Shown here: positions 1 to 64,000 of the stretch, in pieces
Layout of the letters: the number at the start of each line of letters is the position of its first letter
How positions within the stretch are numbered: the stretch's first letter is position 1
Assembly (NCBI GenBank): GCA_017621815.1
Contig: JAGASK010000013.1
Coordinates: 148,298 to 212,297, forward strand
Origin: Lachnospiraceae bacterium
Lineage (GTDB): Bacteria > Bacillota > Clostridia > Lachnospirales > Lachnospiraceae
DNA: 64,000 bases
Direction: 5' to 3'
The notes under the pieces: generated by a model
Databases searched by the model: none
What the model saw: only the letters and a program-made list of their open reading frames with translations
Told to the model about the DNA's origin: nothing
Made by a program: the position numbers and the translations under genes

Positions 1-1
1 T

Positions 2-613
2 GGCGGTATTGTGCTTTTCGGATTTCTGGCTTCGGTTATCATAAAGCCTGTTTTTGTATATCGTTATATGATGCCTGCAATGGGGGTCTTCTGGCTGGCA
101 TTTGCAATAATGGCTGCAGCGCAGAAAAACAAAAAATATATTCTGATACCCCTGCTTTTGTTGATAACCGTCATTGGTTTGCGGAATTTCAGGGCTTTTT
201 ACGGGGAGGAAATGTGGAAAAGGGTGCAGATGAAGCAGACTCTTGCGGCGATGGAACAGATTGAAGGGGAAGATATCATTATTTTCAATTTTGACCAGAC
301 TCAGGCTGTGGTGTCATATTATCTTGCAAACGATACTTATTTATGGTACGGTGAGCCGGAGGAATTGATACAGGAAATGTATCCGAATAACAAAGCCCTG
401 GTAGAAGGTGAGTTTTCCGATGAGGCCGGAATGGAAAAAATTAAGGCATTCCTGGCGAAAGGTAAGAAGGTCTGGTTTTTCGGAAGCGGCAATGCAAGGG
501 ATGAGATTTTGGAAAAGTGGAAAGAAGAAGGAATCGTATCCGGGGAAATATCCGGTGTGATGCTGGAGAGATATTGGTTTAATATTTATCAGATTACCAT
601 GCAAGAAGATTGA
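2..613 (+). CDS. C-terminal part of a membrane glycosyltransferase-like protein (cut by window edge)
   Basis: The reading frame is open to the left edge of the window, so this is the 3' end of a longer gene. The visible part has a membrane segment, a short loop with RYMMPAMG, two more hydrophobic segments (about residues 20-60) and then a soluble domain of about 140 residues. This layout resembles the C-terminus of polytopic GT39/ArnT-like or dolichyl-phosphate-mannose-type glycosyltransferases, where an R-Y-x-x-P element follows the last periplasmic loop. The catalytic region is outside the window, so the family call is tentative. It ends 66 bp before the pilin gene on the same strand and may be transcribed with it, but a link to pilus glycosylation is only inference. 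Confidence 0.6.
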   Translation, partial: GGIVLFGFLASVIIKPVFVYRYMMPAMGVFWLAFAIMAAAQKNKKYILIPLLLLITVIGLRNFRAFYGEEMWKRVQMKQTLAAMEQIEGEDIIIFNFDQTQAVVSYYLANDTYLWYGEPEELIQEMYPNNKALVEGEFSDEAGMEKIKAFLAKGKKVWFFGSGNARDEILEKWKEEGIVSGEISGVMLERYWFNIYQITMQED

Positions 614-679
614 CGATGCAGAGAAAAAAATGTAAAATGAAATTACTTTTTAGTTTTATAAGCAGGTGAGGGGATTAGG

Positions 680-1150
680 ATGACTTCATTGACAGATATG
701 AAAAATAAAGAAAACAGGCATAGCGGTATGGGAAATAAGGGGTTTACCCTTGTGGAGCTTATCGTGGTTATGGTGATATTGATTTTGCTTGCATCGATTA
801 TGATACCCAGCCTTTTGGGATGGATTGATGAAGCAAAGGGCAAACAGTATGTATTGAGCGCCAGAAGCATATATATGTCAGCTCAGGCCATTGAGTCGGA
901 AAAATATGCGGCCTGGGACGGCACGGCGGCAAATGCGAACCATTCACTGACGGAGACGGATAAGGAAAGAATAGCCAGAATGGCGGACGTAGAGGGAGCG
1001 GAAATTCTGGAAGTGAAATTTGAAAGCGATACCCTTGGCGGGGCAGGAGCTTCCTCCAATCACGGGTATTATACGATTGTGGGAATAACGGTTCAATTTG
1101 AAGGTGCTTTGGTGACGCTTTCTGACGGAATCTGGACAGTAATTCAGTAA
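680..1150 (+). CDS. Type IV prepilin-like protein (probable major pilin)
   Basis: The 156-residue protein has a class III signal: a charged 21-residue leader ending in GNKG, then FTLVELIVVMVILILLAS, with the conserved Glu at mature position 5. A hydrophobic helix and a small globular domain follow. It is the substrate for a prepilin peptidase (not present in the window) and would be polymerised at the membrane by the PilB/PilC machine encoded downstream. The ATG at 680 is chosen because a GTGAGGGG Shine-Dalgarno lies about 8 bases upstream; an ATG at 698 is possible. As the first and most pilin-like gene of the cluster it is the best candidate for the major subunit. It could also be the major pseudopilin of a type II secretion-like system. 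Confidence 0.87.
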   Translation: MTSLTDMKNKENRHSGMGNKGFTLVELIVVMVILILLASIMIPSLLGWIDEAKGKQYVLSARSIYMSAQAIESEKYAAWDGTAANANHSLTETDKERIARMADVEGAEILEVKFESDTLGGAGASSNHGYYTIVGITVQFEGALVTLSDGIWTVIQ

Positions 1151-1189
1151 TCTTGGCGGAGCCAAAACGCAGGAAGGTTAGGTTATTGT

Positions 1190-2395
1190 ATGGCAAAGTA
1201 TCTGTATCGGGCCAGGGACAGACGTGGAAAACTTGAAACAGGAACTATGACGGCGTTGGATGAGGACGATTTATACCGCCGTTTAAAAGAAAAGGATAAA
1301 TATCTGATAGATGCGGAAGATGCTTTTGAGGGCAAGGTACACCATCAGCTGCCGCCCTTAATGCTGTCCGAATTCAACAGGGAGCTGGGGGATATGTTAA
1401 GTGCGGGAGTCACACTGGTTCGTGCGCTGACAATTCTTTCCCAGGAGGAAACGCGAAAACCCAGGGAACGGGTGATACTTTCGCAGATATTGAAACTGGT
1501 GCGTCAGGGAGAATCTGTTTCCGACGCTATGGAAAAGCAGATGGGAGCTTTTCCTCTTCTTATGATTAATATGTACAGGGCAGCAGAAACCAGTGGTTCC
1601 CTTGCAGATACGGCAAAGCGGCTGGCAGTTCATTACGAGAAAGAGCATCAGCTGAATACCAGAATGAGAGGAGCAACAACTTATCCTAAGATTCTCTGCG
1701 TTATGGCAGTGCTGGTGGTAATTTTTATTATGAGCTTTGTGCTGCCGCAGCTTTCTGATTTGTTTGATTCTTTAACTGTGCTGCCCCTTCCTACCAGAAT
1801 TCTGTTCGGAATCAGTTCGTTTATCAGAAATCAATATAAAGTGCTGATTGCAGTGATATTTATTGCTGCGGTAGCTCTTATGATAATTTCCAGAATGCCG
1901 GCTGTTAAGTTTAAAAGGGATGAGTTAAAACTCAGGATTCCTGTTGTGGGAAGACTTCTTTCCGTTATTTATACAGCAAGGTTTGCAAGATGCTTAAGTT
2001 CTTTATATCTGGCAGGAATTCCTATTGTCACAGCCATGCAGACCGTGAAAAAAACTATTGGAAATGAATACATAGAAAGCCAGATTGACAGGGCAATCAG
2101 CCTGCTGCGGGAAGGAAAAAATTTAAGCGAAGCAATAGATTCCATTGATGGTTTTATGAAAAAGCTTTCTTCCGTTATACGTGTGGGCGAGGAAAGCGGA
2201 GACCTTTCCAAGATGCTTGATTCCATTGCGGATTCCTTTGATTATGAATCGGAGACGGCGGTAAACAGGTTAATCAGCTATCTGGAGCCGCTGTTAATCG
2301 TTATAATGGCAGTGGTTATCGGTTTTATTATGGTGGCAGTAATGCTGCCTATTTATGATTCTTATTCTGCAATAGGAACAAATGTATACTATTAA
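1190..2395 (+). CDS. pilC: PilC/GspF-type inner-membrane platform protein
   Basis: This 401-residue protein has the two repeated T2SSF cytoplasmic domains of PilC/GspF (about residues 60-185 and 265-385) separated by membrane helices near residues 168-190 and 215-235, with a last helix near 370-395. Typical motifs are visible: FNRELGDMLSAGVTL and FARCLSSLYLAGIPI opening the two domains, and VRVGEESGDL before the last helix. The length matches the family. It anchors pilus assembly and couples the PilB ATPase to pilin extraction from the membrane. It sits 39 bp after the pilin gene and 12 bp before the PilM-PilN gene, so it is in the same operon. Confidence 0.93.
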   Translation: MAKYLYRARDRRGKLETGTMTALDEDDLYRRLKEKDKYLIDAEDAFEGKVHHQLPPLMLSEFNRELGDMLSAGVTLVRALTILSQEETRKPRERVILSQILKLVRQGESVSDAMEKQMGAFPLLMINMYRAAETSGSLADTAKRLAVHYEKEHQLNTRMRGATTYPKILCVMAVLVVIFIMSFVLPQLSDLFDSLTVLPLPTRILFGISSFIRNQYKVLIAVIFIAAVALMIISRMPAVKFKRDELKLRIPVVGRLLSVIYTARFARCLSSLYLAGIPIVTAMQTVKKTIGNEYIESQIDRAISLLREGKNLSEAIDSIDGFMKKLSSVIRVGEESGDLSKMLDSIADSFDYESETAVNRLISYLEPLLIVIMAVVIGFIMVAVMLPIYDSYSAIGTNVYY

Positions 2396-2407
2396 AGGGG
2401 TGGTAAA

Positions 2408-3823
2408 GTGGCTGCAATTCTATATTTATCTAATAAACTGGTCCAGATGGTGGAAGCAAAAGGAAAAGGAAGAACTGTTGAGGTACAGAATGTCTGGCAG
2501 GAGGAGGCTCCTGAAGGAAGTATCATTAACGGGATTATTACGGATGAAGAAGCATTTCTGGCCTGGATTAAGGAATTTTTCGCAAAGAATAAGCTCCCCA
2601 GAAAAGAAATTGCTTTGGTTGTGAACAGTTCCCAGTTTACTCACAGGGTATTGGAATTTCCAAAGGTAAAGGATGCCGAAATCAAAAAAATGATTCCCAG
2701 GGAATTTGCCGAGCAGAGGACGGAGAATACATTATTTACCTATTATATACTGGATGGAGAGGCTTCTTCCAAAAAACAGAAACTGCTGGCGACGGCGGTT
2801 GAGAAGGAGTTTCTGATGTCTTATATCAGTTTTTTCAGACAGGCAGGCATCGAAATCTGTTCCATAGATTCGGGAATCAGTACTTTTGTACGTCTGTTTA
2901 TGAACTCACCTGAAATTGCAAATAGAACATGCATTGTCCAGATTCTTGACGGTCAGGAAGTAATCAGCATGCTTTTTGTAAAGGGAATGTACTATTATTC
3001 CCAGAAAAACAGAATTTTTTCGGATAATCTTCCCCAAGAACTTGGCTCCATTACAGGAAAGCTCCTGCAGTTTGCAACCTCACAGCAGATTAAAGAACCC
3101 ATTGATACCATGTATCTTTGCGGAGACGGGCAGAATGAGCTGAAGGGAGAAATGATTGACAGCCGGATTTTTACGGGAAATAAAGTCATTTTCACAGACA
3201 GAAATGTGAAGCGGAAAAATGTGGAATTTATCTATTCCGCAGGCTTCTTTTTAGGCAAAAAGCAGGGCATGTCATTTTACAGACAGCTCAGACAGGAGAA
3301 GAAAAAGCAAAAGGAATTCTTAAGCCTGCTGCTTCCGTCGGGGGCAGTTATCCTTGTGGGACTGCTTGTTACGGCAATTATGGGAAATACTTATTTCTCG
3401 GGAACTCAGGAATTGAAAAAACTGCAAAATACCATGCATGAAAAGGAAATGGCAAATAACAATGCCAGCTATGAACTGGCCCTTGCCAGCATAGATGCCA
3501 TGAAAAATAAAATGGAAGTGGTGGAAGGAATATGGCTTCATCTGATGAGTTATCCTACCATTAACTCTTCTGTGGAACAGGTGCTTGAGGAATGTGCCCA
3601 GGGCGGGGTTTCGGTGGAAATCAAGAGCTTTCAGAGGGACAGCGGCGTGCTTACTTTGGAAGCATCGGCAGCTGACATAAGAAGCATTAACGGATTCATA
3701 GCGGCTCTGCAGGAAAAAGAACTGTTTGAAGCTGTGGATTACAGCGGCTATACCTATGTTAGCGGGCTTGACAGCTATAATATTCACGTAGTCTGCTGCA
3801 TGGCAGAAGGTGCAGGCAGATAA
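2408..3823 (+). CDS. PilM-PilN fusion protein of the pilus alignment complex
   Basis: The 471-residue product has two parts. Residues 1 to about 290 look like the actin/FtsA-fold protein PilM (short N-terminal LYLSNKLVQMVEAKGKG strand-turn, then PREFAEQRTENTLF). A single membrane helix follows at about 310-332, and the rest (coiled segment around 340-370, then a small alpha/beta domain) looks like PilN. In most pilus systems these are two proteins; here they are one chain, which would fix a cytoplasmic ATPase-fold domain directly to the bitopic PilN domain. The GTG start at 2408 has an AAAGGGG site just upstream; a start at 2382 opens another frame. PilO follows 12 bp later. The domain assignment rests on layout and weak similarity. 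Confidence 0.78.
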   Translation: MAAILYLSNKLVQMVEAKGKGRTVEVQNVWQEEAPEGSIINGIITDEEAFLAWIKEFFAKNKLPRKEIALVVNSSQFTHRVLEFPKVKDAEIKKMIPREFAEQRTENTLFTYYILDGEASSKKQKLLATAVEKEFLMSYISFFRQAGIEICSIDSGISTFVRLFMNSPEIANRTCIVQILDGQEVISMLFVKGMYYYSQKNRIFSDNLPQELGSITGKLLQFATSQQIKEPIDTMYLCGDGQNELKGEMIDSRIFTGNKVIFTDRNVKRKNVEFIYSAGFFLGKKQGMSFYRQLRQEKKKQKEFLSLLLPSGAVILVGLLVTAIMGNTYFSGTQELKKLQNTMHEKEMANNNASYELALASIDAMKNKMEVVEGIWLHLMSYPTINSSVEQVLEECAQGGVSVEIKSFQRDSGVLTLEASAADIRSINGFIAALQEKELFEAVDYSGYTYVSGLDSYNIHVVCCMAEGAGR

Positions 3824-3835
3824 GGAGGCGGAAAA

Positions 3836-4615
3836 ATGAATTTAACGGTAACGGAAAGTGATAAAAAACTGCTTTCATTTCTGGCTGCATTTATACTTGC
3901 GGTAATATTTATTTTCTTTATTATTAAGCCTCTGGCTGATAAAAACAGTCAGCTGGAAAGTGAGATAGCTGATGCCAAAGAACAGGAAGTTTTAGTTGAT
4001 ATGTCCGCTTCCATGGCTGGTGATATGTCAGCTGCAGAGCAGGAAATCAGAGAAAAGACAGAGCAGGTATTACAGCGCTTTTATCCCATGCTGAAAAGCC
4101 ATGAAGCGGAAAATATGGTGACAGTACTTATGCTGAATCACGGGCTTAAGGTCAATAATCTGTCTATTGTCATGCCTGAAAAGGAAAGCGCCTTAAAGTG
4201 GTATCAATATTCGGAAAATGCAAATGAACCTGCCGGGCAGGAAAGCAGTGAAGAGGCGTTAAATGAACTGCCGGAAAGCAGCTTTGGCGTTTACACGGCA
4301 AGAATTACCTGTACGGCTGAGGGTTCCCGGGAAAATCTGATGGCGCTGGTGGATGATATTTCCATAAATTATCCGGCTATCAGCATTCTTTCCGCAGAAT
4401 GGTCTGCAGCCCAAAAGCCGGCTCCGGCAGAAAATACTTATGCGGAAGCACTTGATAAGACAGAAGCAGATGATGCGGAAGAAGCCGATGAAACGGAAGT
4501 AAATGAAGAAGCAAACGCAGATGCGGCAGAAGAAACGGTGAATGAATCTGTTGCTTTTACAGGGGAATCGGGAAGTCTTACGATTAGTTTGGAAATATAT
4601 ATGTGCAAGCAATAG
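3836..4615 (+). CDS. PilO-like bitopic membrane protein with acidic tail insert
   Basis: The 259-residue protein has a short cytoplasmic tail, one membrane helix (about residues 12-33), a coiled-coil-like region (about 36-80) and a small alpha/beta domain, as in PilO, the partner of PilN. Position supports this: it lies directly between the PilM-PilN fusion and PilB. Unusual is a stretch at about residues 200-245 rich in Ala, Glu, Asp and Asn, inserted just before the last beta strand. This low-complexity acidic segment is probably disordered and outside the membrane. The start ATG follows AAGGAGGCGGAAA. Sequence similarity to known PilO is weak, so the name is mainly by position and topology. 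Confidence 0.72.
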   Translation: MNLTVTESDKKLLSFLAAFILAVIFIFFIIKPLADKNSQLESEIADAKEQEVLVDMSASMAGDMSAAEQEIREKTEQVLQRFYPMLKSHEAENMVTVLMLNHGLKVNNLSIVMPEKESALKWYQYSENANEPAGQESSEEALNELPESSFGVYTARITCTAEGSRENLMALVDDISINYPAISILSAEWSAAQKPAPAENTYAEALDKTEADDAEEADETEVNEEANADAAEETVNESVAFTGESGSLTISLEIYMCKQ

Positions 4616-4639
4616 CTTGAGTTACCCGGGAGGATTAAA

Positions 4640-6322
4640 ATGGAAGCAATGACCGGCAAAAACTTAAAAATCGGTGATGTGTTAAAGGAGCAGGGCTATT
4701 TAACGGAAGAAGACCTGAATAAAGCCCTGGAAATCCAAAAGCAGAGCAGCGGAAAGCGTCTCGGACAGGTGCTCATTGAACAGGGATATATTACGGAAAA
4801 CCAAATGCTTCAGGCTATGGCTGCGAAAATGGACTGTCAGGTGGTCAGCATTGATACACTTTCCGTAGAAATAGCGGCTGTAGGGAAAATTCCCATTCAG
4901 GTTGCGCAGAAATACTGCATGCTGGCAATCGGAAATGAAGGCGGCAGGCTTCAGGTAATTGTGAATGACCCGCTGAATTTTTATGGACTTGAGGATGTGC
5001 GTCAGATTACAGGAATGGAGCTTGAAATTCTGCTCAGTGAGAAAGCCCCCCTGGAAAAGGCAATCCGCTATTACTATTCCGAAATATCAGCAAAAAAGGC
5101 AGCACTTAAGGCAAATGAAGTTACTAAGGCTGTTGTGGAGGAAATGGAAGTGGAGGACGGCGAGGATGATACTCCCGTCATCAATCTTTTAAACAGTTTA
5201 ATCCAGAGAGCTTACAGTGCAGGCGCCAGCGATATTCATATTGAACCTTTTGAAGATAAAACCTCAGTGAGAATGAGAATAGACGGCACTATTGTGGAAT
5301 ATGTTACGTTGAAGGTAAGTGTACATAATTCATTGATTGCCAGAATTAAAATCCTTTCGGAACTGGATATAGCGGAGAGGAGACGTCCCCAGGACGGTCA
5401 CTTTAAGGTAAAGCAGCCTGACGGTTTCTTAAATATCCGTGTATCCGTAATCCCTACGGTATTCGGGGAAAAAGCAGTGCTCAGGCTTTTATCGGGAAAT
5501 GCCAGAATCGATAACAGCAAAACTATGGGAATGATGCAGGATGATTATGAAAAATTCCAGAAAATGCTTCGTTCCCCTAACGGAATTATTTATCTGACAG
5601 GTCCTACCGGTTCAGGAAAAACAACAACTCTTTATATGGTGTTGGAAGAACTTTCATCAAGAAATGTCAATATCTCCACCATTGAAGACCCGGTAGAAAA
5701 AAATATACCTAAAGTGAATCAGATGCAGGTCAACACTTTGGCAGGGCTGACTTTTGAAAGAGGCCTTAGGGCGCTTCTTCGTCAGGACCCCGATATTATC
5801 ATGGTAGGTGAAACAAGAGATACGGAAACCGCCTCCATATCAGTGCGTTCCGCCCTTACAGGTCATTTGGTATTTTCCACGCTGCATACCAATGATGCGG
5901 CTTCTTCCGCAATCCGTCTTAAGGATATGGGACTTGAGCCTTATCTGATAGCCAATTCCATGGTGGGTGTTGTTGCCCAGAGACTGATGAGGAAGGTCTG
6001 CAGGGATTGTGCGGCTGAGGTTGAGCCGACAGAAGAGGAAACAGCATTTTTAGGTGAAAAACTGCCCCGCATAAAGAAAGCCTGCGGCTGTCCGGCCTGC
6101 AACAATACGGGCTATAAAGGAAGAATAGCGGTTCATGAAATCCTTCAGATAGATAAGCAGGTGCGCAAAATGATAACGGAAAGCGCTCCGGTAGAGGAAA
6201 TCAAGGAATATGCAGTGAAAAAGCAGAATATGAGAACTTTAAAGCAGTGTGCCCTGCATTATTTGCGGGAAGGCATTACAACCATGGAAGAGGTTTTGAA
6301 GGTTGCTTATTATGAAGAATAA
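4640..6322 (+). CDS. pilB: PilB/GspE-type pilus extension ATPase
   Basis: This 560-residue hexameric secretion ATPase powers pilin polymerisation at the cytoplasmic face of the membrane. The N-terminal 150 residues form an MshEN-type domain (LGQVLIEQGYITENQM). The ATPase core shows a Walker A GPTGSGKTTT at about residue 321, a Walker B DPDIIMVGETRD near 390, and a His box TGHLVFSTLHTNDA. Two Cys pairs, CRDC and CPAC, give the family's zinc site. The length is normal for PilB. No PilT retraction ATPase is encoded nearby, so the pilus may be non-retractile or PilT may be elsewhere. The gene overlaps the next prepilin gene by 11 bp. Confidence 0.95.
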   Translation: MEAMTGKNLKIGDVLKEQGYLTEEDLNKALEIQKQSSGKRLGQVLIEQGYITENQMLQAMAAKMDCQVVSIDTLSVEIAAVGKIPIQVAQKYCMLAIGNEGGRLQVIVNDPLNFYGLEDVRQITGMELEILLSEKAPLEKAIRYYYSEISAKKAALKANEVTKAVVEEMEVEDGEDDTPVINLLNSLIQRAYSAGASDIHIEPFEDKTSVRMRIDGTIVEYVTLKVSVHNSLIARIKILSELDIAERRRPQDGHFKVKQPDGFLNIRVSVIPTVFGEKAVLRLLSGNARIDNSKTMGMMQDDYEKFQKMLRSPNGIIYLTGPTGSGKTTTLYMVLEELSSRNVNISTIEDPVEKNIPKVNQMQVNTLAGLTFERGLRALLRQDPDIIMVGETRDTETASISVRSALTGHLVFSTLHTNDAASSAIRLKDMGLEPYLIANSMVGVVAQRLMRKVCRDCAAEVEPTEEETAFLGEKLPRIKKACGCPACNNTGYKGRIAVHEILQIDKQVRKMITESAPVEEIKEYAVKKQNMRTLKQCALHYLREGITTMEEVLKVAYYEE

Positions 6323-6944
6323 AAATCATGGGTTTACGCTGGTTGAGCTGATGGTTACTTTTGTGATTCTGCTGATATTGGCATCCATGAGCATTGCAGG
6401 CGTGCTGGCATATCAGGATTTTGCCGATTTTAAGCGGCAGAATAATTACGCCCAGACTTTGTTTGTGGCGGCACAGTCACAGCTCACCGGCTACAGCGTC
6501 AGGGGAGAAACGGAAAAGCTGAAGGATGTGCCGGCAGAAATATTGCAGCTTGATACAATTACGGTACCTTCCGGAAAAAGCGCAGCTGAAAGCCCGGGAG
6601 GAGAAAATGCAAAAAGAGGTACTGTTTATTACCTTACCGGAACCCGTGAAAACTATGAAAAATATCTGGCGGGAGAATACAGGGATAAAACAGATGCTGC
6701 CAGCAGAAGATACCAGGCGCTGTATGATGTATTTGATGAGTATCTTATGGATAAATCTATATTGTCAGCAGCGATTGCGCTTGAGTATAATCCTGACAGC
6801 GGGCTTGTATACAGTGTGCTTTACAGTGATAAAAATGCTTCCTTTACCTATACGGATAAAAATAAGGACGGCAGAGTTAATATCTGCAGCCGGAGGGAAG
6901 GGTATAGAAGTGAATATCTGATTGGGTATTATGGAGTGGACTGA
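6312..6944 (+). CDS. Prepilin-like protein (minor pilin or pseudopilin)
   Basis: The 210-residue product starts MKNKNHG|FTLVELMVTFVILL, a clear class III prepilin signal with a very short 7-residue leader and Glu5. A hydrophobic helix and a globular domain of about 170 residues follow, larger than that of the first pilin. A GAAGG site 9 bases before ATG 6312 supports this start over an upstream TTG at 6303. The start overlaps the end of pilB, so translation is probably coupled. It belongs to the pilus operon and is likely a minor pilin in the tip or priming complex. Near residue 190 it carries a DKNKDGR turn that resembles a calcium-binding loop, though this is only a pattern. Confidence 0.87.
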   Translation: MKNKNHGFTLVELMVTFVILLILASMSIAGVLAYQDFADFKRQNNYAQTLFVAAQSQLTGYSVRGETEKLKDVPAEILQLDTITVPSGKSAAESPGGENAKRGTVYYLTGTRENYEKYLAGEYRDKTDAASRRYQALYDVFDEYLMDKSILSAAIALEYNPDSGLVYSVLYSDKNASFTYTDKNKDGRVNICSRREGYRSEYLIGYYGVD

Positions 6945-6962
6945 AAAGGGAGGCTTTTTCTG

Positions 6963-7544
6963 GTGGATAAAAAAAATGCGGGAGTAACCACCATAGTAGT
7001 GGTATGCGTCATGGCGATTATCATGGTTCTCTCACTGGGACTTTTTCTGACGGCTTCCGTTCTTATGAAAACAGCAGGTAAAACAGCAGCAGCAGAACAG
7101 AGCAGGATTCTGGCTGTAAGCCTCAGTGAGGAAATAGAAAAACAGATGACAGGCAGCGGCTCTGTGTACGAAAGCAGGCTGGAAGAGGACTCTGCACGGG
7201 CAGAGAATTTTTACAGCATTTCCTTATGGCATTATATTAAACAGAATATTTCTGACGGTTCCTGGTCCTATTACGAAGAACCCGGTGAACCTGTACACAG
7301 CAGGGAAAATGCTGTAAGGACTTTTCAAATGGACTCTTCCGGTATTGCCGGGGAAATTGCCGCAACTGTTATTTCTCTTTATTGGACGCCGGATGAAACA
7401 GGCAGAAAGCCGGGGCAGCTGGTAATCAAAACGACAGTGACAGTGAAGGAACAAACCTGTACCATTACGGATGTATACAGTCTTAAGACCCTGGGGGAGA
7501 ACGGATATGAGAGCTGGAAGTGGGAGCATGTTGATAAAAGGTAA
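6963..7544 (+). CDS. Pilus-operon membrane protein, PilX-like
   Basis: The 193-residue protein starts at a GTG preceded by GGGAGG. After MDKKNAGVTTIV it has one hydrophobic helix (about residues 8-33) and then a soluble region. It lacks the G-F-T-L-x-E processing site of true prepilins, although a Gly precedes the helix. Position between two prepilin genes and the topology (short N-terminal tail, helix, globular part) suggest a PilX/GspK-like or other minor component of the priming complex. I do not recognise the family with confidence. It overlaps the next gene by 38 bp. Confidence 0.65.
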   Translation: MDKKNAGVTTIVVVCVMAIIMVLSLGLFLTASVLMKTAGKTAAAEQSRILAVSLSEEIEKQMTGSGSVYESRLEEDSARAENFYSISLWHYIKQNISDGSWSYYEEPGEPVHSRENAVRTFQMDSSGIAGEIAATVISLYWTPDETGRKPGQLVIKTTVTVKEQTCTITDVYSLKTLGENGYESWKWEHVDKR

Positions 7545-7887
7545 AGGCAGAAAAAAGAAAAATGACAGAGGAACTTCCATGATAACGGTGGTGATTTCCT
7601 TTGCCCTCTTAATGATATTTGTGACGGGCTTTTTTAAGGTTCAGAGGGTTTCCGAAAACATGATGATGAGCGCCAGGGATTTGCTTGTTAATAACAGGGA
7701 ATTAATAAAGGCTTATTATCTGGAAGAAACGGACAATTTTGCGGTTGCAGAAAATATACGCCTTTCCTTCAGCGGAGAAGCGGGAGGCTTTTATATGGAT
7801 ACAACCTTGTACCGTGCGGAAAAAGAAGGTCTGACCGGCACTGTTTATTATTATGAATCAGGGGAAGGAGAGAGTGCTTCGCAGTGA
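7507..7887 (+). CDS. Small pilus-operon membrane protein
   Basis: This 126-residue protein has a Lys/Arg-rich N-terminus, a single hydrophobic helix (TSMITVVISFALLMIFVTGF, about residues 24-43) and a small soluble domain. No proper prepilin cleavage motif is present; the RGTSMITVV stretch resembles one without Glu5. ATG 7507 is preferred because GGGGGAG lies 7 bases upstream; ATG 7528 is an alternative with poor spacing. It overlaps both neighbours (38 bp upstream, 4 bp downstream), so it is translated as part of the pilus operon. It is probably a minor pilin-like subunit; no family could be named. Confidence 0.62.
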   Translation: MRAGSGSMLIKGKGRKKKNDRGTSMITVVISFALLMIFVTGFFKVQRVSENMMMSARDLLVNNRELIKAYYLEETDNFAVAENIRLSFSGEAGGFYMDTTLYRAEKEGLTGTVYYYESGEGESASQ

Positions 7888-8459
7888 AACGGGAATTAAA
7901 AAATGATAATGCAGGCATGACTCTGGCGGAACTGATTGTTACCTTTGCACTTATGGGAATTTTTCTGGCTGCGGTAGCCACAGTCATTTCTTCTTCGGTG
8001 GTGGTTCAGAGTGAATTGACCGGAACCATGTATGCGGAAAGCGTGGGGGAAACCCTGCTTGATAAAATAACTGGTGAAATAGCGGCAGCTAAGGTTTCGG
8101 AGGGCAAGGCGATTGTTGTGGGGAAGGTCCTGAAAGGAGAAAATGACCTGGGAGAAGGTGTTTCCTTCTATGACAGAAACGGTCAGAAATCGTGCTTTCT
8201 GGTAGAAGACGGACTGCTTGTCATGAAGGCCGATAGTGACTGGAAAATGGATGCCGGAGCTTATATGGGCTACAGGATAACGGATTTTCGGGTTAACAGG
8301 CTGAATGATAAAAATGTATTTGAAGTGATTATTAAAATTAAAAATTTGAAAACAGGATTTGAATATACTGCTTCCAGAGCTGTGCAAAGTTACAATTTCA
8401 GAACGCAGCAGGATTATGACAAAATTGTGGAAGAAGATATTGTAATTGCAAGTGAATAA
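7884..8459 (+). CDS. Prepilin-like protein, last pilin gene of the operon
   Basis: The 191-residue product starts at a GTG that overlaps the previous stop by four bases (GTGA). The N-terminus has a KNDNAG|MTLAELIVTFALMG prepilin signal: Gly at -1, Met instead of Phe at +1, Glu at +5, then a hydrophobic helix. The remaining 150 residues form a beta-rich domain. It is likely a minor pilin of the GspJ/PilW kind, by position at the end of the cluster and by size. Together with the genes from 680 this completes an operon that contains all assembly parts except a prepilin peptidase and a retraction ATPase. Confidence 0.82.
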   Translation: MKRELKNDNAGMTLAELIVTFALMGIFLAAVATVISSSVVVQSELTGTMYAESVGETLLDKITGEIAAAKVSEGKAIVVGKVLKGENDLGEGVSFYDRNGQKSCFLVEDGLLVMKADSDWKMDAGAYMGYRITDFRVNRLNDKNVFEVIIKIKNLKTGFEYTASRAVQSYNFRTQQDYDKIVEEDIVIASE

Positions 8460-8553
8460 ACAAAAAGAAAAGAGCCATACTATCTAATGATTAAAGTAAC
8501 AAAAAAGCCTGCAAAAGCTTTTGGTTATGTAAAAATTAAGGAGGTAAGATAGG

Positions 8554-8868
8554 ATGGCTCAATTAGATTGTGCAGTAGAAAACTGCGCTTACAATAAGAG
8601 CAACTGCTGTTGCAAGGGTGATATTATGGTAGGCGGAAAGCGTGCCTGCTGTGACGATGACACATGCTGTGAAAGCTTTAAAAATGAAAAAAGAGACAGC
8701 TTTACAAGCGCTCTGGAGCATCCCTGCAGAACAATCAGCATCGATTGTGAAGCGGTCAGATGTGTGTATAACAATAATTATAAATGTATTGCGGAGCATG
8801 TGGATATAAAGGGCTGCGGAGCAGAAGACTGCAGGGAGACAGCCTGCGCAACTTTTGCGGAGAAATAA
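8554..8868 (+). CDS. Cysteine-rich protein with two DUF1540 domains
   Basis: The 104-residue protein carries 16 cysteines arranged in two similar halves: DCAVENCAYN...CCESF at residues 5-41 and DCEAVRCVYN...CATF in the second half. Each half matches the DUF1540 pattern (D-C-x4-C-x-Y-N...C...C), common in Clostridia. The function of the family is unknown; metal binding or a redox role is inferred from the cysteines. A strong AAGGAGG site precedes the ATG. It follows the pilus operon by 94 bp and is closed by a terminator at 8913, so it may be read through from that operon or have its own promoter. Confidence 0.85.
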   Translation: MAQLDCAVENCAYNKSNCCCKGDIMVGGKRACCDDDTCCESFKNEKRDSFTSALEHPCRTISIDCEAVRCVYNNNYKCIAEHVDIKGCGAEDCRETACATFAEK

Positions 8869-8912
8869 GCAATCAGTCAGGGAAATTTTAAGGGCATTAG
8901 GATTATGAAACG

Positions 8913-8958
8913 GCGGCCGGTCTTACATAACCAGAAGGTGTGGGACTGACCGCTTTTT
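8913..8958 (+). terminator. Rho-independent terminator after the DUF1540 gene
   Basis: GCGGCCGGTC at 8913-8922 pairs with GACTGACCGC at 8944-8953 (one mismatch and one wobble), with a 21-nt loop, followed by five T. It closes the pilus/DUF1540 transcription unit. Confidence 0.7.
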
Positions 8959-9057
8959 GATATTTAGGGCTTGAAGCAGCATGGAAAATATGATTAAATA
9001 ATAATAGTGTCGTTTTTTTGACACAGTAGAAAACATGGATTCAGGGCAGGTTGTATT

Positions 9058-9702
9058 ATGACGGGAATGAAATGGAAGAGCGCATTTCTCAGCCTTATGA
9101 TTATGGGGCTTTTGGGGACATGTGCCTGCCAAAAGGAAGTAGTAACGGTAGCGGATATTCAGAGTGATGAAGAAGCCGGCAAGTACATAGAAATGAAAGA
9201 ATTTGAATTGAAGGAAACAGAGGAAGAAAGCGGAAGGGAAGAAGTACAATACTGTGTTGTTCTGATTCCCGAAGGATATCATGAATCCGAACAGATTCCG
9301 GGTATGTATCTTCATGAAAGAACGCCTCTTGACTCTTCCAATATTTATTACACGGTTTCGGAAGGAAAAAACGGCGGGCAGGTCTCTGATTCCCTGACAG
9401 AGAAAGCTTATAAAGAAACCATAGAAAAAGCATTTCAGGAAAAGGGGCAGGACGTAGAACTCGAAATTGATTCTTTTGAAGAACTTTCCATGGACGGTAT
9501 TCCTGCATATAAAATAAGAAGCTGTTATGAAACGGATGGAAATAGAATCCAGCAGCTTACTTATCTGGTGCTGGCAGAGAACACTTATACCATAACCTAC
9601 AGCCAGTCCGAGGATGATGAATTGCTGGCTGACTTTGAAATTTCTGACGGAGAAATCAAGCTGGTTAAAGAAGACAGCGTGGAGATGGCTGTAAAAAATT
9701 AA
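9058..9702 (+). CDS. Putative lipoprotein of unknown function
   Basis: This 214-residue protein has a signal sequence (WKSAFLSLMIMGLLGTCAC) with possible lipidation at Cys22 or Cys24; neither fits the classic lipobox perfectly. The mature part is acidic and without recognised motifs. It contains a YCVVLIPEGYHES segment and ends in a compact alpha/beta region; conserved small clostridial lipoproteins have similar appearance. It is a single gene between terminators. ATG 9058 is taken as the start; an in-frame ATG at 9067 would also keep the signal peptide. No function can be assigned. Confidence 0.7.
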   Translation: MTGMKWKSAFLSLMIMGLLGTCACQKEVVTVADIQSDEEAGKYIEMKEFELKETEEESGREEVQYCVVLIPEGYHESEQIPGMYLHERTPLDSSNIYYTVSEGKNGGQVSDSLTEKAYKETIEKAFQEKGQDVELEIDSFEELSMDGIPAYKIRSCYETDGNRIQQLTYLVLAENTYTITYSQSEDDELLADFEISDGEIKLVKEDSVEMAVKN

Positions 9703-9710
9703 AATAAGTA

Positions 9711-9739
9711 TTGACTTTTATATTATAAGGTGATATAGT
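9711..9739 (+). promoter_or_regulatory. Sigma-A-type promoter of infC-rpmI-rplT
   Basis: TTGACT at 9711-9716 and TATAGT at 9734-9739 are separated by exactly 17 bp. Transcription should begin near 9746, giving a leader of about 260 nt before infC. Confidence 0.8.
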
Positions 9740-9745
9740 TATTTA

Positions 9746-10007
9746 GCGTGTGAAGAACGCATTTATAATCAAGCAGAGTATCCACTCTCACCCTGCGGCA
9801 AACGGGCTGGCAGGCGTTCATAGTAAAATCAGCCAAAGGTGCATTCATAAGTGCTTTTACTGAATAAAACCGCACAATGCCGCGCAGGCATGATGTGGGG
9901 TTACTTGGAACATTTAAGGTGGATAGTTATGCTGTCCACTATTTTTTATGCTTATTGAGCAGGTTATGTTTAATAAGATATCACTTTTCTTGTAGGAGGG
10001 AAAAACC
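9746..10007 (+). ncRNA. Structured leader of the infC operon (L20-leader-like)
   Basis: The roughly 260-nt untranslated region between the promoter and infC contains paired segments around 9770-9890 and ends in an attenuator hairpin at 9919-9947. In Bacillus subtilis the same operon has a leader of similar size where ribosomal protein L20 causes premature termination. The position, length and terminal hairpin fit such a leader; I could not align it base by base to the known L20 leader model. Confidence 0.6.
9919..9947 (+). terminator. Attenuator hairpin in the infC leader
   Basis: GTGGATAG (9919-9926), loop TTATG, CTGTCCAC (9932-9939), then TA and six T. One T-G wobble in an 8-bp stem. It lies 60 bp before the infC start and inside the transcription unit, so it should act as a regulated terminator. 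Confidence 0.72.
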
Positions 10008-10514
10008 ATTAGCGAATTATTCATTAACGAACAGATTAGAGACAAGGAAGTACGTGTTATCGGTGAAGACGGGCAGCAGCTTGGCATTATGTCTGCCAGG
10101 GAAGCACTTCAGCTGGCTGAAGAAGCGGGAGTGGATTTAGTAAAGATTGCGCCTGCAGCAAAGCCGCCGGTGTGTAAGATTGTTGATTACGGTAAGTTCA
10201 AGTACGAGCAGACCCGGAAGGAAAAGGAAGCTAAGAAAAAGCAGAAGGTAATTGAAATTAAAGAAATTCGTTTGTCACCCAATATTGATACCAATGACCT
10301 TAATACCAAGGTGAATGCGGCAAAGAAGTTTCTTTCCAAGGGAGACAGGGTAAAGGTTACATTGCGTTTCAGAGGCCGTGAAATGGCGCATATGGCAAGC
10401 AGCAAGCATATTCTGGATGATTTTGCCCAGGCTCTTGCAGATGTCAGTGTGGTGGAAAAACCGCCGAAGGTGGAAGGAAGAAGTATGACTATGTTTTTAA
10501 CTGAAAAGCGTTAG
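10008..10514 (+). CDS. infC: Translation initiation factor IF-3, AUU start
   Basis: The full-length 168-residue IF-3 starts at ATT 10008, seven bases after a strong AGGAGGG. The frame reads ISELFINEQIRDKEV, the normal IF-3 N-terminus, with no ATG or GTG before 10089. The first ATG would remove 27 residues of the N-terminal domain. An AUU start for infC is known from E. coli and other bacteria, where IF-3 discriminates against it and so limits its own synthesis. The C-terminal domain (KVIEIKEIRLSPNI, KVTLRFRGREM) is intact. The protein binds the 30S subunit and checks the start codon. It is the first gene of infC-rpmI-rplT. Confidence 0.96.
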   Translation: MSELFINEQIRDKEVRVIGEDGQQLGIMSAREALQLAEEAGVDLVKIAPAAKPPVCKIVDYGKFKYEQTRKEKEAKKKQKVIEIKEIRLSPNIDTNDLNTKVNAAKKFLSKGDRVKVTLRFRGREMAHMASSKHILDDFAQALADVSVVEKPPKVEGRSMTMFLTEKR

Positions 10515-10592
10515 CGCCAGTTAAAATAGATGATAGAAGGAAGTACCTGCTATCGATGAGAAATTAATTTGAATATACAGGAGGAATCAGTT

Positions 10593-10790
10593 ATGCCCAA
10601 AATGAAAACCAGTAAAGCTGCTGCAAAGCGTTTTAAAGCTACAGGAACAGGTAAATTAAAGAGAAGTAAAGCTTACAAGAGCCATATCTTAACCAAGAAG
10701 ACTACCAAGAGAAAAAGAAATCTCAGACAGTCTGCAATTACAGACGCAACTAATGTTAAGAATATGAAGAAGATTTTACCCTATTTATAA
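10593..10790 (+). CDS. rpmI: Large-subunit ribosomal protein bL35
   Basis: The 65-residue basic protein starts [18 protein letters not shown] and contains [15 protein letters not shown], both diagnostic of bL35. An AGGAGG at 10579-10584 supports the ATG at 10593; the reading frame is open upstream but without a good site. It lies between infC and rplT in the usual order. Confidence 0.98.
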
Positions 10791-10828
10791 GATAATACTT
10801 TCATGAGTTCGTAAGGAGGAAATAAGAG

Positions 10829-11185
10829 ATGGCAAGAATTAAAGGTGGCTTAAATGCCAAGAAAAAACATAATAGAGTATTAAAGCTTGCAAAGGGCTAC
10901 AGAGGAGCCAGAAGTAAGCAGTACAGAGTAGCAAAGCAGTCTGTAATGAGAGCGTTAGCTTCTTCCTATGCAGGACGTAAGGAAAGAAAGCGTCAGTTCA
11001 GACAGCTGTGGATTGCGCGTATCAATGCTGCTGCAAGATTAAACGGTTTATCCTACAGCAAATTCATGTATGGTCTTAAGCTGGCAGGCGTTGATATGAA
11101 CAGAAAGATGCTTGCTGAAATGGCAGTAAATGATGCAGAAGGATTTAAGACTCTTGCAGAGCTTGCAAAGAGCAAACTTGCTTAA
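10829..11185 (+). CDS. rplT: Large-subunit ribosomal protein bL20
   Basis: The 118-residue protein starts [20 protein letters not shown] and has [20 protein letters not shown], typical of bL20. It binds 23S rRNA early in 50S assembly, and in Bacillus it also represses its own operon by binding the leader; the leader upstream of infC could be its target here. A strong AAGGAGG precedes the start. It is the last gene of the operon. Confidence 0.98.
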
Positions 11186-11198
11186 AATATTGTACACG

Positions 11199-11233
11199 AC
11201 AACAGGCTGCGCTCTGTATAAGCAGCCTGTTGT
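11199..11233 (+). repeat. Perfect 12-bp inverted repeat after rplT
   Basis: ACAACAGGCTGC (11199-11210) and GCAGCCTGTTGT (11222-11233) pair perfectly around an 11-nt loop. There is no T run after it (ATATACA), so it is more likely a stabilising or processing hairpin at the 3' end of the rplT mRNA than the terminator itself, which follows 18 bp later. Confidence 0.7.
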
Positions 11234-11250
11234 ATATACAGAACAGATGG

Positions 11251-11278
11251 AAGACCTTATGAGATTAAGGTCTTTTTT
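11251..11278 (+). terminator. Terminator of the infC-rpmI-rplT operon
   Basis: AAGACCTTA (11251-11259), loop TGAGAT, TAAGGTCTT (11266-11274) and a T run to 11278. Perfect 9-bp stem. Confidence 0.85.
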
Positions 11279-11327
11279 CTATTGTGCATGACAGAAATAA
11301 GGACTAAAGAAGGAAATAAAAAATACA

Positions 11328-13292
11328 ATGAGAAAAAAGAAGATAGGTATCTATATCTGTTTGACGCTGAAATACCTTTTCGCAATGCTGTTTCCCATTT
11401 TAGCAGTAACAGTGCATAAGATGACCTGGCGTTACATTGCCATTGCACTGGCAGAAGTGTTGTTAATCGCTTTTCTTACCAATCTGCTGTGCCGGGTTAA
11501 AACCTGGCTGGGTTATCTTTTTAATGCGTTGGCGCTGCTGCTTATGAATGTACAGTTTGCGGTGCTGTTTTGGGGAAGCACCTTTGTCAGTGTCATAATG
11601 CTGGCAAATCTCGACTCAGTCAACGCAATCAGCGGAAAGTTCTTTGTTTATGGTCTTTCAGTGACAATGGTTCTGCTGTTTACCTTTTTGCCGGTCTGCT
11701 CCGTTCCCGGCGGTAAAAGGGCGGATTTAGCCCTGGGTATTACAACCGGTGTATTGTATGCGGGAGTTCTTTTAACAGGAATTATTACTTATTCGCCGTA
11801 TCGTGCAGTTTATACCCTTTGTCAGCAGCAGATAGCACGGAGCAGGACGATAAGCGGCGGGGCAGTCAGTACGGCAGGCAGTGCGGCTGACGGCGGAATA
11901 AGTGATATACAGCAGGAGAAAAGCGAATTTTATTCTGATGCAGTGTCAGATTATGTGCAAAAGCCGGAAGAAATTCCGGAAAAACCCAATGTGATACTTA
12001 TTTTTGCAGAGGGAATGTCACAAAATATTATTGATGATTCACGGAATATTATGCCAAATGTATCAGCGCTGCAGGATGCATCCATCAGTTTTTCAAATTA
12101 TTACAATCATACATTTGCTACCTACATGGGGCTTAGCGGGCAGCTTTATTCCGGTTATCAGCTGGAGAACTATGATGTAAATAATCTGGTTTCCATTCAG
12201 GATGTTTTCAAAAGCTATGGATACCGGACTTCTTTTATCAATACAGAACCGCAAAATAAGGAGTTTTCGGAATATCTTGCAAATTTTGACTTTGACAGTC
12301 TGATTACAGATGAAAGCAGGACAGACGGAATGGCTGATGCTTTCAGTGATAAAGCGGCTTACGAAATGCTGCTTGAAACAGCCCTTGAACAGAGTGCGGA
12401 AGAGGTGCCTTTCTTCCTTGCAATGTATTCTTTTGGTACCCATGCAACCCTGGATGGTGTCCATGAGATATTTGAGGATGGTTCCAATGCACTGCTGAAC
12501 AGGTTTTATGATCTTGATATACAGGTCGGCGCTTTTATGGAAGCCTTTCAGGAAAGTAAGCTGGCAGAAAATACAGTTATCATTTTTACAACAGACCATG
12601 CGGCATATCAGGATGCGGATTATATGACTGCTTTTCCCGATTATGCCAGGGATTATCCTTCCCTTGACCGTATTCCGCTGATAATCTATTACAAGGGCAT
12701 TACACCGGAAAGCTATGATGTAAACGGACGCAATTCTCTGGACATGGTGCCGACAGTGCTGGATTTTCTTGATATGTCTGCACAGAACAGCTTTCTTGGG
12801 GACAGTTTGTTTGCTTCGGACAGTACAAGTTCCTATGACACATATTTTGAATCTGTGGGAACCTGCTTTTGTACTGCAGGCGGTGAGGTTAACATTCTTT
12901 CGGCGGAGCAGCTGCGGGAATTTGAAAAGCAGCTTGCCAAATACAATGCGGTAAAGCTTTCCGATGATTTGCTTTATGAAGAGTACGAAGAGTCGGTACA
13001 TTTCTACGCCAAAGTAAATGATGAACAGACTAAAATACTGACAGAACTGTACAATGCAGATACATGGGACACAATCAGTTACGCCGTTTGGAGTGAAGAA
13101 GACGGGCAGGATGATCTTTCCTGGACTGTGGCTGCGGGAAATCATGAAAGCTATTTTCCTTATGAAATTGATTTGACAGGTTTTGATACATCAGGCGTTT
13201 ATTTTGTCCACGTTTATGGAAGCATGGAAGAAGGTGAAATGACCTTCCTTCAGGAAGCAAAAGTATATGTAAATCAGGAAACGGACCAATGA
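11328..13292 (+). CDS. LtaS-like membrane sulfatase-fold phosphotransferase
   Basis: The 654-residue protein has about five membrane helices in the first 165 residues, a Ser/Gly-rich linker, and an extracellular alkaline-phosphatase/sulfatase-fold domain from about residue 220 (KPNVILIFAEGMSQNI). The nucleophile region would be near HTFATYMGLSGQL (about 262-274); the metal-binding TTDHAAY is near residue 421. This is the layout of lipoteichoic acid synthases and phosphoglycerol transferases, which move glycerol-phosphate from phosphatidylglycerol onto cell-surface polymers. The C-terminal 120 residues are an extra domain, perhaps beta-sandwich. The exact acceptor is unknown. It is a single gene after the ribosomal terminator. 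Confidence 0.82.
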   Translation: MRKKKIGIYICLTLKYLFAMLFPILAVTVHKMTWRYIAIALAEVLLIAFLTNLLCRVKTWLGYLFNALALLLMNVQFAVLFWGSTFVSVIMLANLDSVNAISGKFFVYGLSVTMVLLFTFLPVCSVPGGKRADLALGITTGVLYAGVLLTGIITYSPYRAVYTLCQQQIARSRTISGGAVSTAGSAADGGISDIQQEKSEFYSDAVSDYVQKPEEIPEKPNVILIFAEGMSQNIIDDSRNIMPNVSALQDASISFSNYYNHTFATYMGLSGQLYSGYQLENYDVNNLVSIQDVFKSYGYRTSFINTEPQNKEFSEYLANFDFDSLITDESRTDGMADAFSDKAAYEMLLETALEQSAEEVPFFLAMYSFGTHATLDGVHEIFEDGSNALLNRFYDLDIQVGAFMEAFQESKLAENTVIIFTTDHAAYQDADYMTAFPDYARDYPSLDRIPLIIYYKGITPESYDVNGRNSLDMVPTVLDFLDMSAQNSFLGDSLFASDSTSSYDTYFESVGTCFCTAGGEVNILSAEQLREFEKQLAKYNAVKLSDDLLYEEYEESVHFYAKVNDEQTKILTELYNADTWDTISYAVWSEEDGQDDLSWTVAAGNHESYFPYEIDLTGFDTSGVYFVHVYGSMEEGEMTFLQEAKVYVNQETDQ

Positions 13293-13366
13293 TTTTTCTT
13301 TCTGATGTTTGTATATAAGATGTGAGTGTGATATGATAATTTTATTATAAAACTGAGAGGTAAATT

Positions 13367-14866
13367 ATGAGAGTTTTTGAAAAACTGGAACCCAAAGATG
13401 TTTTTTATTATTTTGAAGAAATATGCAGTATTCCCCATGGTTCAGGCAATATCGGAAAAATCAGCAATTATCTGGTAAAATTTGCAAAGGACAGGAACCT
13501 TAAGCATTATCAGGATGAAGCCGGCAATGTCATTATCATAAAAGAAGCGTCGCCGGGATATGAAGACCATGAGCCTGTTATGCTGCAGGGACATATGGAT
13601 ATGGTGGCGGTAAAGAGGCCGGACTGCGATATTGATATGCAGAAGGAAGGGCTCCGTCTCTGTGTGGATGGAGACAGAGTATATGCGGAAGGAACCAGCC
13701 TTGGCGGGGATGACGGCATTGCAGTGGCTTACGGTCTGGCGCTGCTTGACGGCGGTGAATATAAGCATCCTGAAATTGAACTGGTGATTACTGTGGATGA
13801 AGAAGTCGGCATGGACGGAGCAAGGGCGGTTGATTTATCCTGCTGCAGGGCAAAAAAACTGATTAATCTTGATTCGGAAGAAGAAGGAATCTTTCTGACC
13901 GGATGTGCCGGAGGAGCCAGGGTGAATTTCCTTATGGATTATGAGGAAGCTGCCCTGACAGGCATTCCCTGTGAAGTAAAAATATCCGGATTACAGGGAG
14001 GACATTCCGGCTCGGAAATACACAGGGAGCGTGGCAATGCACTGTGTCTTCTTGGAAGGACTCTGAAGCTTTTAAGCGCTTATGCAGCATTTGGAATTGA
14101 ATCCATAAGCGGCGGTCTTGCGGACAATGCCATTCCCAGAGAAGCTGCGGCGAAGCTTGTCATTACAGGTTATCAGCAGCAGGGGATAACGCATAGGGCA
14201 GGTGAGGCCGGTTTTGATGCACAGTGCTGTATGGCTTTGGCAGAAAAAATAATTGCGCAGGCAGATAAAGAAATGAAAGCGGAACTGGCGGAAAAAGACC
14301 CGGGAGTAAAGGTAGGAATTCTTTTTGAAGAGCCGGGAACGAGAAGTTGTATGGATGAGAAGCAGTCACTTCGCACGGCAGCCTTTATCAATGTGATTCC
14401 TTATGGGGTTCAGGCAATGAGCGGAGCCATGGAAGGACTGGTTGAAACTTCCTTAAATCTTGGAATGCTGGAGTGTGGGAAGGGACATTTCCATAGCGGA
14501 ATCTCTGTGAGAAGTTCTTTGGAAAGCGCTAAATATGCATTGATTGACAAATTAAAGAGCATTGCTTATCTGGCAGGCGCTAAAGCAGAGGTGACAGGAG
14601 ACTATCCCGGATGGGCTTACCGCAAGGATTCTCCTCTCCGTGATAAAATGACAGAAGTCTTTGAGGGCATGTTCCATAAGAAGCCGGAAATACAGGCTAT
14701 TCACGCAGGTCTGGAATGCGGTCTTTTTGCCCATAAGATACAGAATCTTGATTGTGTATCCATAGGACCTGATATGAAGAATATTCACACTACGGAAGAA
14801 GAGCTGAGTATCTCATCTACAGAACGTGTATGGAGATTTCTTATAAAGCTTTTGGAGGAAATGTAA
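13367..14866 (+). CDS. pepD: Aminoacyl-histidine dipeptidase (M20C, PepD-like)
   Basis: This 499-residue cytoplasmic di-zinc peptidase cleaves dipeptides such as Xaa-His. The M20 motifs are in order: MLQGHMDMV (His ligand), SLGGDDGIAVAYG (bridging Asp), TVDEEVGMDGA (catalytic Glu pair), LINLDSEEEG, and DMKNIHTTEEELS near the C-terminus (last His ligand). A lid domain with GLQGGHSGSEI lies between. The length is normal for PepD. A GAGAGG site precedes the ATG. The stop overlaps the ATG of the AI-2E family gene by one base, so the two are translated together. Confidence 0.95.
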   Translation: MRVFEKLEPKDVFYYFEEICSIPHGSGNIGKISNYLVKFAKDRNLKHYQDEAGNVIIIKEASPGYEDHEPVMLQGHMDMVAVKRPDCDIDMQKEGLRLCVDGDRVYAEGTSLGGDDGIAVAYGLALLDGGEYKHPEIELVITVDEEVGMDGARAVDLSCCRAKKLINLDSEEEGIFLTGCAGGARVNFLMDYEEAALTGIPCEVKISGLQGGHSGSEIHRERGNALCLLGRTLKLLSAYAAFGIESISGGLADNAIPREAAAKLVITGYQQQGITHRAGEAGFDAQCCMALAEKIIAQADKEMKAELAEKDPGVKVGILFEEPGTRSCMDEKQSLRTAAFINVIPYGVQAMSGAMEGLVETSLNLGMLECGKGHFHSGISVRSSLESAKYALIDKLKSIAYLAGAKAEVTGDYPGWAYRKDSPLRDKMTEVFEGMFHKKPEIQAIHAGLECGLFAHKIQNLDCVSIGPDMKNIHTTEEELSISSTERVWRFLIKLLEEM

Positions 14867-16035
14867 TGGACTTAAATCGGAAGAATACAAAAAGAATAAA
14901 AAGTCTTATTATTTTTACGGCGGTTGTGGTTCTGGCACTTATGAAATTTGACTGGTTATGTCAGGCATTGCTTTTTGTAATAAATATTATCAAGCCTTTT
15001 CTGATGGGTGCGGTGATGGCATTTGTGATAAACCTTCCCATGAGTTTTATTGAAAACAGGCTGTTTGAAAAAAGGATGCTGAACGGAAGAAAACAGGCGC
15101 TCTATATGAAAATCAAGCGTCCTGTCAGTCTGATTCTGGCGCTTCTTATCGTGCTGCTTGTGATTACGCTTGTTATTGTGACAGTAATTCCCCAGCTTGT
15201 TTCCACCTTTAAGGTGCTGGCGAATGAAATTCCTGTTTTTATGCAGAATATGCTGGGATATCTGGAAAAGCTGTTTGCAGAGAATCCTGAATTACAGAAA
15301 GAAATTGAGTCTGTAAAAATTCCGGAAATTAACTGGAAAGAAATCTTGCAGACGGTTGTTGATTTCCTGAAAAACGGAATGGGCAGCATGGTGACGACTA
15401 CGGTAACTGTTGCCAGCAGTATTGTAAGCGGTACAGTAAACTTTTTTATTTCTCTTATTTTTTCCTTTTATATACTGGCTCAAAAAGAAAAGCTGGGCAA
15501 TCAGATACAGCGCACTATCAGGGCATATACTAAGCCCGGTGTATATGAATGGATTATGAAGGTTGCAGGGCTCCTGAATCAGAATTTCAGCAGGTTTATT
15601 ACAGGCCAGTGTATGGAGGCCGTCATACTGGGAGCAATGTTTGTTGTTTCAATGCTGATTTTACGGTTCCCATTTGCGGTTATGATAGGCGTATTGATAG
15701 CATTTACCGCATTGATTCCCATTGTGGGAGCGTTTATAGGCTGTGTGATCGGCGCCTTTCTGATTATGGTCGACAGTCCTGCCAAAGCAATCGGATTTAT
15801 TATATTGTTCCTGATACTGCAGCAGATAGAAGGCAACCTGATTTATCCTCATGTGGTTGGCAATTCTGTGGGTCTTCCTTCTATTTGGGTGCTGGCTGCG
15901 GTTACAATCGGCGGCAGTCTTATGGGAATTGCGGGAATGCTGATATTTATTCCTCTGTTGTCAACAGTGTATGCACTGCTTCGGGAGGATGTTAATAAAA
16001 GAAATGGAAAAAGCAGCTGTTGCAAAAGCGGATAA
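14866..16035 (+). CDS. AI-2E family (UPF0118) transporter
   Basis: The 389-residue membrane protein has about eight helices and the family layout: two N-terminal helices, a soluble region near residues 120-180, then LIFSFYILAQKEKL and the PIVGAFIGCVIGAFL and GNSVGLPSIWVLAAVTIGG motifs near the C-terminus. Family members export autoinducer-2 or act as Na+/H+ antiporters; the substrate here is not clear. ATG 14866 is preceded by GGAGG and overlaps the pepD stop. The 5' arm of the terminator hairpin lies inside the last codons. Confidence 0.88.
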   Translation: MDLNRKNTKRIKSLIIFTAVVVLALMKFDWLCQALLFVINIIKPFLMGAVMAFVINLPMSFIENRLFEKRMLNGRKQALYMKIKRPVSLILALLIVLLVITLVIVTVIPQLVSTFKVLANEIPVFMQNMLGYLEKLFAENPELQKEIESVKIPEINWKEILQTVVDFLKNGMGSMVTTTVTVASSIVSGTVNFFISLIFSFYILAQKEKLGNQIQRTIRAYTKPGVYEWIMKVAGLLNQNFSRFITGQCMEAVILGAMFVVSMLILRFPFAVMIGVLIAFTALIPIVGAFIGCVIGAFLIMVDSPAKAIGFIILFLILQQIEGNLIYPHVVGNSVGLPSIWVLAAVTIGGSLMGIAGMLIFIPLLSTVYALLREDVNKRNGKSSCCKSG

Positions 16036-16062
16036 ATAATCTGCTTTTGCAGCAGCTTTTTT
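16016..16062 (+). terminator. Terminator overlapping the end of the AI-2E family gene
   Basis: GCTGTTGCAAAAGC (16016-16029) pairs with GCTTTTGCAGCAGC (16043-16056) with one wobble; six T follow. The stop codon of the gene lies in the loop. Confidence 0.88.
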
Positions 16063-16098
16063 GTACATCGAAGGGAAAAAGGTATGCAAAAAAAGCGG

Positions 16099-18408
16099 TT
16101 ATTCTGTATAATCCCTTATTTTATTTTGTTTGTGCAATTCCTTATATTTTCCCGGAGGTACTCCTTTTTCTTTTTTGAAAATCCGAATAAACGCATTGCT
16201 GTCCTGAAAGCCGACAATGGAGGCAATATCTGCTATTTTTAAGTCACTTTTAAGCAGCAATTTTGTAGCGTAAGAAATTCGGACGTCATACAAATATTCG
16301 ACAACACTGACTCCCCGCTCAGACCTGAAACGCTTGGAAAGATATGCCGGTGAAAAATTAAAATGTGAGGCAATATTATTCAGGTTAAGGTTTAAGTCGC
16401 TGTAGTTATTGTCAATGTATTTACAGATTTCATCTGAAAAATTATCTCTTTTTTCAAATGCCAGTTCACGAAGTTCTTCACTTGTCTTATACCAGATGTT
16501 TTTTATAATTGTGACCGCCTCCGAAAGCGGAGATTGAAACAGGCTGCGGTTTAGGGCTTTAACCTGTATATTTGCCTGTGCTCCGTATTGCTTATATATT
16601 TCTGACTGTATCTGCAGGGAGGTACGATAAAAGAAGTAAATAATATTTTTAGCTTCATCCAATGAAAGTGTTGCAGAAGATATTTCCCTTTCAAGCCGGT
16701 CAAAATACTGTTGAATCGGAATGCTGTCGCCTGACAGTACAAGTCTGACTAATGTTTCTGAAGATCCCAGGCTAATGGCATGGATGTTGTTCGAACCGGG
16801 CATATCATACCAATGCCAGAATGATTTGGTCTGAAACATATGAATGTATTCCAATGATTCTGCAGCCTGTGTAAAAGCCTGTGACAGCGTCTCTGGCGTA
16901 TCTGAGATCATTCCAATGCCGACTATAATATCGAATCTGCCGGATTGTCTGCAGAAAGTTCGGAACTGTTCCAGATTAGATAAAAAGGATTCCTTCATAA
17001 GTGCGGTGTCATTGTCGGAATTACAAATAACCGTAATATTGGAATGCAAAAAGCAAAAGTAAACGTTCTTAAAATCTTTTTGAAGCAGTTCATGAAAAAC
17101 ATTTTGGATGATAAAGCAGGTCAGTGATGCAGAGCTTTCAACATTGTTTCCTTCATATACAGTCTGCTGATAGCTTTCATAATTTTCAATGTGTATAATT
17201 GCCACTATGGTGTGCTGTCCATCCAGGGAAAAACAAAATTTTTTCTTTACAGAGTCATTTACCTGATGATAAAGTATTTCTCCGGCTAAAAGTCTGCGGA
17301 GAAATTCATTGTGCAGGATTTCTTTTTGCTGCGATAGTTCTGTATGATTCTGGCTCAGCTGATTAAGAATCAAATTGTATTCATTAACAGATTTTTCAGG
17401 CGGTATGGGATTTCCCATATATTCCATGATATGTTTTACCGGACTGTAATTTTTCATGGAATAGAAAAAAGCCGTAATCAGGCCCGTTAAAAGGCAGACG
17501 ATAACTGTTACAAACAGGACTGTGATCAGATAATTAGTTGTCTGATAATATATATCCTGAGGAATAAAACTGGTTAAGGACAAATCAGAATAATTGCTTT
17601 GTACGGAGTTTACAATATATGTCTGGTTATTATAAGGAGATATCAGCTTATGATTTCCGATATCTGTAAAGCTTTGATTAATTTGGTCTGTCAGTACAGA
17701 ATTTGTGGAAGCTATGCAATTTCCGTCAAAGAAAATGGCAAGGGCTGTTTCTTCCTGCGACAGATATTGTATGCTGATTTTGCTGAGAAAATCGGCAGGA
17801 TTTAATTCAAACAGCAGATATGACAGAATATTCCCGGAATTATCATTGATCAGGCTGCGAATAAAATAGGTCTTTTCATTTTCCTCACAGAAATATAAGA
17901 GTATAGATGCAGAGGAATTTGCAGTATAATATCGAATACAGCAGTCCAAAGCTGATTGAGGCAGACTGGAATTTCCCATATATTTTGTCATATCTGTAGT
18001 ATAAATCGTTTTTGAACTGATTATATATTGTGACTGTGGCAGATAGATAAAAATTTCCTGAATTGACTGGTTTGCTACTTCAAATAAATGAAAATCCTGC
18101 TGTACTTCCAATACATAAGAACGAAGCAATGGTGTGAAATTTTCCGCATATGAAAGTGAACTGGTTGTATTCATAAGTTGAACCCTCGTAGCAATGCGGT
18201 TCCATTCTGCCAGATCTTTGTCAATCGAATTTTGTACATTTTCAAGCAGCAGTTCCTGCTGCTGAGAAACGGAATATTTTGCAATATTATATGTGTGGAT
18301 AACGTAGTAGGAGCATATCATAATAGGTATCAATAAGACAGTAAGATAGGAAAATAACCATTTGTAATACAGGCGGGTTTTACCAGAAACAACAGAAAAT
18401 ATTTTCAT
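16099..18408 (-). CDS. Membrane-bound AraC-family regulator (YesN/two-helix sensor type)
   Basis: The 769-residue protein has a membrane helix at about residues 17-37, an extracytoplasmic sensor region of about 250 residues, a second helix near 288-312 and a long cytoplasmic part. The C-terminal 100 residues are an AraC DNA-binding domain with two helix-turn-helix units (LNNIASHFNFSPAYLSKRF and IADIASIVGFQDSNAFIRIF). Proteins of this type sense a sugar outside the cell and activate a divergent ABC operon without a histidine kinase. Here the divergent operon is the lipoprotein, permease and GH2 set from 18660. An AAAGGA site precedes the ATG. It is likely the activator of that operon, through sites between 18409 and 18590. 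Confidence 0.9.
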   Translation of the reverse strand: MKIFSVVSGKTRLYYKWLFSYLTVLLIPIMICSYYVIHTYNIAKYSVSQQQELLLENVQNSIDKDLAEWNRIATRVQLMNTTSSLSYAENFTPLLRSYVLEVQQDFHLFEVANQSIQEIFIYLPQSQYIISSKTIYTTDMTKYMGNSSLPQSALDCCIRYYTANSSASILLYFCEENEKTYFIRSLINDNSGNILSYLLFELNPADFLSKISIQYLSQEETALAIFFDGNCIASTNSVLTDQINQSFTDIGNHKLISPYNNQTYIVNSVQSNYSDLSLTSFIPQDIYYQTTNYLITVLFVTVIVCLLTGLITAFFYSMKNYSPVKHIMEYMGNPIPPEKSVNEYNLILNQLSQNHTELSQQKEILHNEFLRRLLAGEILYHQVNDSVKKKFCFSLDGQHTIVAIIHIENYESYQQTVYEGNNVESSASLTCFIIQNVFHELLQKDFKNVYFCFLHSNITVICNSDNDTALMKESFLSNLEQFRTFCRQSGRFDIIVGIGMISDTPETLSQAFTQAAESLEYIHMFQTKSFWHWYDMPGSNNIHAISLGSSETLVRLVLSGDSIPIQQYFDRLEREISSATLSLDEAKNIIYFFYRTSLQIQSEIYKQYGAQANIQVKALNRSLFQSPLSEAVTIIKNIWYKTSEELRELAFEKRDNFSDEICKYIDNNYSDLNLNLNNIASHFNFSPAYLSKRFRSERGVSVVEYLYDVRISYATKLLLKSDLKIADIASIVGFQDSNAFIRIFKKEKGVPPGKYKELHKQNKIRDYTE

Positions 18409-18478
18409 ATCACCGGAATCCTTTCTTCAAGATAAATTATCCATGGTTTATATATTTTAACATGCATATAAACAAAAG

Positions 18479-18514
18479 CAATCTTAGATTTCCAAACAAT
18501 CTTATATTTCTAAA
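18479..18514. repeat. Tandem 18-bp direct repeats, candidate AraC-regulator binding sites
   Basis: CAATCTTAGATTTCCAAA (18479-18496) is followed directly by CAATCTTATATTTCTAAA (18497-18514), 16 of 18 bases identical. A third partial copy with the core TTAGATTTCC lies at 18548-18557, 64 bp from the first core and just upstream of the -35 box at 18562. AraC-type activators bind direct repeats in such positions. Confidence 0.6.
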
Positions 18515-18561
18515 CTATGCTGTAAAAAAAAGAATTTAAAGATATCATTAGATTTCCGTGA

Positions 18562-18590
18562 TTTACACAAATTCCGGCAATCCTTATACT
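18562..18590 (+). promoter_or_regulatory. Promoter of the lipoprotein/permease/GH2 operon
   Basis: TTTACA at 18562-18567 and TATACT at 18585-18590 with a 17-bp spacer, about 70 bp before the lipoprotein ATG. The partial third repeat ends close to the -35 box, as expected for an activator-dependent promoter. Confidence 0.68.
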
Positions 18591-18659
18591 AAACGCATAA
18601 CAGATAGGCGTGTGCACAGCGATATTGTTATTTGAAATCAGAAACAGGAGGAAATACTT

Positions 18660-20060
18660 ATGCATTTTAATAAAATAAAATATAGAAGAACGCTTATGTC
18701 TTTATTGTTAGCCGGCAGTATGGTTATGGGACTGGCAGGATGTTCAAATTCAGCAGATAAAAATGAAACAGAAAATAATTCACAGGTAATGGAAAAAGAA
18801 CAGGAAGAGGATAACGGTGCAGCTGTAGCTTCAGAAGCTTCAGAAGAAAGACCGACTTTAACAATGTGGTCTACCTGGAGATGCAATGAGCAGGTAAGTG
18901 ATCCGGGAGATACGGCATTTTATCAGGCGATAGAGGAGGCATGCAATGTTAATCTGAAATTTGTGGATAGTTCAGGCGGTAAGGATTCATTATCAATATT
19001 GATGGGAACAGATGATTTACCGGATATCATATATGAATGGGATGGAAATGTACCGGGAGGCGTTCAGAAAGCATTGGCGGATGGTTCTATTATTGCCCTG
19101 AATGATTTGATGGATGCAGGATATCTTCCTAATTTTAAGAGTTATCTTGAGTCCGATCCTGAAGTGGATAAGTTATGTAGAAATGATGACGGTCTTTATG
19201 CATGGACGCCGATGATCCGCCTTGCAGATTCTCCATTGGTTTTTAGCGGAAATATGATAAGACAGGACTGGCTGGATGAGCTTGGACTGGAAATACCTAC
19301 TACAGTTGAAGAGATGGAACAGGTACTGCTGGCATTTAAGGAAAAGAAGGGATGTGATGCAGGTTATTCCGTAGCATATAAGGATTACAGCAAATTTGTA
19401 ATGTCTTATGGCATCTGCGAAAATTTTTATGTAGAAAATGATAAGGTAAAATATGGATTTATCGAGCCTTCTTATAAGGACTTTCTGACAACATTCAACC
19501 GCTGGTATGAGAATGGTATTCTGGATCCCGATGCATTTGCACAGGATATTGATGCATTTTATGCTAAAATCGCTTCAGAAAAGACTGGACTGGTATGGGG
19601 AAATACAGGTGGGGAGCTTGGAAAGATCGAAACAATGAAAGCAGATAACCCGAATATGAATTTTGTACCGATTCCGTATCCTACTTTAAAGGAAGGAGAA
19701 GATTTTCCGGTTGATGTCAGCAATTACCGTGTGAACAATGTGGGAATGATGATTTCTGCAACCTGTGAAAATCCGGAGGCTGCGGCAAGGGTACTTGACT
19801 ATGTATATGGTGAGGAAGGACATGTGCTTGCAAATTTCGGACAGGAAGGCATTTCTTATGAAATGAAAGATGGAGAACCTGTATTTACAGAACTTATTAC
19901 AAATAATCCGAATGGATTGAGCATTCAGCAGGCATTGTCTTTCTATGCAGGCAGCAACAATAAACCGTTCCTTTGTGACAGGAGAATGATGATGCAGACA
20001 TATGCGCTGCAGGTACAAAAGGATTCACTTGATGTATGGTCAACACCAATGCCAAAATAA
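18660..20060 (+). CDS. Sugar ABC transporter substrate-binding lipoprotein (LplA/YtcQ-like), frameshifted near its C-terminus
   Basis: The frame gives 466 residues with a lipoprotein signal (MGLAGC, lipidated Cys28), an acidic linker and a type 1 extracellular solute-binding fold of the LplA/YtcQ group (TLTMWSTWR, DDLPDIIYEW, DAGYLPNFKSYLE). It captures an oligosaccharide outside the membrane for the two permeases downstream. The frame stops after DVWSTPMPK, while the next frame continues with KQMPPVTMTAEEAQEF and runs 81 residues to 20281, which is the expected family C-terminus. Loss of one A in an A-run at about 20054-20057 explains it. Whether this is a real mutation, a sequencing error or slippage cannot be told here. 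Confidence 0.88.
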   Translation: MHFNKIKYRRTLMSLLLAGSMVMGLAGCSNSADKNETENNSQVMEKEQEEDNGAAVASEASEERPTLTMWSTWRCNEQVSDPGDTAFYQAIEEACNVNLKFVDSSGGKDSLSILMGTDDLPDIIYEWDGNVPGGVQKALADGSIIALNDLMDAGYLPNFKSYLESDPEVDKLCRNDDGLYAWTPMIRLADSPLVFSGNMIRQDWLDELGLEIPTTVEEMEQVLLAFKEKKGCDAGYSVAYKDYSKFVMSYGICENFYVENDKVKYGFIEPSYKDFLTTFNRWYENGILDPDAFAQDIDAFYAKIASEKTGLVWGNTGGELGKIETMKADNPNMNFVPIPYPTLKEGEDFPVDVSNYRVNNVGMMISATCENPEAAARVLDYVYGEEGHVLANFGQEGISYEMKDGEPVFTELITNNPNGLSIQQALSFYAGSNNKPFLCDRRMMMQTYALQVQKDSLDVWSTPMPK

Positions 20061-20281
20061 AGCAAATGCCACCGGTAACAATGACAGCAGAGGAGGCTCA
20101 GGAGTTTAACCAGATTATGACGGATATCAACACGTATACAGATGAAATGAAGTTAAAATTTATTATGGGAACAGAGAGTCTTGATAATTACTCAGTATTT
20201 GTTGATAATATTTCAAAAATGAATATAGAAAGAGCAATCGAGCTGCAGCAGACTGCTTATGATAGGTACCTTAACCGTTAG
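20057..20281 (+). pseudogene. C-terminal piece of the substrate-binding lipoprotein, -1 frame
   Basis: These codons read IKQMPPVTMTAEEAQEFNQI and end in RAIELQQTAYDRYLNR, the normal C-terminus of LplA-like binding proteins. They are in the -1 frame relative to the main gene and directly continue its homology. There is no Shine-Dalgarno or sensible start for separate translation. With one extra A before 20058 the two parts make a single protein of about 540 residues, the usual family length. Confidence 0.8.
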
Positions 20282-20289
20282 TAAAAAGA

Positions 20290-20330
20290 GAAATGTGTCC
20301 GGCGGTTCCTTGCCGGGCACATTTCTTTTT
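20290..20330 (+). terminator. Terminator-like hairpin between lipoprotein and permease genes
   Basis: GAAATGTGTCCGGC (20290-20303) pairs with GCCGGGCACATTTC (20312-20325) with one wobble; T5 follows. Inside an ABC operon such a hairpin usually lets the binding protein be made in excess over the permeases. Confidence 0.85.
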
Positions 20331-20368
20331 GAATATGCAGATGCTGAAAAATGAAGAGGAAAGTAATT

Positions 20369-21310
20369 ATGAAGGTTAAAAAGATTAAGGTTCACAAAAA
20401 CTCGTTTGGTTATAGGCTTCGGAAGGATCTGATAAGGAATAAGGGGCTTTATCTGATGCTGCTGCCGGTAATAATGTATTATTTAGTATTTTGCTATTAT
20501 CCCATGTATGGTGCCCAGATTGCTTTTAAGGATTTTGTGCCGAAGCTTGGAATCGAGGGAAGTCCGTTTGTAGGCTTCAAGCATTTTGAAGCATTTTTCG
20601 ACAGCATTTATTTTGCCAGATTAATCCGCAATACATTGTCTATTAATTTTTTCTGTTTAATATTTGCATTTCCGGCACCGATTTTTCTTGCCGTTATGCT
20701 TAATGAAGTGCGTCAGATACGATTTAAAAAGCTGGTACAGACAATCAGTTACCTGCCGCATTTTATTTCAACTGTTGTCATAGCCGGCATGATTTTGGAA
20801 TTTACATCTACAGATGGCTTTATTACCACAATTGCAACATGGTTTGGGCTGCCGAAACAAAATTTGATGTATAATCCGGATTTGTTTCAGCCGATTTATG
20901 TGCTCAGTGAAATATGGCAGGGAATCGGGTGGGGCTCCATTATTTACATAGCCGGTATAGCAGGAATCAATGGTGAATTGTATGAAGCGGCAAGAATTGA
21001 CGGAGCCGGCAAAATCAAACAGATTTTTCATGTGACGTTGCCCGGGATTAAACCATTGATTGTTACCATGTTTATTTTGAAGGTCGGAAATATGATGAGC
21101 CTTGGATTTGAGAAAATAATTTTGCTTTATAACTCGTCCATTTACGAAACATCGGACGTTATTTCGACCTATGTGTATCGGAAGGGGCTTGTGGATATGA
21201 ATTACAGTTTTAGTACAGCGGTTGGTTTGTTTAATTCTGTAATCAATCTGATTCTGTTATGCATAGCAAATAAACTCAGTAAAAAATATACAGAGAGCAG
21301 CCTGTGGTAG
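20369..21310 (+). CDS. ABC transporter permease, LplB type
   Basis: The roughly 313-residue permease has six membrane helices and the LplB-group N-terminus (GLYLMLLPVIMYYLVFCYYP, MYGAQIAFKDF). The EAA loop that contacts the ATPase is YEAARIDGAGKIKQIF. ATG 20369 is chosen because GAGGAAAG lies upstream at good distance; an ATG at 20351 would add six residues. It forms a heterodimer with the LplC-type protein encoded next. No ATPase gene is in the operon, so a shared MsmK-type ATPase is presumed. Confidence 0.93.
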   Translation: MKVKKIKVHKNSFGYRLRKDLIRNKGLYLMLLPVIMYYLVFCYYPMYGAQIAFKDFVPKLGIEGSPFVGFKHFEAFFDSIYFARLIRNTLSINFFCLIFAFPAPIFLAVMLNEVRQIRFKKLVQTISYLPHFISTVVIAGMILEFTSTDGFITTIATWFGLPKQNLMYNPDLFQPIYVLSEIWQGIGWGSIIYIAGIAGINGELYEAARIDGAGKIKQIFHVTLPGIKPLIVTMFILKVGNMMSLGFEKIILLYNSSIYETSDVISTYVYRKGLVDMNYSFSTAVGLFNSVINLILLCIANKLSKKYTESSLW

Positions 21311-21337
21311 ATGGCTGCAGAAAGGCAGGAAAAAGTT

Positions 21338-22207
21338 ATGTTAAAGCCTGGTAAAGCAGAACGTGTCGGTTCTGCAATCAATATTGCGGTTTTGTGTATA
21401 TTGACATTTATTACCCTGTATCCTTTTGCCTATGTTGTTTTTGCATCTTTCAGTGACCCGGTTGCGTTCATGAAGCATGAAGGGATGCTGCTGTCGCCTG
21501 TATCCTTTTCTCTGAAAGCATACAGACAGGTTTTTACAAATCCTACAATTTATGTCGGATATGCTAATACAATTTTTTATGTTGCAGTGGGAACACTTGT
21601 AAATATTCTTATGACGACAACTGCAGCATATGTATTATCGCGAAAGCAGCTTCTTTTGCGGCGTCCTATCTTGTTAATGTTTATATTTACGATGTACTTT
21701 AACGGAGGTCTGATTCCGAATTATCTTTTGATACAGAAGCTTGGTCTGATCAACAACAGATTGTCTTTAATTATTCCGGTTGCAGTCAGTACGTATAATC
21801 TTTTGATTATGATATCCGGGTTTGAAAGTATTCCGGTTGCACTGGAGGAATCGGCACGAATTGATGGGGCAAATGACTTAACGATCCTTTTCAGGGTAAT
21901 TTTTCCATTGGCAAAACCGACAATTATGGTTATTATGCTGTATTATGCTGTGGGTCATTGGAATTCATGGTTTAATGCAATGATTTATCTGCGTGATAGT
22001 GCCAAAATGCCGCTTCAGATTTTTTTGAGGGATATTCTTACCAGAAATCAAATGGGCGCTATGAATGCAGGATCTGATATAGAAGATATTGGAATTACCA
22101 TAAAATATGCTACAATAATAGTGTCAACTTTACCCATTTTATGTATTTATCCATTCATACAAAAGCATTTTGTAAAAGGGGTAATGATTGGAGCAGTAAA
22201 AGAATGA
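21338..22207 (+). CDS. ABC transporter permease, LplC type
   Basis: The protein (289 residues from ATG 21338, 298 from ATG 21311) has six helices and LplC/YtcP-type signatures: FITLYPFAYVVFASFSDP, MYFNGGLIPNYLL, and the EAA loop ESARIDGANDLTILF. An AGGAAAAAG element before 21338 favours this start; the ATG at 21311 follows the previous stop directly but has a weak site. It pairs with the LplB-type protein. The GH2 gene follows 15 bp later. Confidence 0.92.
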   Translation: MLKPGKAERVGSAINIAVLCILTFITLYPFAYVVFASFSDPVAFMKHEGMLLSPVSFSLKAYRQVFTNPTIYVGYANTIFYVAVGTLVNILMTTTAAYVLSRKQLLLRRPILLMFIFTMYFNGGLIPNYLLIQKLGLINNRLSLIIPVAVSTYNLLIMISGFESIPVALEESARIDGANDLTILFRVIFPLAKPTIMVIMLYYAVGHWNSWFNAMIYLRDSAKMPLQIFLRDILTRNQMGAMNAGSDIEDIGITIKYATIIVSTLPILCIYPFIQKHFVKGVMIGAVKE

Positions 22208-22222
22208 TCAAAGGAGGTTTTT

Positions 22223-23872
22223 ATGGAACGGTTATTTCAAACACATAAGGTCAGAAAAACAACGGAATTAGACGGGATATGGCAGTTTTATATGGCGGAG
22301 CATCCGGAGGATATCAGGCAGGTGTTAATACCAAGCTGTCTTGAAACTTATCCCGGGCTTGAAAATTATGCAGGAAGGTATACATACAGGCGGGATGTGA
22401 CGGTGGAATGTGATGGAACGGTACGTCTGGTATTTAAAGGAGTGGGGCACACTGCGGATATCTACTGGGATGAAAAAAAGGTGGGATGTCATTATAATGC
22501 ATTTACGCCTTTTGCCCTTGTGCTTGAAGATGTGGCAGCAGGGGTTCACAGCATTCGTGTGGAAGGAGATAACTCTGTACATAAAGATTCTGCACTGCAT
22601 GTAGCTAATGACTACTATAATTATGGAGGAATTATCCGGCCGGTTATTCTGGAAGAGCTCCGGCCGGTATATATTGAACAGGTTCATTTCATACCGGAAT
22701 TTTGCCAGGACATATGGAATGCACATATTAAGGTATTTTTTCACAATCTTGACTGTCAGGCTAAAATACGCCTTTGTATCAGCCTTGACGGAGAACAGGT
22801 ATTGTCAGGTGAATATACTATTAATCCGGGGAAGAGTCATATAGAAGAGACAGTGCAGGTAAAGGATGCGCAAGCCTACGAGCCTGATGCGCCCCGCCTG
22901 TATACAATGACGGCAATGCTTTACGCAGAAGGGCAGTGTATTGATGACCTGACAGACAGGGTGGGCTTCCGTACAGTGTCCATTGAGGGAAAAGATATTC
23001 TGATGAACGGAAAGAAGCTGCAGATAAAGGGATTCAACAGACATGAAGATCATGGAATCTTCGGCTGTGCGATGCCGGTGGAAGCAATGGATTATGATCT
23101 GAGGCTGTTTAAGGATATGGGTGCAAATGCCGTAAGAACCAGTCATTATCCGAATGACGAGCGTTTTTTGGATTTGTGTGATGAGTACGGGATTCTTGTA
23201 TGGGAAGAAAGTCACGCAAGGGGGCTTTCTGAAGAGCAGATGCGTCATCCGAATTTCAGAAAACAGAGTCTTTGCTGTATTGATGAAATGCTGTTTTCGC
23301 ATATCAATCATCCGGCAATATTCACTTGGGGAATATTGAATGAATGTGCAAGCAATACGGAATATGGGAGGGAAATATATACTGAACAATTAAATCGTAT
23401 CCGTTCATGGGATACCTCACGTCCTCTGACTTTTGCCAGCTGTATGATAAAAAGCGATATCTGTCTGGATTTGCCGGATATCGTGTCATTAAATATCTAT
23501 CCGCTGTGGTATCATGATGCGGAACCGGAAGAATATCTGAAGGAAGTTTATCATTGGATACAGGAGACTCCGGGAAATGGGAAACCTTTTCTGGTAAGCG
23601 AGATAGGCGCAGGAGCAATACCGGGATATATTACACACAATGATGTGAGGTGGTCAGAAAACAGACAAGCGGAAATTTTGGAACGGCAGCTGTCGGCGGT
23701 GCTTGGATTTGCAGATGCATCCGGGGTATTTATATGGCAGTTCTGCGACTGCCGGGTACCCGACAGCGGTTTTTACGGAAGACCCCGCTGCATGAATAAT
23801 AAAGGGGTTGTAGATGAATACCGCCGTCGTAAACTTGCTTATGATACGGTGAAACGGAAGTTTACCTGTTGA
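22223..23872 (+). CDS. GH2 glycoside hydrolase, probable beta-glucuronidase
   Basis: This 549-residue cytoplasmic enzyme (no signal peptide) has the GH2 order: sugar-binding domain (about 1-165), immunoglobulin-like domain (about 165-250) and TIM barrel (about 255-549). The catalytic acid/base is Glu374 in GILNECAS and the nucleophile Glu460 in FLVSEIGAG. Near residue 524, MNNKG fits the N-x-K motif by which beta-glucuronidases hold the substrate carboxylate. The length is close to short 'no-loop' gut glucuronidases. With the importer upstream it suggests uptake and cleavage of a uronic-acid-containing glycoside or oligosaccharide. A beta-galactosidase or galacturonidase activity cannot be excluded. 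AAAGGAGG precedes the ATG. Confidence 0.87.
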   Translation: MERLFQTHKVRKTTELDGIWQFYMAEHPEDIRQVLIPSCLETYPGLENYAGRYTYRRDVTVECDGTVRLVFKGVGHTADIYWDEKKVGCHYNAFTPFALVLEDVAAGVHSIRVEGDNSVHKDSALHVANDYYNYGGIIRPVILEELRPVYIEQVHFIPEFCQDIWNAHIKVFFHNLDCQAKIRLCISLDGEQVLSGEYTINPGKSHIEETVQVKDAQAYEPDAPRLYTMTAMLYAEGQCIDDLTDRVGFRTVSIEGKDILMNGKKLQIKGFNRHEDHGIFGCAMPVEAMDYDLRLFKDMGANAVRTSHYPNDERFLDLCDEYGILVWEESHARGLSEEQMRHPNFRKQSLCCIDEMLFSHINHPAIFTWGILNECASNTEYGREIYTEQLNRIRSWDTSRPLTFASCMIKSDICLDLPDIVSLNIYPLWYHDAEPEEYLKEVYHWIQETPGNGKPFLVSEIGAGAIPGYITHNDVRWSENRQAEILERQLSAVLGFADASGVFIWQFCDCRVPDSGFYGRPRCMNNKGVVDEYRRRKLAYDTVKRKFTC

Positions 23873-23890
23873 TAAAAAGTAGAGATATCA

Positions 23891-23940
23891 GAAACCGCTT
23901 TAAAAGCAGATAAATAATCTGCCTTTGAAGCGGTTTCTTT
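23891..23940. terminator. Bidirectional terminator between GH2 and DUF975 genes
   Basis: GAAACCGCTTTAAAAGCAGA (23891-23910) pairs with TCTGCCTTTGAAGCGGTTTC (23918-23937) with a few internal mismatches; TTT follows. It serves the convergent genes on both sides. Confidence 0.72.
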
Positions 23941-23964
23941 ATAACAATGGAATTAATTGTTGTT

Positions 23965-24738
23965 TTATAAATATGGATTATAAGTATTGCTGTCTGAAGG
24001 CTGGTTATAAGCATTCCGGCTGCCATTGCCCCAGATTTTCTGTTTCAATACTTCATAGAGCTGGGCATTTGTAAGATTCTGGTAAGGGTTTACATAGAAA
24101 ATATTTAAAATGCAGCAGGTAAATAGTCCAAGTAAATTCCAGCCTAAAAAGGATAAATCCAGAACAAAAGCATTTCCCTTATCCCCATCCATCATTTTTT
24201 TAGTAAGGGAAAAGGCTTCCTCCATGGGCATATCAGGATTTTCGGCAAGAAGATAGGGTATCATACGATATTCGTAGCTTTTTATAATGCCCGGTATAAT
24301 AAGGAGCAATGTCCATAAAAAAGTATACAGGTTTTTGAAAAACATGATTTTTACAATGTTCAGATAAGAATGTGAAAATGCAAAAACAACTTCATTGATA
24401 GTGGCAGGTGCTTTTCCGCACAGAATAAAGTAACGCTGGCAGCCCACAATCAACGGATTAAATACAAAAACAGAAAGTGCAAGTGCAATTACCCACATTA
24501 TTACCACAACAATCAGCACAACTGACAAGATAGCCAAAAAAGCGGCAAGTGCTTCCGGGTCTTTAAAAATATTATAATATTTGTTATCGGAAGCAGTGGA
24601 AGATGAACTTGATGCTGAGGCAGACCCGCCTCCGCTTCCTCCGATAAAAGCTAAAATTAAGGAAACAAGTACTGCTTTCCAGTAATTCCGGTTTAAAATT
24701 TCTTTTGCACGTGCTTTTAGTTCACTTCGTGACCACAT
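23965..24738 (-). CDS. DUF975 family membrane protein
   Basis: The 257-residue protein begins MWSRSELKARAKEIL, the typical DUF975 start, followed by several hydrophobic segments, a Gly/Ser-rich loop (GGSGGGSASASSSSS, about 33-50) and the LRMIPYLLAENPDM-type family region seen here as YRMIPYLLAENPDM. About four to five membrane helices are predicted. The family is widespread in Firmicutes and has no known biochemical role. A GGAGGG site precedes the ATG. It is a single-gene unit facing the GH2 operon. Confidence 0.88.
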   Translation of the reverse strand: MWSRSELKARAKEILNRNYWKAVLVSLILAFIGGSGGGSASASSSSSTASDNKYYNIFKDPEALAAFLAILSVVLIVVVIMWVIALALSVFVFNPLIVGCQRYFILCGKAPATINEVVFAFSHSYLNIVKIMFFKNLYTFLWTLLLIIPGIIKSYEYRMIPYLLAENPDMPMEEAFSLTKKMMDGDKGNAFVLDLSFLGWNLLGLFTCCILNIFYVNPYQNLTNAQLYEVLKQKIWGNGSRNAYNQPSDSNTYNPYL

Positions 24739-24837
24739 AAATCATTCCCTCCTGAGATTGCATATTAATAATACTATATTAAAATAGTAGCTTGATTGTC
24801 AACTATAACTCTTTTTTGAGCGGCGTAAGCACATTGT

Positions 24838-24877
24838 TGCATTAATGATGCATTAAGGTGCATTAATTTTGCATTAA
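24838..24877. repeat. Four helically phased TGCATTAA repeats upstream of tRNA-Pro
   Basis: TGCATTAA occurs at 24838, 24849, 24859 and 24870, that is every 10-11 bp, and once inverted (TTAATGCA) at 24920-24927 within the tRNA promoter spacer. A T/A-rich stretch follows. All copies fall on the same face of the helix. Confidence 0.75.
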
Positions 24878-24906
24878 TTTTATTTTTTTTTTTTTGAAAA
24901 AAGTAC

Positions 24907-24935
24907 TTGATTTTTTAATTTAATGCATATATAAT
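24907..24935 (+). promoter_or_regulatory. Promoter of tRNA-Pro
   Basis: TTGATT at 24907-24912 and a perfect TATAAT at 24930-24935 with 17-bp spacing. The start would be near 24942, about 7 bases before the mature tRNA. Confidence 0.82.
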
Positions 24936-24948
24936 ATAACTTGCGTTT

Positions 24949-25021
24949 CGGGGTGTGGCTCAGGTGGTAGAGCGCTACTTTAGGGAAGTAGAGGCCGCAA
25001 GTTCAAGTCTTGTCACTCCGA
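24949..25021 (+). tRNA. tRNA-Pro (anticodon AGG)
   Basis: A full cloverleaf can be drawn: acceptor CGGGGTG (24949-24955) with CACTCCG (25014-25020) and discriminator A25021; anticodon stem CTACT/AGTAG with loop TTAGGGA, anticodon AGG at 24982-24984 and G37; T arm GCAAG-TTCAAGT-CTTGT. C1-G72 and G37 are proline tRNA features. CCA is not encoded. The A34 must presumably be converted to inosine to read CCU/CCC/CCA; this type of tRNA-Pro is uncommon in bacteria. Confidence 0.93.
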
Positions 25022-25030
25022 CTGAGCAGA

Positions 25031-25068
25031 AAGCAATTATTTCAGTTAATGAAATAGTTGCTTTTTTT
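25031..25068 (+). terminator. Terminator of the tRNA-Pro gene
   Basis: AAGCAATTATTTCA (25031-25044), loop GTTAA, TGAAATAGTTGCTT (25050-25063), with seven T in a row at 25062-25068. Confidence 0.88.
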
Positions 25069-25092
25069 ATGCCAATTTTTTCATAAATAGTG

Positions 25093-25121
25093 TTGACAAA
25101 ATTTACTAACAGGTATATAGT
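25093..25121 (+). promoter_or_regulatory. Promoter of the fatty-acid synthesis operon
   Basis: TTGACA at 25093-25098 and TATAGT at 25116-25121 with a 17-bp spacer. The last T of the -10 is the first base of the first FabT-like box, so the regulator would cover the transcription start. Confidence 0.85.
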
Positions 25122-25165
25122 TTGATAGTCAAAAGGTTTGATAATCAAAATATTTGACAGTCAAA
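25121..25165. promoter_or_regulatory. Three tandem FabT-like operator boxes
   Basis: TTTGATAGTCAAA (25121-25133), TTTGATAATCAAA (25137-25149) and TTTGACAGTCAAA (25153-25165) are near-perfect palindromes of the form TTTGAnnnTCAAA, spaced exactly 16 bp start to start. This matches the known FabT operator of streptococci. A fabT-like gene ends the same operon. Binding at the start site and early transcribed region should repress the operon. Confidence 0.85.
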
Positions 25166-25221
25166 CAGTTTACGGACAATGGAAAATAAAAAGATTAAAT
25201 GGAAAAGTAAGGAGAAAAACA

Positions 25222-25455
25222 ATGTTAGAAAAGGTAGCAGCACTTTTAAAGGAACAATTAGATTTGGACAATGTGGAGATTAAAGCAGAATCTTCATTTA
25301 AGGAAGATTTAGAAGTCGATTCTCTCGATTTGTTTGAACTGGTTATGGCTCTTGAGGATGAATTCGGGGTTGAGATTCCTTCTGAAGATTTGGAACAGCT
25401 GACCACGGTAGGTGCGGTTGTGGAATATTTGAAGAATAAAGGAGTGGAAGAGTGA
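25222..25455 (+). CDS. acpP: Acyl carrier protein
   Basis: The 77-residue acidic protein has the phosphopantetheine site DSLD with Ser34, in the usual helix 2 position, and EDEFGVEIPSEDLEQLTTVG after it. The ATG at 25222 follows AAGGAG; the frame is open upstream to 25138 but that region holds the operator boxes. It carries growing acyl chains as a thioester and is the common substrate of the Fab enzymes encoded next. It leads the FAS II operon and overlaps fabK by four bases. Confidence 0.96.
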   Translation: MLEKVAALLKEQLDLDNVEIKAESSFKEDLEVDSLDLFELVMALEDEFGVEIPSEDLEQLTTVGAVVEYLKNKGVEE

Positions 25456-26396
25456 AAAGCAGAATAACAGAGCTTTTGGAAATAAAATATCCTGTCATTC
25501 AGGGAGGAATGGCATGGGTGGCAGAGCATCATCTGGCAGCGGCGGTTTCCGAGGCAGGCGGTCTTGGAATTATAGGAGCGGCCAGCGCCCCTGCAGAAGT
25601 AGTACGGGAAGAAATCAGAAAAGCCAGGGAGCTGACAGAGAAGCCCATCGGAGTAAATATTATGCTGATGAATCCCAATGCGCCGGAAGTAGTCAAAGTA
25701 GTGATTGAAGAAGGAGTCAAGGTGGTAACCACCGGAGCCGGAAATCCTGCCAGGTATATGAAAGATTTTAAAGCGGCAGGCATTAAGGTAATACCTGTTG
25801 TGGCAAGCGTGGCAATGGCGAAGCTGATGGAGCGTGCCGGAGCCGATGCTGTAGTGGCAGAGGGAATGGAATCGGGAGGACATATCGGAAGTGAAACTAC
25901 CATGTGCCTTGTTCCCCAGGTAGTAAATGCGGTAAACATACCTGTCATTGCGGCAGGCGGAATCGGAGACGGCAGAGGTGTTGCCGCAGCATTCCTTCTG
26001 GGTGCCGAAGCAGTGCAGATGGGAACCAGATTTATCGTGGCAAAGGAATCCATCGTACATCCCAATTATAAAGAAAAGGTAATAAAGGCAAAGGATATTG
26101 ATTCAGAAATTACCGGAACCAGTACAGGACATCCGGTACGTCAGATTCGCAATCAGATGACCAGAGAATATTTGAGGCTGGAAAAAGAAGGCGCAGGGCT
26201 GGAGGAACTGGAATATCTGACATTGGGTTCACTGAGAAAAGCTGTCATAGAAGGTGATACTGTAAACGGCACTTTGATGGCGGGACAGATTGCGGGACTT
26301 GTATCTAAGGAGCAAAGCTGTCTTGAAATCATTGAGGAATTAATGCAGGAAGCGGAAGCTGTAATGAAGAGAGGGTATGAAGCATGGGCAAAATAG
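25452..26396 (+). CDS. fabK: Enoyl-ACP reductase II (FMN-dependent)
   Basis: The 314-residue TIM-barrel flavoprotein reduces trans-2-enoyl-ACP with NAD(P)H, the last step of each elongation cycle. It shows the FabK/nitronate-monooxygenase-fold signatures KYPVIQGGMAWVAEHHLAAA, GIIGAASA, ESGGHIG and PVIAAGGIGDGRG (FMN phosphate site). It starts at a GTG overlapping the acpP stop. No FabI or FabV is encoded in the window, so FabK is likely the main enoyl reductase; such organisms are insensitive to FabI inhibitors. Downstream overlap with fabD is 13 bp. Confidence 0.95.
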   Translation: MKSRITELLEIKYPVIQGGMAWVAEHHLAAAVSEAGGLGIIGAASAPAEVVREEIRKARELTEKPIGVNIMLMNPNAPEVVKVVIEEGVKVVTTGAGNPARYMKDFKAAGIKVIPVVASVAMAKLMERAGADAVVAEGMESGGHIGSETTMCLVPQVVNAVNIPVIAAGGIGDGRGVAAAFLLGAEAVQMGTRFIVAKESIVHPNYKEKVIKAKDIDSEITGTSTGHPVRQIRNQMTREYLRLEKEGAGLEELEYLTLGSLRKAVIEGDTVNGTLMAGQIAGLVSKEQSCLEIIEELMQEAEAVMKRGYEAWAK

Positions 26397-27310
26397 CATT
26401 TATATTTCCGGGACAGGGATCCCAGTACATAGGAATGGGTAAGGATTTTTATGAAAAGGAGCCGGTTTCCAAAGCCGTTTTTGACAAGGCTTCTGAAGTG
26501 ACAGGACTTGATATCCCTGCACTTTGCTTTGAAGAAAATGATAAGCTGAATATTACCGAATATACGCAGATTGCCATGCTGGCAGATGAAATTGCCCTTT
26601 GCAGGGCGCTTGAAGTAAGAGGCATTTATCCTGATGTGACCGCAGGATTAAGCCTTGGTGAATACGGTGCGATTACAGCTGCGGGAATTATCAGTGAAGA
26701 AGATGCTTTCAGAATCATTCGTAAGAGAGGCATTTACATGCAGGAGGCAGTTCCCACAGGCGGTGCAATGTCAGCCGTTCTCGGCATAGGCAATGATGTC
26801 ATAGAAAAGATTTGCGAAGAGACAGAAGGAACCGTATCCATAGCTAATTATAATTGTCCCGGACAGACAGTGATTACCGGGGAAGCAGCCGCAGTGGAAA
26901 AAGCAGGAGAAGCATTGAAGGAAGCGGGGGCAAAACGTGTGGTGCCGTTAAAAGTCAGCGGACCCTTCCATTCATCAATGCTGATTCCGGCAGGAGAGAA
27001 GCTGGAAAAGGTATTAGAAGGCATAGAGCTTAAGGATTTTACGGTTCCTTATGTATCCAATCTCATGGCTGACTATGTTACCTCAACGAAAGAAATCAAG
27101 TTTCTTTTGAAAATGCAGATATCTTCTCCCGTAAAATGGCAGCAGTCTGTGGAAAAAATGATTACAGAAGGAGTTGACACCTTTGTGGAAATAGGACCGG
27201 GAAAGACACTGAGCAGCTTTGTTAAAAAAATTAATAAAGAAGTAAAGGTATTCAATGTTGACAAATATGAAGACCTTGAAAAGTGTGTGGAGGGACTTGC
27301 CAATGCTTAA
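26384..27310 (+). CDS. fabD: Malonyl-CoA:ACP transacylase
   Basis: The 308-residue enzyme moves malonyl from CoA to ACP. It has FPGQGSQYIGMG at the N-terminus, the nucleophile Ser in AGLSLGEYGA, the QTVITGE segment and the catalytic His in VSGPFHSSM. The C-terminal FVEIGPGKTLSSF is also typical. The length is normal. It overlaps fabK and its end overlaps the start of fabG by 8 bp, so translation is coupled. Confidence 0.96.
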   Translation: MGKIAFIFPGQGSQYIGMGKDFYEKEPVSKAVFDKASEVTGLDIPALCFEENDKLNITEYTQIAMLADEIALCRALEVRGIYPDVTAGLSLGEYGAITAAGIISEEDAFRIIRKRGIYMQEAVPTGGAMSAVLGIGNDVIEKICEETEGTVSIANYNCPGQTVITGEAAAVEKAGEALKEAGAKRVVPLKVSGPFHSSMLIPAGEKLEKVLEGIELKDFTVPYVSNLMADYVTSTKEIKFLLKMQISSPVKWQQSVEKMITEGVDTFVEIGPGKTLSSFVKKINKEVKVFNVDKYEDLEKCVEGLANA

Positions 27311-28043
27311 CGGAAAAACAGCCCTTGTAACAGGAGCAGGACGGGGAATCGGCAGGGAGATTGCCCTTACCCTGGCAAAAGAAGGAGCCTTTGTTATTGT
27401 CAATTATAATGGTTCAAAGCAGAGAGCCCTGAATACGGTGGAGGAAATTGAGAAGGCCGGAGGAAAAGCGGCAGCTTATGGCTGTGATATATCTGATTTT
27501 ACGGCCTGCGGTGAAATGATAGCATCCATTATTAAGGAATATGGAAGAATTGATATTTTGGTTAACAATGCAGGCATTACAAAAGATAATCTCCTGATGC
27601 GTATGAGTGAAGAGGAATTTGATGAAGTAATCAGAATCAACCTGAAAGGCTGCTTTAACACCATCAGACATGCTTCAAGATACTTTTTAAAGCAGCGAAG
27701 CGGAAGAATTATCAATATCTCTTCGGTTTCCGGTGTTATGGGAAATGCAGGCCAGGCCAATTATTGCGCATCCAAGGCAGGAGTAATCGGGCTGACAAAG
27801 AGCACGGCAAGGGAGCTGGGAAGCCGGGGGATTACCGTAAATGCCATTGCCCCCGGATTTATAGAGACTGAAATGACGGAGAATCTTCCGGATGCGCTGA
27901 AGGAAGCCATGAAGGAGCAGACTTTGCTGAAAAGGAGCGGCAGTGCTTTGGAAGTAGCGAAAACGGCAGCATTTCTGGCATCGGAAGGAGCAGCTTATAT
28001 TACAGGGCAGGTGATTTCCGTAGACGGCGGAATGGCATTGTAA
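27303..28043 (+). CDS. fabG: 3-oxoacyl-ACP reductase
   Basis: The 246-residue short-chain dehydrogenase reduces 3-oxoacyl-ACP with NADPH. It has the cofactor motif VTGAGRGIGREIAL, LVNNAGITKDNLLMRM, the catalytic Ser-Tyr-Lys set (ISSVSG and NYCASKAG) and the C-terminal YITGQVISVDGGM, all typical of FabG. The start at 27303 follows GGAGGG; an in-frame start at 27255 lies within fabD. It is followed by fabF after 15 bp. Confidence 0.96.
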   Translation: MLNGKTALVTGAGRGIGREIALTLAKEGAFVIVNYNGSKQRALNTVEEIEKAGGKAAAYGCDISDFTACGEMIASIIKEYGRIDILVNNAGITKDNLLMRMSEEEFDEVIRINLKGCFNTIRHASRYFLKQRSGRIINISSVSGVMGNAGQANYCASKAGVIGLTKSTARELGSRGITVNAIAPGFIETEMTENLPDALKEAMKEQTLLKRSGSALEVAKTAAFLASEGAAYITGQVISVDGGMAL

Positions 28044-28058
28044 GAAAGGAAAGCAGGT

Positions 28059-29294
28059 ATGAGCAGAAGAGTTGTAGTAACCGGTATGGGAGCCATTACC
28101 CCTATCGGATTAAGCGTAGATGAATTTTTTCAGTCAGTGAAGGAAGGAAAGCATGGGTTTGGTCCCATCACCAGATTTGACAGCACAGATTACAAATGCC
28201 ATGTGGCAGCTGAAGTCAAAGGCTTTGAAGGAAAGGATTATATGGATTTTAAGGCAGCTAAGCGTATGGAGCTGTTCTGTCAGTATGCGGTTGCGGCGGC
28301 CAGGGAAGCATTAGAGGACTCCGGCATTATTATGGAAAAGGAAGACCCTTATCGTATAGGCTGTGCCGTAGGCTCCGGAATCGGCAGTCTGCAGGCAATG
28401 GAAAGAGAATATGACAAGCTGGTGAGCAGAGGACCTTCCAGAGTGAATCCTCTTTTTGTGCCCCTGATGATTTCCAATATGGCGGCAGGAAATGTGGCGA
28501 TTCAGTTTGGACTTAAGGGAAAAAGCCTTAATGTGGTAACGGCCTGCGCTACCGGAACGAACTCTATCGGCGAAGCTTTCCGCAGCATTCAATATGGGGA
28601 GGCGGATGTTATGGTGGCAGGAGGAACTGAAAGCTCTGTTACACCCATCGGAATAGCCGGCTTCTGTGCCCTTACGGCATTGTCATCGGTGGATGATGTG
28701 GACCGTTGTTCCCTGCCCTTTGATAAAAACCGCAGCGGCTTTGTTATGGGAGAGGGGGCAGGAATTGTGGTTTTAGAGGAACTGGAGCATGCAAAGAAGC
28801 GGGGGGCTCATATTTATGCTGAAGTAATCGGCTATGGTTGTACCAATGATGCTTATCATATTACATCTCCTGCCGAGGACGGACAGGGAGCAGCGGGAGC
28901 TATGCTTGCAGCCATAAAAGACGGCGGCATTTCCCCTGAGGATATTACCTACATTAATGCCCATGGAACAGCCACCCATCACAATGATTTGTTTGAAACA
29001 AGAGCCATTAAGCTGGCATTTAAGGAGCACGCAAAGAATATTCACATTAATTCCACGAAATCCATGATAGGTCACCTGCTTGGTGCGGCAGGCGCTGTTG
29101 AGTTTGTGACCTGCGTGAAGGAAATGGAAGAGGGATTTATTCATAAAACACTGGGATATGAAACCCCGGATGAGGAAATTGACCTGGATTACTGCAGAGA
29201 AGCTTATGAGGAAGAGATTCCTTATGCACTCAGCAATTCCCTGGGATTCGGCGGGCACAATGCAAGTATTCTGGTAAAGAAGTACGAAGAGTAG
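28059..29294 (+). CDS. fabF: Beta-ketoacyl-ACP synthase II
   Basis: The 411-residue condensing enzyme extends acyl-ACP with malonyl-ACP. The Cys-His-His triad is visible: [15 protein letters not shown] (Cys near 163), [11 protein letters not shown] and [14 protein letters not shown]. The C-terminal [15 protein letters not shown] is conserved. The length is normal. The gene lies between fabG and fabZ; in many related genomes accB sits directly after fabF, which is not the case here. Confidence 0.96.
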
Positions 29295-29317
29295 CAGAAA
29301 GAAAGGAAAAATATGTT

Positions 29318-29746
29318 ATGTCATTATTAACAGCAAAAGAAATTATGGAGATTATCCCTCACAGACAGCCTTTTATGCTGATTGATACCATAGAGGAGCT
29401 TGAACCGGGAACAAGGGCGGTTGCCAGAAAATGTGTATCTTATAATGAGCCTTTTTTTCAGGGACATTTTCCGGGGGAGCCTGTTATGCCGGGAGTTTTG
29501 ATTGTGGAAGCCCTTGCCCAGACAGGAGCCGTTGCTATTTTAAGCCTTGAGGAAAACAAAGGGAAGACGGCATATTTTGCGGCAATCAATTCTGCAAAGT
29601 TTAAAAAGAAAGTAATTCCCGGAGATGTTCTTGTGCTGGAAACGGAAATTATTAAGGTCAAAGGACCTATGGGAATCGGAAAAGCCACGGCAACCGTTGA
29701 CGGGAAAGTGGCGGTGCAGGCAGAGCTTACCTTTGCTGTTTCATAA
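29318..29746 (+). CDS. fabZ: 3-hydroxyacyl-ACP dehydratase
   Basis: The 142-residue hot-dog-fold enzyme has [15 protein letters not shown] with the catalytic His and [18 protein letters not shown] with the catalytic Glu. It dehydrates 3-hydroxyacyl-ACP to the enoyl form for FabK. The length is usual. It is followed by the fused accDA after 14 bp. Confidence 0.96.
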
Positions 29747-29760
29747 AGAGGTTTATTATT

Positions 29761-31476
29761 ATGGCAAAATTATTTCATAAAGACCGGTATATTCATATAA
29801 AAGGTCGTGAAGAAGAGACGGAAAAGACTGATGCTAATCAGATTATTGTCTGTCCGGAATGTAAGAAAGAATTAAATAAGAATGATGTTATTTTAAATGC
29901 TTATATCTGCACCTCCTGCGGCAGCTATTTCCGTGTCAGGACGAAAAACAGAATCCGCATGGTTTGTGATAAAGATACCTTTGAACCCTGGTTTGAAGAT
30001 ATGGAAATCAGCAATCCCCTTAACTTTCCTGAGTATGAAAGCAAGCTTGCGGCGGTAAAGGAAAAAACAGGGCTTCATGAAGGCGTTACTGTGGGAATCG
30101 GACAGATATATGGTGAAAAGGTCTGTCTTGGGGTCTGCGATTCCAGGTTCCTGATGGGAAGCATGGGGCATGTTGTGGGTGAAAAGCTTGCCCTTATGGT
30201 AGAGCGTGCCACAAAGGAGCACCTGCCGGTTGTAATTTTCTGCTGTTCAGGGGGAGCCAGAATGCAGGAAGGGATTGTTTCTTTAATGCAGATGGCAAAA
30301 ACCTCCGCAGCATTAAGAAAGCACTCTGATGCAGGACTTCTTTATGTGCCGGTTCTTACAGACCCTACTACAGGAGGAGTAACGGCAAGCTTTGCCATGC
30401 TGGGAGATATTATTTTGGCGGAGCCGGGAGCGCTGATTGGTTTTGCAGGTCCCAGGGTCATAGAGCAGACCATAGGCCAGAAGCTGCCAAAGGGTTTTCA
30501 GAGAGCTGAATTTCAGGTGGAGCATGGCATGGTCGACAGGATTGTGGAGAGAGATGAATTAAAACAGACTCTTTATCAGATTATAAAAAGTCACAGAATC
30601 TCACAGGAAAATCATAGCTTCAGCAATTTTACGGAAGAAATTACGAAATTCCGCCCTTCGGAAATATCGAAGGAGTGTTTTGCCAAAGCAAAAATGAAGA
30701 CGCCCTGGCAGAAAGTAAAAGAAGCAAGAAGTCTGGAGAGACCCTCAGCCCTTACTTATATTGACTGTATTTTTGACGATTTTATAGAATTTCATGGGGA
30801 CAGAAGCTTCGGGGATGATAAGGCCATTGTAGGCGGTATTGCATGGCTTTACGGGCAGCCGGTAACCGTAATCGGTGTTCAGAAAGGAAATGATGTAAAG
30901 GAATGTTCTTTCAGGAATTATGGCATGACATCACCGGAAGGCTACAGGAAAGCTTTGCGTCTGATGAAGCAGGCGGAAAAATTTAATCGTCCCGTTATCT
31001 GCTTTATCAATACCTCAGGGGCTTATCCGGGCATGGAAGCAGAAGAAAGAGGGCAGGGAGAAGCCATTGCCAGAAATCTTTTTGAAATGGCAGGGCTTAA
31101 AGTACCGGTGCTTTCCATTATTATCGGAGAAGGCGGCAGCGGCGGTGCCCTTGGCCTTGCGGTAGGCAATGAAGTATGGATGCTGGAAAACTCCACTTAT
31201 TCCATTTTATCTCCGGAGGGATTTGCTTCTATTTTGTGGAAGGATGGAAAACGTGCCCAGGAAGCGGCATCAGTTATGGGAATAACAGCTGAGGATTTAA
31301 AGCAGCTTAATGTGATAGAACAGATAATTCCCGAATTCGGCGGCGCGGGCAGCCGGACAGTGGCGGATATTGCAGGCTGCATGAAGGAGCGGATGGTCAC
31401 ATTTTTAAGGGGCTTTGACGGAATGGACAAAGAAGCCATTGCAGAAAACAGATACAGACGTTTCAGAAAATATTGA
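29761..31476 (+). CDS. accDA: Acetyl-CoA carboxylase carboxyltransferase, beta-alpha fusion
   Basis: One 571-residue chain holds both carboxyltransferase subunits. Residues 1-290 are AccD with a zinc ribbon (Cys31, Cys34, Cys50, Cys53), [11 protein letters not shown] and [15 protein letters not shown]. Residues about 310-571 are AccA with [39 protein letters not shown] and [14 protein letters not shown]. The chain makes malonyl-CoA from acetyl-CoA and carboxybiotin. It is shorter than the sum of E. coli AccD and AccA because the AccA N-terminus is reduced. The partner genes accB and accC, usually next to it, are absent from this operon and must lie elsewhere. Confidence 0.95.
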
Positions 31477-31513
31477 CAGAAAACAGGGAATGAAGGAAGA
31501 TTTGGTGCAGAAT

Positions 31514-31899
31514 ATGAAAATTGGGAAGCCTTTGAAAATCGGAGACCTGACAGCCGGACTACCGGTAATTCAGGGAGGAATGGGAGTGGGTATCAGCCTT
31601 TCTTCTCTGGCAGGCAATGTAGCATTATGCGGAGGAGTGGGTGTTATTTCCTCTGCACAAATAGGATTTCGTGACCCGCAGTGGGAGCAGGAGCAGAAAT
31701 CACAAAAACAAAATGTCATCAGTGCCTGGAAAAGTGCAGTCCGGCGGAAATTCCCTATTGCATTACGGATGCCCTGATAAATGCGGCAAAGGGCAGAGTA
31801 GAGGAGGGACTTTTGTTTTGCGGAGCCAATGCATATAAGGCTGAAAAAATAGAACACGTGTCGGATATTATGAAAAAATTCGAGGAGGAATTGTCATGG
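31514..31899 (+). pseudogene. Internally deleted nitronate monooxygenase / FabK-like gene
   Basis: From ATG 31514 the frame reads MKIGKPLKIG, LPVIQGGMGVGISLSSLAG and GGVGVISSAQIGFRDPQ, the N-terminus of the NAD(P)H-dependent flavin oxidoreductase / nitronate monooxygenase family. At about 31690 homology jumps, in another frame, to KCHQCLEKCSPAEIPYCITD and GLLFCGANAYKAEKIEHVSD, which is the C-terminus of the same family. Roughly 220-240 residues including the FMN-binding part of the barrel are missing. Intact homologues have about 350 residues and often lie in fatty-acid operons of Clostridia. The remnant cannot be an active enzyme. Its end overlaps the fabH start. Confidence 0.85.
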
Positions 31900-32858
31900 C
31901 AGCAGGAATTATAGGTACAGGAAGTTATCTGCCGTCTCTTACGGTAAGTAATCAGGACCTTGAAAAGATTATGGACACAACGGATGAATGGATTAAAAGC
32001 CGTACAGGAATTGAAAGACGGCATATAGCGGTGGAGGAAACAACAGTTTCCATGGCAGTGGAAGCGGCAAGGCTTGCGCTTGAAAATGCGGGTGTTTCTC
32101 CCTCTGAGCTGGATTTAATTCTGGTGGGAACAATTTCCCCGGATCATTTCTTCCCTTCAACTGCCTGTGAAGTACAAAAAGCCCTTGCGGCAGAAAATGC
32201 CACTGCATTTGATATCAGTGCCGCCTGTTCAGGTTTCCTTTTCGGATTGGGAATTGTAAATGCCTATATGGCAGCAGGAATGATAAAGACAGCCCTCGTC
32301 ATCGGTGCGGAAACTCTTTCAAAATTGATGGATTGGAATGACAGGGGAACCTGCGTCTTATTCGGTGACGGAGCAGGGGCAGCTGTCATCAGAAGGCAGG
32401 ATGAGGGAATTCTGAGTATGGTGCAGGGTTCCGACGGAGGAAGAGGCGAAGTGCTTACCTGCGAAAACAGAAAGGTTAACAATCCCTACAGGAAGAATCC
32501 TTCAGACCTTTCCTTTACCGCCATGAACGGTCAGGAGGTTTATAAATTTGCTGTCAGGACGGTGCCGGCGTCAGTTGATGAGGCGCTTATGAAAGCAGGG
32601 GTAAGGGCTGACGAGATTAAATACTTTATTCTGCATCAGGCCAATATCCGCATTATTGAGGCTGTGGCAAAAAGATTAGGACAACCCATAGAAAAATTTC
32701 CCACAAATCTTCAGGAATGTGGTAATATTTCAGCAGGGAGTGTTCCCATATTGCTTGATTTTGTAAATCGTCAGGGAAAGCTTCAAAAAGGAGATAAAAT
32801 TGTGCTGGCAGGCTTCGGTGCCGGGCTTACATGGGGAGCAGCAGTTCTTATCTGGTAG
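31896..32858 (+). CDS. fabH: Beta-ketoacyl-ACP synthase III
   Basis: The 320-residue enzyme starts fatty-acid synthesis by condensing acyl-CoA with malonyl-ACP. It has the nucleophile Cys111 in DISAACSGFLFGL, the His in FILHQANIRIIE and the Asn in NISAGSVPI. AGGAGG precedes the ATG. Unusually it stands near the end of the operon, after accDA; in many relatives it is at the front. The fabT-like gene follows after 57 bp. Confidence 0.96.
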   Translation: MAAGIIGTGSYLPSLTVSNQDLEKIMDTTDEWIKSRTGIERRHIAVEETTVSMAVEAARLALENAGVSPSELDLILVGTISPDHFFPSTACEVQKALAAENATAFDISAACSGFLFGLGIVNAYMAAGMIKTALVIGAETLSKLMDWNDRGTCVLFGDGAGAAVIRRQDEGILSMVQGSDGGRGEVLTCENRKVNNPYRKNPSDLSFTAMNGQEVYKFAVRTVPASVDEALMKAGVRADEIKYFILHQANIRIIEAVAKRLGQPIEKFPTNLQECGNISAGSVPILLDFVNRQGKLQKGDKIVLAGFGAGLTWGAAVLIW

Positions 32859-32915
32859 GTGTCTGGCACCCTGTAATAAGAATGGCTGCCTCAGGATGGA
32901 GAAAGGGTGCAAAAT

Positions 32916-33407
32916 ATGGACCTTGAAAAAACTTTAAATACGCTGCTTGTGACAATATTCCAGGACTTAATGGATATTGAGCAAAAAGCGCTGATTACCG
33001 GGGAATTTCAGGATATTACTTTAAATGATATGCATGTAATAGAAGCAATTGGAACAGGAGAGCCTCAAACCAGTTCCACGATTGCCAAAAAGCTTTCTGT
33101 TACCATGGGTACGCTGACAAAAGCCATAGACAGGCTGACTAAGAATGATTATGTGCTTCGTGAAAGGAGCGAGGTAGATAAGAGGCTTGTGCTGCTTTCT
33201 CTTAAGGAAAAGGGAGAGAGGGCATTTTATCATCATCAGAAGTTTCATGAGGATATGATACATGCCCTGATAGCGCAGTTTAACAAGGATGAAGCTGAAT
33301 TTCTGGCAAAATCCCTGGACGGGCTGATTGATTACTTCAAGGCCAATAAAGAAAGCTATGAAAAAGAAAATATACAGGAACAGGCAGCAGGAAATACAGA
33401 TGATTGA
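32916..33407 (+). CDS. fabT: MarR-family regulator, FabT-like
   Basis: The 163-residue protein has a MarR winged helix: LNDMHVIEAIG, TSSTIAKKLSVTMGTLTKAI (recognition region) and the wing YVLRERSEVDKRLVLLSL. Its place in the fab operon and the FabT-type boxes at the operon promoter support the name. In streptococci FabT binds such sites with acyl-ACP as corepressor. ATG 32916 follows AAAGGG; GTG 32907 would add three residues. A hairpin-like GGTGTCTGGCACC precedes it. The next small gene overlaps its end by eight bases. Confidence 0.88.
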   Translation: MDLEKTLNTLLVTIFQDLMDIEQKALITGEFQDITLNDMHVIEAIGTGEPQTSSTIAKKLSVTMGTLTKAIDRLTKNDYVLRERSEVDKRLVLLSLKEKGERAFYHHQKFHEDMIHALIAQFNKDEAEFLAKSLDGLIDYFKANKESYEKENIQEQAAGNTDD

Positions 33408-33687
33408 TAAGGAAAAATTTCATGTATTTAATTATGTAAAAAAAGAAGAATATTGTGCCAGCATGGACGGTATGCGCTATATGCTCAAAAAAGGTGAAAG
33501 GGACGGCGGGGCCGTGCTTGAAGTTATTATCTGGCCGGAGCCGTATTGCTTTGCGAAAACACCGGAGGAAAATAAGCAGCGCATGCAGTTTGAATTTTCA
33601 GCTGAGGGAGTGGAAAAGGTTGCGGACTGGCTGAATGAACAGTATGTACAGCAAATGTCTTTGTGGGAATTGTCGAAAAAATTTTAA
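33400..33687 (+). CDS. Small conserved protein of unknown function
   Basis: The 95-residue protein (MIDKEKFHVFNYVKKEEYCA) overlaps the end of fabT by eight bases and so is probably coupled to it. It contains SMDGMRYMLKK and LEVIIWPEPYCFAKTPEE and is compact alpha/beta by appearance, without membrane segments. I do not recognise a named family. Co-translation with FabT suggests a role near lipid synthesis, but this rests only on position. Confidence 0.68.
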   Translation: MIDKEKFHVFNYVKKEEYCASMDGMRYMLKKGERDGGAVLEVIIWPEPYCFAKTPEENKQRMQFEFSAEGVEKVADWLNEQYVQQMSLWELSKKF

Positions 33688-33702
33688 TTTTTTAATTTTT
33701 TC

Positions 33703-33732
33703 TTGAAATAATAGTATACTATGAATTATAAT
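33703..33732 (+). promoter_or_regulatory. Promoter of the small gene at 33782
   Basis: TTGAAA at 33703-33708 and a perfect TATAAT at 33727-33732, spacer 18 bp. Confidence 0.68.
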
Positions 33733-33781
33733 AGAAGGGCAGTTGACATAAAATATTGGATGAGGCAGGGGAGATGATTGT

Positions 33782-34072
33782 ATGTCAGCAGATATATTTG
33801 ATGATAAATTTTTTCACAGGGAAGTGGCTTTTTGTAAGGTATACAGTCTGGACAGCAAGGAAAAGCTGGAAAAGTTATTTTTGAAAAACAGAATTTCCTA
33901 TTATATTGAATGGCAGGACAAATCATTTCTGCAGAGAATGTTTTCAAAGGACAACAGCAAAGAAAAAAGTGTTTTTACGATTTGTATTAATGAAGCGGAT
34001 GTGGAACGTGCCAGGGAACTGGTTCATGGAATTGAATCCATTAAGCTGCGGAAAAATGAGCATAACGTATAG
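33782..34072 (+). CDS. Small protein of unknown function
   Basis: This 96-residue soluble protein starts after a weak GGGGAGATG region and is followed directly by a terminator, so it forms a single-gene unit with its own promoter. The pattern (an N-terminal strand, EKLEKLFLKNRISYYIEW, then FTICINEADVERARELV) resembles a small ferredoxin-like DUF2007-type fold used as a domain in other proteins. The similarity is weak and no function is assigned. Confidence 0.68.
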   Translation: MSADIFDDKFFHREVAFCKVYSLDSKEKLEKLFLKNRISYYIEWQDKSFLQRMFSKDNSKEKSVFTICINEADVERARELVHGIESIKLRKNEHNV

Positions 34073-34080
34073 GACTGATA

Positions 34081-34106
34081 CCCCAGGTAATGCCTGGGGT
34101 TTATTT
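34081..34106 (+). terminator. Terminator after the small gene
   Basis: CCCCAGG (34081-34087), loop TAATG, CCTGGGG (34093-34099), then TTTATTT. Confidence 0.83.
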
Positions 34107-34173
34107 CTGCGGCAGGAAAACTGACCGGCATGAGCCTTTAAGTGGTCAGCGCTGTCCTGAGAGAGGAAACGGT

Positions 34174-35415
34174 ATGGAAATAAGAAGACAGGAGAGGCAT
34201 ATGGAAAAGGTTGAAAGAAATAAGAAAGAAAATAATGCAGGCAGCGGCGGGGAAATACTTTGCCCCGCATTTAAAAAGTGCGGAGGATGTCAGCTCCTTA
34301 ATATTTCTTATAAAAAACAGGTAAAAAATAAGCAGGAGCAGCTTTCAAAGCTTTTAAAGCCCTACTGCCGCATTGAGCCTTTCATAGGTATGGAACAGCC
34401 TATGCACTACAGGCACAAGGTAAACGCTGCTTTTGACAGAGACAGAAGAGGCAATGTTATTTCCGGCGTCTATAAAGAAGGCACCCATATTGTGGTTCCG
34501 GTGAAAAACTGTTTTCTGGAAAATGAAAAGGCGGATGCCGTTATCGGTACTGTAAGAGGTCTTTTGAAATCTTTTAAGATAAAAACCTATGATGAAGATA
34601 CCGGTTATGGTCTTCTGCGCCATGTAATGGTAAGAGCAGGATATGCCACCGGTCAGATTATGGTTGTTCTGGTGCTGGCGTCACCTATCCTGCCATCCAA
34701 AAATAATTTCGTAAAGGCTCTCAGAAAGGAGCATCCTGAGATTACCACCGTGATAATTAATGTAAATGATAAAAAAACCAGCATGGTTTTAGGAGACAGA
34801 GAACAGGTTATTTACGGCCCCGGTTATATTGAGGATGTTCTGTGCGGTAAAACCTTTAAAATTTCTCCAAGGTCATTTTATCAGGTCAATCCCGCACAAA
34901 CGCAGCAGCTCTACGGCAAAGCAATGGAATATGCGGCGCTTAAGGGAAAAGAAACAGTGCTGGACGCCTATTGCGGCACGGGAACAATCGGATTGATTGC
35001 AGCGGATAAGGCAAAGAGGGTAATCGGCGTGGAGCTGAATAAGGATGCTGTGAAGGATGCTGTTGTAAATGCGAAGCGCAATCAGGTGTCCAACATTCAG
35101 TTTTATCAGAAGGATGCCGGAGAATTTATGGTGCAGCTGTCTGAAAGCGGGGATAAGGTGGATGTGGTCTTTATGGATCCCCCGAGAAGCGGAAGCGATG
35201 AAAGGTTTCTTGCCAGTCTTATAAAGCTTGGACCGAAAAAGGTGGTTTACGTTTCCTGTAATCCCGAAACACTTGTAAGGGATTTGAAATATCTGACTGC
35301 CAAAGGATATCAGGTGAAAAAAGGAGTAGGCGTTGACATGTTTCCCTTTACGGTGGGGATAGAAGCAGTCTGCCTTTTGGAAAAGAGCGAAAACAGGAAG
35401 GGACAAAGGAGGTGA
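34174..35415 (+). CDS. RNA (uracil-5-)-methyltransferase, RumA/RlmCD family, without TRAM domain
   Basis: This 413-residue SAM-dependent enzyme methylates a uridine in rRNA or tRNA. An iron-sulfur cluster site is visible (Cys30, Cys36, Cys39 in CPAFKKCGGC, and a fourth Cys in PVKNCFLE). The SAM motif is VLDAYCGTGTIGL; FMDPPRSGSD and the nucleophile Cys in YVSCNPETLVRDL follow. Most relatives have a 60-residue TRAM domain in front; here the chain begins only about 30 residues before the cluster. ATG 34174 follows AGAGG; a start at 34201 is possible. Whether the target is U747, U1939 or another site cannot be read from the sequence. Confidence 0.9.
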   Translation: MEIRRQERHMEKVERNKKENNAGSGGEILCPAFKKCGGCQLLNISYKKQVKNKQEQLSKLLKPYCRIEPFIGMEQPMHYRHKVNAAFDRDRRGNVISGVYKEGTHIVVPVKNCFLENEKADAVIGTVRGLLKSFKIKTYDEDTGYGLLRHVMVRAGYATGQIMVVLVLASPILPSKNNFVKALRKEHPEITTVIINVNDKKTSMVLGDREQVIYGPGYIEDVLCGKTFKISPRSFYQVNPAQTQQLYGKAMEYAALKGKETVLDAYCGTGTIGLIAADKAKRVIGVELNKDAVKDAVVNAKRNQVSNIQFYQKDAGEFMVQLSESGDKVDVVFMDPPRSGSDERFLASLIKLGPKKVVYVSCNPETLVRDLKYLTAKGYQVKKGVGVDMFPFTVGIEAVCLLEKSENRKGQRR

Positions 35416-35432
35416 ATATCCTTTGTCCCTTT
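35400..35432. terminator. Bidirectional terminator between the methyltransferase and pyrI
   Basis: GGGACAAAGGA (35400-35410) and TCCTTTGTCCC (35419-35429), perfect 11-bp stem; TTT follows on the plus strand and A-rich bases precede it. The methyltransferase stop codon is in the loop. Confidence 0.75.
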
Positions 35433-35445
35433 CAGGTTCATGAAG

Positions 35446-35877
35446 CTACAGCCGTTCCCGGTATTTTTCTTCGCAGTACTTACAGCGGTAAATTTCTTTT
35501 TCCTCATCGGCAAGAACAAAGATGTGGGGAAGCTCCTGCTCAATGGAAGTGATGCATCTGGGGTTTTTGCATTTGATGACATTCTTGATTTCCTTTGGAA
35601 GAACCAGCTCTTTTTTATCCACGATTTCTCCGTCCTTGATGACATTGACGGTAATATTATGGTCAATAAAGGCAAGCACATCCAGGTCAAGCATATTGAT
35701 GTCGCATTCCACTTTTAAAATATCCTTTTTACCCATCTTATTGCTTCTGGCATTTTTAATAATGGCTACGGTACAGTCCAGTTTGTCCAACTGTAAGTGG
35801 TGATAAATGGAGAGACTTTTGCCGGCTTTAATATGGTCAAGTACGAAACCTTCTTCGATTTTTCCTACATTTAACAT
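35446..35877 (-). CDS. pyrI: Aspartate carbamoyltransferase regulatory chain
   Basis: The 143-residue protein has an N-terminal nucleotide-binding domain and a C-terminal zinc domain with CKNPRC and CKYC, the four-Cys site of PyrI. It binds CTP/ATP and regulates PyrB in the first committed step of pyrimidine synthesis. It lies 14 bp after pyrB in the usual order. Confidence 0.95.
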   Translation of the reverse strand: MLNVGKIEEGFVLDHIKAGKSLSIYHHLQLDKLDCTVAIIKNARSNKMGKKDILKVECDINMLDLDVLAFIDHNITVNVIKDGEIVDKKELVLPKEIKNVIKCKNPRCITSIEQELPHIFVLADEEKEIYRCKYCEEKYRERL

Positions 35878-35891
35878 GATAAATTCCTCCT

Positions 35892-36809
35892 TTAATATAC
35901 CTTAATATTAAGCAGGGTAAGAATCAGTGCCATTCTCACATAAACGCCGTATTGTACCTGCTTGAAATAGGCTGCTCTGGGGTCATCATCCACTTCTACG
36001 GAGATTTCATTGACTCTGGGAAGAGGGTGGAGTACCAGCATATCCTTTTTGGCAAGTTCCATCTTTGCTTTATCCAGAATATAAAAATCCTTTAAGCGGA
36101 CATAATCCTCTTCGTTGAAGAAGCGCTCCCTCTGCACACGGGTCATATAGAGGAAATCAAGCTGGGGCATAATGCTTTCCAGACGAATCACTTCCTCATA
36201 AGGAATGTTCTTTTCCTTCAGCATATCCGTAATGTAGTCAGGAACTTTTAACTCTTCAGGTGAGATAAAGATGAATTTAATGCCTTCATAACGCACAAGG
36301 GCGTTAATCAGGGAATGGACAGTACGTCCGAATTTCAAGTCACCGCATAAGCCGATGGTAAAATTGGAAAGCCTTCCCTTTAAGGAGCGGATGGTCAAAA
36401 GGTCTGTCAGGGTCTGGGTAGGATGCTGATGTCCTCCGTCCCCAGCGTTGATTACAGGAATGGAAGAGCGGCTGGCTGCAACCATGGGCGCACCTTCCTT
36501 GGGATGGCGCATGGCACAGATATCTGCAAAGCAGGAAATAACACGGATGGTATCAGAAACGCTTTCTCCCTTGGAAGCGGAAGAAGAACCGGCATCGGAA
36601 AAGCCGATAACGCTGCCCCCAAGATTCAGCATGGCGGATTCGAAGCTTAAGCGGGTACGGGTACTGGGTTCGTAGAAACAGGTGGCAAGCTTTTTGCCGG
36701 CACAGGCATGGGCATATTTGTCCATGTTTTTCTCAATATCCACTGCCAGGTCAAAGAGCTGGTCCAATTCCTGGACGGTAAAATCCAGAGGGTTCATAAG
36801 ATGTCTCAT
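35892..36809 (-). CDS. pyrB: Aspartate carbamoyltransferase catalytic chain
   Basis: The 305-residue enzyme joins carbamoyl phosphate and aspartate. It has the phosphate-binding [11 protein letters not shown], the RHPKEGAP region, [15 protein letters not shown] and [10 protein letters not shown] motifs. The presence of pyrI means the PyrB6-PyrI6 type of holoenzyme. No PyrR-type attenuator is visible in the short upstream region; the nitroreductase terminator at 36844 separates it from the gene before. Confidence 0.96.
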
Positions 36810-36843
36810 AGTTCTTTTTCTCCTTTATTTTATATTTTTCCCC

Positions 36844-36879
36844 AAAAAAATCGAAGAGCTTCAAATCTCTTCGATTTTT
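36844..36879 (-). terminator. Terminator of the nitroreductase gene
   Basis: AAAAATCGAAGAG and CTCTTCGATTTTT form a perfect 13-bp stem with an 8-nt loop; read on the minus strand a T run follows. Confidence 0.82.
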
Positions 36880-36889
36880 GAAATATGAA

Positions 36890-37435
36890 TTACTTATAAG
36901 TGAGTAAGTCCTCTACGGGTTTTCTTTTGGGAGCGGCAGGCTCTTCATCGGGATAACCGATGGGAATAAGAGCGGTGATTTCCTGATTTTCGGGAATCTC
37001 TAAAAGAGAAGCTGTTTTAGCTTCGTCAAAGATACCCATGATAACAGTACCGAGTCCTTTTTCGTATGCTGCCAGGCAAAAGCTTTGGGCAGCAATGCCG
37101 GCATCAAACATCTGCCAGGAATCTTCTTTGGCAGTTGTGAAAGAACCGTCACGTTCGTAGCCGCTGCGTCCCTTTATGTAAGTAATGGCAATAAGCATAG
37201 GAGCATTTTCAATGATAGCGCCGTTCTTAGGGAACATTTCAGTGCATTCCCTGGCGATTTTGTTTTTTAATTCACCTTCCACTGCAATGTAGCGGGCGAT
37301 TTGCGTATGCTTCCAGCTGGGCGCATAAGAAGCTGTTTCAATAATTTCGTTTAACAATTCGTGGCTCACAGGTGTTTCCTTGTATTTACGGATGCTTCTG
37401 CGGCCTTTAATACATTCTTTTGCAGTCATTTGCAC
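36890..37435 (-). CDS. Nitroreductase-family flavoprotein
   Basis: The 181-residue protein starts MQMTAKECIKGRRSIRKYKE, the FMN-phosphate-binding start of the nitroreductase family, followed by TASYAPSWKHTQIARYIAV and LAAYEKGLGTVIMGIFDEAK. Such enzymes are dimeric, bind FMN and reduce nitro groups or quinones with NAD(P)H; the natural substrate is unknown. It is a single gene with its own terminator. Confidence 0.92.
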   Translation of the reverse strand: MQMTAKECIKGRRSIRKYKETPVSHELLNEIIETASYAPSWKHTQIARYIAVEGELKNKIARECTEMFPKNGAIIENAPMLIAITYIKGRSGYERDGSFTTAKEDSWQMFDAGIAAQSFCLAAYEKGLGTVIMGIFDEAKTASLLEIPENQEITALIPIGYPDEEPAAPKRKPVEDLLTYK

Positions 37436-37580
37436 ACTCCTATCTGCCTTGAAAACAGGCTGAATACATTTTTACTATCATAGCATAGAAGGGATTTTCT
37501 TGCAATATGTCTTTGAATCTAGTATACTGGCAGTAGCATTTTACGCATGGCAGAAAACATGAAAAAGGAGGTTTTTCATT

Positions 37581-37964
37581 ATGGCAACAGAGTTTGTGGA
37601 AAGAAAAAGATGGCTGTTTTTCGGTCTTCCATTTACTTTTACGAAATATATTGTGAAGGAAAACACAATTACAATAGACAGCGGTCTTTTGAAAAAGATT
37701 GAGAACGACTGTTATATGTATAAAGTACAGGATGTGGAGCTTGTTTCATCCCTGACAGAAAGGATTTTTGGTCTGGGAACCGTTATTTGTTATACGGGCG
37801 ATACTACGCACCCAAAACTGGAGCTTGTACATATTAAAAATGCCAGGGCGGTAAAGGATTTTATTCTGGAGGCATCAGAGGAAGCCAGAATGAAACGGCG
37901 TACCATCAGTACGCTGGATATCGGTGCAGGCGAAATTGATGATATTGACGGAGACGGTATCTGA
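37581..37964 (+). CDS. Bacterial PH-domain protein
   Basis: The 127-residue protein fits a YdbS-like bacterial PH domain: KYIVKENTITIDSGLLKK, YKVQDVELVSSLTERIFG and a GLGTVICYTGDTTHPKLEL strand pair. The acidic C-terminal tail ends DDIDGDGI. There is no membrane helix, unlike many YdbS proteins. AAAGGAGG precedes the ATG. The function is unknown, possibly lipid or protein binding. Confidence 0.8.
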   Translation: MATEFVERKRWLFFGLPFTFTKYIVKENTITIDSGLLKKIENDCYMYKVQDVELVSSLTERIFGLGTVICYTGDTTHPKLELVHIKNARAVKDFILEASEEARMKRRTISTLDIGAGEIDDIDGDGI

Positions 37965-38041
37965 TGCGGGGTTAGATAAGCTGTGGAGAGTGTTTTGTTC
38001 CACTGAGATGGTCCGCAAAGCGTGCGTCGTCAGGTAAAAAC

Positions 38042-38078
38042 AGGCGGTATGAAGGAAACATCATACCGCCTTGCTTTT
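38042..38078. terminator. Terminator between the PH-domain gene and the small membrane protein gene
   Basis: AGGCGGTATGA (38042-38052) and TCATACCGCCT (38061-38071), perfect stem; TTGCTTTT follows. The second arm contains the end of the minus-strand gene. Confidence 0.68.
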
Positions 38079-38471
38079 GCCTGCGGCGAGCAGGCGTTCA
38101 AACAGAAGACCTGCAAGGAACCAGTTTGGAAAGTAATCCAGGCGCACAACCTCTTTAATATTCCAGCGGCTGCGTCCATAGTTCCAGGGGCAGAATTTTT
38201 TTAAGGTAAGGAAACGTCCTGTCAGATATTCTCCGGTAAAAATACAAACAGCGTAAATACTTCCTCTTATATAGGAAGGAAACATTTTTACCAGACGAAA
38301 CAGCGGAGTAAGAAAACAGGCGCTTCCATAGATAGGGAACATCCAAAGGGAAGTTTGTCCCTTAAGGGTAAATTCCCGCCTCCTTAAGGAAAGCAGGGAA
38401 GTATAAATAATCTCCATACACCAGCCGGTAAGGCCGCATTTAAAAAAGTTTTTAATCAATTTTTTCATCAT
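38061..38471 (-). CDS. Small PF06541-like membrane protein (putative ABC permease family)
   Basis: The 136-residue protein has the pattern GLTGWCMEIIYTSL, FPIYGSACFLTPLF, GEYLTGRFL and WNYGRSRWNIKEVVRLDY, which fits the PF06541 'putative ABC transporter' family common in Lachnospiraceae. About four membrane helices are predicted; the function is not established. The start is uncertain: the frame stays open to 38672 inside folC, but the family-like region begins at the double Met at 38468-38471. There is no clear Shine-Dalgarno. Confidence 0.65.
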   Translation of the reverse strand: MMKKLIKNFFKCGLTGWCMEIIYTSLLSLRRREFTLKGQTSLWMFPIYGSACFLTPLFRLVKMFPSYIRGSIYAVCIFTGEYLTGRFLTLKKFCPWNYGRSRWNIKEVVRLDYFPNWFLAGLLFERLLAAGKSKAV

Positions 38472-38507
38472 AAAATCATTATTGGCATTGGAAGGAAAAA
38501 TATACTT

Positions 38508-39848
38508 ATGGAAGAAAAAAAAGAAGAAAATGCAGAAAATGAAATGTCCTTCAAGGAGGCAATGGATTATATTGACAGCCTGCAGGCTTATGGAATTGTG
38601 CCTGGACTTGAAAATATCAGAAATCTTTGTGAAAAGCTGGGCAATCCCCAGGATGATTTGAAATTTATACATATTGCAGGAACCAACGGAAAAGGCTCGG
38701 TGCTCTGCTTTGTATCCTCTATTTTAAAGGAGGCAGGCTATCGTACGGGAAGGTATATATCCCCAACCATCTTTGATTACAGGGAAAGAATTCAGATAAA
38801 CGGCAGAATGATTTCCAAAAAAGATTTATGTGCCGGAATGACCAGGGTGAAGGAGGCCTGTGAAGAGCTGGTAAAAGAAGGAGAACCTCAGCCTACGCCT
38901 TTTGAAGTGGAAACAGCTCTGGCCTTTTTGTATTTTAAGGAAAAGCAGTGTGATATAGTGGTGCTGGAAACCGGCATGGGCGGAAAACTGGATGCTACCA
39001 ATATCATTAAAAATACAATAACAGCTGTTTTTACATCTATAAGCCCGGACCACATGAAATTTCTTGGAAATACACTGGCCGAAATTACGGAAGTAAAGTC
39101 AGGGATTCTTAAAAGAGGCTGCAAAGCAGTGACGGTAAGCCAATATCCGGAGGTAATCGAAGTGCTGAAGGAGAAGTGCCGGGAAATGCAGGTTCCCCTT
39201 GTTATGGCAGAGCCGGAAAAGGCTGTAAAGGTGAAAAGTACACTGGAGAGCCAGAGGTTTTCCTATAAAGAATATAAGGATATGATGATAATGCTTACAG
39301 GGCGCTATCAGATTGATAATGCGGTTCTCTCCCTGGAGGTTGTCAGGACTCTTGGTGAAAGCGGTTATCCTGTTACGGAAAAGGCAGTAAGAAAAGGACT
39401 GGAAAATGCAAAATGGCCCGGAAGATTTCAGCTCCTTCACAAAAAGCCTGTATTTATTGCGGATGGAGCGCATAACAGGGACGGAGCCGCAAGGCTTGCG
39501 GATTCCATTCGTTTTTATTTTACAAATAAAAGAATAATATATATAATGGGAGTGTTGAGGGATAAGGAGCAGGAGGAAATCATTAAAGAGACCTGTCCCT
39601 ATGCGGACCAGATTTTAACTGTTTCCACGGAAGGAAAACGAGGGCTTTCCGCTTATGAACTGGCTTGTGAGGTCAAAAGGTTTCATAAGAATGTAACGGC
39701 TCTTGACAGTGTGGAGGAAGCGGTAGAGCTTAGTTTTATGCTGGCGGATAAGGATTCGGTTATCATTGCTTTTGGCTCCCTGTCTTATCTTGGCAAGCTG
39801 ATAAAAACTGTTGAAAACAGGGATAAATCAAAAATGATTCAGGTATAA
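38508..39848 (+). CDS. folC: Folylpolyglutamate synthase / dihydrofolate synthase
   Basis: The 446-residue Mur-ligase-type enzyme adds glutamate to dihydropteroate and to folates. The P-loop [15 protein letters not shown] is near residue 55, followed by [15 protein letters not shown] and [13 protein letters not shown] Glu/Lys-rich extra N-terminus ([13 protein letters not shown]) precedes the usual [10 protein letters not shown] start, so translation could also start at that internal ATG. It opens a folate operon running to folBK. Confidence 0.94.
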
Positions 39849-39871
39849 GCAATAACAAAGGTGGTTTTTAC

Positions 39872-40429
39872 ATGATTGATAAGGATAAAATTAAGGATGC
39901 TGTTAAGCTTTTGCTGCAGGGAATCGGTGAGGATGTGAACCGGGAAGGGCTTAAGGATACACCGGACCGGGTAGCAAGAATGTATGAAGAGATTTACGGA
40001 GGCATGGAGGAGGATGCAGGCATTCATCTGTCCAAAACATTTGCAGCCCAAAACAACGAGATGGTAATAGAAAAGGATATTGTTTTTTATTCCACCTGTG
40101 AGCATCATTTGATGCCGTTTTACGGAAAGGCTCATATTGCTTATATTCCCGACGGCAGGGTGGTGGGATTAAGCAAGCTTGCAAGGACTGTGGAGGTTTA
40201 TGCCAGAAGACCCCAGATTCAGGAAAAAATGACGGCGGAAATTGCTGATGCTATTATGGAGCATTTAAAACCTAAGGGAGTGATGGTAATGGTGCAGGCA
40301 GAGCATATGTGCATGACCATGCGGGGGGTGAAAAAACCGGGAAGCCAGACGGTAACAATGGTAACAAGAGGAGTATTCGCAGAGGATGCCGAACTGAAAA
40401 ACACTTTTTTGCAGTTGGTAAGGGTATAA
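39872..40429 (+). CDS. folE: GTP cyclohydrolase I
   Basis: The 185-residue enzyme turns GTP into dihydroneopterin triphosphate, the first step of folate synthesis. [12 protein letters not shown] (zinc Cys and catalytic His), [20 protein letters not shown] and [11 protein letters not shown] (second zinc Cys) are all present. The zinc-dependent FolE-I form is therefore intact. It lies 23 bp after folC with AAAGGTGG before the ATG. Confidence 0.97.
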
Positions 40430-40434
40430 AAGAT

Positions 40435-40917
40435 ATGGAACGTGTGAATCAGATTTTGAAGTTGGATTTATATAAGGAATATGTCAACAGAAATATGCTG
40501 GCAGAAAAACAGCGGCAGTTCTGCCGTCATGACATGGGGCATTTTCTGGATGTGGCGAGAATTGCCATGATTTTGAACCTGAGCGAGCAATATGGTCTTT
40601 CCAAGGAGATGATTTACGCAGCGGCACTGCTTCACGATATCGGAAGATGGAAGCAGTACGAGGACGGCACACCTCATGAGGAGGTAAGTGCGCAGCTGGC
40701 ACCGGAAATACTTGTTAAATGTGGATTTAATAAAGAAGAAACTGCTGCTGTTGTGAATGCCATCAGCAATCACAGAAATGTGTATATTAAGGAAGATAAG
40801 GATTTGTCAGGGCTTTTATACCGGTCGGACAAGCTCAGCAGAGCTTGCTTTTCCTGTGCGGCAGAAAGTGAGTGCGACTGGAAAAAAGATAAAAAGAACC
40901 TGTTATTAAATATCTGA
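40435..40917 (+). CDS. HD-domain phosphohydrolase in the folate operon
   Basis: The 160-residue protein has a clear HD site: HDMGHFLDVARIA, LLHDIGRWKQYEDG, and a later Asp-bearing LLYRSDKLSRAC. It is a metal-dependent phosphohydrolase of small size. It lies between folE and folP, with an AAGGG about 11 bases before ATG 40435. The unknown dihydroneopterin triphosphate phosphatase step falls exactly between FolE and FolB, and this gene is a possible candidate; that is an inference from position. Three Cys near the C-terminus (ACFSCAAESEC) are a further feature. Confidence 0.85.
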   Translation: MERVNQILKLDLYKEYVNRNMLAEKQRQFCRHDMGHFLDVARIAMILNLSEQYGLSKEMIYAAALLHDIGRWKQYEDGTPHEEVSAQLAPEILVKCGFNKEETAAVVNAISNHRNVYIKEDKDLSGLLYRSDKLSRACFSCAAESECDWKKDKKNLLLNI

Positions 40918-41011
40918 TGAAAGAAAAATTTGAAGGTTTGAAAGAAATCTTTCATCTTTGCAACACTGTTGAGTAGAAAATATATTGCGGAAATGTGAGG
41001 TAAAGCAGAAG

Positions 41012-41818
41012 ATGAAAATCGGGAACCGGGAATTTGATGTCAGGAATCATACGTATATAATGGGAATTTTGAATGTTACGCCGGATTCCTTTTCTGATGG
41101 CGGAAAGTTTAATGAAATGGATAAAGCCCTTTATCATGTAGAGGAAATGTTAAGCCAGGGCATGGATATTCTTGATATTGGAGGGGAATCCACAAGACCC
41201 GGCTATACACTGCTGCCTGATGAAGTTGAGATAGAACGTGTTGTGCCGGTAATCGAAGCGGTTAAATCCAGATTTGATGTACCGGTTTCTCTTGATACTT
41301 ATAAAAGCAAGGTGGCCCTTGCGGGAATAGAAGCAGGAGCAGACCTGATTAATGATATCTGGGGACTGAAGTATGATGATAAAATAGCGGATGTTATTTC
41401 TGAGTCCGGATTGCCCTGTTGCCTGATGCATAACAGAAAGGAAGCGGATTACCGGAATTTTATGGAGGACGTAGCTGCAGATTTGGCGGAAACCATCCGG
41501 CTTGCGGGAAAGGCCGGCATTGCTGATGATAAGATTATTCTGGACCCCGGAGTAGGCTTTGGAAAAACTTATGAAAACAACCTTGAAATTATAAATTCTT
41601 TAGAGCAGCTTAAGGTGTTCGGTTATCCCCTCCTTCTTGGTACCAGCAGAAAATCGGTTATAGGGCTTACCCTTGACCTTCCGGCTTCTGAAAGAGTGGA
41701 AGGAACACTGGTTACTACAGTTTTCGGGGTGCTGAAAGGCTGTGCTTTTGTAAGAGTACATGATATTAAGGAAAATGTCCGGGCTGTAAAGATGGCGGAG
41801 GCAATTCTGAAGGCATAG
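41012..41818 (+). CDS. folP: Dihydropteroate synthase
   Basis: The 268-residue TIM-barrel enzyme joins dihydropterin pyrophosphate with p-aminobenzoate and is the sulfonamide target. MGILNVTPDSFSDGG, ILDIGGESTRPG, DLINDIWGL and LLGTSRKSVIG are typical. ATG 41012 is chosen; a TTG at 40985 in frame has no good site. It is preceded by a 94-bp gap after the HD gene. Confidence 0.96.
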   Translation: MKIGNREFDVRNHTYIMGILNVTPDSFSDGGKFNEMDKALYHVEEMLSQGMDILDIGGESTRPGYTLLPDEVEIERVVPVIEAVKSRFDVPVSLDTYKSKVALAGIEAGADLINDIWGLKYDDKIADVISESGLPCCLMHNRKEADYRNFMEDVAADLAETIRLAGKAGIADDKIILDPGVGFGKTYENNLEIINSLEQLKVFGYPLLLGTSRKSVIGLTLDLPASERVEGTLVTTVFGVLKGCAFVRVHDIKENVRAVKMAEAILKA

Positions 41819-41863
41819 TTTCGCAATTATCTAAAAAAATTTTTGAAACGGGGAGAAAACGGC

Positions 41864-42709
41864 ATGGATGAAATCAGGATTGAAAATCTGGAAGTTTATG
41901 CGGGACATGGTGTGTTTGAGGAAGAAAACGCTGCAGGACAGCCCTTTTTTGTAAATGTCGTGTTGTATATGGATACAAGGGAAGCCGGATTGCAGGATAA
42001 TCTGACATTATCAACTCATTACGGAGAGGTTTCGCAGTTTATAAACCGCTATTTAAAGGAACATACTTTTCATCTTATCGAAGCTGCAGCAGAACATATC
42101 GCAGAACAGATACTTCTGCATTTTCCTCTGGTACATGCACTTGATTTGGAAATCAAAAAGCCCAGGGCGCCTATTGGGCTTCCTTTCGGCAGTGTTTCGG
42201 TAAAAATAAGCAGAGGCTGGAAAAAGGCGTATCTCGGGATTGGCTCCAATCTGGGAGACAAGCGGAAATTTGTGGAAGAGGCTATTGAAAAAATAAAGAA
42301 AAATCCTGAAATCAGAAAGGTGCGCACGTCTGAATTAATTGTTACCGAGCCTTACGGCGGTGTGAAGCAGGACGTATTTTTAAACGGGGCAATAGAACTG
42401 GAAACCTTATATTTTCCAGAAGAACTTTTACACTTTTTGCAATTCGTTGAAAAGGAAGCCGGAAGGGAAAGAAAAATTCATTGGGGTCCCAGGACACTGG
42501 ATTTGGACATCTTATTTTATGAGAAATTTGTTTCCGATGAGTCGGTTCTTACGGTGCCCCATCCCGATATGCAGAACAGGGAGTTTGTATTAAAGCCCCT
42601 TGCGGAGCTTTGCCCCTATTATGTGCATCCTGTCCTTTTAAAAAGTGTCAGGCAGCTTCTTGAAGAATTGCAAGAGAAGAGCAGTGTGCAGAAGAATGCG
42701 GATGTGTAA
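41864..42709 (+). CDS. folBK: Dihydroneopterin aldolase - HPPK fusion (FolB-FolK)
   Basis: This 281-residue bifunctional protein has FolB at about 1-117 (ENLEVYAGHGVFEEENAAGQ, TFHLIEAAAEHIAEQIL) and FolK at about 122-281 (AYLGIGSNLGDK, PYGGVKQDVFLNGAIELET, HWGPRTLDLDILFY, VPHPDMQNREFVLKPLAEL). It makes hydroxymethyl-dihydropterin and then its pyrophosphate, the substrate of FolP. The start at 41864 follows GGGGAGAAAA. Such fusions occur in several Gram-positive groups. Confidence 0.96.
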   Translation: MDEIRIENLEVYAGHGVFEEENAAGQPFFVNVVLYMDTREAGLQDNLTLSTHYGEVSQFINRYLKEHTFHLIEAAAEHIAEQILLHFPLVHALDLEIKKPRAPIGLPFGSVSVKISRGWKKAYLGIGSNLGDKRKFVEEAIEKIKKNPEIRKVRTSELIVTEPYGGVKQDVFLNGAIELETLYFPEELLHFLQFVEKEAGRERKIHWGPRTLDLDILFYEKFVSDESVLTVPHPDMQNREFVLKPLAELCPYYVHPVLLKSVRQLLEELQEKSSVQKNADV

Positions 42710-42735
42710 ATTGCAGCAGAAAGGATAAGCGGAAA

Positions 42736-42936
42736 ATGACAGGTAAAAAGAGAAAAACCCCTGTGGGGAGCTGTGAGCAGTGCAATAATTATGTATATGA
42801 TGAGGATTATGAGTGTTATACCTGTGAAATGGATTTGGATGAGGATGAAATGGCAAGATTTCTGGCAGACGAATTCAGGGATTGTCCTTATTACCAACCG
42901 GGGGATGAGTATCTGGTGGTAAGGAAACAAATGTAG
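42736..42936 (+). CDS. Small four-Cys protein, DUF6472-like
   Basis: The 66-residue acidic protein contains GSCEQCNNYVYDEDYECYTC, a likely zinc site of two C-x2-C pairs, followed by MDLDEDEMARFL and DCPYYQPGDEY. It resembles the small DUF6472 proteins of Lachnospiraceae. It is 26 bp after folBK and probably in the same transcript. The function is unknown. Confidence 0.75.
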   Translation: MTGKKRKTPVGSCEQCNNYVYDEDYECYTCEMDLDEDEMARFLADEFRDCPYYQPGDEYLVVRKQM

Positions 42937-42960
42937 AAACGAAATTTTATAAAAATTTAA

Positions 42961-42988
42961 TTGCTTTTCAACTATAGTATGTTACAAT
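42961..42988 (+). promoter_or_regulatory. Possible promoter of the Rpn-like gene
   Basis: TTGCTT at 42961-42966 and TACAAT at 42983-42988, spacer 16 bp. It would give an untranslated leader of about 120 nt that contains the three-helix element at 43025-43078. Confidence 0.5.
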
Positions 42989-43024
42989 AAACTCATTGGA
43001 ATAATTCTTTTCCAGTAAATTCGT

Positions 43025-43078
43025 TTGAATATCAAGTGCCGTTTGGCATTCGTAAGGGCAGGTCGCCTAAGTATTCAA
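43025..43078 (+). ncRNA. Possible three-helix structured leader
   Basis: TTGAATA (43025-43031) pairs with TATTCAA (43072-43078) and encloses two hairpins: TGCC-GTTT-GGCA (43037-43048, extendable by two pairs) and GGGC-AGGTC-GCCT (43056-43068). The order fits a small three-way junction in the leader of the Rpn-like gene. It matches no riboswitch class that I know. Confidence 0.35.
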
Positions 43079-43116
43079 TTTGAAAACAAACATAAATAGT
43101 AGGAGAAGCAGGGAAA

Positions 43117-44064
43117 ATGAAGGTAAAAACATACTTGGGCAATGCTATTGATGTTGCCGGGGATAAAGCGAAATATGACGGTGAAGCAAAGAAATTGACG
43201 AGCGATAAGAATATTTTGGCATGGATTGTCAAATATACTGTGGAGGAGTTGAAAGATTGCACCCTGAGGGAAATCGCAGACTGTATTGAAGGAAATCCTG
43301 AAATCGCAGAAATTCCGGTATATCCGGGAAAGAGAAAAACTGATGCAATTACAGGGATGTCTATGGAGGATAAGGTGCCGGGTGAGGGAGAAGTATTTTA
43401 TGATATAAGATTTTATATTGTAACTCCCAAAGAAGAAAGAATAAAACTTATACTGAATGTTGAGATTCAAAAGAATTATTACCCTGGTTATGACTTGGTT
43501 ACACGAGCCATTTTTTACTGTGCCAGAATGCTTTCTTCACAAATGGATACAGAATTTACGGCTGATAATTATGACGAGATAAAGAAAGTGTACTCTATAT
43601 GGATTTGTCTTGATTCGCCAAGGTGTGAAGCTGATTCTATTGTAAGATATCATATGATGCCGGAACCTGTTGTAGGTGAGAATACGGTGAATCACAGATA
43701 TGATTTATTAACAGTGGTCATGATAGGCTTAAATGAAAATAGCAGTCATGCAGGAAAGACTCCGCTTCATGGAATTTTGGGAACATTATATTCGGATGAA
43801 TTGACTCCGGAGGAGAAAGTAGATATATTAAGTAATAGGTATGGAATTGAGACTACCGCTGAAATGAAGGAGGATATGCGGCAAATGTGTAATTTAAGCG
43901 ATGCGATTGAAGAGAAAGGAATTGAAAAAGGAATTGAAAAAGGCAAAGAACGGATTAATAATTTGTATCGAAAGCTGAAAAAGGATGGACGTACAAATGA
44001 TGTTTTGAAAGCGATTGATGATGCAGATTACCAAAAGCAATTATTGAAGGAATATGAGTTATAA
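43117..44064 (+). CDS. Rpn / PD-(D/E)XK nuclease-family 'transposase'
   Basis: The 315-residue protein has a PD-(D/E)XK core: EVFYDIRFYI (Asp) and LILNVEIQKNYYPGYD (E-x-Q), then LLTVVMIGLN. The C-terminus has the EKGIEKGIEKGKE repeat that is typical of the Rpn/YhgA family. These proteins are DNA endonucleases that promote RecA-independent recombination and are found in many copies in Lachnospiraceae; true IS movement is not shown. No terminal inverted repeats or target duplications are seen. A GGAGAAG site precedes the ATG. Confidence 0.85.
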   Translation: MKVKTYLGNAIDVAGDKAKYDGEAKKLTSDKNILAWIVKYTVEELKDCTLREIADCIEGNPEIAEIPVYPGKRKTDAITGMSMEDKVPGEGEVFYDIRFYIVTPKEERIKLILNVEIQKNYYPGYDLVTRAIFYCARMLSSQMDTEFTADNYDEIKKVYSIWICLDSPRCEADSIVRYHMMPEPVVGENTVNHRYDLLTVVMIGLNENSSHAGKTPLHGILGTLYSDELTPEEKVDILSNRYGIETTAEMKEDMRQMCNLSDAIEEKGIEKGIEKGKERINNLYRKLKKDGRTNDVLKAIDDADYQKQLLKEYEL

Positions 44065-44102
44065 TATTAATATAAAGATATCGTGAGTCTTATGCAGATG
44101 TA

Positions 44103-44141
44103 AAAAGCCATTCCGCAGAGCTGAGCTGCATCATGGCTTTT
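44103..44141. terminator. Bidirectional terminator between the Rpn-like and DUF5050-like genes
   Basis: AAAAGCCAT (44103-44111) pairs with ATGGCTTTT (44133-44141); an inner GCAG/CTGC stem extends it. Confidence 0.7.
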
Positions 44142-44181
44142 AGATTCGCAATAATGAGAAACTTCAGAGAAGCGCATTCTC

Positions 44182-45210
44182 CTATTGCTTAAGCACGGCA
44201 TCCCTTGCAGCAGTAAAGGGAGAAACATTTATGCTTCCGTCAGCGGGAGTTCTGTAAACGGGCACTTCATTATTGAATTCATTGAAATAAACATACTGAG
44301 AAGTGATGTTAATGTTTTCGTAATTGCCTTCAGCAACTACTTCAGGATTGCTTCCGTCTAACATCATCCGCATTAAAGCAGGAGAGTCAGAATCATTCTT
44401 TTGATAATAAATATAATAATTTCCTACATTATAAGTATCTACCCTGTCATGAGTCAGCACCTCAACCGTATTACCGGAAAGGGAATAGCGGCAAAGTCTG
44501 TAATCGGAGGAAACATCCATATAATAAATGTAGCCGTCCTTATAAACAGGATACCAGAGATTTCCTTCATAAACGGTGGAAACGGTATCGGTCCGGGTAT
44601 CCAGGGCATATAAGTAATGATCTTTGTTCTGACCGTTAAAATAAATAATACCGTTATAGCAGGCTGCCGGATTGATAATTTCATCGGATACCAGCAGATT
44701 TTCCGATTTATCCGTTTTCAGTTTATAAAATTTCGTAAAATCCTGATTATTGTATCTCTGATAATAGAGATAATCACCCACAAGCTGCATGGTGACGCAG
44801 GCATCCCTTACAAGGCAGGCGGAAGATTTGCCGTTCAGTTTGGAGCGGTAAACTCCGTAAGTGCGGATGACGTAACCGAAGCCCGAGCCTCCTGTGGCAC
44901 TGTCCATAAAATAATACAGATAATTGCCCGCAGCATTGATGGAAGAAACCTTGCCGGAGACGATTTTTGTCACTTCTGTTTCATCAACATTCATGGAATA
45001 CATACAGCCGTTATCATAGGCATTGGAAAAATAAACTTTGCCGTCAAGTTCACAGAAAAGACCGTGATTATTTAAGTTTCCGGCGGTATTCCCGGTTACG
45101 GAAATATCATTTGACGGAATTTTTTTCCTATAATTTGAAATGATTAAGGTGGCAGTAAGAAAAAGAATAAGTATTACCGGGAAAAGAATATATTTCCAAT
45201 TATTTTTCAT
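44182..45210 (-). CDS. DUF5050-like beta-propeller protein with N-terminal membrane anchor
   Basis: The 342-residue protein has one N-terminal helix (YILFPVILILFLTATLII, about residues 6-23) and then repeats of the type YFSNAYDNGCMYSMNVDET, YLYYFMDSA, IIYFNGQNKDHYLYALD and YIYYMDVSSDYRLCRYSL. Such Tyr-rich 40-residue repeats are typical of DUF5050 / LRP1-like propellers outside the cell. It is probably a membrane-anchored surface protein without catalytic residues that I can see. It is a single gene between terminator and pheA promoter region. Confidence 0.8.
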   Translation of the reverse strand: MKNNWKYILFPVILILFLTATLIISNYRKKIPSNDISVTGNTAGNLNNHGLFCELDGKVYFSNAYDNGCMYSMNVDETEVTKIVSGKVSSINAAGNYLYYFMDSATGGSGFGYVIRTYGVYRSKLNGKSSACLVRDACVTMQLVGDYLYYQRYNNQDFTKFYKLKTDKSENLLVSDEIINPAACYNGIIYFNGQNKDHYLYALDTRTDTVSTVYEGNLWYPVYKDGYIYYMDVSSDYRLCRYSLSGNTVEVLTHDRVDTYNVGNYYIYYQKNDSDSPALMRMMLDGSNPEVVAEGNYENINITSQYVYFNEFNNEVPVYRTPADGSINVSPFTAARDAVLKQ

Positions 45211-45436
45211 AGGTGTAGTCTCCGTTTAAAATTGTTTGCTCCGGTCTGTAATGCAAAAAATCCACAGAACTTATTTTTTACTATTATAATGAATATGAAA
45301 GCAGCTTGCAAGGATAAATAACTGAAAGAGTGCATTGCCGCCTGCTGTTAACTTAAGGTAAAATGTGGGTAAACTGCTTGCTATCATTATTTGTTTGGTA
45401 TAAAATTAATAAGGAATTTTACGAGGAAAGGATTAA

Positions 45437-46570
45437 ATGATTATGGATTTACTGGAATTAAGAAATCAGATTGATGAGATAGATAAAAATATAGTTGAAC
45501 TCTATGAAAAAAGAATGGAAGTTTCAAAAAATGTGGCAGAGTACAAAATAGAAACGGGGAAAAAGGTTTTTGATAAGGCAAGGGAAGAAGAAAAAATCAG
45601 AAAAGTAAAGTCCCTGACTCATAATGAATTTAACAGCCACGGAATCGAAGAACTTTTTGAACAGATTATGTCCATGAGCCGTAAGCTCCAGTATCAGCTT
45701 CTTTCGGAGCATGGAAGCCTGAACAAGCTTCCTTTCATTAAAGTGGATTCCCTTGAAACGGAAAAAGCAAGGGTAGTGTTTCAGGGCGCGGAAGGTGCCT
45801 ATTCCCAGGCTGCCATGCATCAGTATTTCGGAGAGCAGATAGACAGCTTTCATGTGGATACCTTCCGGGATGCCATGATTGCCATTGATGAGGGCAGCGC
45901 CGATTATGCAGTGCTTCCCATAGAGAATTCCACGGCAGGCATTGTCAGTGAAATTTATGATTTACTGGTGGAGTTTGAAAATTACATAGTGGGAGAACAG
46001 ATTATCAAAATAGAACATTGCCTTATGGCGGCGCCGGGTACGAAAATCTCTGATATTAAAACAGTTTATTCCCATCCCCAGTCCTTAATGCAGTCTTCAA
46101 GATATCTGAATGCCCATCCTTCATGGCAGCAGATCAGCATGCAGAACAATGCGTTTGCGGCCAGAAAGGTGGCTGAGGAAAAAGACATGACGCAGGCGGC
46201 TATAGCCAGCGAGTATGCAGCAAAGCTGTACGGGCTTGAAATCCTTGAAAAGGGAGTGAATCAGTCCAGTACCAATTCCACCCGTTTTATCATTGTTACT
46301 AATCAGAAAGTATTTCTGAAGGATGCAAAGAAGGTCAGCATTTGCTTTGAGGTAGCCCACGAAAGCGGCTCCCTGTATCATATGCTTTCCCATTTTATTT
46401 ACAATAACCTGAACATGAACAGGATAGAGAGCAGACCTATTGAAGACAGAAACTGGGAATACCGCTTTTTTATAGATTTTGACGGCAATCTGTCCGACAG
46501 TTCCGTTAAAAATGCATTGCGGGGGCTTCGTGATGAAGCAAGAAATATGAAAATACTGGGAAATTACTAA
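45437..46570 (+). CDS. pheA: Bifunctional chorismate mutase / prephenate dehydratase
   Basis: This 377-residue protein has an AroQ-type chorismate mutase (1-90, LLELRNQIDEIDKNIVELYE, KVFDKAREEEKI), a prephenate dehydratase domain (about 110-285, VVFQGAEGAYSQAA, NSTAGIV, NSTRFIIV) and an ACT regulatory domain (about 298-370, GSLYHMLSHFIYNNLNM, ESRPIEDRNWEYRFFID). It makes phenylpyruvate from chorismate and is likely inhibited by phenylalanine via the ACT domain. AGGAAAGG precedes ATG 45437. There is no T-box upstream. Confidence 0.96.
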   Translation: MIMDLLELRNQIDEIDKNIVELYEKRMEVSKNVAEYKIETGKKVFDKAREEEKIRKVKSLTHNEFNSHGIEELFEQIMSMSRKLQYQLLSEHGSLNKLPFIKVDSLETEKARVVFQGAEGAYSQAAMHQYFGEQIDSFHVDTFRDAMIAIDEGSADYAVLPIENSTAGIVSEIYDLLVEFENYIVGEQIIKIEHCLMAAPGTKISDIKTVYSHPQSLMQSSRYLNAHPSWQQISMQNNAFAARKVAEEKDMTQAAIASEYAAKLYGLEILEKGVNQSSTNSTRFIIVTNQKVFLKDAKKVSICFEVAHESGSLYHMLSHFIYNNLNMNRIESRPIEDRNWEYRFFIDFDGNLSDSSVKNALRGLRDEARNMKILGNY

Positions 46571-46589
46571 GATATAAAGGAATACGGTT

Positions 46590-47909
46590 ATGAGAGAACA
46601 GGAACTGATTGTATATAAGGATTTTGAGGAGGAAGAAGGACAGATATTGTATGATATGGTCTTTCTCATGGAGCATTATAAGGATGAATATTATAATAAA
46701 GAAGATTTGGCAGGACTTTTGTACGAATGCATCCATAATCTTCTTGAAATTGCAGGGAATCACGGCTTTTACGGAAATTTATGGCATTGTTATCTGACGA
46801 ATCTTCTGGTAAATAATGAAAACAGCTACAGCAAGGCATGTGAAATCAGAGGAGAAGTGGAGGGCACCATTAACAGGGCTGTGCTTCATGACATAATGAT
46901 TTTCAAGGAATTTTATGATTATGACTTCAGCGATATGGTAAAGACTCTGAATGTGGACAGCTTTTCCCTGATTACGGACTATGAGAGCAGTGACAGTGAG
47001 AGTAAGGTTTATAACAGCAGAATCAGGGAAAGAATCTGTTCCCTGGCAGTGAAATTTACCAGAAACCATACGCCGGAGGAAATGAAGGCTACACTGACAG
47101 CGTTTTACAAGGATTACGGTGTGGGAAAATTCGGACTGCACAAAGCCTTCCGGGTGGTGCATGATGAAAGGGGCGTACAGATCGTGCCCATACAGAACAT
47201 CGCTCATGTTTATTTAAATGACCTGGTGGGCTATGAGATTCCCAAGCAGAAGCTGATTGAAAATACGGAAGCCTTTGTGGAAGGGAGAAAAGCCAATAAT
47301 TGTCTTTTGTTCGGTGATGCGGGCACAGGAAAATCCTCCAGTATCAAGGGAATTGCCAATGAATATTATGAGAAGGGACTCCGCATTATAGAGGTTTATA
47401 AGCATCAGTTCCAGGACTTAAATGATGTTATTACACAGATAAAGAACAGAAATTATAAATTTATTATCTATATGGATGACCTCAGCTTTGAAGATTTTGA
47501 AATAGAATACAAATATCTGAAGGCTGTGATTGAGGGAGGGCTTGAAAAGAAGCCCAATAATGTTCTGATTTATGCAACTTCCAACCGCCGCCACCTTGTC
47601 AGGGAAAAATTCAGTGATAAAGAGGAAAGACGGGATGACCTTCATTCGTCAGATACTGTGCAGGAGAAGCTGTCCCTGGTGTCCAGATTCGGGGTTACCA
47701 TTTTCTTTGCGGCTCCGGACAAAAAAGAATTTCAGAACATAGTTAAGGTACTGGCAGAGCGCTATGGCGTCACCATGCCGGAGGAAGAACTTTTGCTGGA
47801 AGCAAATAAATGGGAGCTTGCCCATGGGGGATTGTCAGGCAGAACTGCCCAGCAGTTCATTGATTTCATCCTTGGCAGCCGGGAAAAACCCAAAACCCTG
47901 CAGAAATAA
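46590..47909 (+). CDS. DUF815 family P-loop ATPase
   Basis: The 439-residue protein has an N-terminal helical region of about 190 residues and an AAA-like ATPase domain with LLFGDAGTGKSSSIK (Walker A, about 243-257), FIIYMDDLSFEDFEIEYK (Walker B) and LIYATSNRRHLVREK (sensor 1). This fits the DUF815 family (PF05673), whose function is not known. It is 19 bp after pheA and 51 bp before the Ppx/GppA gene, so it shares the operon with polyphosphate genes. Confidence 0.9.
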   Translation: MREQELIVYKDFEEEEGQILYDMVFLMEHYKDEYYNKEDLAGLLYECIHNLLEIAGNHGFYGNLWHCYLTNLLVNNENSYSKACEIRGEVEGTINRAVLHDIMIFKEFYDYDFSDMVKTLNVDSFSLITDYESSDSESKVYNSRIRERICSLAVKFTRNHTPEEMKATLTAFYKDYGVGKFGLHKAFRVVHDERGVQIVPIQNIAHVYLNDLVGYEIPKQKLIENTEAFVEGRKANNCLLFGDAGTGKSSSIKGIANEYYEKGLRIIEVYKHQFQDLNDVITQIKNRNYKFIIYMDDLSFEDFEIEYKYLKAVIEGGLEKKPNNVLIYATSNRRHLVREKFSDKEERRDDLHSSDTVQEKLSLVSRFGVTIFFAAPDKKEFQNIVKVLAERYGVTMPEEELLLEANKWELAHGGLSGRTAQQFIDFILGSREKPKTLQK

Positions 47910-47960
47910 ACAGATTTGCGCCTATACAGAAAGTGCGCAGAATATGAAAGAGGAAAAAGC

Positions 47961-49511
47961 ATGGCAGTAAAGACATTTGCGGCAATTGATGTAGGTTCTT
48001 ATGAACTTTCCATGAAAATATTTGAAGTATCAAGAAATAAGGGAATGAAGGAAATTGACCACATCAGGCATGAAATTGATATGGGAACGGAAAGCTACAC
48101 TACAGGAAAGCTCAGCTATGAGCGTGTAGAAGAGCTTTGCCGGATTTTATGTGAATTTAAGGATATCATGAAAGCTTACCAGACAGACGATTATGTGGCA
48201 TATGGCACCAGCGCTGTCAGGGAAAGTGAAAATACGGCGATTCTGCTCAATCAGATTGAAATAAGAACGGGAATTCATATTGAGGTTTTAAGTAATTCCG
48301 AGCAGCGTTTTCTGGATTATAAATCCATTGCCTTTCAGGGTGAGGGGTTTGATAAAATTATCGAGAACGGAACTGCTATTGTGGATATCGGAGGCGGCAG
48401 CATTCAGATTTCGCTCTTTGATAAGGATACTCTTGTTTCCACACAGAATATGAAGCTGGGAGTTTTACGTCTGCAGGAAAGACTGAATCATCTGGATGCC
48501 AGCGTGGGGCGGTATGATACACTGATAGATGAACTGGTGGATTCTCAGATGATGGTGTATAAAAAGCTGTATCTGAAAGACAGGGAAATTAAGAACATAA
48601 TTGTGGTGGACGATTACATTTCCGCTATGCTGCGCAAAAAGAGCATTAACCAGGAAATGAAGGGATATGCCGGAAAAGAGCTGTTTGACAGGTTTGAAAA
48701 AGAATATCATACAAAGGGGCTTTTGGAACTGGCAAAACGCTGGGACATGCCGGAAGAGAATATGCCCAGAACATATATATCCCTGGTGATGCTGAAAAGA
48801 ATTATGGAAACCATGGGGGCAGAGCTTATCTGGGCTCCGGGCGTAACCCTTTGTGACGGTATTGCATATGAGTATGCGGAGAAGAATAAGATAATAACAT
48901 CCTCCCATGATTTTGAACAGGATATCATTGCCTGTGCGCAGAATATCAGCAAGCGCTACCGGGGAAGCAAAAAGAGAAGCGAAACCCTGGAGCAGATTGC
49001 CCTGACTATTTTTGACAGCACAAGAAAGATTCACGGTCTTGGAAAGCGGGAAAGGCTTCTTTTGCAGCTATCCACTATTCTGCATGACTGCGGCAAATAT
49101 ATCAGTATGGCAACTTTGGGAGAATGTTCTTACAGTATTATCATGGCTACGGAGATTATCGGGCTGTCTCACAGGGAAAGGGAAATCGTTGCCAATGTGG
49201 TTAAGTACAATCATCTGGAATTTGAGTATTATGAGGAAATGGGAAGATACAGTACATTAGACCAGGATTCTTATTTAATCATAGCGAAACTGACAGCAAT
49301 TCTGCGGCTCTCCAACGGCCTTGACAGAAGTCATAAGCAGAAATTCAAAAATGTAAAAACTTCCCTGAAGGATGATAAGCTGATTATTACAGTGGATACC
49401 AATGAGGACATTACTCTTGAAAAAGGTCTGTTCGGTGCCAGGGCGGCTTTCTTTCAGGAGGTATACAATGTGCGTCCTGTCATCAGGCAGAAGCGCATGA
49501 TTGGAGGTTGA
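47961..49511 (+). CDS. ppx: Ppx/GppA-type phosphatase with HD domain
   Basis: The 516-residue protein has the Ppx/GppA actin-like fold (FAAIDVGSYELSMKIFEV, YGTSAVRESENT, AIVDIGGGSIQISLFD) at 1-310 and an HD-type domain at about 320-516 (LLQLSTILHDCGKYISM). It is an exopolyphosphatase or pppGpp phosphatase; the direct neighbour ppk1 favours polyphosphate. ATG 47961 follows AGAGGAAAAAG. The C-terminal part could bind phosphate chains or RNA. Confidence 0.92.
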   Translation: MAVKTFAAIDVGSYELSMKIFEVSRNKGMKEIDHIRHEIDMGTESYTTGKLSYERVEELCRILCEFKDIMKAYQTDDYVAYGTSAVRESENTAILLNQIEIRTGIHIEVLSNSEQRFLDYKSIAFQGEGFDKIIENGTAIVDIGGGSIQISLFDKDTLVSTQNMKLGVLRLQERLNHLDASVGRYDTLIDELVDSQMMVYKKLYLKDREIKNIIVVDDYISAMLRKKSINQEMKGYAGKELFDRFEKEYHTKGLLELAKRWDMPEENMPRTYISLVMLKRIMETMGAELIWAPGVTLCDGIAYEYAEKNKIITSSHDFEQDIIACAQNISKRYRGSKKRSETLEQIALTIFDSTRKIHGLGKRERLLLQLSTILHDCGKYISMATLGECSYSIIMATEIIGLSHREREIVANVVKYNHLEFEYYEEMGRYSTLDQDSYLIIAKLTAILRLSNGLDRSHKQKFKNVKTSLKDDKLIITVDTNEDITLEKGLFGARAAFFQEVYNVRPVIRQKRMIGG

Positions 49512-49516
49512 GATAT

Positions 49517-51646
49517 ATGGATAATTTGAAATATGCAGATCCCGGCTTTTATACAAACAGGGAATTAAGCTGGGTGCTCTTTGATAAAAGGGTATTAAGC
49601 GAAGCGCAGGATAAACAAAATCCGCTTTTTGAAAGGCTGAAATTTTTGAGTATTTCCGCCTCTAATCTGGATGAGTTTTTCATGGTAAGAGTGGCATCGC
49701 TGAAGGACATGGTGAATGCGGGTTATGAAAAGCCCGATATTGCGGGCATGACGCCGAAAGAACAGCTTAAGGAGCTGAACATAGTTACCCATGAACTGGT
49801 AAGCCAGCAGTATGCTGTTTATAACCGCGCCCTTTTGCCTCAGCTTTTGCAAAACGGGCTTAAGGTGATTGAAAAGCATGAAGATTTGACGGAAAAGGAA
49901 GCTGCCTACGTGGATAAGTTTTATGAGGAAAATGTATATCCCGTACTGACGCCCATGGCAGTGGATTCTTCAAGACCTTTTCCGCTGATTAGAAATAAAT
50001 CCCTGAATATAGGTGCGCTGGTGAAAAAGAAGGGCGGGGAAGGAGAACTGGAATTTGCTACCGTTCAGGTACCCAGCGTGCTTCCCAGAATCGTGCAGGT
50101 GCCTGTGGAAGCAGGGGAAGAAAAAGCAGTGATTCTTCTGGAAGAAATTATCGAAAGAAATATACAAAAACTGTTTTTGAATTATGATATTGTATGCTCC
50201 TATCCTTTTAGGATTATGAGAAATGCAGACTTTTCCATTGAAGAAGATGAGGCTGAGGATTTACTTAAGGAAATTGAAAGACAGCTGAAGAAAAGACAGT
50301 GGGGGCAGGCAATAAGACTGGAAGTGGAAGAGGGCATTGATAAGAGGCTTCTGAATATTATCAAAGAAGAACTTTCTATCGGTGATGAAGATATTTACCG
50401 GATCGGGGGGCCTTTGGATTTAACCTTTTTGATGAAAATGTACGGTCTTCCGGGTTTTGAGCATTTAAAGGAAAAAGGATATGCTGCTCCCCAGCAGGTG
50501 CCTGAGCTTCCCGGGGACTGTGACATTTTTGAACAGATCAGAAAGGGAGATATCCTGCTGCATCATCCCTATGAAACCTTTACTCCCGTAGTTGATTTTA
50601 TCAGGCAGGCGGCAAGGGATAAGGATGTTCTTGCAATTAAACAGACACTTTACCGTGTCAGCGGCAATTCCCCCATTATTGCGGCATTGGCGCAGGCGGC
50701 TGAAAACGGCAAGCAGGTGTCAGTACTGGTGGAACTGAAGGCAAGATTTGATGAAGAAAATAATATCGTCTGGGCAAAAATGCTTGAAAAGGCAGGCTGT
50801 CATGTTATTTACGGGCTTGTGGGACTGAAGACTCACAGTAAGATTACTCTTGTAGTAAGAAGGGAAGAAGACGGCATCAGAAGATATGTGCATCTGGGAA
50901 CCGGAAATTACAATGATGCCACTGCCAAGCTGTATACGGATGTAGGGCTTTTGACCTGTTCGCCGTCTATCGGGGAAGATGCAACTGCGGTATTTAATAT
51001 GCTTTCAGGATATTCAGAGCCGCTTTCCTGGAATAAGCTGTCACTGGCGCCTTTGTGGCTGAAGGACAGATTCCTGCATTTGATAAACAGGGAAAAGAAA
51101 AATGCCATGGCAGGCAGGGAAGGTCATATTATTGCCAAGGTTAACAGTCTTTGCGATAAGAATATTATAGAAGCCCTTTATGAAGCGGCGGCTGAAGGAG
51201 TAAAAATCGAATTAATAGTAAGAGGAATCTGCTGTTTGAAAACGGGCCTTCCGGGAATCGGGAATAATATAACCGTGCGTTCCATTGTAGGAAATTTTCT
51301 GGAGCACTGCAGAATTTTCTATTTTGCCAATGACGGTAAGCCGGAGTATTATTGTGCAAGCGCTGACTGGATGCCGAGAAATCTGGAGAGACGTGTGGAA
51401 ATTATGTTTCCTGTGGAAAAGCCGGAGCTGAGGGAAAAACTGATGCATATTTTAACCATGCAGCTTAAGGATACGGTGAAAGCACATATATTGATGCCCG
51501 ATGGAAGCTATGAAAAGGTGGATAGGAGAGGAAAGGGAATTATAAATGCCCAGCTGGAATTCTGCAATGAAGCGGTTCATGCGGCAAAGACAGGCGGCGA
51601 AGTGATTAATCACAGAGTTTTTATTCCCGAAATGCATCATGATTAA
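49517..51646 (+). CDS. ppk1: Polyphosphate kinase 1
   Basis: The 709-residue enzyme makes polyphosphate from ATP reversibly. FYTNRELSWVLFDKRVL opens it; SVLVELKARFDEENN, the phospho-His region GLKTHSKITLVVRRE, RYVHLGTGNYNDATAKLYTD and the second half PLD-like region IELIVRGICCL are present. The length is usual. GGAGG precedes ATG 49517. It follows Ppx/GppA after 5 bp and overlaps maf by 8 bp. Confidence 0.97.
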   Translation: MDNLKYADPGFYTNRELSWVLFDKRVLSEAQDKQNPLFERLKFLSISASNLDEFFMVRVASLKDMVNAGYEKPDIAGMTPKEQLKELNIVTHELVSQQYAVYNRALLPQLLQNGLKVIEKHEDLTEKEAAYVDKFYEENVYPVLTPMAVDSSRPFPLIRNKSLNIGALVKKKGGEGELEFATVQVPSVLPRIVQVPVEAGEEKAVILLEEIIERNIQKLFLNYDIVCSYPFRIMRNADFSIEEDEAEDLLKEIERQLKKRQWGQAIRLEVEEGIDKRLLNIIKEELSIGDEDIYRIGGPLDLTFLMKMYGLPGFEHLKEKGYAAPQQVPELPGDCDIFEQIRKGDILLHHPYETFTPVVDFIRQAARDKDVLAIKQTLYRVSGNSPIIAALAQAAENGKQVSVLVELKARFDEENNIVWAKMLEKAGCHVIYGLVGLKTHSKITLVVRREEDGIRRYVHLGTGNYNDATAKLYTDVGLLTCSPSIGEDATAVFNMLSGYSEPLSWNKLSLAPLWLKDRFLHLINREKKNAMAGREGHIIAKVNSLCDKNIIEALYEAAAEGVKIELIVRGICCLKTGLPGIGNNITVRSIVGNFLEHCRIFYFANDGKPEYYCASADWMPRNLERRVEIMFPVEKPELREKLMHILTMQLKDTVKAHILMPDGSYEKVDRRGKGIINAQLEFCNEAVHAAKTGGEVINHRVFIPEMHHD

Positions 51647-52235
51647 AAATAATAAAAAAATAATTCTGGCAAGCGCTTCTCCAAGGAGAAGAGAGCTGCT
51701 TGCACAGATTGGCATGGAATTTCAGGTGCTGCCAAGCGGCGCCGAGGAAAAAACAGGAAACTGCAGCCCTTCCGAAATGGTTAAGGAACTGTCTCACCTG
51801 AAAGCCCTTGATATTTTTCAGAAGCTTTCAGGCGGGGAACAGGCACAGTCGCTTGTAATAGGCGCAGATACGGTAGTTGCCCTGGATAATAATATTATGG
51901 GCAAGCCGGGAAATAAAGAAAATGCGGTTAAAATGCTTTCTGACCTTCAGGGCAGAACCCATCAGGTTTATACCGGGGTTACCCTGATCTGGCAGGAAGA
52001 TAAAAGCATGGTGCAAAGGGAAATTTCTTTTTATGAGGAAACTTCCGTAACTATGTTTCCCATGACGCCGGAGGAAATTGAAGCGTATGTTGCTACCGGA
52101 GAGCCCATGGATAAGGCAGGAGCCTATGGCATTCAGGGAAAATGCGCCGCTTATATTAAAGGCATAAGCGGCGATTACAATAATGTAGTAGGGCTTCCCA
52201 TAGGAAGGCTTTATCAGGAGATGAAGAAAATCTGA
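51639..52235 (+). CDS. maf: Maf-type nucleotide pyrophosphatase
   Basis: The 198-residue protein has ILASASPRRRELLAQIGMEF at the start, VIGADTVVALDN, the Thr-His of RTHQVYTGVTL, and GKCAAYIKGISGDYNNVVGLP. It hydrolyses non-canonical nucleotides such as dTTP/UTP or modified bases. It overlaps ppk1, and its 3' end overlaps the end of the convergent GH42 gene by 22 bp. Confidence 0.96.
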   Translation: MIKNNKKIILASASPRRRELLAQIGMEFQVLPSGAEEKTGNCSPSEMVKELSHLKALDIFQKLSGGEQAQSLVIGADTVVALDNNIMGKPGNKENAVKMLSDLQGRTHQVYTGVTLIWQEDKSMVQREISFYEETSVTMFPMTPEEIEAYVATGEPMDKAGAYGIQGKCAAYIKGISGDYNNVVGLPIGRLYQEMKKI

Positions 52236-54268
52236 ACATCCCAGGGGTAAAGCGCAATTTTTTCATTCAGCCCGGTTTCTTTTTCTTCAAAGAGGGAGAC
52301 CGCCTTTGAAGCTGAAAAAGAGGCTGCCGGTAAGTATTCCGAAAGACTGAACTGCTGTACGCTGTCTGAATAGTTAAATACATAAACAACAGTATTTCCC
52401 TGTTTGTCGGTACCCGTTTTGCAAATGACGGGGAAACGGCAGCAGGGAATTTCCATATTCATTTTTTTCAATATCATTCCCAGAAATGTTTCCAGAATTT
52501 CACTGCTGAAGTAACATCCGATATAAGCAGCGCTTCCTTTTCCGTAAGGATGGAAGGTAATTGCACTGTAGTCCTGATATGCATAATAATCGTATCCGGC
52601 AAGGGTAAGGGTTTCCGGGCCGGAAGGAATAAGAAGTTCCATAAAATCTGTAACAGGGCAGGCTTCCCCGTCGGGAAGAACCGAACTGCATAGAGAAATT
52701 CTGCCGGGAACCGTAAACTGGTCATATGTAATTCCAAAGCAGTCCGTCAGGCCGAAAGGCAGGCTGTCCGCATATACTTCAAGATATTCATTGGATACGG
52801 CAGTTCGGAAGGTGCTTATCAGATGTCCTCCCTCTTTTACATAGCAATCCAGTTTCCGGGTGACGGCGGCTTCCGCAGAATACAGTCCGGGTAAAAGGAT
52901 AAGCTTATATTTTTCCTGTAATTCTCTTTCCGTTAAAGAAAGGATGTCTTCCGGATAAATAAAATCACAGGTGATATTCATGCGGTAAAGAGCGTCAAAA
53001 AGCCAGCGCATGATAGTGTTATAATCAAGGTTTTCGCCAATCGGAAAATAGGAAAGCCCTGTAAGCGCATCATTGTTCAGAAGCATGGCAATTTTGGCAT
53101 CGGGAGCATAATTCATTAAGCAGCCGCAGCGGGCAAATTCTTCCCCGATTCTGCAAACTTCCCGGTAGGTTTCATTTTCTTTCAGATTATGGCTTAAGAT
53201 TCCTTTCCAATAGGTTTCAAAAGAATGGTGAATGGAATGCCAGTGCCAGTACATGACAGAATGTGCTCCTGCGGCAAGGTGGCTGTAAGCCTGCAGGCGA
53301 AGCTGTCCCGGAAGGGGGAGCCAGCCGGGGTTGCCCTGGGCCTGGGTTTCCAAAACAAGATAGGGCGCTTTTTTTATGGAACGGCCGATGGCCCCTCCCA
53401 TAGATATTTCAGCGCCGGTCAAATGAGAAGCGGAAGGATGGTAAATATCCACACCGGCAACGGTAAGAGCCTTAGCGGCTTCCCGCTGATTCACTTCGGG
53501 CTGCAGCCCTACGGAATGGTCTGTCCATGCGAAATCGAAATTCTGGGTGATGAATTGTTCTTCACTTGCATATTCACGGACGATGGAAGCCTGCCATGAC
53601 AAAAATTCCGTAACAAGAAGACGCTGAAATTTTTTAAATTCTCCGCCAAGGCTGGCGTTTATGGTGCCCCGGACATCGGGAAAATCCTCCCAGCTGTTAA
53701 TGCGGTTGCTCCAGTAGGTAAGTCCGAAGGCACGGTTTAATTCATCAGTGGTACTAAATTTCTTCTTTAAATATTCTATGAATTTTTTCTGTACGCCGGG
53801 ACCTGCAGTGTCGTAGGACTTTGTTTCATTGTCAAGCTGAAAGCCAATGACCCGGGGATGGGAAGCGCATTCTTCCATAAGCTTTCTGATGATTCTTTCT
53901 GCGTGAAAAAGATAGCCCGGATGTGTGATATCCATATTCTGGCGGTGTCCGTAAAGGGAAGGACCGCTGTGGGTAAGGGCTAAAATATCAGGATATTTTT
54001 TTACAAGCCAGCAGGGAACGGCATAAGTGGGAGTTCCGATTATTACTTTCATATCATAAGTTCCGGCTGCATCAAGTACCTGATGCAGAATCGTAAAGTC
54101 AAAAACACCGTCAGCCGGTTCCCAGGTACTCCAGGAAGATTCGGCAATACGGATAGTATTAAGACCTGCGCGTTTCATCATCTGCATGTCGGTATCAATT
54201 CTTTCATAAGGCATATATTCAGCGTAATATGCTGCCCCGTAAATAATTTCATCTTTCTTTCGGCTCAT
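52214..54268 (-). CDS. GH42 beta-galactosidase
   Basis: The 684-residue enzyme has no signal peptide and is cytoplasmic. It starts with IIYGAAYYAEYMPYERIDTD and has the acid/base Glu148 in FQLDNET and the nucleophile Glu307 in YLVLETQAQG. The order is TIM barrel (1-385), trimerisation domain (about 390-600) and a C-terminal beta domain. Such enzymes release galactose from beta-galacto-oligosaccharides, as GanA does for galactan fragments in Bacillus subtilis. It is divergent from the importer operon at 54708 and shares the regulatory region with it. AAAAGGAAA precedes the ATG. Confidence 0.93.
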   Translation of the reverse strand: MSRKKDEIIYGAAYYAEYMPYERIDTDMQMMKRAGLNTIRIAESSWSTWEPADGVFDFTILHQVLDAAGTYDMKVIIGTPTYAVPCWLVKKYPDILALTHSGPSLYGHRQNMDITHPGYLFHAERIIRKLMEECASHPRVIGFQLDNETKSYDTAGPGVQKKFIEYLKKKFSTTDELNRAFGLTYWSNRINSWEDFPDVRGTINASLGGEFKKFQRLLVTEFLSWQASIVREYASEEQFITQNFDFAWTDHSVGLQPEVNQREAAKALTVAGVDIYHPSASHLTGAEISMGGAIGRSIKKAPYLVLETQAQGNPGWLPLPGQLRLQAYSHLAAGAHSVMYWHWHSIHHSFETYWKGILSHNLKENETYREVCRIGEEFARCGCLMNYAPDAKIAMLLNNDALTGLSYFPIGENLDYNTIMRWLFDALYRMNITCDFIYPEDILSLTERELQEKYKLILLPGLYSAEAAVTRKLDCYVKEGGHLISTFRTAVSNEYLEVYADSLPFGLTDCFGITYDQFTVPGRISLCSSVLPDGEACPVTDFMELLIPSGPETLTLAGYDYYAYQDYSAITFHPYGKGSAAYIGCYFSSEILETFLGMILKKMNMEIPCCRFPVICKTGTDKQGNTVVYVFNYSDSVQQFSLSEYLPAASFSASKAVSLFEEKETGLNEKIALYPWDVQIFFIS

Positions 54269-54707
54269 AATATATTTTCCTTTTCTTATTCATAACAACA
54301 GAAAGTCCGCAAAGGATGCTTTTTGTTGTTGTAGTATTTTTCTGCTAGTATTTTACATTGGGATAAATGCGGACGCAATAGATTTTTGAAGATTTTACGT
54401 AAACGTTTAAGAAAATTTACGAAAAAAGTATTTAAAAATATTGCAAATACAATAAAACAATCGGTTGCGCAAATGCGAAAAACGTAAAGTGCTGTAGAAA
54501 GATGCAAGTCAATGAAAAGAAATGTCGATTGTGCAATATATACAAAAAAATATGCGAAAAATATACATATGCGTTAATTGACAACAATTATTATAGTGTG
54601 TTATCCTTGCTTCAAGGACAAACGGTTGCGCAGTTGCTCAACCGGTTGCAGGAAATGAAGATGCGTTAATCCGCATCTGAGCATTAATTAAATAGGAGGA
54701 AAATTAA
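54269..54707. promoter_or_regulatory. Divergent control region of the galacto-oligosaccharide locus
   Basis: This 439-bp AT-rich region has no gene. It holds TAAACGTTTA (54400-54409), a LacI/cre-like palindrome; CGGTTGCGCA at 54462-54471 (with palindrome TTGCGCAA 54465-54472) and again at 54623-54632; a variant CGATTGTGCAA at 54526-54536; and CAACCGGTTG at 54639-54648, a perfect palindrome. These are candidate sites for the LacI-family regulator encoded at 58440 and possibly for CcpA. An AGGAGG for the lipoprotein lies at the right end. Confidence 0.65.
54578..54607 (+). promoter_or_regulatory. Probable promoter of the importer operon
   Basis: TTGACA at 54578-54583 and TATCCT at 54602-54607 with 18-bp spacing. 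The CGGTTGCGCA and CAACCGGTTG sites lie just downstream of the expected start, a fitting place for repression. Confidence 0.5.
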
Positions 54708-56033
54708 ATGAAAAAGAAATTGTTGGCATCATTGCTTACCGTTTCCATGGTAGCAGCTATGCTCACAGGATGCGGCGGCTCTAAGGAAGAAGCTCCCGCA
54801 AACACAACCGAAACTACAGAAGCAGCAGGCGGGGCAGAAAGCACAGACGCAGCAGAAAGCACAGATGCTGCTGACCCTGTAGCAAATCTGATTGCAGCTA
54901 CAACAGATACTGTAGCGCTTACTGTATGGGCTTCTGAAGAAGACCAGACTTTAACAACAGAACTTCTTGAGAAATTCAAGGCTCAGTACCCTGACGTAAC
55001 ATTCGATATTAAATTAGGTTCAGAATCAGAATCAACAGCTAAGGATACAATCCTTGCAGACGTTGAAGCAGCAGCAGACGTATTCGCATTCGCTGATGAC
55101 CAGATTAACGAGCTGGTTGCAGCAGGCGCGCTTCAGCCCGTATCCGCTACGTACACATATGATGTAGCAGGCGAAAACGTTGCCGGCGCTGTAGAGGCAG
55201 CAACCGTAAACGGAACTTTATATGCATATCCTATGACAGCAGATAACGGATATTTCATGTTCTATGATGCATCTGTATTTACAGAGGATGATGTTCAGTC
55301 TCTTGAAAAGATGATTGAAGTTGCAGGCGCAGCAGGCAAAAAGGTTGCTATGGATATTTCCAACGGCTGGTATATTTACTCTTTCTTCCAGGGCGCTGGT
55401 TATGATTTAACATTAAATGATGACGGCGTAACCAATTCCTGTTCATGGAATGCAGCAGGCGCTACAGATGTAGCTCAGGCTATTATTGATTTGTGCGGAA
55501 CAGGCGTGCTTGTAGATTTAGGAGATGAAGAAATGGCTACAGCAATCGCAGAAGGTACTGTAGTTGCTGCTGTTAACGGTACCTGGAGAGCTGAGACAGC
55601 TTCAGATGCATGGGGTGAGAACTATGCAGCAACCAAGCTTCCCACTTTTGAAGTAGCAGAAGAAGCTAAGCAGATGTCTTCTTATTCAGGTTATAAATTA
55701 ATCGGTGTAAATCCTTACTCCGCTAATGTTGGCTGGTCTATGCTGCTTGCTGAATATTTAACAAATGCTGATTCTCAGGCAGCAAGATTTGAAGCAAGAG
55801 GCCTTGGCCCTGCTAACTCTACAGTAGCAGCAAGTTCTGCAGTTCAGGAAAATCCTGCAATCGCAGCTCTGGCAGCACAGGCAGCATATGCAACACCTCA
55901 GCGTGTAGGCGGCAACTTCTGGACACCCGCTGAAACATTAGGACAGATTTTAGCATCCGGCAATCCTGACGGAACTGACCTTCAGACACTGCTTGATACA
56001 GCAGTAGAAGGTATTACTGCTCCTGTTCAATAA
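54708..56033 (+). CDS. Galacto-oligosaccharide-type ABC substrate-binding lipoprotein (MalE/GanS-like)
   Basis: The 441-residue lipoprotein has the lipobox MLTGC with Cys22, a Thr/Glu/Ala-rich linker (about 25-60) and a family 1 solute-binding fold (LTVWASEEDQTLTTELLEKF, ADVFAFADDQINELVAAGAL, NGTLYAYPMTADNGYFMFY). It would bind an oligosaccharide outside the cell for the MalF/MalG-type permeases that follow. The neighbours (GH42, GH53) point to beta-1,4-galacto-oligosaccharides. Codons here are biased to a few (GCA, ACA, GAA), as in highly expressed genes. Confidence 0.93.
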   Translation: MKKKLLASLLTVSMVAAMLTGCGGSKEEAPANTTETTEAAGGAESTDAAESTDAADPVANLIAATTDTVALTVWASEEDQTLTTELLEKFKAQYPDVTFDIKLGSESESTAKDTILADVEAAADVFAFADDQINELVAAGALQPVSATYTYDVAGENVAGAVEAATVNGTLYAYPMTADNGYFMFYDASVFTEDDVQSLEKMIEVAGAAGKKVAMDISNGWYIYSFFQGAGYDLTLNDDGVTNSCSWNAAGATDVAQAIIDLCGTGVLVDLGDEEMATAIAEGTVVAAVNGTWRAETASDAWGENYAATKLPTFEVAEEAKQMSSYSGYKLIGVNPYSANVGWSMLLAEYLTNADSQAARFEARGLGPANSTVAASSAVQENPAIAALAAQAAYATPQRVGGNFWTPAETLGQILASGNPDGTDLQTLLDTAVEGITAPVQ

Positions 56034-56077
56034 GAAGCGGTTATAGCCGGAATTTGGTATTAAAATAAGATTTGATG

Positions 56078-56112
56078 ATACCCCACATGCCTGCGACGGG
56101 TATGTGGGGTAT
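56078..56112 (+). terminator. Hairpin between binding protein and permease genes
   Basis: ATACCCCACAT (56078-56088) and ATGTGGGGTAT (56102-56112), perfect 11-bp stem, followed by TATATTAA without a true T run. It probably protects the lipoprotein mRNA 3' end or terminates in part. Confidence 0.68.
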
Positions 56113-56168
56113 TATATTAAGGAAACAATCAATCGATACAATCAAATTAACTCTGAGAGGGGTTTAGC

Positions 56169-57596
56169 ATGAAGAATAAATTAAATTCAATTGGAAATTA
56201 TTTTAAAGATTTCGGAACCGCCCTCGCAAAAGGTGATATATGGGTAAAATTATCCCTGGTTTGGATGGGGGCAGGATACGCTGCCAGAAAGCAGATAATC
56301 AATGCGGTTATCATGACCTTGCTGGAAGCTGTTTTTGTAATTATGTGTGTTTTTTATGCAGCGCCGAATCTCGCAAAATTCGGTACGCTGGGTACTGTTC
56401 AGTTTGAACAGGTTTTTGACCCGTTGACTTTGACAAGCACAGTGAATGATTATGATAATTCATTTTTGATTTTGCTGAATTCTATTATTGCATTATTCTT
56501 AATCGTTGTTTTCATTTTGGTATATATATCGAACATTAAAACTGTTTACAATCTTCAAAAACGTAAAGAAGCAGGAAAACATATCAATACATTCCGTGAA
56601 GATGTACGCGCCATGTTCAATGAAAGGTTTCATATTACATTACTGACGCTTCCGTGTATTGGTATCATACTCATGAACGTGCTTCCTATTCTGGTGCTGA
56701 TTGCAATTGCATTTACCAATTATGACCAGCAGCATATGCCGCCCAGCGCGCTGTTTACCTGGGTAGGCTGGACTAATTTCAAGAGCCTGTTTACTAATTC
56801 AACTACCATTACTTTCGGTTATTCCTTTGGAAAAGTTCTGATATGGACACTGGAATGGGCAGTACTTGCAACATTTACTACGTATATCGGCGGTATATTA
56901 CTTGCCAAATTTATTAACAACAAAGCAACTAAATGGCCTAAATTCTGGAGGACGCTGTTTATTATTGCCATTGCAGTTCCCCAGTTTGTAACATTGCTTT
57001 TGGTACGTAACTTTTTTGCTGATTCAGGAATTGTAAATACGATTTGCGCCAATATCGGTTTGACGGATTTCCTTAAGAAAATCGGACTGGTTGGCTCAAA
57101 TCTTACATATATTCCGTTTTTGACAAATCCCACATGGGCAAAGGTAATGATTGTTCTTATTAATATCTGGGTAGGTGTTCCTTATCAGATGCTGATTGCA
57201 ACCGGTGTTCTCATGAATATTCCAGAGGATCAGATTGAAAGTGCAAGAATCGACGGCGCTAACAGCTTCCAGATTTTTGTAAAAATTACAATGCCTTATA
57301 TGCTGTTTGTAACAGGTCCCAGCTTAATAACAGACTTTGTAAAGAATATCAATAACTTTAACGTTATTTATCTGCTCACACAGGATGTATATGTAACCTC
57401 TGACCAGATGCTGGCGAACTCCAATGCCAAGGAAATAGACCTTTTGGTAACATGGCTGTTCAGGCTGACAAATGAATACTATAACTACAAGATGGCATCT
57501 GTAATCGGTATCTGTGTATTCATTATCTGTGCGGCATTTACACTAATAACCTTTACCAGGACAATTAAAGGAGATAAGGAGGATCAGTTTAGATAA
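56169..57596 (+). CDS. ABC transporter permease, MalF/GanP-like
   Basis: The 475-residue permease has an N-terminal extension with two extra helices (about residues 45-75 and 95-120) before the six-helix core, as in MalF and GanP. The EAA loop is IESARIDGANSFQIF. AGAGGGG precedes the ATG. The stop overlaps the ATG of the next gene by one base. No ATP-binding gene is in the operon; a shared MsmK-type ATPase is presumed. Confidence 0.94.
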   Translation: MKNKLNSIGNYFKDFGTALAKGDIWVKLSLVWMGAGYAARKQIINAVIMTLLEAVFVIMCVFYAAPNLAKFGTLGTVQFEQVFDPLTLTSTVNDYDNSFLILLNSIIALFLIVVFILVYISNIKTVYNLQKRKEAGKHINTFREDVRAMFNERFHITLLTLPCIGIILMNVLPILVLIAIAFTNYDQQHMPPSALFTWVGWTNFKSLFTNSTTITFGYSFGKVLIWTLEWAVLATFTTYIGGILLAKFINNKATKWPKFWRTLFIIAIAVPQFVTLLLVRNFFADSGIVNTICANIGLTDFLKKIGLVGSNLTYIPFLTNPTWAKVMIVLINIWVGVPYQMLIATGVLMNIPEDQIESARIDGANSFQIFVKITMPYMLFVTGPSLITDFVKNINNFNVIYLLTQDVYVTSDQMLANSNAKEIDLLVTWLFRLTNEYYNYKMASVIGICVFIICAAFTLITFTRTIKGDKEDQFR

Positions 57597-58438
57597 TGAA
57601 AAAACAAGTGAGATTTGTACTCAGACATGTTATTTTACTTTTACTCGCCGTATTTTGGCTGGTTCCCATTGTATGGCTGGTGGCCACCTCCTTTAGCGGT
57701 TATAAGGGTATCAATACGGCGCACTTTTTCCCGGAGACCTGGTCCTTTGACAACTATCTGGCTCTGTTTTTAAGACCCGACTCGGTTGTGCAGTATAAAG
57801 CCTGGTTTATGAATACACTGGTAATCGCAATTTTTACCTGTATTATTTCCACCATTTTTGTATTGATGGTAGCTTATACCATGAGCTGTCTGCGTTTTAA
57901 GGGCAGAAAAGGGTTAATGAGTTTCGGCATTATTTTAAATATGTTTCCCGGTGTTTTATCCATGATTGCTGTATATTTTATTCTGAAGTCACTGGGACTT
58001 ACCAACAGTCATGTGGGTATGATTATAGTATATTCGGCTGCTTCAGGACTTGGCTATCTGATAGCAAAAGGCTTTATGGATACGATTTCCATTTCCTTAA
58101 GGGAAGCAGCGTGGCTGGAAGGCGCTTCTGAAGCAAAGATTTTCTGGAAGATTATTCTTCCTTTGTCAAAGCCCATTATTGTTTATACGGTTATCAGTTC
58201 GTTCCTGGTACCATGGGGAGACTTTGTATTTGCAAAACTGATTTTAAATTCCGGTATTTCAGCAGATTGGACTGTTGCAATCGGTCTTTATAATATGCTG
58301 AATAAATCCCTGATTAATAAATACTTCTCTATCTTCTGCGCAGGCGGTGTGGTAGTATCAATTCCGATTTCTATCCTGTTTGTAATCATGCAGAAGTTCT
58401 ATGTGGAAGGAATTACCGGAGGTTCCGTCAAGGGTTAA
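57596..58438 (+). CDS. ABC transporter permease, MalG/GanQ-like
   Basis: The 280-residue permease has six helices, the start LLAVFWLVPIVWLVATSFS, and the EAA loop REAAWLEGASEAKIF, with Trp-Leu-Glu where most relatives have Arg-Ile-Asp. The C-terminal FVIMQKFYVEGITGGSVKG is typical of MalG. It forms the channel with the MalF-like protein. The LacI gene begins 1 bp after its stop. Confidence 0.94.
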   Translation: MKKQVRFVLRHVILLLLAVFWLVPIVWLVATSFSGYKGINTAHFFPETWSFDNYLALFLRPDSVVQYKAWFMNTLVIAIFTCIISTIFVLMVAYTMSCLRFKGRKGLMSFGIILNMFPGVLSMIAVYFILKSLGLTNSHVGMIIVYSAASGLGYLIAKGFMDTISISLREAAWLEGASEAKIFWKIILPLSKPIIVYTVISSFLVPWGDFVFAKLILNSGISADWTVAIGLYNMLNKSLINKYFSIFCAGGVVVSIPISILFVIMQKFYVEGITGGSVKG

Positions 58439-58439
58439 G

Positions 58440-59441
58440 ATGGAGACAAAAAGACTGACAATTGATGACATAGCCAGGGAATTAAATATATCAAAAACCA
58501 CGGTTTCCAGAGCTATTTCCGGTAAGGGGAGGATAGGTCAGGAAACCAGGGATAAGGTACTTAGGTATATTAAAGAAAACAATTATAAGCCAAGCGCCAT
58601 TGCAAAAGGGCTGGCACAATCCAGAACGTTTAATATCTGCTTTGTTATGCCGGGAGATTACAGTATTGTGGATTTGCCCTTTTATCAGGGGTTTTTGTGG
58701 GGCATCAGCAATACTGCTTCCAAGGCGGATTATGATGTGATTATTTCCATGGTAACGGAAAAGGATATATCTCAGTTAGTAAGATTAATTGAGAATCAGA
58801 AGGTGGACGGTATTATTCTGGGGCGTACGCTGGAAGAGGATAAGGCCGAGGAATATTTGCTGAGTAAGGAAATTCCTTTTGTTACAGCAGGTTCTTCAAA
58901 GGACGCTTCGGTGATTCAGGTGGATAATGATCACCGCAGCGCATGCCGGGAGCTTACTCTGGTGCTTCTTCGCAAGAAGATGAAAAAAATGGCTTTAGTG
59001 GGCGGCAATATGGGATATATTGTCAATCAGAACCGATTGGCAGGATACAGGGAGGCGTATCTTGAGTTTGGTGCCGCTATAGACAGCAGCCTGGTTTATC
59101 TCAATCTGGTTAACGAAAACGACGTTGATAAAGTGGTGGATGAACTGATTGAAAAAGATGTGGACTGTATTGTATGTATGGACGATTATATCTGCGGCTG
59201 TGTGCTTGGAAAGCTTAGAAAAGAGCATGTGCGGATACCGGAGGACATAAAAGTGGCATCCTTTTACAACAGTATTTTGCTGGAGAACAGCCAGTCTGTC
59301 ATTACCTCCCTGCAGTTCAACGTAACTGAGATGGCGGCTGTATGCTGTAACACACTGCTTTCCCAGATTGATAAAAAAGAAGTTCCGGGAAAGACCCTTC
59401 TTGGCTATGAAGTAATTATACGCGAGTCTACACAGGCATAA
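58440..59441 (+). CDS. LacI-family transcription regulator
   Basis: The 333-residue repressor has an N-terminal helix-turn-helix (TIDDIARELNISKTTVSRAI, about 6-25), the hinge NYKPSAIAKGLAQSR and a periplasmic-binding-protein-like sugar domain. It resembles GanR and similar repressors of galactan use. It is encoded inside the operon after the permeases, so it probably controls the divergent region 54269-54707. ATG 58440 is chosen with AAGGG just upstream; the frame is open to 58401 in malG-like sequence. Confidence 0.94.
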   Translation: METKRLTIDDIARELNISKTTVSRAISGKGRIGQETRDKVLRYIKENNYKPSAIAKGLAQSRTFNICFVMPGDYSIVDLPFYQGFLWGISNTASKADYDVIISMVTEKDISQLVRLIENQKVDGIILGRTLEEDKAEEYLLSKEIPFVTAGSSKDASVIQVDNDHRSACRELTLVLLRKKMKKMALVGGNMGYIVNQNRLAGYREAYLEFGAAIDSSLVYLNLVNENDVDKVVDELIEKDVDCIVCMDDYICGCVLGKLRKEHVRIPEDIKVASFYNSILLENSQSVITSLQFNVTEMAAVCCNTLLSQIDKKEVPGKTLLGYEVIIRESTQA

Positions 59442-59475
59442 ATGAATACGATGAAGAAAGGACAGGAACAGTAAA

Positions 59476-61329
59476 ATGGACAAATTTGTTGTTAACATTA
59501 TTCATCGTCCGGAAATGGTTCCCGAATATGCGGAAAAAGTAACCGGACATGGAAAAGAAGAGGATATCGGCAGAAAGGCGCTGCTGACAGAATCTCTTGA
59601 TATTTTTAAATTCCAGCAGGAAACGGCTCATAAAAACGGTTTGAAAACAACGATTCAGATGACTTATGCCAGCCTCTTTAATGAAGAAGCAATTTCCCTT
59701 GCAAAGGAACATCATGAAAAATACGGTGATGAGATTTCATTATCCCTGCTTGGACTTCCCTGTAAAGAATTCAGGGAAAAATACAAAACAAAGGATTTCT
59801 GTATCTGGATGTTTTCCATGGAAGATAAGAAATCCATTGTAGATGATGTATTTGGAAAATTTTATGATACTTTCGGTTTTTATCCTGAATCCACAGGTTC
59901 CTATTATATGGATGCCGAGCTGACCAATTATATCAAGGAAAAGTATCCTATGGTAAAATGCGCGGTTGCTACCTGCTGGGAAGAAGGACCCAAGGCATAT
60001 CATACCTGTAACAATTCCTGGTATACTTTAATGGACGGAGGCCCATGGAATCCATGGATTCCCAGTAAGCAGAACATCCATGCGCCGGCAGCAAATGAGG
60101 AAGAGGACAGCGGTATTGTTGCAATTCCCCATCTTTCAAGGGATTTGCTTGCATGCTATGACGGAAACGGTTCCAATTTCGGAACCCATCCCCAGAATGT
60201 ACTGCGCGGTATGATTTATGATACAAAGACATGGGAATTCCCTTATTTGTACAATTTGATTGACCAGTACCGTGACCTGGAAAAATATAACAACGGTTAT
60301 GCTTACAATATGATGTTTGTAGGACCCGGCTGGTTAAACAAGATGGGACGCTGGGAAGCCCCTTATGAGCTCCTTAAGAAATCCTATGAAGACGGCATGG
60401 CTTATTATGGTCAGTTAAAGAAGGAAGGCAAGCTTTCTGACATGACCATGGCTGAATTCGCTGATTATTTCCGTGAGAAGAAGACCTATACGGAGCCTGA
60501 GTGCGCACTTTGGAGAGATATTCTTTATGGTTCGGATAAGCAGCTGTTCTGGTATTGTGACCCCTATATGAGAGCCTGCATCAATATGAATCAGGGCGGT
60601 GCAATCGTAGATCTTCGTCCTTATGCGGCTAAGCTGAAATGGGAAGTTGGTATCGGAACGCCGCACGTACAGGATGCTTCTTATCCTTTCCTGATTCAGG
60701 AAAAATACAGGGCAGGTTACTTTACCCACTATGCAGGAGAAGGTACTGTCAGAAGTGCGAAGCTGACTTATAATGGTGAAGAGGTAGACCTTTGCCTTTG
60801 CCGTACTCATGCAAAATTCAGCGAAGAGGTTATTGAGGACGGTAAGAAAAAGAGAATCCTCACCCTGGAGCCGGTAGACATAGAATTTTATGATTTGACC
60901 GTAAAGCTTCAGACAAGAGTTATCTTTACAGAAGGAAACGCTGATATCGAAATGGAAAGAACTGTTCTTTCCATGAGCAAACCTGATGCAGAGGTTGAGT
61001 TAAACGAATATATGGTAGCATGTTATGGTACCACGGAATATCCGGAGGATATGACTTCTCTTACTTTGACCTGTAAGGGCAAAGGGGAAGAAAAGAAGAT
61101 TGATTATGCATATAAATGCAGAGAAGCGGAAATAGAAGGTGCAGCATGCGTAGAAGCGGTGATTCCTCCTATTGAAACAAAGGTTTCCATGCGGGCATCA
61201 GATGAAAAGGCAACAGGCTATATCAGAGAAGGTTATGCATTTTCACCTATGTTCACGTTAGGCTATAAGACGACACTGAAGGATAAGGAGGTTGTTTCCA
61301 CATGGCTCAAGCTGGAAAAGGCAAATTAA
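59476..61329 (+). CDS. Unrecognised 617-residue protein of the galactan locus, possible new glycoside-active enzyme
   Basis: The protein has no signal peptide and no family that I recognise with confidence. The N-terminal third begins DKFVVNIIHRPEMVPEY and contains FGKFYDTFGFYPESTGSYYM and a Trp/His-rich stretch (CNNSWYTLMDGGPWNPWIP), which looks like a NodB/GH57-type barrel. The middle (about 300-380) is helical; from about 380 to the end it is beta-rich, like the sandwich domain of GH38/GH57 enzymes. Conserved-looking acidic residues and His10 could be catalytic. It lies between the LacI regulator and GH53, so a role in galacto-oligosaccharide or arabino-galactan breakdown is likely. The fold assignment is inference only. 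Confidence 0.75.
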   Translation: MDKFVVNIIHRPEMVPEYAEKVTGHGKEEDIGRKALLTESLDIFKFQQETAHKNGLKTTIQMTYASLFNEEAISLAKEHHEKYGDEISLSLLGLPCKEFREKYKTKDFCIWMFSMEDKKSIVDDVFGKFYDTFGFYPESTGSYYMDAELTNYIKEKYPMVKCAVATCWEEGPKAYHTCNNSWYTLMDGGPWNPWIPSKQNIHAPAANEEEDSGIVAIPHLSRDLLACYDGNGSNFGTHPQNVLRGMIYDTKTWEFPYLYNLIDQYRDLEKYNNGYAYNMMFVGPGWLNKMGRWEAPYELLKKSYEDGMAYYGQLKKEGKLSDMTMAEFADYFREKKTYTEPECALWRDILYGSDKQLFWYCDPYMRACINMNQGGAIVDLRPYAAKLKWEVGIGTPHVQDASYPFLIQEKYRAGYFTHYAGEGTVRSAKLTYNGEEVDLCLCRTHAKFSEEVIEDGKKKRILTLEPVDIEFYDLTVKLQTRVIFTEGNADIEMERTVLSMSKPDAEVELNEYMVACYGTTEYPEDMTSLTLTCKGKGEEKKIDYAYKCREAEIEGAACVEAVIPPIETKVSMRASDEKATGYIREGYAFSPMFTLGYKTTLKDKEVVSTWLKLEKAN

Positions 61330-61520
61330 ATTTCAGGTGTCCTTCCTGCTTTATGAGGGATTTGGACATTGATATGTTCTATGACAAAGATAAGAAGGAA
61401 TACTACTGTATGAGATGCCAGTATGTCGGAACAGAAGAGGATGTACTGGAAAAGAACGAGATGGTAAGATTCCGCTATCGTGATATGTACAAGCGTTTTA
61501 CAAAATTTGATTTTGAGTAG
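61302..61520 (+). CDS. Small zinc-ribbon protein
   Basis: This 72-residue protein overlaps the end of the 617-residue gene by 28 bp and has AAGGAGG before its ATG. It has FRCPSCFMRDLDID and YYCMRCQYVGTEED, two C-x2-C pairs of a zinc ribbon, then a basic-aromatic tail (RFRYRDMYKRFTKFDF). It may be a nucleic-acid-binding or regulatory factor. Its place inside a sugar operon is unusual. Confidence 0.78.
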   Translation: MAQAGKGKLNFRCPSCFMRDLDIDMFYDKDKKEYYCMRCQYVGTEEDVLEKNEMVRFRYRDMYKRFTKFDFE

Positions 61521-61524
61521 CAGT

Positions 61525-61600
61525 CATAAAAGGGCATCGGCCTTTTATGATAGATTGTATCGACTGATGTTCGTGGGCCGTTCCGGCGGTTCACGAACAT
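61525..61600 (+). repeat. Two hairpins between the zinc-ribbon and GH53 genes
   Basis: CATAAAAGG (61525-61533) pairs with CCTTTTATG (61541-61549), and ATGTTCGTG (61567-61575) with CACGAACAT (61592-61600). Both stems are perfect 9-bp stems without T runs. They may mark an mRNA processing site or mask ribosome access to GH53. Confidence 0.6.
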
Positions 61601-61629
61601 TATGTTGTTATAGGGAAAGAGGAGAAGAG

Positions 61630-62736
61630 ATGAAATATTATAAAGGAATGGATATTTCCACTTTATTAGAGGTGGAAAAATGCGGAGGCAAATTCTATGA
61701 TGGCGGAAAGGAAGGAGAACTGCTCACCATTTTAAAAAGCTATGATGTAAATGCAGTGCGTATCCGGCTTTGGAATGACCCTTATTCAGAAGAGGGAGAG
61801 CCTTACGGCGCAGGAACCAATGATTTTAATTCCGTATTGGAGCTTTCAAGAAGAGCAAAGGAAAAAGGACTTGACATTTTACTGGATTATCATTACAGTG
61901 ATTTCTGGGCAGACCCCGGAAAGCAGTTTATTCCCAAGGCATGGAGAGGATATTCCGTGGATGAACTGGAACAGGCTGTTTATGACTATACCAGGGATAC
62001 CTTGCTCATTCTTAAAAAAGAGGACTTGCTGCCCTGTATGGTTCAGGTGGGAAATGAGCTTACAAACGGACTGCTCTGGCCCTATGGAAAAACTCCCAAT
62101 TACGATAATATTGCCCGCTTTGTGAAAGCCGGAGTCAGGGCTGTCAGGGAAGTGTCCGACAAGATAAAAGTGATGATTCACCTGGATAACGGCGGAAACA
62201 ATGAGCTTTACAGGGAATGGTTTGATAATTTTGTAAAGCGCGGCGGGGATTTTGATATTATAGGGCTTTCTTATTATCCTTTCTGGCACGGCACCTTTGA
62301 TATGCTGGAAAATAATATGAAGGATATTGCAGTGCGCTATGGGAAAGAATTGATTATTGCCGAGGTTTCCATGGGATATACCATGGAGGATTATGCATCC
62401 TATGAAAAACTGGCGCCTGCGCAGCGGAAGGGCATGGCCACCAGACAGGAACTGGCAGATAAAATAGAATATCCTATGACAAAAGAAGGGCAGACTGCAT
62501 TTATGAATGAATTGTTCCACAGGATTGCCAAAGTGCCGGAAAATAAAGGCAGGGGATATTTTTACTGGGAGCCTGCATGGATTCCCGTACCCGGCAGCGG
62601 ATGGGCTACGGAAAGCTCGCTTAAATATATAGAGGACAAAGGCCCCTGCGGCAATGAGTGGGCCAATCAGGCATTATTTGATTATGAAGGAAATGCGCTT
62701 CCGGCACTTGGCGCAGTGAGGGATTATAAACCATGA
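61630..62736 (+). CDS. GH53 endo-beta-1,4-galactanase, cytoplasmic form
   Basis: The 368-residue enzyme has the GH53 barrel with YYKGMDISTLLEVEKCGGKF, VNAVRIRLWNDPYSEEG, the acid/base Glu143 in QVGNELTNGLLWPYG and the nucleophile Glu245 in IIAEVSMGYT. It hydrolyses beta-1,4-galactan inside the chain. Known GH53 enzymes are secreted; this one starts with MKYYKGMDIS directly and has no signal peptide, and the upstream open frame (to 61480) adds no signal. It should act on imported oligosaccharides. AGAGGAG precedes ATG 61630. It overlaps the HAD gene by four bases. Confidence 0.93.
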   Translation: MKYYKGMDISTLLEVEKCGGKFYDGGKEGELLTILKSYDVNAVRIRLWNDPYSEEGEPYGAGTNDFNSVLELSRRAKEKGLDILLDYHYSDFWADPGKQFIPKAWRGYSVDELEQAVYDYTRDTLLILKKEDLLPCMVQVGNELTNGLLWPYGKTPNYDNIARFVKAGVRAVREVSDKIKVMIHLDNGGNNELYREWFDNFVKRGGDFDIIGLSYYPFWHGTFDMLENNMKDIAVRYGKELIIAEVSMGYTMEDYASYEKLAPAQRKGMATRQELADKIEYPMTKEGQTAFMNELFHRIAKVPENKGRGYFYWEPAWIPVPGSGWATESSLKYIEDKGPCGNEWANQALFDYEGNALPALGAVRDYKP

Positions 62737-63527
62737 TAAAACTGATAGCATCGGATATTGACGGCACTTTAATAAAGGATTCCACACCGGATTTATATCC
62801 GGAGATGGTCCGGGCAGTAAAGGCATTGAAGGAGAAGGGCATTTTGTTTTGTGCTGCCAGCGGCAGACAATATGAAAGTGTCCGGAATGTATTCCGCGAG
62901 ATAAAAGAGAATGACATTGCCTATATTGTGGAAAACGGCGCCCATATCCGGTATCAGGGTAAAAATATTTCCGTTACGCCCATGAAAAGACAATATGCTG
63001 AAGAAATTATGGAAATGCTCCGTTCCTATTACGGCAGCTGCGAAACGGTTATTTCCACGCCCGCAGGAAGTCTCGTGGAAAGTACGAATGAAGAATTTGT
63101 GGATTTGCTTACTTACGGTTATCACAATGCTTTCAGAAGAGTAAAGGATGTGCTGGCTGAAGATGCCGAGATTATTAAAATAGCGGTTTACAGGAAAAAC
63201 AGTATCAGGGAGCTTGGTGAAAATGTTTTTATTCCTGCCTGGCAGAATAAGGTAAAGGCCTGTATGGCAGGTGAGGAATGGGTGGACTTTATGGATGCTT
63301 CCGTGGATAAGGGAAACGGCCTTCGTATTTTACAGGAGTATTTGGGCATTAAAAAGGAAGAAACCATGGCCTTCGGTGATAACAATAATGATGTTGGGAT
63401 GATGCTTGCGGCAGGAGAAAGCTATGCCGTGGAAACTGCAGTGGATGAGGTGAAAAGGGCTGCAGGAAGAATCTGTCCCGGATATACGAAAAAAGGCGTT
63501 TATGAAATTATAAAAAATTTGATATAG
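62733..63527 (+). CDS. Cof-type HAD-superfamily phosphatase
   Basis: The 264-residue protein has the nucleophile DIDGTL at residues 8-13, a type II cap domain and the GDNNNDVGM motif for Mg binding. Such enzymes dephosphorylate sugar phosphates, nucleotides or FMN. It overlaps the GH53 gene by four bases, so it is the last gene of the galactan operon and may handle a phosphorylated sugar of that pathway. Confidence 0.93.
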   Translation: MIKLIASDIDGTLIKDSTPDLYPEMVRAVKALKEKGILFCAASGRQYESVRNVFREIKENDIAYIVENGAHIRYQGKNISVTPMKRQYAEEIMEMLRSYYGSCETVISTPAGSLVESTNEEFVDLLTYGYHNAFRRVKDVLAEDAEIIKIAVYRKNSIRELGENVFIPAWQNKVKACMAGEEWVDFMDASVDKGNGLRILQEYLGIKKEETMAFGDNNNDVGMMLAAGESYAVETAVDEVKRAAGRICPGYTKKGVYEIIKNLI

Positions 63528-63530
63528 GTA

Positions 63531-63559
63531 TTGACTGTATTGTATCTTTAAGGCATTAT
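63531..63559 (+). promoter_or_regulatory. Probable promoter of the small acidic protein gene
   Basis: TTGACT at 63531-63536 and CATTAT at 63554-63559 with a 17-bp spacer, directly after the HAD stop codon. Confidence 0.55.
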
Positions 63560-63599
63560 GGTAATGAAATAAAAACGCACCATTAAGGAGGAACGGAGT

Positions 63600-63866
63600 A
63601 TGCACGAATTTGATGATGCTGTATTGCAGTGCTTTTTAGACAACCAAAGTCAGTTATTTCCGGAGGAGGATGTGGCGGAGACATTGGATGAAGCAGAAGG
63701 GTTTTTGGAAGAATGCTTTGCAGTTGTTGTTAATTCTGTAGATGAAGTATGGGAATACTTTGAAGAAGAAGGAATCGACATGGACGGCATGGAGGGAGAC
63801 GAAATTCTGGAAGCGGATGAAGTGTTTGACATTGGTGATGGCAGATACCTGATTGTAGAAGGATAG
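63600..63866 (+). CDS. Small acidic protein of unknown function
   Basis: The 88-residue protein is very acidic (VAETLDEAEGFLEECF, VWEYFEEEGIDMDGMEGD) and ends in VFDIGDGRYLIVEG. Such small proteins are conserved in Lachnospiraceae, often annotated as glyoxalase-like without good reason; no glyoxalase motif is visible. A strong AAGGAGG precedes the ATG. It is a single gene with promoter and terminator. Confidence 0.8.
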   Translation: MHEFDDAVLQCFLDNQSQLFPEEDVAETLDEAEGFLEECFAVVVNSVDEVWEYFEEEGIDMDGMEGDEILEADEVFDIGDGRYLIVEG

Positions 63867-63938
63867 ACGGATAATAATCGAATATGATATGATAACCGGG
63901 AGCGCATTTGATGTGAATTTTCTGTTATCATGAAGAAA

Positions 63939-63977
63939 AAGCCTCTGAAGCAAAGCTGCTTCAGGGGCTTGTTTTTT
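63939..63977 (+). terminator. Terminator at the right end of the window
   Basis: AAGCCTCTGAAGCA (63939-63952), loop AAGC, TGCTTCAGGGGCTT (63957-63970), then G and six T. One wobble in a 14-bp stem. Confidence 0.88.
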
Positions 63978-64000
63978 CATGAAATTTCATGTTTTGCGAA

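Follow-up and report, generated by a model that had tools for sequence, protein, structure and literature searches.

A conserved Lachnospiraceae gene pair encoding a predicted barrel-supersandwich protein and an overlapping zinc-ribbon-like partner, a putative galactoside-processing unit

The window analyzed here, a stretch of 64,000 nucleotides from a Lachnospiraceae bacterium (contig JAGASK010000013.1), contains genes for a GH42 beta-galactosidase, an ABC transporter, a LacI-type regulator and a GH53 endo-beta-1,4-galactanase (Table 1). Flanked by the regulator on one side and the GH53 gene on the other lies a further gene, which we call X617. An earlier sequence-only reading had pointed to it as an unrecognized protein devoid of a signal peptide, and these points stand: the gene is present in that position with an ATG start, its product displays no hydrophobic N-terminal stretch when judged by eye, and it matches zero families in Pfam at E<=1 and in NCBIfam at E<=0.1. 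Two matches of its sequence to PDB entries (E 0.35 and 0.64) were regarded as chance. What that reading had missed is that X617 does not stand alone: it is one half of a fixed two-gene unit, with the gene for a small zinc-ribbon-like protein, ZR, overlapping its 3' end. Among the flanking genes, the LacI-type regulator may have its true start about 40 nt later than tabulated, and for GH53 we used the Met at 61630, the longest open reading frame beginning at 61480 (GTG). Almost gaplessly after GH53, a gene at 62733-63527 reads like a HAD-type phosphatase; as its cluster covers five loci only, the unit does not regularly include it. The upstream open reading frames at 47916-52235 read like those of an exopolyphosphatase, a polyphosphate kinase and Maf.

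Table 1. Features of the X617-ZR locus (positions in the window)
Feature	Position	Strand	Remarks
GH42 beta-galactosidase, divergent	52214..54268	-	PF02449, 1.8e-76
ABC transporter solute-binding protein	54708..56033	+	Pfam SBP_bac_8
ABC permease 1	56169..57596	+	Pfam BPD_transp_1
ABC permease 2	57596..58438	+	Pfam BPD_transp_1
LacI-type regulator	58401..59441	+	Best NCBIfam match TIGR01481, 4.5e-46, below model cut-off
X617	59476..61329	+	617 codons, ATG start
Shine-Dalgarno sequence of ZR, AAGGAGG	61285..61291	+	Inside X617 coding sequence; read from sequence
ZR	61302..61520	+	72 aa, CxxC...CxxC, zinc-ribbon-like; 28-nt overlap with X617
GH53 endo-beta-1,4-galactanase	61630..62736	+	PF07745, 7.6e-120; no signal peptide seen

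X617 occurs once in the genome of the window. A search of genome_contigs confirmed at least 568 encoded relatives, so it is not a chance open reading frame. We kept 80 of these, which are 81-96% identical to it across residues 1-617 or 4-617; together with the window they constitute the 81 loci compared below, all fetched because they hold X617. In every one of the 81, the ATG of ZR and the end of X617 fall at the same place, and a Shine-Dalgarno-like match is seen within 20 nt upstream of ZR. The length of ZR is 70-75 residues in 79 loci, with the other two running off the contig, and its four cysteines are invariant in all 79 copies long enough to align. The same CxxC...CxxC pattern, i.e. 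the two CxxC pairs expected of a zinc ribbon, recurs in ZR of the 10 loci whose overlaps are compared below. Beyond the overlap, the differences from the window copy at codon positions 1/2/3 amount to 751/457/2390, a skew showing that purifying selection acts on ZR as a protein. No named zinc-ribbon model recognizes it over its cut-off: the best is NF047912 (2.8e-4, 20.7 bits against a cut-off of 37), the Pfam zinc-ribbon matches all fall below theirs, and what weak resemblance there is, likewise below cut-offs, points to zinc ribbons of the nucleic-acid type, among them TFIIB (1pft, E 0.098). We also considered a programmed frameshift fusing X617 and ZR, and dropped it, since in all 81 loci an ATG and a Shine-Dalgarno-like match belong to ZR itself; no fused open reading frame was noticed in the genome-search tables. 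Thus, X617 and ZR are a fixed two-gene pair with a conserved overlapping layout.

Matches to X617 were found in 57 of 397 genomes of the family, the main type being present in 53; this count leaves out a divergent copy (G427, 40% identity), two distant, weak ones (G400, G448) and one weak match (G764) that was dropped, its open reading frame reading like an isoleucyl-tRNA synthetase. ZR was detected in 27 of 200 family genomes, which, judging by their handles, are a subset of the 397. These were the same genomes as those with X617 over the shared range, including G427, and excluding G400 and G448, which have only distant X617 relatives. ZR was not seen without at least part of X617. In one genome (G740, locus L123, 7425-9512), the match to X617 covers just its final 263 residues, ZR is intact and the LacI gene is split over three frames; the truncation and the split give this locus a decayed appearance.

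In a sample of 148 genomes of the class, ten matched. One is that of the window; six others match strongly, at seven loci (L198-L204, of which L203 and L204 hardly differ), and the matches in the last three are weak and distant. ZR follows X617 in all seven strong loci and likewise in L111, giving eight more loci that retain the pair, with 34-76% identity where aligned. The overlap, stop codon included, is 28 nt in L198, L199, L117 and L123, 31 nt in L111, L200 and L201, and 19 nt in L202; in L203 and L204 the start of ZR is likely an internal Met, giving about 34 nt, the scripted call having taken an upstream ATG. X617 was found in none of 397 other genomes sampled across the phylum, few of which belong to the same class, and a superfamily profile matched none of 298 genomes. 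At E<=1, ZR was not found in the fetched pieces holding the distant relatives L112-L115, the dropped L116 or the Parabacteroides distasonis locus L118.

The proposal that X617 belongs to a galactan context is borne out by the GH53, GH42 and ABC transporter genes of the window and by the wider survey, in which most of the homologues examined belong to sugar loci rather than falling outside them. X617 is kept with a same-strand GH53 match within the fetched stretch in 73 of the 81 loci while GH42 (36/81) and GH2 LacZ (20/81) vary, and yet it has no family model. Of the eight loci without GH53, five end less than 1.7 kb beyond the right-hand end of X617, and L028 has 2.6 kb there with GH42 next. 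In L022 and L027, LacI, X617 and ZR occur with GH53 absent within 10 kb on each side, and an ABC transporter and a GH13 gene adjoin them. GH53, GH42 or GH2 LacZ is present in 75 loci, GalT in 19, GalK in 8, GalE-like genes in 7 and LacI in 58; these counts and those of GH42 and GH2 come from clusters of greedily picked open reading frames, named from one representative each, and are hence lower bounds. Across the family, GH53 scored over its cut-off in 45 of the 53 genomes with main-type X617 versus 44 of the 344 others (Fisher 2.9e-26, relatedness ignored). The sole other sampled genome of the window's genus (G657) has neither X617 nor GH53.

In the remaining 8 of the 53 (L117, L119-L125), ABC permease matches adjoin X617 in all but L123; GH42 is found in L120, L123 and L124, GH2 LacZ in L117 and L122, and a melibiase-like gene in L121. 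The divergent pairs have further company: GH53, GH35, GH2 and L-arabinose genes in L198, GH53 and ABC genes in L199, GH36-like or melibiase-like genes in L201 and L202, ABC genes and an AraC-type regulator in L203, a GH29 fucosidase in L111, and no obvious sugar enzyme in L200. A restriction to galactan therefore does not hold, as other members adjoin GH35, GH36-like or melibiase-like, and GH29 genes; these varied neighbors define a theme of galactose-type glycoside use, with exceptions. In L202 (8322-17798), the pair adjoins a raffinose-synthase-type gene and a glycyl-radical enzyme with its radical-SAM partner, and a second glycyl-radical/radical-SAM pair follows, as read by eye. In L119 (10259-16885), X617-ZR is followed by a 2208-aa protein that carries FIVAR, Ig-like and F5/8 type C domains, and an open reading frame of similar length also follows in L125.

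The predicted structure of X617 comprises a glycoside hydrolase/deacetylase barrel (about residues 1-340) and a C-terminal beta-supersandwich (about 341-617). Structure comparison of this model indicates that the barrel fold is common to GH57, deacetylases and PDB 3LM3, and the supersandwich to mutarotases and several GH families. The layout proposed by the sequence-only reading thus fared unevenly: the model and fold comparison uphold the barrel, the C-terminal beta domain and the likeness to GH57/NodB-type folds, whereas hhalign gave no sequence-level kinship to GH57, GH38 or deacetylases. Among eight X617-type proteins (the window's and seven at 34-76% identity), H10, E86, C167, E169, E170, H219, R222, D223, E298, E327 and D379 are invariant, and D146 is replaced by Ser in one (L202). 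A second set (A2), which takes in five distant relatives, has E86, D146, C167 and D223 fixed in 9/9 and either Glu or Asp at position 169; H10, E170, H219 and R222 change among the distant relatives. In the predicted barrel, D146 comes after strand 4, E169/E170 after strand 5 and D223 after strand 6, and C167 likewise follows a strand, a placement typical of active-site residues. We provisionally nominate E169/E170, D223 and D146 as candidate catalytic residues near the barrel strand ends; the assignment is provisional because model confidence is low at about residues 165-290, where candidate residues lie. A 30-residue match of one profile (A5) to designed 'Bagel' proteins (best 6.3e-05) and a match of PF07929 in L202 (7e-4, below cut-off) were taken as chance.

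The nearest solved relative is not from a characterized non-carbohydrate family; it is 3LM3, BDI_3119 of P. distasonis, titled putative glycoside hydrolase/deacetylase, from the family DUF3863 (PF12979), which has no known function. The relationship of X617 to 3LM3, and thereby to a wider DUF3863 superfamily, is detectable in both sequence and fold, although X617-type sequences alone reach only 21%, and PF12979 does not match X617 at E<=1 (a distant relative, L115, gave 0.039, below cut-off). In the Foldseek search with the full-length model, 3LM3 was absent from the top 50 because the C-terminal domain fills the list. The two also differ in that 3LM3 has DUF3864, with no supersandwich model matched in it, whereas X617 has the supersandwich, and the P. 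distasonis relative has no ZR nearby.

As regards the named enzyme families, X617 is predicted to share the seven-stranded barrel of GH57 (Aquifex amylopullulanase 9kyq, 4-alpha-glucanotransferase 1k1x), but PF03065 does not match it at E<=1 (one relative, L201, gave 0.083, below cut-off) and hhalign against one GH57-like protein gave <1%. In GH57 enzymes, the catalytic Glu follows strand 4 and the catalytic Asp strand 7; by eye, D146 falls near the Glu position of L154, with the reservation that it is Ser in L202 and that hhalign cannot align the families. The CE4/NodB deacetylases (3qbu, 1z7a) carry the metal motifs DD and HxxxH; X617 differs from them by its large C-terminal domain and ZR partner, and the window protein lacks a DD pair in its first 120 residues and has neither HxxxH nor HxxxxH, isolated HxxxxH or DD being seen in single relatives at differing places. 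GH38 alpha-mannosidases resemble X617 in their general plan of a barrel with beta domains, and Bl_Man38 entries appear in the Foldseek list for the full-length model. Their N-terminal zinc motif, HxD, occurs within residues 1-60 in none of the eight X617-type members, and hhalign gave 0.2-0.3%. The hhalign comparators were few (one GH57-like, ten GH38-like, six deacetylase-like and one DUF3863 protein), the first three kinds having been picked from PF03065 matches and named by reading. On these profile tests, we rejected membership of X617 in GH57, GH38, CE4 or DUF3863.

Hence, we posit, at roughly even chances, that X617 and ZR form one unit acting as a cytoplasmic galactoside-cleaving enzyme beside the import genes. 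X617 would be the catalytic chain, with its barrel and supersandwich, and ZR its partner, and translational coupling via the overlap would supply the two in matched amounts. The neighboring ABC transporter would import galactosides, upon which X617-ZR might act alongside intracellular GH53 and GH42 or GH2. It most likely would cleave a galacto-oligosaccharide or a galactose-containing linkage that GH53, GH42 and GH2 handle poorly, with hydrolysis and phosphorolysis both fitting. Counting against a galactoside role are the members with no galactose gene in view, namely L022 and L027 (10 kb on each side), L200, and L111 with its fucosidase; moreover, another galactosidase is not obviously needed, as the loci already have GH53 and GH42 or GH2. 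More tentatively, the pair could be the founder of a two-protein glycoside-cleaving family, in which the coupled zinc-ribbon subunit is essential to a GH57/38-like barrel acting on several imported galactose-type glycosides across Clostridia.

The weak resemblance of ZR to nucleic-acid-type zinc ribbons might instead indicate a non-enzymatic sugar sensor or regulator, with the barrel binding sugar and the zinc ribbon contacting nucleic acid or protein. Five loci have only LacI beside the pair (L022, L025, L027, L032 and L073; contig ends truncate L025, L032 and L073), as might suit such a device. Nevertheless, every ZR match lies below its cut-off, most loci already possess a LacI or AraC regulator, and X617 has many fixed acidic residues in a usually enzymatic fold, so that we deem this rather unlikely. 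An action on the released sugar or sugar phosphate, as of an epimerase, isomerase or mutarotase-like enzyme, rather than on a glycosidic bond would agree with the likeness of the C-terminal half to galactose mutarotases and with the different sugars that the unit meets, including those of the alpha-L-fucosidase locus and of one with a mannitol-dehydrogenase-family gene. However, the same structure lists place the supersandwich in alpha-galactosidases, GH38, cellobiose phosphorylase and others, and the adjoining GalT, GalK and GalE-like genes already cover this step in part; we regard it as unlikely. A CE4/NodB-like deacylase or deacetylase stripping acyl groups from imported oligosaccharides is quite improbable, given that the window protein is missing the DD, HxxxH and HxxxxH motifs and has no Pfam deacetylase match.

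If, as we favor, X617 is an enzyme, a step by which gut and rumen Clostridia use plant galactan would have been overlooked, and the 3LM3/DUF3863 fold would gain a function open to testing. It would be unusual for a carbohydrate enzyme to have a fixed zinc-ribbon partner, and X617 expressed without ZR may fail. Three points go beyond the sequence-only reading: this partner, the wider range of sugar contexts and the connection to 3LM3/DUF3863. Passages reporting loci with GH53 in Roseburia do not discuss an X617 gene (PMC5320581). The open-access literature returned nothing on DUF3863, BDI_3119 or 3LM3 with P. distasonis, and no title or abstract start naming X617.

Mobile or phage origin was considered and rejected, as searches of viral_contigs with X617 and with a distant relative found no relative. 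The plasmid search gave one weak match, a P. distasonis polysaccharide utilization locus. On this plasmid (NZ_OY725801.1; L118, 7587-10710), a SusC/SusD-type locus that also has two GH2-type genes contains the genes for a distant X617 relative and a DUF3863 protein, which overlap by 11 nt. Positions 4095-5687 (H3) of MT837148.1, a 7.6-kb unannotated record labelled Bacteriophage sp. that may be bacterial DNA, encode a protein related to the P. distasonis one at 57% identity.
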